Positions 1 through 38,987 of a DNA stretch of 38,987 nt are shown here, in pieces. The stretch covers positions 1 through 38,987 of the forward strand of contig JAKAJC010000013.1 in assembly GCA_021814005.1 (NCBI GenBank). Direction: 5' to 3'. The notes beneath the pieces are model-generated. The model ran no database searches, was not told the origin of the DNA, and was given only the letters and a program-made list of their open reading frames with translations. A program made the translations under genes and the position numbers. The number at the start of each line of letters is the position of its first letter. Position 1 is the stretch's first letter. Source of the DNA: Microcaldota archaeon (GTDB lineage Archaea > Micrarchaeota > Micrarchaeia > Anstonellales > Anstonellaceae).

Positions 1-219
1 AACAAATCCCGACACTTGCTCGCGGGCATTTTCAACCTGCTCGCTGGCCTGCCGACCCAGGGAATGCGAGCTGCGCGCGGCGCAAGCTCCAAATTCGGTG
101 TAATACGCGCGCTCGGCCTCCAGCACCTCCTGTGGCTTTAGCGAAGTGCAGGCGCTGTCCAGATATACAAGTTTCGGATGCCGGGATAGCAACGGGAAAT
201 CTGCTCTTAGGTCTTTCAT
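1..219 (-). CDS. Cysteine desulfurase (SufS/CsdA-like class V aminotransferase), N-terminal part, truncated by window edge
   Basis: Reverse-strand translation from ATG at 219: MKDLRADFPLLSRHPKLVYLDSACTSLKPQEVLEAERAYYTEFGACAARSSHSLGRQASEQVENAREQVSGFV; typical YLDSA.TSLKPQ N-terminus. Absent from the ORF track because it runs off the window. ATGA overlap with the upstream DsbA stop. Confidence 0.85.
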   Translation of the reverse strand, partial: MKDLRADFPLLSRHPKLVYLDSACTSLKPQEVLEAERAYYTEFGACAARSSHSLGRQASEQVENAREQVSGFV

Positions 220-1133
220 CCGCCACCCCAGCCGTCTGATTTCATTTCCCTTCTGAACTCTTCTATCGGTTTCGGCCCCACAATCGGCTTCCCGTTCACG
301 AAAAAGGTCGGCGTCGCGTATATCCGGGCTTCTTTCCCCTGCTGGATATATCGGTCAAGCTCCGCCCCGGTCTCGTTGTTGTCCATGCACTGCCTGAACC
401 GGCCCATGTCTAGTCCAGTACCGGCGGCGAGCGTTTCGATCGCCTGCATCCCGCCGGATATGCACTCTTTCTGGTTGCTGAAAACCGAGTCCCTAAATTC
501 CCACGCCTTCCCCTGCCTATCCGCGCAAAGCACGGCGCTGGCAATGGCAGAACTGGATTTGTGGTTCGGCAGCGGGAAAGGCTTGAAAACATACAGCAGC
601 GAGCCGTTGTTTTCGGCCAGCAGCCGCTTCACCACGGGTTCGGCATCGGCGGTGTAGGGGCAGGTGAAGCAGCCGAATTCGATTATGGTGTTGCGGGCGC
701 CCCGGTCCCCGGTGACCAGTCCGTCCAATTCTGCCGGCGCGATGAGTTCTTTCGGCTCGCTGAACCGGCCATAATCTCCGGTCAAGGTGTTGAGGAAGCA
801 GGCGCCAGTGGCGACCGGCCCCTCGCAGTTTCCGTAATAGTAGAAGTTGTAAACGCTGAGCGCGCTGTATGCGAAGCTGGCAATGCTTAGGATGAAGAAG
901 ACGGCGGAGACGGCCTCGAAATGCCGGTTCACTACGCGGGCGGCGGGCGGCGAATACCTCAGAACGTGCGCCACGGCCTCGGCGCGCATGCGCTCGTCCA
1001 TGCCCGTCTCGCAGGGCCTGAGCGTCGCCTTGCGCAGGACGCAGCGGAAGGCCTCCAATGTGAGTTTTCTGTACTTGGCCGAGAATATGGACAACACGGC
1101 GGACACGATGAGCGCGATAATGCATGGAATCAT
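216..1133 (-). CDS. DsbA-family thioredoxin-fold oxidoreductase with N-terminal transmembrane segments
   Basis: FGCFTCPYT active-site CxxC, cis-Pro region ATPTFFVNGKPIVG, hydrophobic N-terminal segments; SD-like GGGAGATG before ATG. Confidence 0.85.
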   Translation of the reverse strand: MIPCIIALIVSAVLSIFSAKYRKLTLEAFRCVLRKATLRPCETGMDERMRAEAVAHVLRYSPPAARVVNRHFEAVSAVFFILSIASFAYSALSVYNFYYYGNCEGPVATGACFLNTLTGDYGRFSEPKELIAPAELDGLVTGDRGARNTIIEFGCFTCPYTADAEPVVKRLLAENNGSLLYVFKPFPLPNHKSSSAIASAVLCADRQGKAWEFRDSVFSNQKECISGGMQAIETLAAGTGLDMGRFRQCMDNNETGAELDRYIQQGKEARIYATPTFFVNGKPIVGPKPIEEFRREMKSDGWGGG

Positions 1134-1196
1134 AATTCATCTCCCTGCCCCCGAAGGGGAAAAACGAAAAAAGAAAAAAACGAAGGAGGGAAACCC

Positions 1197-2078
1197 TCAC
1201 TTCGCAAGCTCGGCGTCGATTATGGCCTTGAAATTCTCGTAGGGCTGCGCGCCGACAATGGGTTTCCCGTTGATGAAGAAACTTGGGGTTCCGCTCACGC
1301 CGTTCTGGCTGCCCATGGCCGCTTGCGCGCCCACTGCGGATGACTTGGCTCCGCCATCCAGGCAGGCATTGAACTTGGCCGTATCCAGACCGAGGCCCGC
1401 GGCATGCTGCTTGAGGCTGGCCACGTCGAGCTGCTTGGTGTCAAAAAGCCGGTCGTTGTATTCCCAGAACTTGCCCTGGTCGCCCGCGCATTCCGACGCC
1501 TCGGCCGCCTTCTGGGCGTTGGGGTGGAACGAAAGCGGGAATTGCATGTAAACCAGCTTAACCTTGCCGTTGTAGTCATTCATGATTTGCCGCACGGTGG
1601 GTTCAGCCCTCTGGCAGAACGGGCACTCGAAATCTGAAAATTCCACAATCGTCACTGGAGCGTTCGGGCTGCCGCGCACGGGGCGGCCGCTCACGTCGAT
1701 ATTGGCCACGGCCCCGGCCGGGGAGCCCGGGGCTCCGGCGGGAACGCCGCAACCGCCGGCTGACGGGATTGATGGGGACGGGGCGGCCGACGGGCGCTGT
1801 GCGGGAGCCTGCGCCGGGGCGGCTTGGGCCTGCGGCTGGGCGGCGTAGCCCTGCCCGTTGAAGGCAACCTTGGAGTTGAAATCCGTGGCATCTATCGCCG
1901 AAATGATTCCTCCCGCGGAGAAATATATCGCGATACTCAATATCAGCATCCCGATAATCACCGCGAACGGCAGCACGTACATCGCGTTGCTGTCGGCATC
2001 GCCAGAATGGGCATGAGTGCGCGGGGCGTGAGCCGGCTCGTGCGTCCCAGAATCGTTGTTCCTGATTTGTTCTTCCAT
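1197..2078 (-). CDS. DsbA-family thioredoxin-fold protein, membrane anchored
   Basis: FSDFECPFCQRAEPT CxxC motif, GTPSFFINGKPIVGAQP, single N-terminal TM. Start chosen at MEEQIRNN (GGAGG upstream) instead of the longer ORF start at 2222. Confidence 0.9.
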   Translation of the reverse strand: MEEQIRNNDSGTHEPAHAPRTHAHSGDADSNAMYVLPFAVIIGMLILSIAIYFSAGGIISAIDATDFNSKVAFNGQGYAAQPQAQAAPAQAPAQRPSAAPSPSIPSAGGCGVPAGAPGSPAGAVANIDVSGRPVRGSPNAPVTIVEFSDFECPFCQRAEPTVRQIMNDYNGKVKLVYMQFPLSFHPNAQKAAEASECAGDQGKFWEYNDRLFDTKQLDVASLKQHAAGLGLDTAKFNACLDGGAKSSAVGAQAAMGSQNGVSGTPSFFINGKPIVGAQPYENFKAIIDAELAK

Positions 2079-2130
2079 TATCCAACCTCCAGAGCCAGCC
2101 GGTGCCGGCATTTTCATGATAGATGGAAGT

Positions 2131-2179
2131 TGAAACCATATATGATAATTGGTGAAACACTGGTTTCCAAAACTGAAAC
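2131..2179. promoter_or_regulatory. Candidate operator triad A: three TGAAAC direct repeats at 2131, 2153 and 2174 (22 and 21 bp spacing); the middle repeat sits in the dyad GAAAC-ACTG-GTTTC
   Basis: Read directly: TGAAACcatatatgataattggTGAAACactggtttccaaaacTGAAAC, between the divergent dsbA (2078, -) and wHTH gene (2254, +). Same architecture as 10078-10126. Confidence 0.75.
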
Positions 2180-2224
2180 CACGCGTTTTGGCGAAATCCT
2201 CGCTGCCTTGCGCCTGCCGCAATG

Positions 2225-2231
2225 TTTAATA
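2225..2231 (+). promoter_or_regulatory. Putative archaeal TATA box for the 2254 wHTH gene (leaderless arrangement)
   Basis: TTTAATA about 26 bp upstream of ATG 2254. Confidence 0.45.
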
Positions 2232-2253
2232 CTTTTTGGGCAGTAGTTGTGGC

Positions 2254-2745
2254 ATGATTCAGGGCAACAAAAAGACCTTAATCGGGTTCTTGGCTTTTTC
2301 GGCGTTCATGCTCATCGTCGCGTATGCGCCGCAGACGCTGATGCGCAACGCGCCGCTTGCCTGCACCGACTCATGCCCCAGCGACAGGTATATTTCGGAA
2401 TTGCTGGCCTATCTCCCTGCGCTTATCATCCTCGGCTTTGCTTTCGGAATCGGGCTTTCCTACCTTTACTTTGAGCGCAGGATTGCGCTGCCTGAAAGCA
2501 GGATTGACCGGAAGAAGGCGTTCCTTGCCATGCTTGAGCCGACCGAATCCAAGCTTGTCGGAAAGATTGCCGATAGGGGAGGGGAGGCGCTCCAGGCCGA
2601 GCTGTCAAGGATTGAGGGAGTCGGCAAGGTGAAGGCGCACCGTGTGATAGACCGCCTTGTCGCAAGGGGGCTGCTTGAGAAGGAAGCGGCAGGAAAGACG
2701 AATTCTGTGAGGATAAAGAAGGAAATAATGGATGCCATCAAATGA
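2254..2745 (+). CDS. Membrane-anchored winged-helix transcriptional regulator (two TM helices, extracytoplasmic loop with CTDSC, cytosolic wHTH)
   Basis: GFLAFSAFMLIVAY TM1, loop LACTDSCPSD, LPALIILGFAFGIGLSYLYF TM2, C-terminal LSRIEGVGKVKAHRVIDRLVARGLLEKEAAGKTNSV wHTH. Paralogous to the 10156 ORF. Confidence 0.75.
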   Translation: MIQGNKKTLIGFLAFSAFMLIVAYAPQTLMRNAPLACTDSCPSDRYISELLAYLPALIILGFAFGIGLSYLYFERRIALPESRIDRKKAFLAMLEPTESKLVGKIADRGGEALQAELSRIEGVGKVKAHRVIDRLVARGLLEKEAAGKTNSVRIKKEIMDAIK

Positions 2746-2749
2746 GCCG

Positions 2750-2792
2750 GCCCGTTTTGGTGGCGTATTTTGCAACAATACAATGAACGGGC
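2750..2792 (+). terminator. Two-tier hairpin immediately after the wHTH gene
   Basis: Nested inverted repeats GCCCGTT(2750-2756)/AACGGGC(2786-2792) and GTATT(2764-2768)/AATAC(2777-2781), followed by TTCTTTTCC; starts 5 bp after the stop codon. Confidence 0.45.
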
Positions 2793-3224
2793 TTCTTTTC
2801 CATTTCTGTATATCCTCATTGATTTCTGCGGCAGCGCACTCTTTTTTCCGAGGAAATAAAGCGAACAAAAGGCAGACCGTGATAGAGCAGGATATCCGGA
2901 GCCCGCGCAAAATCCAAAATTCAGGCCGCTTTTCACGAAACAAACGATGCCAACTCCGTGCTTCCTCGCGCATTTCAAAAGGTATTGCGCGGGAGGGCTG
3001 GACATGGGCAAGACCCCTTTTTGAGGGCTGAAGATAATTGAAGATCCGAAACGCGCCCGCTCGGCTTGAAAAAGGGTTTAGCTGGCACAGAATTCTTCTT
3101 CCGTCCGATTATGGCGAGATTAGGGCCTAACTGGGGCTCAAACGCGGAAAAATCTTATTTAAACCGGTCCGCCTCCCTTCATCAACGCGACGGAGATTGA
3201 ACCGTACGCGAAAAAGACGAGGTG

Positions 3225-3521
3225 ATGGAAATGGAAAGGAAGACCATGTCGGCTTTGGGTATGCTGGCCATTCTGGGCCTCGCGGCATTTGCTTGGGCCG
3301 TCCCGGACCGGAACGGAGCGAACGGGATAATGAACGGATGGGACGCACCAAACCAGTGGGAAAACCGCATGATGGAGGTGCAGAGCACGGCCTGGCCGGG
3401 TGATGCGCAGGACGGAGTCGCGTTCCGGGAGAGCATGCGGCAGATGCACAATGCGATGCACGGCTCGGATTACACGGCTCAGGAGTTCGGCCGGCTGCAC
3501 GGGGAATTGGGCTGCCATTGA
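3225..3521 (+). CDS. Small secreted/anchored Met- and His-containing protein of unknown function
   Basis: MEMERKTMSALGMLAILGLAAFAWAVPDRNG...MRQMHNAMHGSDYTAQEFGRLHGELGCH; signal-like N-terminus, GAGGTG SD just upstream, TATA-like TTATTTAAA about 70 bp upstream. Confidence 0.6.
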   Translation: MEMERKTMSALGMLAILGLAAFAWAVPDRNGANGIMNGWDAPNQWENRMMEVQSTAWPGDAQDGVAFRESMRQMHNAMHGSDYTAQEFGRLHGELGCH

Positions 3522-3557
3522 GGCGGCCCTTCATTTTTTCAAAACGACTGAGGGGTG

Positions 3558-3719
3558 ATGCAGATGGAACAGGAAGTGATGCAGAACGAGCGTGCAATCC
3601 GCGCGCTCGAGGTCACCGCCGCAGATTACGCGGATGCGCGCAATGCCGAGGCGCTTCTCGGCCGGCTTCTCTCGCATAAGGACGCGCCAGCGCAGAGGAA
3701 AGTTGCCGCTGGCATTTAA
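3558..3719 (+). CDS. Small 53-aa protein of unknown function (below the ORF-track length cutoff)
   Basis: ATG at 3558 preceded by GAGGGGTG: MQMEQEVMQNERAIRALEVTAADYADARNAEALLGRLLSHKDAPAQRKVAAGI*. Confidence 0.5.
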   Translation: MQMEQEVMQNERAIRALEVTAADYADARNAEALLGRLLSHKDAPAQRKVAAGI

Positions 3720-3732
3720 CGAGGTGTTACAT

Positions 3733-3984
3733 ATGGATTTCTCAAAAAACCACGGGTTGCTGATGGCTCTGGGCTGCTTCATCCCAATTCTGCTTCTCTT
3801 CGCCCTTCCTGCATTTGGCATCGGAGGCGACTGGATTCCGGCCATCTTCATTATTTCCATGCTCTTGTGCCATCTTCTGATGATGGGCGGGCACGGGAAG
3901 CACCAAGCGGATTCGGCGGCTGCAACCAGCAAAGACCATCCAGACTCCCGAACCAGCCGGGACGGTGAGCGCGCATGCCATTGA
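3733..3984 (+). CDS. Small membrane protein with C-terminal His/Met-rich motif (DUF2933-like appearance)
   Basis: GAGGTG SD then MDFSKNHGLLMALGCFIPILLLFALPAFGIGGDWIPAIFIISMLLCHLLMMGGHGKHQ; two TMs and CHLLMMGGHGKH motif. Confidence 0.6.
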   Translation: MDFSKNHGLLMALGCFIPILLLFALPAFGIGGDWIPAIFIISMLLCHLLMMGGHGKHQADSAAATSKDHPDSRTSRDGERACH

Positions 3985-4044
3985 TTGAAGCGAGTCCGGA
4001 CCCGGGTCCTGATGGATTTAAATTCTGGCCCGAGGTAGAAGCCC

Positions 4045-4329
4045 ATGATGTTACTCAAGAAGCTGCTCTACTGGCTTATCGCCGGCTCGCGCGGTGGCCA
4101 CAACCGGGCGAGAATAATCATGTTCATCTCCAAGCATCCGGCCAATGCCAAGCGCATCGCGGACGGGCTGGAGATAGATTACAAGACCGCCCTGCACCAT
4201 CTGGGAGTGCTTCTAAAGCACGGCCTGCTGGATTGCATCGGGGAAGGATACGGCAAGGCATATGCGCTGTCGCCAGAGATGGAGGGGATGCTGGATGAAG
4301 TCCGCAGATTTCTCGAAAAAGCACGCTGA
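4045..4329 (+). CDS. ArsR-like winged-helix transcriptional regulator
   Basis: RARIIMFISKHPANAKRIADGLEIDYKTALHHLGVLLKHGLLDCIGEGYGKAYALSPEM; TATA-like GATTTAAAT about 27 bp upstream of ATG. Confidence 0.75.
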   Translation: MMLLKKLLYWLIAGSRGGHNRARIIMFISKHPANAKRIADGLEIDYKTALHHLGVLLKHGLLDCIGEGYGKAYALSPEMEGMLDEVRRFLEKAR

Positions 4330-4747
4330 TGGGGATGAGCAGGGGCCCGGGCTCCTGCCGCCAGCGGTCGCCATAGTGCTCGTGCTTCTCACCATCGCCA
4401 TTCTATGGGCCACGTCATCCAATCCCTCACCGAGCGGATATACCGGTTGTCTGGCGGCTCTTGGCCCGACAGCCCCGACCGGCTTGGCCAACGCGCTTGG
4501 CGTTGTCAACATTCTCCTGCTGGCCTGGCTCATCATGCAGTATGTGCAGATGTATCTCCGCGTGCGCAGCGAATTCACGCTTGGCCTGATTGTCCTGGCT
4601 TATGTGCTGATGGCCCACGCGCTGATGAGCAATTCGGCTCTCTTCCCGAATCTAGCACTGCACAGCGCCTACGGCTGGTCCATCATCCTGCAGAACCTGC
4701 TCACCACGGCGGCGGCAGGAGTGCTGCTCTACCTCAATTCGAGATAG
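4295..4747 (+). CDS. Multi-TM protein of unknown function, overlapping the wHTH gene
   Basis: ATG at 4295 lies inside the end of the regulator ORF (stop 4329); MKSADFSKKHADGDEQGPGLLPPAVAIVLVLLTIAILWA... several hydrophobic segments. Confidence 0.6.
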   Translation: MKSADFSKKHADGDEQGPGLLPPAVAIVLVLLTIAILWATSSNPSPSGYTGCLAALGPTAPTGLANALGVVNILLLAWLIMQYVQMYLRVRSEFTLGLIVLAYVLMAHALMSNSALFPNLALHSAYGWSIILQNLLTTAAAGVLLYLNSR

Positions 4748-4903
4748 ACGCCGTTCGGTCAGAATCCTGCCGCCCTCGAATGCTGCCGGCCGTGCCGGCC
4801 GCCTGCCGAACGTGCGCCGCTCCAGCCGATTCGCTCTCCGCACGGATGAAATGATGAAAGGCGCGGGCCTTGGTCCGTTCCGTTAGCCCCTCATCAGTTC
4901 CCC

Positions 4904-5701
4904 TCATCCGCCCCATTCGTTCGGGCCCAGCGGAGTGAAGTGCATGTCGTCCAGAGCGTTGCCTGCAGGCGCAAGCACGCCCACCAGATAGACGTTGCGG
5001 CCGAAGAAGCCGCGGATTGTGTCGCCGGGTTTTGCGAACAGCTTCTCTTTGCGCATCACCTTGGCCTCGTCAGAGCCCACTATGAGCGGGTAGTATTTGT
5101 CACCCGCCAGATTTTGGATGGAATAGTCGGACATCTTGCCTTCGGCCAGCTTGAGCGCAGGCAGGGTGCGGTTGTCGCCGGTCGCGAGAGTGTAGAAAAG
5201 CTTGGGGCTTTTTTCGGTCGAGAGTTTGATATAGGCGACATCCTGCTTTTCTCCGAGCGAATTGAACTGGGCCGCGTCAAGCAGATGGAAACGGTCGACA
5301 ACTGTTCCGGTCTTGGACAGCACGCCGCCCACGCTCACTTTGAGGCCCTCGAAGTCTTTGAGGGAATCTCCGATTTTGGAATATTCGCCCTCTTTTTTCA
5401 TGAGCGCGCCCTCCATGGAGCCGAGCACCACCGAGCCGTCTTCGGGAATCGGCTGGCCCTCGGCCGCAGTGAAGCGGCTCATGGCGTTGTTGCGCGCGTG
5501 CGCGATGAGTTGCGGCTCGCCCGAATCTGTCCAGACGACCTTGAGGTGGAGGCCGTCGAACACTTCCAGCGGCGCGCCCGCCCCGCCCATTGCGCTGCCC
5601 CCCTTGTTGAGCGTGAAATAACCCACGCTGCCCAAGAGAAGGACGAAAACTGCGATGAAAACGCCGCTCTTGTTGGCTGACAGAAATTGCATAATGTCCA
5701 T
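4904..5701 (-). CDS. Secreted/anchored protein of unknown function, last gene of the copper operon
   Basis: N-terminal TM (GVFIAVFVLLLGSVGYFTL), SD AGGTGA upstream, two internally similar segments (VGGVLSKTGTVVDRFHLL / LVGVLAPAGNALDDMHFT). Confidence 0.7.
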   Translation of the reverse strand: MDIMQFLSANKSGVFIAVFVLLLGSVGYFTLNKGGSAMGGAGAPLEVFDGLHLKVVWTDSGEPQLIAHARNNAMSRFTAAEGQPIPEDGSVVLGSMEGALMKKEGEYSKIGDSLKDFEGLKVSVGGVLSKTGTVVDRFHLLDAAQFNSLGEKQDVAYIKLSTEKSPKLFYTLATGDNRTLPALKLAEGKMSDYSIQNLAGDKYYPLIVGSDEAKVMRKEKLFAKPGDTIRGFFGRNVYLVGVLAPAGNALDDMHFTPLGPNEWGG

Positions 5702-5735
5702 AGTAAATCACCTGATTTGAATTTTTGTCATATGC

Positions 5736-7958
5736 TCAAAGCTTTGTCCACCTCAGCGTCAGCGAGTTGACGACCACCGACACTGAAGAGAGCGCCATTG
5801 CCCCGCCCGCGATGACGGGCGAGAGCAGCCAGCCGGTGAATGGGTAGAGCACGGCTGCCGCGATGGGGATGCCCAGCACATTGTAGATGAGCGCCCAGAA
5901 GAAATTCTGCTTGATTTTGGAGATGGTGGCGCGCCCGAGCTTGATTGCACGGGACACGTCCACCGTGTCGCTCCTCATCAGCACAACGTCTCCGCAGTCT
6001 ATGGCGATGTCGCTGCCCGAGCCCATGGCAATGCCCAAATCGGCCTGCGCAAGCGCCGGCGCATCGTTTATGCCGTCGCCAACCATGGCCACCTTGAGCC
6101 CGCGGCTTTGCAGCTTCTGCACCTCGTCAGCCTTGTCTGACGGCAGCACTTCAGCCAGCACATTTTCTATTCCGGCCTGCTGCGCAATGGCCTGCGCAGT
6201 GCGCTTGTTGTCGCCGGTAATCATCCAGACCTGCAAACCGAGTTTTTTCAGCTCGGCCACCGCCTGCGGGGAGGTTTCTTTGAGGGTGTCGGCCACTGCG
6301 ACAAGGCCGACAGGAGTCTTGTTGACCAGAAGAACCATCGAGGTCTTGCCTTCGGATTCAAGTGCCTGCATTTTGGATGTTGCTTCGGCCGCAAGGCTTC
6401 CGCCGGCAGACTTCATCATTTTCAAATTGCCGAATGAAACCGCCTTGTTGCCGATTTTGCCCACAACGCCATGGCCAGGCACGGCCTTGAATGATTTGAC
6501 TGCCATGAATTTGGCATTGCGTGCCTTTGCCTCTTCCACAATGGCGTCGGCGATGGGGTGCTCCGAACTTTTCTCTATGGAGGCGGCAAGGGAAAGCACG
6601 TGCGCCTCGTCGAATTTCGGGCTGAGCGAGATTATGTTGGTCACTTTCGGCTTGCCTTGTGTAAGAGTGCCGGTCTTGTCAAAGACAACTGCTCTCACCT
6701 TGTGTGTTCCCTCCAGCGCCTCGGCATTTTTGAAAAGAATGCCTTTTTGCGCCCCGAGGCCTGTGCCCACCATGATGGAAGTGGGCGTGGCGAGGCCCAG
6801 CGCGCAGGGACAGGCAATCACCAGCACCGACACGGCCGCGAGGAGGGCGAATGAGAACAGGTGGGCTGGAATGAGAGCTGCCGGAATAAATGAAGCCGCT
6901 ATTCCAGATGTCAGAAGCCAGTACCAGCCTGCAAATGAGAGGATGGCGATGGCAATGACGATTGGCACGAATACTGCGCTGATTTGGTCTGCCAATCTTT
7001 GGATAGGCGCGCGGCTGCCCTGCGCCTCCTCCACCAGCTTGACAATCTGGGAGAGGGCGGTGTCTGCGCCCACTTTCTCGGCGCGCACATAAAGCACGCC
7101 GTGCTTGTTGATTGTGGCGCCAAATGCCTTGCTGCCTTTCATTTTCTCGACCGGAATGCTTTCTCCGGTGAGCATGGCCTCGTCAACCGAGGAATGGCCG
7201 TCCACTACGGTGCCGTCTGTCGGGATTTTCTCGCCCGGCTTGATTACCATGATGTCGCCAAGCACGATGTCGGCTGCATTGACAATCATTTCCTTGCCGC
7301 CCCGAACAACTGTTGCCTGCTTTGGCGCCAAATCCATCAGCTTGCGGATTGCTTCCGACGCCTTGCCCTTGACAATGGCCTCAAGGTATTTGCCCAAAAT
7401 GACCAGGGTGATCAGGGTGGCGCCGACCTCGAAGTACTGCTCCTCCACAAAGCCGAAGAGGGCTGCAAGACTGTAGAGATAGGCGGCCGTGGTGCCGATG
7501 GCTATGAGGGTGTCCATTGATGCAGTCTTGTTTCGCGCGGAGGAGATGGCTCCCTGATAGAAGGAAAGGCCAACAATGAACTGCACTGGAGTGGCAAGCA
7601 GGAAGAGGAACAGGAGGCGGTTGGGGAAGTCCATGAGGAACATGCCCAACGGGATGGTTGGGATGGAGAGAATCGTGCCTATGATGAGTTTTGTCTTGAG
7701 CTCGGAAATCTCGGCAGCCCGAAGTTTCTTCTCGCGTTCAGGGTCGACGCCTATGCTGGCAACATAGCCAAGAGATTTTACTTTGGCTGTGAGGGTCGCC
7801 TCATCTGCCGCCGACTCGTCATATTCCACCAGCGCGCGGCCGGCGGCGTAATTGACGTTCGCCATCTTCACGCCCGGCACTTTTGAGAGGCCGCGCGTAA
7901 TCAGAGTGGCGCAAGATGCGCAGTGCATTCCGGAAATGGTTAAATCAACTTTTTTCAT
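5736..7958 (-). CDS. copA: Copper-translocating P1B-type ATPase
   Basis: HMA motif GMHCASC, TGES, CPCALGLATP, DKTGTLT, SEHPIA, GDGINDAPAL. Start chosen at MKKVDLTISGMHCASC. Confidence 0.95.
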   Translation of the reverse strand: MKKVDLTISGMHCASCATLITRGLSKVPGVKMANVNYAAGRALVEYDESAADEATLTAKVKSLGYVASIGVDPEREKKLRAAEISELKTKLIIGTILSIPTIPLGMFLMDFPNRLLFLFLLATPVQFIVGLSFYQGAISSARNKTASMDTLIAIGTTAAYLYSLAALFGFVEEQYFEVGATLITLVILGKYLEAIVKGKASEAIRKLMDLAPKQATVVRGGKEMIVNAADIVLGDIMVIKPGEKIPTDGTVVDGHSSVDEAMLTGESIPVEKMKGSKAFGATINKHGVLYVRAEKVGADTALSQIVKLVEEAQGSRAPIQRLADQISAVFVPIVIAIAILSFAGWYWLLTSGIAASFIPAALIPAHLFSFALLAAVSVLVIACPCALGLATPTSIMVGTGLGAQKGILFKNAEALEGTHKVRAVVFDKTGTLTQGKPKVTNIISLSPKFDEAHVLSLAASIEKSSEHPIADAIVEEAKARNAKFMAVKSFKAVPGHGVVGKIGNKAVSFGNLKMMKSAGGSLAAEATSKMQALESEGKTSMVLLVNKTPVGLVAVADTLKETSPQAVAELKKLGLQVWMITGDNKRTAQAIAQQAGIENVLAEVLPSDKADEVQKLQSRGLKVAMVGDGINDAPALAQADLGIAMGSGSDIAIDCGDVVLMRSDTVDVSRAIKLGRATISKIKQNFFWALIYNVLGIPIAAAVLYPFTGWLLSPVIAGGAMALSSVSVVVNSLTLRWTKL

Positions 7959-8041
7959 TTTTTTCACCAAACCCCTATCATTGGCCTGTTGGCCAGCCAT
8001 ACTCTCGCTCGAAGAAAAAATACAAGGAAGATATTAGCTTA

Positions 8042-14813: not shown

Positions 14814-16345
14814 ATTCCTGTGAATACCATGGCCATGTTGCGCCGGTTGGCCGAGTCAAGCACTTTTTCGTCATTGACCGAGCCGCCGGGCTGCACCAGC
14901 GCTGTGATGCCCGCATCACCCAATTCGTCCAGAGTGTCGGGGAAGGGCAGGAAAGCGTCCGAGGCTGCAACTGCGCCCTTCAAGTCAAAGCCGTTTGACC
15001 TTGCTTTGGAGATGGCAATGCGGGTGGAATCTATGCGCGACATCTGGCCCGCGCCCACTCCGAGAATCTGCTCGCCGCGCGCGATTGTCACCGCATTGCT
15101 CTTGGTGTGCTTGGCAACCACCATGGCGAAATGCATGTCGCGCCATTCGGCATCGGTCGGCGTGCGCTTGGTTGCCACCTGTGCGGCCTTGAGGTCATAG
15201 ACAACGCCGTCCTCGTGCTGGTAGAGCATGCCGCCTGTTATGTGGCGGAAGGTGACGTCGCCCGGATGGACAGGATGCCACAAATCGGTGATGTCGAGAA
15301 TGCGCCGCGAGGGCTTGACCTTGAGGATTTCAAGAGCCTCGGGCTCATATCCGGGCGCAAGCACCACTTCGATAAACTGGCTGCCCATCGCCTTGGCAGT
15401 GGCAGCGTCAAGACGGGTGGAGAATGCGATGATGCCGCCAAAGGCAGAGAGAGGGTCGGATGCAAGAGCGCGCGAATATGCCTCTTTGAGCGAAGGGCCG
15501 GTGGCAACTCCGCACGGGTTGTTGTGCTTGAGAATGATGCAGGCAGGCCTGCCCCAGAATTCTCGGCACAAATGCAGGGCCGAATCTGAGTCAAGGAAGT
15601 TGTTGTAGCTCATCTGCTTGCCAGAGAAAATGCGAGCGTCGAAAAGCGAGCGCTCGCCCACGAGGCGGTAGGCAGCCGCCTGCTGGTGCGGATTCTCGCC
15701 ATAGCGCAATGGGTAGGCGCGCTCGAACACCATTTTCATGCGGTGGGGGAATTTCTCCGCCCCCTCGCCGCCGAAGTGGCGCGAGATTGCCCAGTCATAG
15801 TGGCTGGTGCGCTCGAACGCCTTTATCATGAGATTGTGGCGCTTGGAGTCGGAGAGGCCGCCAGTTTCGTCGATTTCGCGCATGACGCCGGCATAATCCT
15901 CGGGGTCGACCACAACGCCCACATGCGCCGAATTCTTGGCCGCGGCGCGGATAAGAGCCACGCCGCCGATGTCGATGTTTTCGATTGCCTCCTCTTCGGT
16001 GACGCCTGCCTTGGCTACGGTTTTCTCAAACGGATAAAGATTGACAACGACAAGGTCAATTGGCTCTATGCCGGCCTTCTTGGCCTCGGCTTCGTCCTTT
16101 TCGTTGCCGCGGCGGAAAAGAATGCCTCCGTGGATTTTGGGGTGAAGAGTCTTGACTCTGCCGTCAAAAAGTTCGGGCGAGTTGGTGTATTTGCTGACAT
16201 CGACTACGGGTATGTCTGCCTTGCGGATTGTTGTTGCCGTGCCGCCTGAAGAGAGAATTTGGACGCCGTGGCGGTTTAAGGCCCTCGCTAAATCCAAGAG
16301 GCCCGTCTTGTCAAAGACGCTGATTAAGGCTCGGCGGATTTTCAC
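14795..16345 (-). CDS. purH: Bifunctional AICAR formyltransferase/IMP cyclohydrolase
   Basis: RRALISVFDKTGLLDLAR, LSSGGTATTIRKADIPV, LRYGENPHQQAAAY, ILKHNNPCGVA, ASDPLSAFGGIIAF; TATA-like TTTAAATAA upstream (minus). Confidence 0.95.
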   Translation of the reverse strand: MKIRRALISVFDKTGLLDLARALNRHGVQILSSGGTATTIRKADIPVVDVSKYTNSPELFDGRVKTLHPKIHGGILFRRGNEKDEAEAKKAGIEPIDLVVVNLYPFEKTVAKAGVTEEEAIENIDIGGVALIRAAAKNSAHVGVVVDPEDYAGVMREIDETGGLSDSKRHNLMIKAFERTSHYDWAISRHFGGEGAEKFPHRMKMVFERAYPLRYGENPHQQAAAYRLVGERSLFDARIFSGKQMSYNNFLDSDSALHLCREFWGRPACIILKHNNPCGVATGPSLKEAYSRALASDPLSAFGGIIAFSTRLDAATAKAMGSQFIEVVLAPGYEPEALEILKVKPSRRILDITDLWHPVHPGDVTFRHITGGMLYQHEDGVVYDLKAAQVATKRTPTDAEWRDMHFAMVVAKHTKSNAVTIARGEQILGVGAGQMSRIDSTRIAISKARSNGFDLKGAVAASDAFLPFPDTLDELGDAGITALVQPGGSVNDEKVLDSANRRNMAMVFTGIRHFKH

Positions 16346-16422
16346 GTTTATTATTTAGGTGTGGAAGTCTTATTTAAAGCCGCCGTTTGGCCGCATTTTT
16401 ACGACGAAGGAGAAAGATGCAC

Positions 16423-17535
16423 TTATTGGGGCGACTGCTCCGCATGTGCCTGTTTGGGCAACTTCTCGGAATGAGCCAGTGATGCGCGCAGGCGCCTCAA
16501 AAAGTTCATGGGTTTTGTCACGACTTTGTCAAAAACAAACATGGCCGTATCGGCGGTTTCCTCGGCCAGCACCGCACCAACCTTCTGGCCTTCCCTCTTC
16601 ATGTCGCGGTATTTGGCGAGCGCGACTGCGCCGAAGAAATACAGGCCGGCGGTGCAGGAGGCGACCACCACGCCCTTGCCGAACACATAGCCGTTGATGC
16701 CCCAGAATACCGAGGCAAGAGTGTAGAGAGCCTGCGAGCCGAATGAAACGCCAGTAGTTTTGAGGTCTTTGGTGGTTTTGCGGAATTGGATGTAAAGAGG
16801 CAGGGTGGCTGCAACGGCAAGGGTGTTGATAGGGTCGCCCACCGTCGCCCATACCCAGCTGTCGAGCATGTTGTTTTTGCGAACAATCTTTTCATAGGCA
16901 TTGTAAAATTCGGTCCGCATCAGTGAGAGCGCGCTTTTGAAATCTGTTGAAAGGCCTTTGATGATTTGATAGATGCCATATGCGCGCGGAACGAGGGCGA
17001 GGCTGTTGGAAACGATTATGGTGGAAATGTTGCTGGCAAATCCGTAAACCATCCAGGCCGAATCAACAAAAAACGAGGTAATCCAGGCCTGAAGCGAAAT
17101 GTCTTCCTGCTTTTTCACCTTCCAGTTGCGCCCGAGCTGCATGCCGAAAGCTGCCACGCTTATCAGCAGGGCGATTTGGCCGGCCCATTCGCTTTTGTGG
17201 TCTTTTTGCACCGGCACTTCGCGCGGCAGAGGAATTTTTGAAAGGTTGGGCAGCTGGACAAGTTTGGCTTCTTGCAAAGAGTTGAGAGGCGGCTGAATTG
17301 TGCTCATTGGCCTGAATGGAAAACGTATTTCGTTCTCCGAGGTGAACGGCAGGCGGTTTTCTTTCTCCAATTGGAATGGCAGGCGGTTTTCGGCCAATGG
17401 CGAGCGGTTTTCGGCCATCAACTGAACCGGCGGCTTGGCGTCGAGCTTGTAAAGAAATGGGTTTTGGGTGTTCAGTTTGCCTGTGTTTAAGCTGAAGGCT
17501 AAGGTAGTGGCTATGGCTAAATGCTTCAGCTTCAT
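16423..17535 (-). CDS. Membrane protein with two PQ-loop/SWEET-like repeats and an N-terminal ENRLPF-type repeat segment
   Basis: ALLISVAAFGMQLGRNWKVKKQEDISLQAWITSFFVDSAWMVYGFASNISTIIVSNSLALVPRAYGIYQIIK and AATLPLYIQFRKTTKDLKTTGVSFGSQALYTLASVFWGINGYVF resemble MtN3/PQ-loop repeats. Confidence 0.55.
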   Translation of the reverse strand: MKLKHLAIATTLAFSLNTGKLNTQNPFLYKLDAKPPVQLMAENRSPLAENRLPFQLEKENRLPFTSENEIRFPFRPMSTIQPPLNSLQEAKLVQLPNLSKIPLPREVPVQKDHKSEWAGQIALLISVAAFGMQLGRNWKVKKQEDISLQAWITSFFVDSAWMVYGFASNISTIIVSNSLALVPRAYGIYQIIKGLSTDFKSALSLMRTEFYNAYEKIVRKNNMLDSWVWATVGDPINTLAVAATLPLYIQFRKTTKDLKTTGVSFGSQALYTLASVFWGINGYVFGKGVVVASCTAGLYFFGAVALAKYRDMKREGQKVGAVLAEETADTAMFVFDKVVTKPMNFLRRLRASLAHSEKLPKQAHAEQSPQ

Positions 17536-17592
17536 GTTACATTATATGAACAAGAGTGCTAATAAAACCAAAGCTTCAGGTGAAAGCAGGCG

Positions 17593-19971
17593 CTAAATTT
17601 TCTTTTTCGCGCCTGCTGTTGGGGCTTTCTTTTTTGCTGCCGGCTTTTTGGCGGGCGCGCTTGCGGCTGGTGCTTTCTTTGATTTGGCAGGCTCCTTCTT
17701 GGCGCCGGTCAATTCCATTTTCACTCCAGATGAGCCGGTGCCGGTTTCCTTGAAAAATGCGGGAGCGGGAGAAGATGCAGCCGGCTTTGCGACAGGAGCT
17801 GGTGCATATTTTGGTTTTTCTTTTTCTTGTGCTGCAGGCGCCGCTGCTTTGGCCGCTTTTTTTGCTTCCTCTTCTTTTTTCACTTCAGATTCGAAACGGA
17901 CAGAGCCGCCTCCGCTTGGCGAGGAGGAGCGGCTGTTGAAGCCCCAGTCTTTCTTTGTCTCGCAGGTTGGCGAGAGGCACATTTCAAACGGCCTCTTGCC
18001 CTTTCTTATCACGCGGATTTGGGGAGTGTTGCATTTTTCGCACACCTTGCCCACCGCCTCAATCAGCGCGCCCTGCGGCAGGGGATAGGTCTGCTTGCAG
18101 GTCGGATAGCCCGAACAGCCGACAAACTGCCGTCCGCCGCGCAGCATGATTTTCTTCAGCTCCTGCCCGCATGCGGGGCAGGGGCCCAAACGTGAGGCGG
18201 CCTGCCTTGCGCCGGTGAGGGCAACCGAGAGTTCTGCGCCGATTGCCTGCTCCTGCTTTTTGAAATGGTCAAGAATAACGGTCAAAAGTTTTTTGCCGTC
18301 CTCCACCACAACGTCTGGGTGGATGTGCTTTTCGGAAATGGCGTCCATTTCCTTTTCTATTTTGCGCGTCAGCTCCTCGTCCAGTATTTCTGGGGAATAT
18401 TTGCCCATGATGTCGCAAACCGAGCGGCCGAAGGGAGTGACTGTGATTGAGGTTTTGCCTGTGAGATAGCCGCGCTTGAAAAGAGTGTCGACAACTACTG
18501 CTCTTGTCGCCTTGGTGCCGAGGTCGTGGTCTTCCAATTCCGAGATGACTGATGCAGGCGTCAGCCGCTTGGGCGGCTGCGTCATTTTGTCGGCCTGTGT
18601 GAAGTCGGTTGCATTAACGCTCTGGCCCTCTTTCCAGCCGGGCAGCGTGACTTCTTCAAGTTTCACATATGGCTTGTAGAATTCGAACCAGCCGGGGGAG
18701 GTGGTGCGCGAGCCTGAGGTGTTGTAGACTTCGCTGCCGCATTTTGCCTTTACTTTCTGGCTTTCGCGCTGTGCGGGCGGAGCCATGCAGGCCAAAAAGC
18801 GGCGCACGATGAGGTCGTAGAGTTTGCGCTCCTTGTCTCCCACGCTGCCGGCCTGACCAGTCGGATGAATTGCAGGATGGGCCGGATCCTCTTTTTTGCC
18901 CTCGGCGGGCTTGAAGCTTTGTTTTGAGATGAGCTGAGTGCACAATGGAGCATATTCGATTTGTTTGGACAATGCCTGCACGATTTTGCCCAAATTGAGT
19001 TTTGCAGGCAGTTTTTGCGAAGAGGTGCGGGGATAGGAAATCATGGACTGCTCGTAGAGAGTCTGGGCCATTTCAAGAGTCTGCGTCGGGGCATACTTGA
19101 ACTGCCTGTATGCTTCTACCTGGAGAGATGTGAGGTCGAACGGCGGGTTTGGCGCCTGCTCGAACGGCTTGCGCTCTACCGATAAGATGGAATGCGGGCC
19201 GGGTTTAGATGCGGCGAGTGCGGCTTGGGCTTCTTCTTTTTTGAGGAATCGGTCGCGCTCGTGCTTGAATTCCACTTTGTCAATATTGCATGTCAATTCC
19301 CAATACGGGCTGGGCACAAATGATTCGATTGCCTTTTCGCGGTCTGCCAAAAGCTTGAGGGCGGGCCCCTGCACGCGGCCGATTGACATTACCTGAAATT
19401 TGCCGGCGGCCTTGATTGCGCCCATGAGCGCGCGCGAGAGGTTGATGCCGTAATACCAGTCAAGAATGTGGCGCGTTTCTCCGGCAAGGGCGTTGGGGGT
19501 GTCCAGCGGCTCGCGGTTTTCATAAGCATCCACAAGGTCGCCGGGAGTGAGGGCCGAGAATTTCATGCGCCTGCCCTGCTCTTCGGTCTTGTGGCAGGCA
19601 TAGCGGAGAGCATTATAGCCGATGAGCGAGCCCTCGATGTCGTAGTCGCAGGCAACTATGACCTCGTCTGCCTTCTTGCCGAGCATTTCAAGAGTCTGCA
19701 CATAGCCCTTGGTGTAATCGGCGTCTTTTTCGGCTTCATAGGCAGGCTTCCATTCAACGTCGAAAACAGGATAGTTGTAGCCCGTCTTGTTTTTCTCGGC
19801 CAGACCGTAGATGTGGCCCACTGCCGGAGCGATGGCTATTTCGATGCCGTGCCGGCGGATGATGAAATAGGATGCCTGCCCCTTCCCCTTTTCGCGAAGC
19901 ACCGGCCCTTCGGCCAGCGATTGGGCCATTTTTTCGGCCACTTTGGGTTTTTCGGCGATAATTAGCTGCAT
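17593..19971 (-). CDS. topA: DNA topoisomerase I (type IA), archaeal, with zinc-ribbon region and basic Ala/Lys/Pro C-tail
   Basis: LIIAEKPKVAEKMAQSL, CDYDIEGSLIGYNAL, MISYPRTSSQKLP, CPACGQELKK...CSGYPTCKQTYPLP; TATA-like ATTATAAATGG about 28 bp upstream. Confidence 0.95.
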   Translation of the reverse strand: MQLIIAEKPKVAEKMAQSLAEGPVLREKGKGQASYFIIRRHGIEIAIAPAVGHIYGLAEKNKTGYNYPVFDVEWKPAYEAEKDADYTKGYVQTLEMLGKKADEVIVACDYDIEGSLIGYNALRYACHKTEEQGRRMKFSALTPGDLVDAYENREPLDTPNALAGETRHILDWYYGINLSRALMGAIKAAGKFQVMSIGRVQGPALKLLADREKAIESFVPSPYWELTCNIDKVEFKHERDRFLKKEEAQAALAASKPGPHSILSVERKPFEQAPNPPFDLTSLQVEAYRQFKYAPTQTLEMAQTLYEQSMISYPRTSSQKLPAKLNLGKIVQALSKQIEYAPLCTQLISKQSFKPAEGKKEDPAHPAIHPTGQAGSVGDKERKLYDLIVRRFLACMAPPAQRESQKVKAKCGSEVYNTSGSRTTSPGWFEFYKPYVKLEEVTLPGWKEGQSVNATDFTQADKMTQPPKRLTPASVISELEDHDLGTKATRAVVVDTLFKRGYLTGKTSITVTPFGRSVCDIMGKYSPEILDEELTRKIEKEMDAISEKHIHPDVVVEDGKKLLTVILDHFKKQEQAIGAELSVALTGARQAASRLGPCPACGQELKKIMLRGGRQFVGCSGYPTCKQTYPLPQGALIEAVGKVCEKCNTPQIRVIRKGKRPFEMCLSPTCETKKDWGFNSRSSSPSGGGSVRFESEVKKEEEAKKAAKAAAPAAQEKEKPKYAPAPVAKPAASSPAPAFFKETGTGSSGVKMELTGAKKEPAKSKKAPAASAPAKKPAAKKKAPTAGAKKKI

Positions 19972-20041
19972 AACATATCACGTGCCGGCGGGCCATTTAT
20001 AATACTAGCAATAAGGTTCGCCGTTTTTCGAGATAAAAAGG

Positions 20042-20080
20042 GGAAGGAAAAAATAAAAGAAGATGCCCGCCCTCGCGGGC
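20042..20080 (-). terminator. Hairpin plus U-tract terminator downstream of the third dsbA
   Basis: GCCCGC(20065-20070)-CCTC-GCGGGC(20075-20080); on the minus strand it is followed by ATCTTCTTTTATTTTTTCC. Confidence 0.6.
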
Positions 20081-20102
20081 GGGGGGTTTGCTTTTACAAA
20101 AA

Positions 20103-20918
20103 CTAGCCGGCCTTGGCCAGCGCAGTGGCAATGATGTTCTTGAAGCCCGGCTGCGTCTGGCCGTTCTGGTCCTGGTAGTCTTCGAACGGCAAGGCTCCGG
20201 ATGTCAATTCCCCGTTGATGAGGAAGGCCGGAGTGCCCTGCACGCCAGCCTGAGAGCCTGCATCCTCCTGTGAGGACACGAGTGCCGCCTTGGCTCCCGT
20301 GTCGAGACAGGTGTTGAACTTGGCCGTGTCAAGACCCAAGCCCGCTGCACGAGCCTTGAGGTCGTCCACGGTCAGAGTCTTGGCCTCGAAGTTCTGGTCA
20401 TGGTAGTCCCAGAACGCACCCTGGTCTGCGGCGCATTCGGCCGCCTCGGCCGCCTTCTGGGCGTAGGGGTGGATTTGAGTCAGAGGGAATTCCATGAACA
20501 CAAGCTTGACTTTGCCGTCATAGTATTTCATGAACTGCTCCACGGTCGGATAAGCCCGCTGGCAGAAGGGGCACTGGAAGTCGGAAAACTCCACAATGGT
20601 GACCTTGGCATTGTCGGGGCCCACGTAGGGGCGGGTGAAAGTCGAACCGCCGACAGTGATTGACGTCGTCTTGTCGGCTCCGTGCAAACGGGGCAGGGTG
20701 GCGGCTTTGGCGCCTGTGCCTGCACTGGTGTTGTTGGTTGGAGCGACTACCGCTCCGCCGGTCGAAACGCCCTTGCCGATGACGTCGCCAAGGCCGCCGA
20801 TTCCGAAATATACTGAAGCTGAAATCAGCACAGCGCCCAAAAGCACCGCAACAGCGATTGCATAGAGGGCGGAATTGTCAGGAGTGCCTGAATGGGCACC
20901 CGCACTAACATCACTCAT
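20103..20918 (-). CDS. DsbA-family thioredoxin-fold protein, membrane anchored (third copy)
   Basis: FSDFQCPFCQRAYPT, GTPAFLINGEL, N-terminal TM; GGGAGGT SD before MSDVSAG. Confidence 0.9.
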   Translation of the reverse strand: MSDVSAGAHSGTPDNSALYAIAVAVLLGAVLISASVYFGIGGLGDVIGKGVSTGGAVVAPTNNTSAGTGAKAATLPRLHGADKTTSITVGGSTFTRPYVGPDNAKVTIVEFSDFQCPFCQRAYPTVEQFMKYYDGKVKLVFMEFPLTQIHPYAQKAAEAAECAADQGAFWDYHDQNFEAKTLTVDDLKARAAGLGLDTAKFNTCLDTGAKAALVSSQEDAGSQAGVQGTPAFLINGELTSGALPFEDYQDQNGQTQPGFKNIIATALAKAG

Positions 20919-21041
20919 GAAATGACCTCCCACACCGGGTATGCCGCATAATGGCTACCCAACACTGAATGCACATTGGAGGCTGCCGTTTTTAATTATG
21001 CCCCAATGGTTGGGCAAGAGTGGGAAGATATGATATTGGAT

Positions 21042-22652
21042 TCATTGATGAAAACGCTTGAGTTTCTCGTCTATTTTTTTCTCTGATTCAAGGCGTTCTA
21101 GGCCGACGTTTTCCCGATTTACGAATTTCATGAAAGATGCGAGGCGCGGATGAACGCGCGCGAGCTCATCGGCCATTTCTACTGCAACTCTGCGGTAATC
21201 CTCGTGTCCCTGCGGCATTGAGCGCAGCTCAATTAGGTGGAACGCCTCGCGCAGGGTGAGATGGAAATACCAGCGCAGGCGGTAGGCCATTGGAACAGAG
21301 TATTGGGCGAGAATGGGGCCGCGGGCGGTGAGCAGATGGTTATACGCCGTTTTCGCTTCCTTCATTGCATTTTCAAATTCTTGGGCAAGGCCGGCATCTT
21401 TCAATTCCTGTGGCACGTCATAGCCCCAGTTGCATGAAAGCAATTGTCTTTCTTGTGTAAGCATGCGGTGGCGGTGCAAATCCCGGAACTGGCCGAAATT
21501 GCCGCAGATGGCGAAGGTGTAGTGCGCGTGCTCGAATGCGCGGCCGGGCTTGTGGCGACGGTTGCCCCGCTCGCCCACGTAAGATGAGAGGAGGGAAAGA
21601 CGGGAGGCGTCATCCATTTTGTCAGCTTGTTTTTTTGCATTTGCATAATCCAATCCGCCGGCAGAAAACAGGATGGCTGCGCAGATTTTCTGCTCGGCCG
21701 CGGAATCAAATTCAATCAATTCGACTTCTGGAACGGATGAAGCGGGGGCGGAGGGTGAGATAGATTTGGCCGTGGCTGCCGAGTTTTTGCGGCATTCTTT
21801 CCAATAGTTTTGCGTGGCCTGTCCATGCTTGTCATTGGCCCTCTTCACGAACGAGGGAATGGCTTTGGCCAGTTCCCCCTGCATTTCGCCGGCCAGATTG
21901 TTCACTTCAGGCAAATCCGACGAATACATTCTTGTCAGCAGATATTCGAATGCGCGCCCGTTGCCGAAAAGGCCGGTGTTTGTAAGTGTGGAGGCGGGCA
22001 GCAGGCCGCGCAGCAAATCGCACACTTTCGCCTTTATGGTGGAATCATAGGCGCGGTCGGTGACATCGGCCGCCTTTGGATATTTCTTTTTCAGATAAGC
22101 GGCAAGCGGCTCCTGCAGTTTTACATAGGTGTCGAAAAGCAAATCACAGATGCGGATATATTCGGCAGAGTCCGCAATTTCGGCGCCTCGGTAGTATCGG
22201 TAGTTGCCGTCTTTGTCTTTCTGGTGAAAATAGACATAGCGCGTGCTTTTCTCCAGAGGCGAGAGGCCGATACGCGCGTCCTGAATGAATTTGGTGGCAA
22301 GATTGGAAACTTCCTCGCATGCAAGATGCGCGCCGCCAAGCTCTGCAACAGAATCATCGCCATAGCCGACCAGCACGCGGTCGTAGAATGCCTCGGCCTT
22401 CTGGGTGGCAACAAGCTGGGAGGAGGCGGATGACGACGGGCTTGCGCCGACAATCTCCTCGAATTTCATTTCAGGATTCTGGATAAATTCTTCGAGAAGA
22501 ACACGGCGGGCTGATTTTGTGGAGCGTGAATATCTTGAAAAAAGGGCGCCGCAAACAACCTGCGGCAAATTGACTAAACCAAAAGTCGGCTTGTCCACAT
22601 TGGTGCAAAAGCGGGCAAGAATTGCTTTCTGCTCTTGTGTGAATTCATCCAT
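21042..22652 (-). CDS. thyX: Long (two-domain) FAD-dependent thymidylate synthase-like protein
   Basis: N-half YGDDSVAELGGAHLACEEVSNLATKFIQDARIGLSPLEKSTRYVYF and C-half FGQFRDLHRHRMLTQERQLLS...YSVPMAYRLRWYFHLTLREAFHLIELRSMPQGHEDYRRVAVEM resemble ThyX. Confidence 0.75.
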   Translation of the reverse strand: MDEFTQEQKAILARFCTNVDKPTFGLVNLPQVVCGALFSRYSRSTKSARRVLLEEFIQNPEMKFEEIVGASPSSSASSQLVATQKAEAFYDRVLVGYGDDSVAELGGAHLACEEVSNLATKFIQDARIGLSPLEKSTRYVYFHQKDKDGNYRYYRGAEIADSAEYIRICDLLFDTYVKLQEPLAAYLKKKYPKAADVTDRAYDSTIKAKVCDLLRGLLPASTLTNTGLFGNGRAFEYLLTRMYSSDLPEVNNLAGEMQGELAKAIPSFVKRANDKHGQATQNYWKECRKNSAATAKSISPSAPASSVPEVELIEFDSAAEQKICAAILFSAGGLDYANAKKQADKMDDASRLSLLSSYVGERGNRRHKPGRAFEHAHYTFAICGNFGQFRDLHRHRMLTQERQLLSCNWGYDVPQELKDAGLAQEFENAMKEAKTAYNHLLTARGPILAQYSVPMAYRLRWYFHLTLREAFHLIELRSMPQGHEDYRRVAVEMADELARVHPRLASFMKFVNRENVGLERLESEKKIDEKLKRFHQ

Positions 22653-22688
22653 GACTCCCACTGCTTTCGCATGGGCGAACAAGATTAA

Positions 22689-23552
22689 TTAACGGCTCGG
22701 TTTGCGCGAATGCGGAGAGGATGGCGTTTGCAGCTCATGCCTTACTTTTGAAAATCCGTATTTTCCCTTCTGCCATTCGCGCAAAACTATTTTGGCCGCC
22801 TCGTCAACATCGGGCTCGCCCCCCTTTAGAAGCTTGCCGCGGCGGCGGGCGATTGAAACCAGAAGCGTCCCCGCATCCCCCGACATTCTCACGCCGAAAT
22901 GGTTGGCCAGCCCGTCGTCTTTTTTGGCTATGAACTGCTCAACCAGCTGCTCTGCGGTGGTGAGCGGGTCGCGCAGCTTTTCCACGTCAAGGGCTGCATG
23001 CATTGCAAGATGCTCGTCGCCGACAGACCAGTCCACCACTCCGGGCATGTCCACAAGGCGCACGCCTTCGGCCAGATTGATGATTTGCACTCCGCGCGTT
23101 ATGCCGGCGCGAAAGCCGGTTGCCGTGACGTGCCGGCCGCGGATGGCGTTAATCAGCGAACTTTTGCCCACGTTGGGAATGCCGTAGATGAGGATGTCGA
23201 AGGTGTGCATGAGCTCGCCGTGCACCAGGCGTGGCCGGCCGTAGCGGGCAAAGTGAATCTCAGACTTGTCTAAAATCCAGTTCTTCAGCTCCTCGATGCC
23301 GCCGTGGGTGCGCGAAGAGGTGTAGAAAACCGTGAGGCCGTCTTTCTGGACCGAGAGGCCGCGGGGGGAGCCGGGTAAAAGGTCGGATTTGGCTGCAACA
23401 AGAACAAGCTTTCGGCCCGCGACGCGCTCAAGGCGCGGCACGCGGGTGGCGGCGATGTCGCGGGCGTCCACTACCTCGAGCACCATCTGGCAGGAGCGCA
23501 GCAAACGCAGGACAAGGGCCCACGAGCGGTTCTTGAAATTGGGGATAGGCAT
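22689..23552 (-). CDS. Circularly permuted GTPase (YlqF/YawG-like ribosome biogenesis family)
   Basis: G4-like AAKSDL precedes G1 GIPNVGKSSLINAI and G3 DMPG; N-terminal VLEVVDARDIAATR. Confidence 0.85.
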   Translation of the reverse strand: MPIPNFKNRSWALVLRLLRSCQMVLEVVDARDIAATRVPRLERVAGRKLVLVAAKSDLLPGSPRGLSVQKDGLTVFYTSSRTHGGIEELKNWILDKSEIHFARYGRPRLVHGELMHTFDILIYGIPNVGKSSLINAIRGRHVTATGFRAGITRGVQIINLAEGVRLVDMPGVVDWSVGDEHLAMHAALDVEKLRDPLTTAEQLVEQFIAKKDDGLANHFGVRMSGDAGTLLVSIARRRGKLLKGGEPDVDEAAKIVLREWQKGKYGFSKVRHELQTPSSPHSRKPSR

Positions 23553-23591
23553 GAAGAGAATAGGGCGGGGGGTGGTTTAATGGCTTTGCAT

Positions 23592-24356
23592 TCAGGCGCC
23601 GGGCGGCTCGAGCAGCGAGCCCACAACAACCACCAGCACGATGCCGGCCACAAAGACTGCCAGCTGCATGAGCGAGCGGCGGGTGTCGCGCTCTTTGTGC
23701 ATCTCGGGCACAAGGTCGACGCAGGCGATGTAGATGAAATTGCCGGCCGCAAGAGGCAGGAGAATGGACACAAGGCCGGGCACCATCGGCGCTAGAAAGA
23801 ATGTGAGAATGGCGCCTGCAAATGCTGTGAGGGCGGAGAGGAAATTGAATGCAAGGGCGCGCTTTTTGGAAAACCCGCCCCAAATCAGAAGCGAGAAGTC
23901 GCCGATTTCCTGCGGAATCTCGTGCGCAATTATTGAAAGGGTTGCCAGAACCCCCAGAGGCCATGAGGCAATGAATGAGGCGGCGATGACTGTGCCGTCA
24001 ATGAAATTGTGCACGCTGTCTCCGATAAGCACAAGATAGGTGGTTGGCTTCTGCTCGCCCTTGTCTCCGGAGTGGTGGTGCTTGTGGTGGTGGTGCCAGT
24101 GCAAAAAGCGCTCAATGAAGAAGAAAAGGAGGATGCCGGCCACGACAAGAGGCATCACTGCGCCGGGCGTTGATGCCTGAAGTGCTTCGGGCAATGCGTG
24201 AAGAAATGCGGTGGCCAGCATGCTGCCGCCAGCAAATGCGACGAAGAGGGGCAGAAGCTGGTGCAGCAGCTTGTCTTTGATGGAAAGAGTGAGCACGCCT
24301 ATGAGCGAGATGGCACTCACTATGAAGGTGGCGATGAGGATGTTTTCCAAAACCAT
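23592..24356 (-). CDS. ZIP-family divalent metal transporter
   Basis: His-rich loop HWHHHHKHHHSGD, VHNFIDGTVIAASF and AHEIPQEIGDFSLL motifs typical of ZIP. Confidence 0.95.
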   Translation of the reverse strand: MVLENILIATFIVSAISLIGVLTLSIKDKLLHQLLPLFVAFAGGSMLATAFLHALPEALQASTPGAVMPLVVAGILLFFFIERFLHWHHHHKHHHSGDKGEQKPTTYLVLIGDSVHNFIDGTVIAASFIASWPLGVLATLSIIAHEIPQEIGDFSLLIWGGFSKKRALAFNFLSALTAFAGAILTFFLAPMVPGLVSILLPLAAGNFIYIACVDLVPEMHKERDTRRSLMQLAVFVAGIVLVVVVGSLLEPPGA

Positions 24357-24391
24357 ATGAGACGATGAAGGAGCGGGGGATTAATAATGTT

Positions 24392-24790
24392 CTATTTGGG
24401 GGCAAGGCCCAATTCCCGAATAAGAGAGAGGATTTTCCCCTCGATTTCGTCTCGCACACGCCTATATTCGCTTATTGACTTGCCTTTTGGGTCGGGAATC
24501 TGCCAGTCGATTCGGTGCGGGGCGGCCACGAACGGGCACGCATCGCCGCAGCCCATTGTGATGACATAATCAAACTTCTGGCCCCGAAAATGCTCGACGC
24601 TTTGCGGAATTTTGCCGGAGATGTCGATGGATTTTTCCTTCATCACTGCGACTGCGGCTGAGTCTATTTGCTTTGCCGGCTTGCTGCCTGCGGAAGATGC
24701 AGATGCGCCCGCTGCATAATGGTTGAAGAATGCTTCGGCCATCTGGCTGCGGCAGGCGTTGTGGATACAGACAAAAAGAATCCTCATCAT
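24392..24790 (-). CDS. arsC: Arsenate reductase (low-molecular-weight phosphatase fold)
   Basis: ILFVCIHNACRSQMAEAFFNHYA...VITMGCGDACPFVAAPHRIDWQIPDPKGKSISEYRRVRDEIEGKI. Confidence 0.9.
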   Translation of the reverse strand: MMRILFVCIHNACRSQMAEAFFNHYAAGASASSAGSKPAKQIDSAAVAVMKEKSIDISGKIPQSVEHFRGQKFDYVITMGCGDACPFVAAPHRIDWQIPDPKGKSISEYRRVRDEIEGKILSLIRELGLAPK

Positions 24791-24791
24791 C

Positions 24792-26198
24792 TCACCTCAC
24801 CATTCGGCCGTCTGAACCTGAACCAAGCAGCCACCGCAACCCGACAGGTGCGATGATGGTGGTCAAAAACGCCATTGACGCGATGAGTGTATATTGCTCT
24901 GAAGAGAGAATGGGATTTCCGGCAGCGTTGAGCGAAGTGAGGCCCAGCGAGGCGATGATGAGCGCGATTTCTCCACGCGGCACCATGCCAAAGCCGACAA
25001 GAACGCTCTCGTGCGAGGAGAGGCCGAAGAAGCGGGCGACAATGCCGCAGCCGATTATTTTGGCCGCGATTGCGATTGTGGTGATGATGAGAAGCGGAAC
25101 AAGTACTGCCGGGATGGCCCACACGTTTACCAGAAGCCCGAGCCAGATGAAAAAGATTGGAGTGAAGAGGGCGTCAAGCGGAAAGAGGGAGCGGCTCAAA
25201 AGAGGGGCAAGAGGGGAATAGCTGATGACAAGGCCGGCCAGAAAAGCGCCTACAATTGCCGAGAGGCCGAGTGATTCGGCTGCAAATGCGTAGAAGAAAA
25301 GCATGGCAAGCAGGCCCGAGAGGGTGCGCTTTGAGAGTTGTGGCTCGTCATGGCTGAAGAAACGCAGGATGAAGAGGCGGCCGAGCGCTATGCCGCAGAC
25401 AACGAAGAGGACGGCAATGGTGAAGATGGATAAGAGAGGCATCAGGGCATCGGCCGTGACGGCGGTCGGCATGTTGCGCACAACAGCCAGCACCAAAAGC
25501 GCGAGTATGTCGTCGATTACTGCGGCTCCCAAAATTGTTTGGGCAAACTGCTTGCGCATGAGGCCCATTTCCTCCAGCACCGCGACAGTGATGCCGACCG
25601 AAGTGGCGGTGAGGGCCGCGCCAAGAAAGAGGGCGTAGGCAAAATTGCCGCCAGATGCCTGCGCGTAAAGAAAGCCCGCAACAAATGGCAGAAGCACGCC
25701 GCCGGCCGCAACCAGAAGGTTGCGCATGTTGAACACCGCCTCCAGTTTGGAATTCAGGCCTATGCGAAAGAGCAGGATGATGGCGCCGAATGATGCAAAT
25801 GTTTTGATAAGGTCATTGTCTGAGACAAGGTTTGGCAGCTGGGCTGGATTTGGATGCAAACCATAGGGGGCGAGAAGAGGCTGCAGGGTTTGCGCAACCG
25901 GCGGCCAGACTACGGCGAGCATGTGGGGAGAAATCAGCACACCGAGCAGCAGAAGAATCATGACAAACGGCTGCTTCCACTGCTGCACCAGCCGCTCGGC
26001 CACTACGGAGATGAGCAGGAGAAGAGTGAGCTCAACCCAGAGATGGGTGGTGCCCTGCGTTGTGCCGAAAAATGCTGTGCGCAAAATGGCGAAGAGCATG
26101 AGCAGGCTCAGGAGAATGATGAAATAGCCGGGCCACGCACCGGGATTGGAGGCGATTTTTTTGGTGCGCTTGGCCGTATCATAAATACGCTTCTGCAT
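24792..26198 (-). CDS. CPA2-family (Kef/NapA-like) cation/proton antiporter
   Basis: About 12 TMs, ELTLLLLISVVAERLVQQWKQPFVMILLLLGVLISP, GAAVIDDILALLVLAVV; start set at MQKRIYDTAKR. Confidence 0.85.
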   Translation of the reverse strand: MQKRIYDTAKRTKKIASNPGAWPGYFIILLSLLMLFAILRTAFFGTTQGTTHLWVELTLLLLISVVAERLVQQWKQPFVMILLLLGVLISPHMLAVVWPPVAQTLQPLLAPYGLHPNPAQLPNLVSDNDLIKTFASFGAIILLFRIGLNSKLEAVFNMRNLLVAAGGVLLPFVAGFLYAQASGGNFAYALFLGAALTATSVGITVAVLEEMGLMRKQFAQTILGAAVIDDILALLVLAVVRNMPTAVTADALMPLLSIFTIAVLFVVCGIALGRLFILRFFSHDEPQLSKRTLSGLLAMLFFYAFAAESLGLSAIVGAFLAGLVISYSPLAPLLSRSLFPLDALFTPIFFIWLGLLVNVWAIPAVLVPLLIITTIAIAAKIIGCGIVARFFGLSSHESVLVGFGMVPRGEIALIIASLGLTSLNAAGNPILSSEQYTLIASMAFLTTIIAPVGLRWLLGSGSDGRMVR

Positions 26199-26407
26199 GC
26201 GGTGGAAACTGGCTGCAACAATATAATGCCCACAGCACGCCGGCCGGCGGGAGGAGGATGCGGCCGGCCAGTTTGGCAATTGACCCGTTCGGCAATGAAC
26301 GCCAAAAAAATCGAAATTATACGACGATGACCAAACGGCTCTGTTTATATATAACCGACGCAAACACAAACATGTTTTGAAATATCTTATCGGTTTGAGG
26401 TGAGGAA

Positions 26408-26488
26408 ATGAGCGGGTTTAGACAGCCGGACGCCTTACTGCTGGACGGCGTATCCGGCCGTTGGTTCTTCGGGAGGCGCGAGAGATGA
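26408..26488 (+). CDS. Possible 26-aa upstream ORF translationally coupled to otsA
   Basis: GAGGTGAGGAA then ATGAGCGGGTTT...GAGAGATGA: MSGFRQPDALLLDGVSGRWFFGRRER*; TGA stop overlaps the otsA ATG (ATGA). Confidence 0.35.
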   Translation: MSGFRQPDALLLDGVSGRWFFGRRER

Positions 26489-28026
26489 AATCGCCCTCGA
26501 TGAAAAAACTTCTCTCGGCGCTTGAGGGAGAGCAGCTGATTGTGGCCTCCTCGACCGAGCCATATTCCCATTACTACGAAGGCTCCAAAATCAAGGTCCG
26601 CACCGGAACCGGCGGCGTGGTTACTGCCTTGGACCCGCTGCTGCGCGCCAGCAGAGGGACATGGGTGTCCGCAGGACTTGGTTCGGCCGATAGGGCGGTG
26701 GTTGACGAGCATGACAGGGTGACCGTGCCTGAACGGGCAGCTGCCGACGACCGCTTCACGCTCAAGCGAGTGTGGATGAACCGCGAAGAGGAGGCGGATT
26801 TTCTTTCAGGCGTTTCCAACAGCGCGCTCTGGCCACTGGCCCATATTGCTTACGTGCGCCCCCAGTTTGTGGACGCGCAGTGGAAAACTTACCACCAGAT
26901 GAACCGCAAATTTGCACAGGCGGTGGCTGCCGAAGCCCCCGAAGGGGCGCTCGTGTGGATTAACGATTACCAGCTCTCGCTGGTCGGCTCCTACCTGCGC
27001 AGGATGCGCCCCGACCTCACCCTCGCCTTTTTCTGGCACATTCCGTGGCCCGCGCCGCAGGTGTTTTCCATCTGCCCGTGGGCGGATGAGCTGCTGCGCG
27101 CGCTTATGGCCCATGATGTCGTTGGCTTCAACTCGCCGTATCATGCCAGCCATTTTATGGACACTGTTGACAGCCTGATAGAAGCGCGCCTGGACCGCGT
27201 GTCGTCCACAATATATTATCAGAAACGCCCCACGCGCGTGGAGGGGCTGCCGATCAGCGTCGACTTCAACCGCATCCGCTCCGAAGCCGCCCGCCCCCCT
27301 TCGCCGCGGGCCCGCGAGATGGCCAGTGCTGCCGGCGGAGGAAACCGCATCTTCGCCATAGGCGTTGACCGCATGGATTACACCAAGGGCATACCCGAGA
27401 AGTTCAAGGCCGTTGACTATTTCCTGTCGCATAACCCGAAATATGTCGGCAGATTCTCGCTCCTGCAGATTGCCTCGCCCACGCGGGTGCATCTGGATCC
27501 GTACCAGAAGCTGCAGAAAGAGGTGCGGGAGCTGGCGCGGCAGATTAATTTCAAATATGCGGCATGGAACTGGCGGCCGCAGGCCATCTTGAACGACATC
27601 CTGCATCCGACAGACCGCGTGCCGCCAAAAAAAGGCTGGCAGCCGATCACGCTTATCGAGGATTTCGTCCCGCGCGAGGACATCATTCATTTCTATTCAA
27701 AGGCCGATTTGTGCCTGGTCACCTCATTGCATGACGGCATGAACCTGGTGTGCAAGGAATACGTGGCCGCGCGCCAGGACGGCAACGGAGCGCTGGTGCT
27801 CAGCCGCTTCGCCGGCGCGGCCCGGGACATGCGCGGCGCGCGCCGGGTCAATCCGTATTCGGTTGAGGAGACTGCGCAGGCCATAGCTGACTCGATTACG
27901 CAGAGAGGCGCGGAGGAGAGGCGGCGCATGGACATGCTTGAGCGCGAGGTGTCGGAGCGCGACGTTTACGTGTGGGCGGCCGCGTTTCTCAACCGCATCT
28001 GGCGGGCGAAGAGCCACGGGCGGTGA
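26485..28026 (+). CDS. otsA: Trehalose-6-phosphate synthase (GT20)
   Basis: GGVVTALDPLLRAS, LAFFWHIPWPAPQVFSICPW, GVDRMDYTKGIPEKFKAVDYFL, LHDGMNLVCKEYVAAR. Confidence 0.9.
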   Translation: MKSPSMKKLLSALEGEQLIVASSTEPYSHYYEGSKIKVRTGTGGVVTALDPLLRASRGTWVSAGLGSADRAVVDEHDRVTVPERAAADDRFTLKRVWMNREEEADFLSGVSNSALWPLAHIAYVRPQFVDAQWKTYHQMNRKFAQAVAAEAPEGALVWINDYQLSLVGSYLRRMRPDLTLAFFWHIPWPAPQVFSICPWADELLRALMAHDVVGFNSPYHASHFMDTVDSLIEARLDRVSSTIYYQKRPTRVEGLPISVDFNRIRSEAARPPSPRAREMASAAGGGNRIFAIGVDRMDYTKGIPEKFKAVDYFLSHNPKYVGRFSLLQIASPTRVHLDPYQKLQKEVRELARQINFKYAAWNWRPQAILNDILHPTDRVPPKKGWQPITLIEDFVPREDIIHFYSKADLCLVTSLHDGMNLVCKEYVAARQDGNGALVLSRFAGAARDMRGARRVNPYSVEETAQAIADSITQRGAEERRRMDMLEREVSERDVYVWAAAFLNRIWRAKSHGR

Positions 28027-28027
28027 A

Positions 28028-28756
28028 ATGAAAAAGAAAAAAAAGCCGGCTGACCGAACCGCTCCGCCCTTGCTGGTGCTGGATTTCGACGGCACTCTGG
28101 CGCCGATTAGACTGGAGCCGCAAAAAGTGAGAATGCCGGCGTATATGATCAAGACACTGTCTGCCGCCTGGCGCGCCGGACTCGGGATAATCATTCTTTC
28201 CGGCAGGCCTGTTTCATTCTTGCGCCGCATCGGGCTGGACAGGCGCATCCGCCTGATTGGAAATTTCGGAAACAACAAAGCAGGGCGCGGGGAGGGCGGC
28301 TGGAAAAGCCCGCTTCTTATGAAAAAAACCCTTTCAGCACTGCGCAGGATGCCGGGCGTGAGGGTGGAGCGCAAACTGGGCTGGTGCGTGCATTACAGGC
28401 AAGCCGCGAAAAAAAACAGGATGGCAATCATGCGCGAAATCGGCGCATTGAAGGCCGCGGCTGGGCCGAAAGCGGTGATTGCCGTCGGGCGGATGGCGGT
28501 CGAACTGATGCCGCCCGGCTCGCGCACCAAAGCGGATGTGCTGCGGGAACTTTTGCGGCAGGACTCCGGCCGACGGCTCGTGTTCATCGGAGACGACCAG
28601 GGGGATTTGGAGGCGATGCGAAAACTGAGGAACCACCCGCGATTCTCGGCTCTCGCAGTTGAATCCGGTGAGATTGCAGCCGGCGGCTGGCCGCCGGTGA
28701 TTAAAAACCGCCCTGCACTGGCCGCGCTGTTGCGGCGCATGAGCCGCGCAAGCTGA
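28028..28756 (+). CDS. otsB: Trehalose-phosphate phosphatase (HAD family)
   Basis: LLVLDFDGTLAPI, IILSGRP, FIGDDQGDLEAM; starts 1 nt after the otsA stop. Confidence 0.9.
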   Translation: MKKKKKPADRTAPPLLVLDFDGTLAPIRLEPQKVRMPAYMIKTLSAAWRAGLGIIILSGRPVSFLRRIGLDRRIRLIGNFGNNKAGRGEGGWKSPLLMKKTLSALRRMPGVRVERKLGWCVHYRQAAKKNRMAIMREIGALKAAAGPKAVIAVGRMAVELMPPGSRTKADVLRELLRQDSGRRLVFIGDDQGDLEAMRKLRNHPRFSALAVESGEIAAGGWPPVIKNRPALAALLRRMSRAS

Positions 28757-28968
28757 TGATTTGACGGCAAAAACCTGATTCCCGCCTGCCTTACTTCTGC
28801 CCGCCCCTTCAAGCTGCCGCCGGATGGATTGCGGCAGGCGGAAGGAATGACACGGGCGTGGATGGGAGGACAAAAGAGACAGCCGAAGGCAAGGTGTGGG
28901 CGCTCTGCCTGATTCCCGCAGACAATGCCTGCGTGCGGATTGCACATTTGCCAGCGTTTAGATTCCGT

Positions 28969-29949
28969 TTACATTCTCTTTCCGGCAAGTTTCAGCAGAC
29001 GGGCCAGACTGCCTGCCGGTGTTTCTGTCGTGTTGAGCAGATAGACCGGCGCTTTTGAGAAAAGCTTGGCGAAAAATGCGGCCTGGTCAGCTTCGCGCGC
29101 CTTGCTGCGGTTCAGCTGGTGTGGATTGCAGAAATCGTGCTTGACCATCCAGCGCGCCGCGGTTCGGGGGCTGAGCTTGCGCCAGACTGGCTTTCCTTTC
29201 TCGCGCCTCAGCAGCACCACTGCGGCCAAAACGCTGTGCTTGCGCACGCGCGACGCGCCGAACAGATGGGCGACATCGACAATGGAGCGTCCGTGATTGT
29301 CTGCCTTTAGGCCGGCAATGCGCCCTGCCAATTCGGGCCAGTTCTGGGCAATATCCTCGCCTGCATATGAATTCTTCTCGGCTGAAAACACCTGAATTTT
29401 GCCGCCCAAAAAGCGCACGAAAAACCAGTCGTCGGTGAGGAAATTGAACTTCTTGTGCGTGAGCAGGCCGTATGTCAGAGTGGTTTTGCCTGATTTCGGC
29501 TGGCCGATGATGGCAAGAGCGCGGCCGTTCACGTCAACCAGCGATCCGTGCACCGGATAGCGGCGGTTTTCCAAAGAGGGCGAATCCCACAAATAGTCGG
29601 AGGCAAGGGCGAGGGCGATGCTCTTTATCCAGCCGTAGTAATCGCAGTTGTAGATGAAAACCGTGCTCGAATTCGGCTCATAGAGCACGCGCAGGCGGCC
29701 GGATTTGTCTGTGAGGGAGAAGAGGCGCGCGTGCGGGCGGATGTCGTCAGGCATGGGGTTGAAATTGCCCTCCCACATCCGCACGGTTTGCAATGAATCG
29801 CAAAACAGCTTGATGCAGGTGCCGTGGATGTCGGCCTTGCGGGCGAGAAGTTTTGAGAAATTTATTTTGGAGACAAGGCGGTCTTTTTGTTTTGAAGAGA
29901 TTTTCTGCACGTGATAGGCGGCCATGAATGGGCTAGGAGGCGAACTCAT
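28969..29949 (-). CDS. HPr kinase/phosphorylase-like P-loop protein
   Basis: VDVNGRALAIIGQPKSGKTTLTYGLLTHKKFNFLTDDWFFVRFLGGKIQVFSAE: Walker A GQPKSGKTT plus downstream TDD, resembling HprK-type serine kinases. Confidence 0.6.
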   Translation of the reverse strand: MSSPPSPFMAAYHVQKISSKQKDRLVSKINFSKLLARKADIHGTCIKLFCDSLQTVRMWEGNFNPMPDDIRPHARLFSLTDKSGRLRVLYEPNSSTVFIYNCDYYGWIKSIALALASDYLWDSPSLENRRYPVHGSLVDVNGRALAIIGQPKSGKTTLTYGLLTHKKFNFLTDDWFFVRFLGGKIQVFSAEKNSYAGEDIAQNWPELAGRIAGLKADNHGRSIVDVAHLFGASRVRKHSVLAAVVLLRREKGKPVWRKLSPRTAARWMVKHDFCNPHQLNRSKAREADQAAFFAKLFSKAPVYLLNTTETPAGSLARLLKLAGKRM

Positions 29950-30090
29950 TAAAATAAGACCTGCGGGCGGGCGAAAAAAGAAATGCGGGCGGGGTTTTGT
30001 TGCGGCCGGTTCGTTTTGTTTTTCGGCTGGCGGGTTGTTGTTTTGTTTTGCTTCTGGCGGGTTTTTATTTTCTGGATGCGGGAGCAAGCC

Positions 30091-30771
30091 ATGCTTCAGG
30101 CAGTCGTATTTGATTTGGACAACACTCTGGTCAATTTCTGGGCGTTCAAAAAAGAAGCCTCCCGCGAGGCGGCGAAAGCGATGGTGGCTGCCGGCCTGCC
30201 GATGTCGGCCGAGCGGGCCGAGGCTCTCATTTTCAACATCTACAAAACGCACGGAGTGGAATACCAGCAGACGTTTTCAGATGTAATCAAGCCGTTCGGG
30301 TTTGAGAAGCCGGTGTTCGAAAAAATCCGCGATGCGGGGATTGTGGCCTATTTGCGGAAAAAAGGCGCGGTGCTCAAGCCGTACGACGGAGTGGTGGAGA
30401 CTTTGGCAGAGCTGAAGAAAACGTACCGGCTCGCGGTGCTGACGGATGCGCCGCGCGAACAGGCGCACCAGCGGCTTGCTTTTACCGGACTGGCCGAATA
30501 TTTCGACGAAGTGGGCACTTTTCATGACACCAACGTGATGAAGCCGGGCGCTGAGCCGTTTTTGTCGATTTGCAAAAAGCTCAAGGTAGAGCCGGCTCAC
30601 GCGCTTATGGTTGGCGACAACCCTGCGCGCGACATGAAAGGCGCGCGCGATGTTGGCATGAAAACGTGCCTGGCCAAATACGACCCTTATTTCGAGAACG
30701 AGGGGCCCAGGAGCGATTTCGAGATTGAGAAGCCGGCGGACCTGCTCGAAGTCGTCAAGAAAATAGCTTAG
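30091..30771 (+). CDS. HAD-superfamily hydrolase
   Basis: MLQAVVFDLDNTLVNFWAFKKEA, AVLTDAPREQAHQRL, MVGDNPARDMKGARDVGMKT; TATA-like TTTTTATTTT about 27 bp upstream. Confidence 0.9.
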   Translation: MLQAVVFDLDNTLVNFWAFKKEASREAAKAMVAAGLPMSAERAEALIFNIYKTHGVEYQQTFSDVIKPFGFEKPVFEKIRDAGIVAYLRKKGAVLKPYDGVVETLAELKKTYRLAVLTDAPREQAHQRLAFTGLAEYFDEVGTFHDTNVMKPGAEPFLSICKKLKVEPAHALMVGDNPARDMKGARDVGMKTCLAKYDPYFENEGPRSDFEIEKPADLLEVVKKIA

Positions 30772-30867
30772 GGAAAGGAGATTGAGTGGAAAAAGAAAAA
30801 GAGAATAGATTAGGGAAAGAGCCGGCGGCATAGATTGGAATAAAATACTACCACGAGGAGCAGGGGC

Positions 30868-33312
30868 ATGACGGATGACAAGGGCATGACGGATGCCGGC
30901 GCTAAGCCGGATTTTGCATCCATGGACGCCAAAAGCGTTCTGCGCGAGCTTGGCACGGACGCAAAAACAGGCCTTGACGCGGCCGAAGTCTCGGCCCGCC
31001 AGCAGAAATTCGGATACAACGAGATTGCGGAGAAGAAGTCAAATCCCGCATTGCTATTTTTGCTCAAGTTCTGGGGGCTCACGGCCTGGATTCTTGAAGC
31101 CATCATCATAATCTCGTGGCTGACGCAGAAATACACCGACGCGCTCATAGTCGTGGCATTGCTGGTTCTCAACGCAGTCATAGGATTTGTGCAGGAGCAG
31201 AACGCGGCCGGCGCGCTCGAGGCGCTCAAACGCAAGCTGCAGGTCAATGCCCGAGTGCTCAGAGGCGGCGCGTGGAGCAATGCGCCGGCCCGCGAGCTTG
31301 TTCCGGGCGACATGGTGCGCCTGCGCATCGGCGACTTCGTTCCGGCGGACGTCAAGATTCTGGAGGGCGAGGCGGAGGTTGACCAGTCCTCGCTTACCGG
31401 CGAATCGGCGGCGGTGGAGAAAAAAACGCAGGACGCGCTTTACAGCGGCTCAATCATCGCGCGCGGCGAGGTGAGCGGCGTAGTGGTTCTGACCGGCGCG
31501 CGCACCTCTTTCGGCCGCACGGTCGAGCTCGTGCAGATTGCAAGGCCGAAAATGCACATTGAGGAGATTATCTCCAAAGTCATCATCTCGCTGCTTGCCA
31601 TAGTGTCGGTAGTGCTTGTGCTCACGCTTGCTTTCTCGATTCTTGAGGGCGAGCCGCTGATGGATTTGGCGCCGCTTCTGCTTGTTCTTCTGCTGGGAGC
31701 GGTGCCGGTCGCGCTGCCGGCCATGTTTACGGTGAGCATGGCCCTTGGCGCGCGCGGGCTCATAGACAAGGGAGTGCTGGTCACGCGCCTGAGCGCGCCA
31801 GACGATGCGGCAAGCATGGACATCCTCTGCGTTGACAAGACAGGAACTCTCACCATGAACGAGGTTGCTGTGGCGGGCATAAAGCCCATGAAGGGCGGCA
31901 GCGAGGAGGACGTGCTTTTGTGCGGCGCGCTGGCCTCCAATGAGGCTAACCATGACGCTATTGATATGGCATTCATCAACGAGGCGAAAAAGCGCGGGCT
32001 GGCCTTGGGCAAGTTTGCCCAGAAGAGCTTCACGCCGTTTGACCCCAAGACGCGGCGCACAGAGGCGCTGGTCATGCGGGGCTCCAGCCGCTTCAGGGTG
32101 ATGAAAGGCTCGGTCGGCGTCATGGCCGAATTGTGCAAGGTTTCACCATCCACAAGGCGGGGATTGGATGAGTATGTGGCCGAGTGCGCGCGCAGCGGCT
32201 ACAGGGCATTGGCAGTGGCGAAAAGCGCCGGCAAGGCAGGGCCGAAACTGCTTGGCGTGGTGGCGCTATATGACCCGCCCCGCGGGGATTCGGCAGCGAT
32301 TATTGCAAAACTGCACGAGCTTGGAGTGTCGCTCAAGATGCTGACAGGAGACGCCCTGCCGGTGGCCCGCGAGATTGCGGCGCGCGTCGGCATCGGGGCG
32401 AGCGCCATCAAGGCATCGGAGTTGAATGAAGCCGGCAAGGCGGATGCGGCCCGCGCTTCTGCAATGGCCGAATCCAGCGACGTGTTTGCCGAAGTTTATC
32501 CGCAGGACAAATATTCGATTGTGAAGGACTTGCAGGCAAGAGGCCACATAGTGGGCATGACCGGCGACGGGGTGAATGACGCGCCCGCCCTCAAGCAGGC
32601 CGAGGTGGGGATTGCTGTCCATTCGGCCAGCGACGTTGCGAAAGGGGCGGCCAGCATAGTGCTGACGCAGGACGGCCTCGCGTCGGTGATTGAACCGATT
32701 ATTGCGGGGCGGCAGATGTTCCAGCGCATCAACACCTGGATTTTGAACAAGATAACCAAGACCATTCTGCAGGTATGCTTCATCGTGCTGGCCTATTTCC
32801 TGATGGGCCGCTTCATCATAACCTCCTCGGCCATGCTTCTGCTCATTTTCATGATTGATTTTGTCACCATAGCGCTGTCCACGGACAACGTGAAATGGTC
32901 GCGCAGGCCCGAGGTGTGGAACATACCGGCATTGGTGCGCACAGCCCTTGTGCTGGGTTCGCTCATGATTGCCGAGGCGTTCGGCCTGCTCTACATCGGG
33001 CTGAATTACTTCAATTTGTCAGGCGCGGCGCTCAACACTTTCAGCTTCGCCATTCTGTTCTATTTCACGTCTCTTCTCATATTCGTGGTGCGCGAGAGGG
33101 AGCGCTTCTTCAAGTCGTCGCCGAGCCGGACGCTGTTCTCCATCCTGATGCTTGACATGGCCATTGCGGCCGTTTTCGCCACTTTCGGCATTCTCGGCCT
33201 TGCCCCCATCCCGCTTGCCGCCACGCTCGTTGTAATCGCGTATACCGCATTCTTCTCGCTGGTTGTCAATGACTGGGTCAAGACGCTGGTGCTGGCAAAA
33301 AGAAATGCGTAA
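30868..33312 (+). CDS. Plasma-membrane-type (P3A) H+-transporting ATPase
   Basis: LTGESAAVEKK, CVDKTGTLTMNEV, LKMLTGDALPVAREIA, MTGDGVNDAPALKQAEVGIAV; no N-terminal HMA domain. Confidence 0.9.
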   Translation: MTDDKGMTDAGAKPDFASMDAKSVLRELGTDAKTGLDAAEVSARQQKFGYNEIAEKKSNPALLFLLKFWGLTAWILEAIIIISWLTQKYTDALIVVALLVLNAVIGFVQEQNAAGALEALKRKLQVNARVLRGGAWSNAPARELVPGDMVRLRIGDFVPADVKILEGEAEVDQSSLTGESAAVEKKTQDALYSGSIIARGEVSGVVVLTGARTSFGRTVELVQIARPKMHIEEIISKVIISLLAIVSVVLVLTLAFSILEGEPLMDLAPLLLVLLLGAVPVALPAMFTVSMALGARGLIDKGVLVTRLSAPDDAASMDILCVDKTGTLTMNEVAVAGIKPMKGGSEEDVLLCGALASNEANHDAIDMAFINEAKKRGLALGKFAQKSFTPFDPKTRRTEALVMRGSSRFRVMKGSVGVMAELCKVSPSTRRGLDEYVAECARSGYRALAVAKSAGKAGPKLLGVVALYDPPRGDSAAIIAKLHELGVSLKMLTGDALPVAREIAARVGIGASAIKASELNEAGKADAARASAMAESSDVFAEVYPQDKYSIVKDLQARGHIVGMTGDGVNDAPALKQAEVGIAVHSASDVAKGAASIVLTQDGLASVIEPIIAGRQMFQRINTWILNKITKTILQVCFIVLAYFLMGRFIITSSAMLLLIFMIDFVTIALSTDNVKWSRRPEVWNIPALVRTALVLGSLMIAEAFGLLYIGLNYFNLSGAALNTFSFAILFYFTSLLIFVVRERERFFKSSPSRTLFSILMLDMAIAAVFATFGILGLAPIPLAATLVVIAYTAFFSLVVNDWVKTLVLAKRNA

Positions 33313-33381
33313 AAAGCCGGAACTGGACGCAGGAGAGGCCGGAAAGCAAGGAATATAAAGTGTTGTAGATAGATATAATAT

Positions 33382-38987: not shown

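Follow-up and report, generated by a model that had tools for sequence, protein, structure and literature searches.

The gene at positions 2254 to 2745 of the window (the whole stretch of 38,987 nucleotides, contig C10 within a 1.2-Mb genome) probably encodes a membrane-resident one-component regulator of extracytoplasmic copper or thiol stress, which would control the dsbA operon divergent from it. The family of this regulator, its topology, its operator with the operator code and its gene neighbourhood are supported by computation. We infer that the ligand is copper or a copper-driven disulfide, and that the protein acts somewhat more probably as a repressor than as an activator. An earlier note on this DNA had missed both the copper context and the operator, which consists of direct TGAAACM repeats.

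The reading frame (plus strand, ATG start) encodes 163 amino acids, and the family HMM and the tree assign the product to type A, CxxxC form. It presents two hydrophobic spans and a C-terminal winged helix (wHTH), as the earlier note had claimed from the same frame. Hydropathy and charge bias give the spans, and the structural model and fold matches give the winged helix, so the proposed transmembrane one-component architecture is borne out. Transmembrane helix 1 covers residues 8–26 (2275–2331) and is also a helix in the AlphaFold (AF2) model. Transmembrane helix 2 covers residues 50–68 (2401–2457). Between the two lies the loop QTLMRNAPLACTDSCPSDRYISE. This extracytoplasmic segment has about 23 residues (27–49, positions 2332–2400) and holds C37 and C41, spaced C-x3-C in the motif CTDSC (2362–2376). 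The winged helix extends over approximately residues 94–155 (2533–2718), with the recognition-helix motif GKVKAHR at residues 124–130. All these features are on the plus strand.

Among 78 relatives, the mean count of lysines plus arginines is 2.06 ahead of the first helix, 0.82 within the loop and 3.90 over the 20 amino acids that follow the second helix. Because this count is low in the loop and higher before and after the spans, the positive-inside rule supports an N-in/C-in topology. The loop with the CTDSC motif then lies outside, where it had been placed before.

The AlphaFold model shows block pLDDT values of about 77–84 across residues 91–160; its alignment was thin (6 rows, from the window and related loci), and the membrane part has low confidence. 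Foldseek returned matches to MarR/ArsR proteins. According to the model, the C-terminus is a winged helix with a MarR/ArsR-like fold. The Pfam scores in this region are weak. DUF7343 (PF24034) gives 21.9 bits and MarR_2 (PF12802) gives 23.6 bits, below their gathering cut-offs of 27.6 and 27, so the protein belongs to neither family by Pfam. A search of solved structures by sequence found weak wHTH matches, plus chance matches to transmembrane segments. The Pfam search found no TRASH domain in the regulator, whose C-terminus is the wHTH.

Whole-genome searches for the family covered one phylum, with 295 Micrarchaeota genomes. With a single query sequence, 111 of them gave relatives, and a profile search gave matches in 156, wHTH-only matches included. 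From 76 fetched neighbourhoods we extracted 78 full-length members, too many for a chance reading frame. In the maximum-likelihood tree, clade A (Cys-type) has C-x5 or x6-C-x-H-E, most usually C-x5-C-x-H-E. Clade B (His-type) has [YFH]Hx[EHQ]x[MI] where the second transmembrane helix begins, and includes a paralogue in the window at 10168. Small dsbA-linked forms carry SCPLG or CGVC. Clade C is distant and has mostly C-x5 or x6-CP[HM]. The extracytoplasmic cysteine pair is conserved in the regulator's own subfamily, as had been proposed: in the columns between the spans of the 19-member type A alignment, both cysteines (C37 and C41) are invariant (19/19), and prolines occur at the membrane edges. 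The window protein and two copies from genome G253 (CxxxC, without His-Glu) are nested in clade A, beside the C-x6-C form of G242. By this placement, the CxxxC, dsbA-only form of the window derives from within the copper-linked Cys clade.

Two side observations concern the tree. The G253 copies (L038 and L039) are window-type loci on separate contigs of one MAG, which match the query at 94% and 96% identity; they would be either a strain mixture or a recent duplication. Clade C (L070, L073, L076, L106, L107, L109–L116, L118) also adjoins CopA. It lacks the TGAAACM triple, and some of its members have everted TGAAACTAGTTTCA-type sites.

Copper ATPases are frequent in the gene neighbourhoods. 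A TIGR01511 copper ATPase lies within 7 kb of at least 45 of the 79 members, and is divergent from 38; we estimate about one such adjacency by chance, with genomes of about 1.1 Mb and one or two such genes each. The neighbour table was built on similarity to the proteins of the window and its relatives, not on Pfam. It gives too few partners, since many contigs end close by. Cys-type members are divergent from an HMA-DsbD_2 protein and CopA. His-type members are divergent from a cupredoxin, an HMA-TM protein and CopA, the same as the window paralogue. HMA-DsbD adjacency separates the types, with 15/20 in type A versus 0/38 in type B.

In the window, the paralogue (10168–10746, plus strand, possibly starting at 10156) is of type B, with the motif TRLKAHR. 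It has no cysteines, which confirms the earlier description. The minus-strand cluster facing it contains CopA, a copper-type P1B ATPase (5736–8000; TIGR01511, 620.5 bits, cut-off 397), a cupredoxin-like protein (8042–8680; PF13473) and an HMA domain with a membrane protein (8686–9741; PF00403). This copA is 3 kb off on the other side of the regulator. The regulator's own operon is dsbA without copA: two dsbA-like genes on the minus strand (PF13462/PF01323), the first at 1200–2078 and the second at 216–1133, face the regulator, in agreement with the divergence noted before.

The idea that the cysteine pair tracks neighbouring dsbA, which the earlier note had set as a check, fails. Members adjoining dsbA number 14; nine have the pair, two have a single cysteine and three have none. 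Most members with the pair have a copper ATPase cluster nearby and no dsbA. The neighbour counts (Fisher p = 0.15) lead us to reject the pair as a dsbA marker. In the close relatives G123 and G184, the divergent copper operon begins with dsbA, followed by FtrD-like, HMA-DsbD and CopA genes. Since dsbA opens the copper operon in these two genomes, the dsbA pair of the window may be the remnant of a similar operon.

The sensor had been proposed to respond to disulfide or metal status. For the family as a whole, the metal half of this proposal is better supported. We retain disulfide as an option for the dsbA-only branch, because this branch lacks C-x-H-E and faces only dsbA. A pure disulfide or redox sensor is the alternative that survives best, with a rather low probability. 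The disulfide of the CxxxC pair would follow the redox state outside and tune dsbA, with the regulator possibly a client of DsbA, and copper would be irrelevant to this branch. In addition to the features of the window branch, the partners of type A fit this explanation: they include DsbD_2 proteins with an invariant HCxxMC and a further cysteine, and also dsbA (L040, L042, L043). The CGVC form in G253 (L058) likewise faces dsbA. However, the family overall accompanies copper ATPases. The dsbA-linked members without cysteines (L062, L069, L072) and the two with a single one speak against a common disulfide signal. Besides, His-type members have the same kind of operator and cannot sense by disulfide.

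The signal could also be another soft metal (Ag, Zn, Cd or Hg) or general envelope stress instead of copper, which we consider improbable. Specificities overlap among HMA and P1B families, and the CopA of the window also scores above the cut-off of the cadmium model TIGR01512. Nevertheless, its score is 620 bits with the copper model TIGR01511 against 412 with TIGR01512, relatives likewise score higher for copper, and cupredoxins are copper proteins.

The regulator and the dsbA operon share one promoter, and the predicted operator in it supports the direct action on DNA suggested previously. It consists of direct TGAAACM repeats that share the strand of the regulator and start 22 and 21 bp apart: TGAAACC at 2131–2137, TGAAACA at 2153–2159 and TGAAACC at 2174–2180. 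An inverted half-site, TGGTTTC (2161–2167), forms with repeat 3 an inverted repeat at 2161–2181. In the aligned promoters, an A/T-rich box sits between repeats 1 and 2 (2138–2152, minus strand in the window); it is likely the TATA region of the divergent operon. On the plus strand, the TATA-like box of the regulator gene, TTTAATAC (2225–2232), is 22–29 bp before the ATG, and the transcript is likely leaderless. The paralogue has its own triple operator (10078–10127, plus strand), with TGAAACA at 10078, 10100 and 10121.

This operator occurs mainly with the family. In 826 kb, 36 of the 38 triple repeats with at most one mismatch precede family genes and share one orientation, as do all the exact triples (16/16). 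In the 1.2-Mb genome of the window, the two regulator promoters (2131 and 10078) are the only places with a mismatch-free two-repeat core. Across the 295 genomes, the core TGAAACNAT-N13-TGAAACNAT has 36 occurrences, and its reversed control has none. Compared with the gene list of the profile search, 32 of the 36 stand immediately before a family gene. In G215, one of the other four precedes an unlinked FtrD-HMA-HMA/DsbD-CopA operon; the regulator of this genome is on a different contig and has no operator there. A second precedes a cupredoxin gene (G093). The third (G232, contig C62, locus L156, minus strand at 1383) is directly upstream of an apparent Bcp-type peroxiredoxin, which suggests a broader oxidative-stress regulon in that genome. 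The fourth is in G177.

A simpler description of the operator is an inverted repeat, GTTTC-N5-8-GAAAC, of which 32/40 sites in 540 kb are within 260 bp upstream of family genes. In the loci fetched later, the GTTTC/GAAAC repeat is present in 15/35, versus 18 of about 5000 random windows. The form GTTTC-N7-GAAAC was dropped as the operator, since the triple direct repeat agrees better with both subfamilies. Three more GTTTC-N5-9-GAAAC sites in the window's own genome (L078, L081, L082) were taken as chance by their open reading frames: two are inside coding sequence, and one, with a 5-bp spacer, is amid unrelated genes.

The half-sites differ between the types, being mostly TGAAACC in type A and TGAAACA in type B. 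Base 7 of the first repeat covaries with position 2 of the recognition-helix motif (GKV or (T/S/N/G)R), occupied by K125 in the window regulator. This residue is lysine in 21/21 members whose base 7 is C or T, and arginine in 34/34 members where it is A or G, a total agreement of 55/55. In the tree, three of the lysine members (L064, L068, L058) are placed on the His-type side, so the code is not merely the split between A and B, although independent changes are few, about two or three. This covariation argues that the winged helix of the family reads the TGAAACM repeats. The same code would explain how two paralogues are kept separate in one genome. That another DNA-binding protein, such as a general envelope-stress factor, occupies the repeats and the regulator is merely beside them is very improbable: shared promoters can hold the sites of other proteins, but the sites co-occur with this family genome-wide (32/36), the covariation includes the lysine members on the His-type side (L064, L068, L058), and the half-sites are paralogue-specific inside one genome.

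For the copper/thiol regulator, we propose the following mechanism. Two helices would anchor the protein in the membrane, and the outer loop with the conserved cysteine pair (next to His-Glu in most relatives) would be the sensor. The cytoplasmic winged helix would bind TGAAACC direct repeats in the shared promoter, at a spacing of about two helical turns. Its target would be the two dsbA-like genes in the window branch, and HMA-DsbD and CopA, sometimes with dsbA, in relatives. The regulator would sit on the promoter until copper binds or oxidises the cysteine pair, resulting in its release or a conformational change. Because the likely TATA region of the operon has repeats 1 and 2 on either side, this occupation would mean repression, relieved by the signal. 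The arrangement is also compatible with activation from repeats 2 and 3, upstream of the TATA region of the dsbA operon. The signal of the window protein may differ from that of its copper-linked relatives, since its operon is dsbA and not copA, and its loop lacks His-Glu.

A more general reading has, in our judgment, a little less than an even chance. Here, a dedicated family of regulators embedded in the membrane of Micrarchaeota would monitor copper or thiols on the outer side and, by binding phased TGAAACM repeats, control both copper export and the thiol chemistry of the envelope. In a single genome, Cys and His paralogues would be separated by the K-C/R-A code. The window branch would have shifted from copper export to disulfide exchange, losing C-x-H-E and keeping the operator.

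If this is true, a two-span sensor-regulator of about 165 amino acids couples the outside directly to DNA. The predicted operator and its specificity code could be checked in vitro on synthetic DNA, with no need to culture the host. The family would also be a test case for how phased sites are reached by a factor tethered to the membrane, and for how paralogues in a small genome avoid cross-talk. To our knowledge, metal sensing in DPANN archaea is nearly untested.

Some known systems resemble this regulator in part. ToxR/CadC-type regulators of bacteria are anchored in the membrane, sense outside and bind DNA. They have an N-terminal OmpR-type wHTH, a single span and a large outer domain. In contrast, the wHTH of the window regulator is C-terminal and MarR/DUF7343-like, and follows two spans with a loop of some 23 residues. 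Transmembrane transcription regulators (TTRs) are reported to be widespread among bacteria and archaea (Demey et al. 2023, PMC10269533). The window protein, predicted to regulate transcription from the membrane, is alike in joining a DNA-binding domain and transmembrane segments in one protein. However, TTRs are an architecture class and not a family, and the text of that work does not use the words copper or metal and is not known to describe a comparable operator. ArnR and ArnR1 of Sulfolobus acidocaldarius are archaeal membrane-bound one-component regulators (PMC6396743), with an N-terminal HTH before the transmembrane region (PMC13286277). They are phosphorylated and have archaellum and pili targets, whereas in the window regulator two spans precede the wHTH, and the genes it faces are copper/dsb genes.

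The copper regulator characterised in archaea, CopR of Pyrococcus furiosus, does not reside in the membrane. It is divergent from copA and acts on the shared promoter; it has an N-terminal HTH and a C-terminal TRASH metal domain, forms an octamer and recognizes the motif TTNNCAWWWTGNNAA, with activation proposed when bound upstream of the BRE (PMC7830388). The family is alike in its divergence from copper ATPases (38 members), the window gene itself being divergent from dsbA. It is unlike CopR in its two spans, absence of TRASH and TGAAACM repeats. Scs (suppressor of copper sensitivity) proteins tie DsbD/isomerase-type thiol chemistry to copper resistance (PMC8900818, PMC5524982). The HMA-DsbD, DsbA and CopA proteins here present a similar thiol–copper link by role, and Scs proteins are bacterial envelope enzymes and not regulators. 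The family is TTR by architecture and CopR-like in gene setting, but it is not CopR, nor DUF7343 or MarR_2 by Pfam cut-offs. In the literature searched, which covered few subscription journals, neither the family nor its copper link or operator is described. Among the papers listed on Micrarchaeota and copper, none deals with such a regulator by title and abstract, and no paper on DUF7343 was found.

Finally, the copper/dsb region of the window presents other features. An inverted repeat, GTTTCAATGGTTAGAAAC (10150–10174), spans the upstream ATG of the paralogue at 10156 and ends at the ATG at 10168, so the latter is the likelier start; the repeat may serve autoregulation of the paralogue. The protein at 8686–9741 (minus strand) consists of an HMA domain fused to a membrane region that is rich in Gly and Met and falls in no Pfam family. 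It has relatives in L060–L104, occurs together with CopA and His-type regulators across Micrarchaeota, and may act as a copper transporter or chaperone. A conserved membrane-anchored protein without a Pfam family adjoins CopA (4904–5701, minus strand; 6041–6811 in L155). It has relatives in the CopA operons of G215 and G196, and is a candidate component of the copper operon. Likewise, on the plus strand, an ORF for an ArsR/HTH_20-type soluble protein and a membrane-protein ORF overlap (4045–4329 and 4262–4747), with relatives in L039 and L042. The soluble protein is a second regulator within this region.
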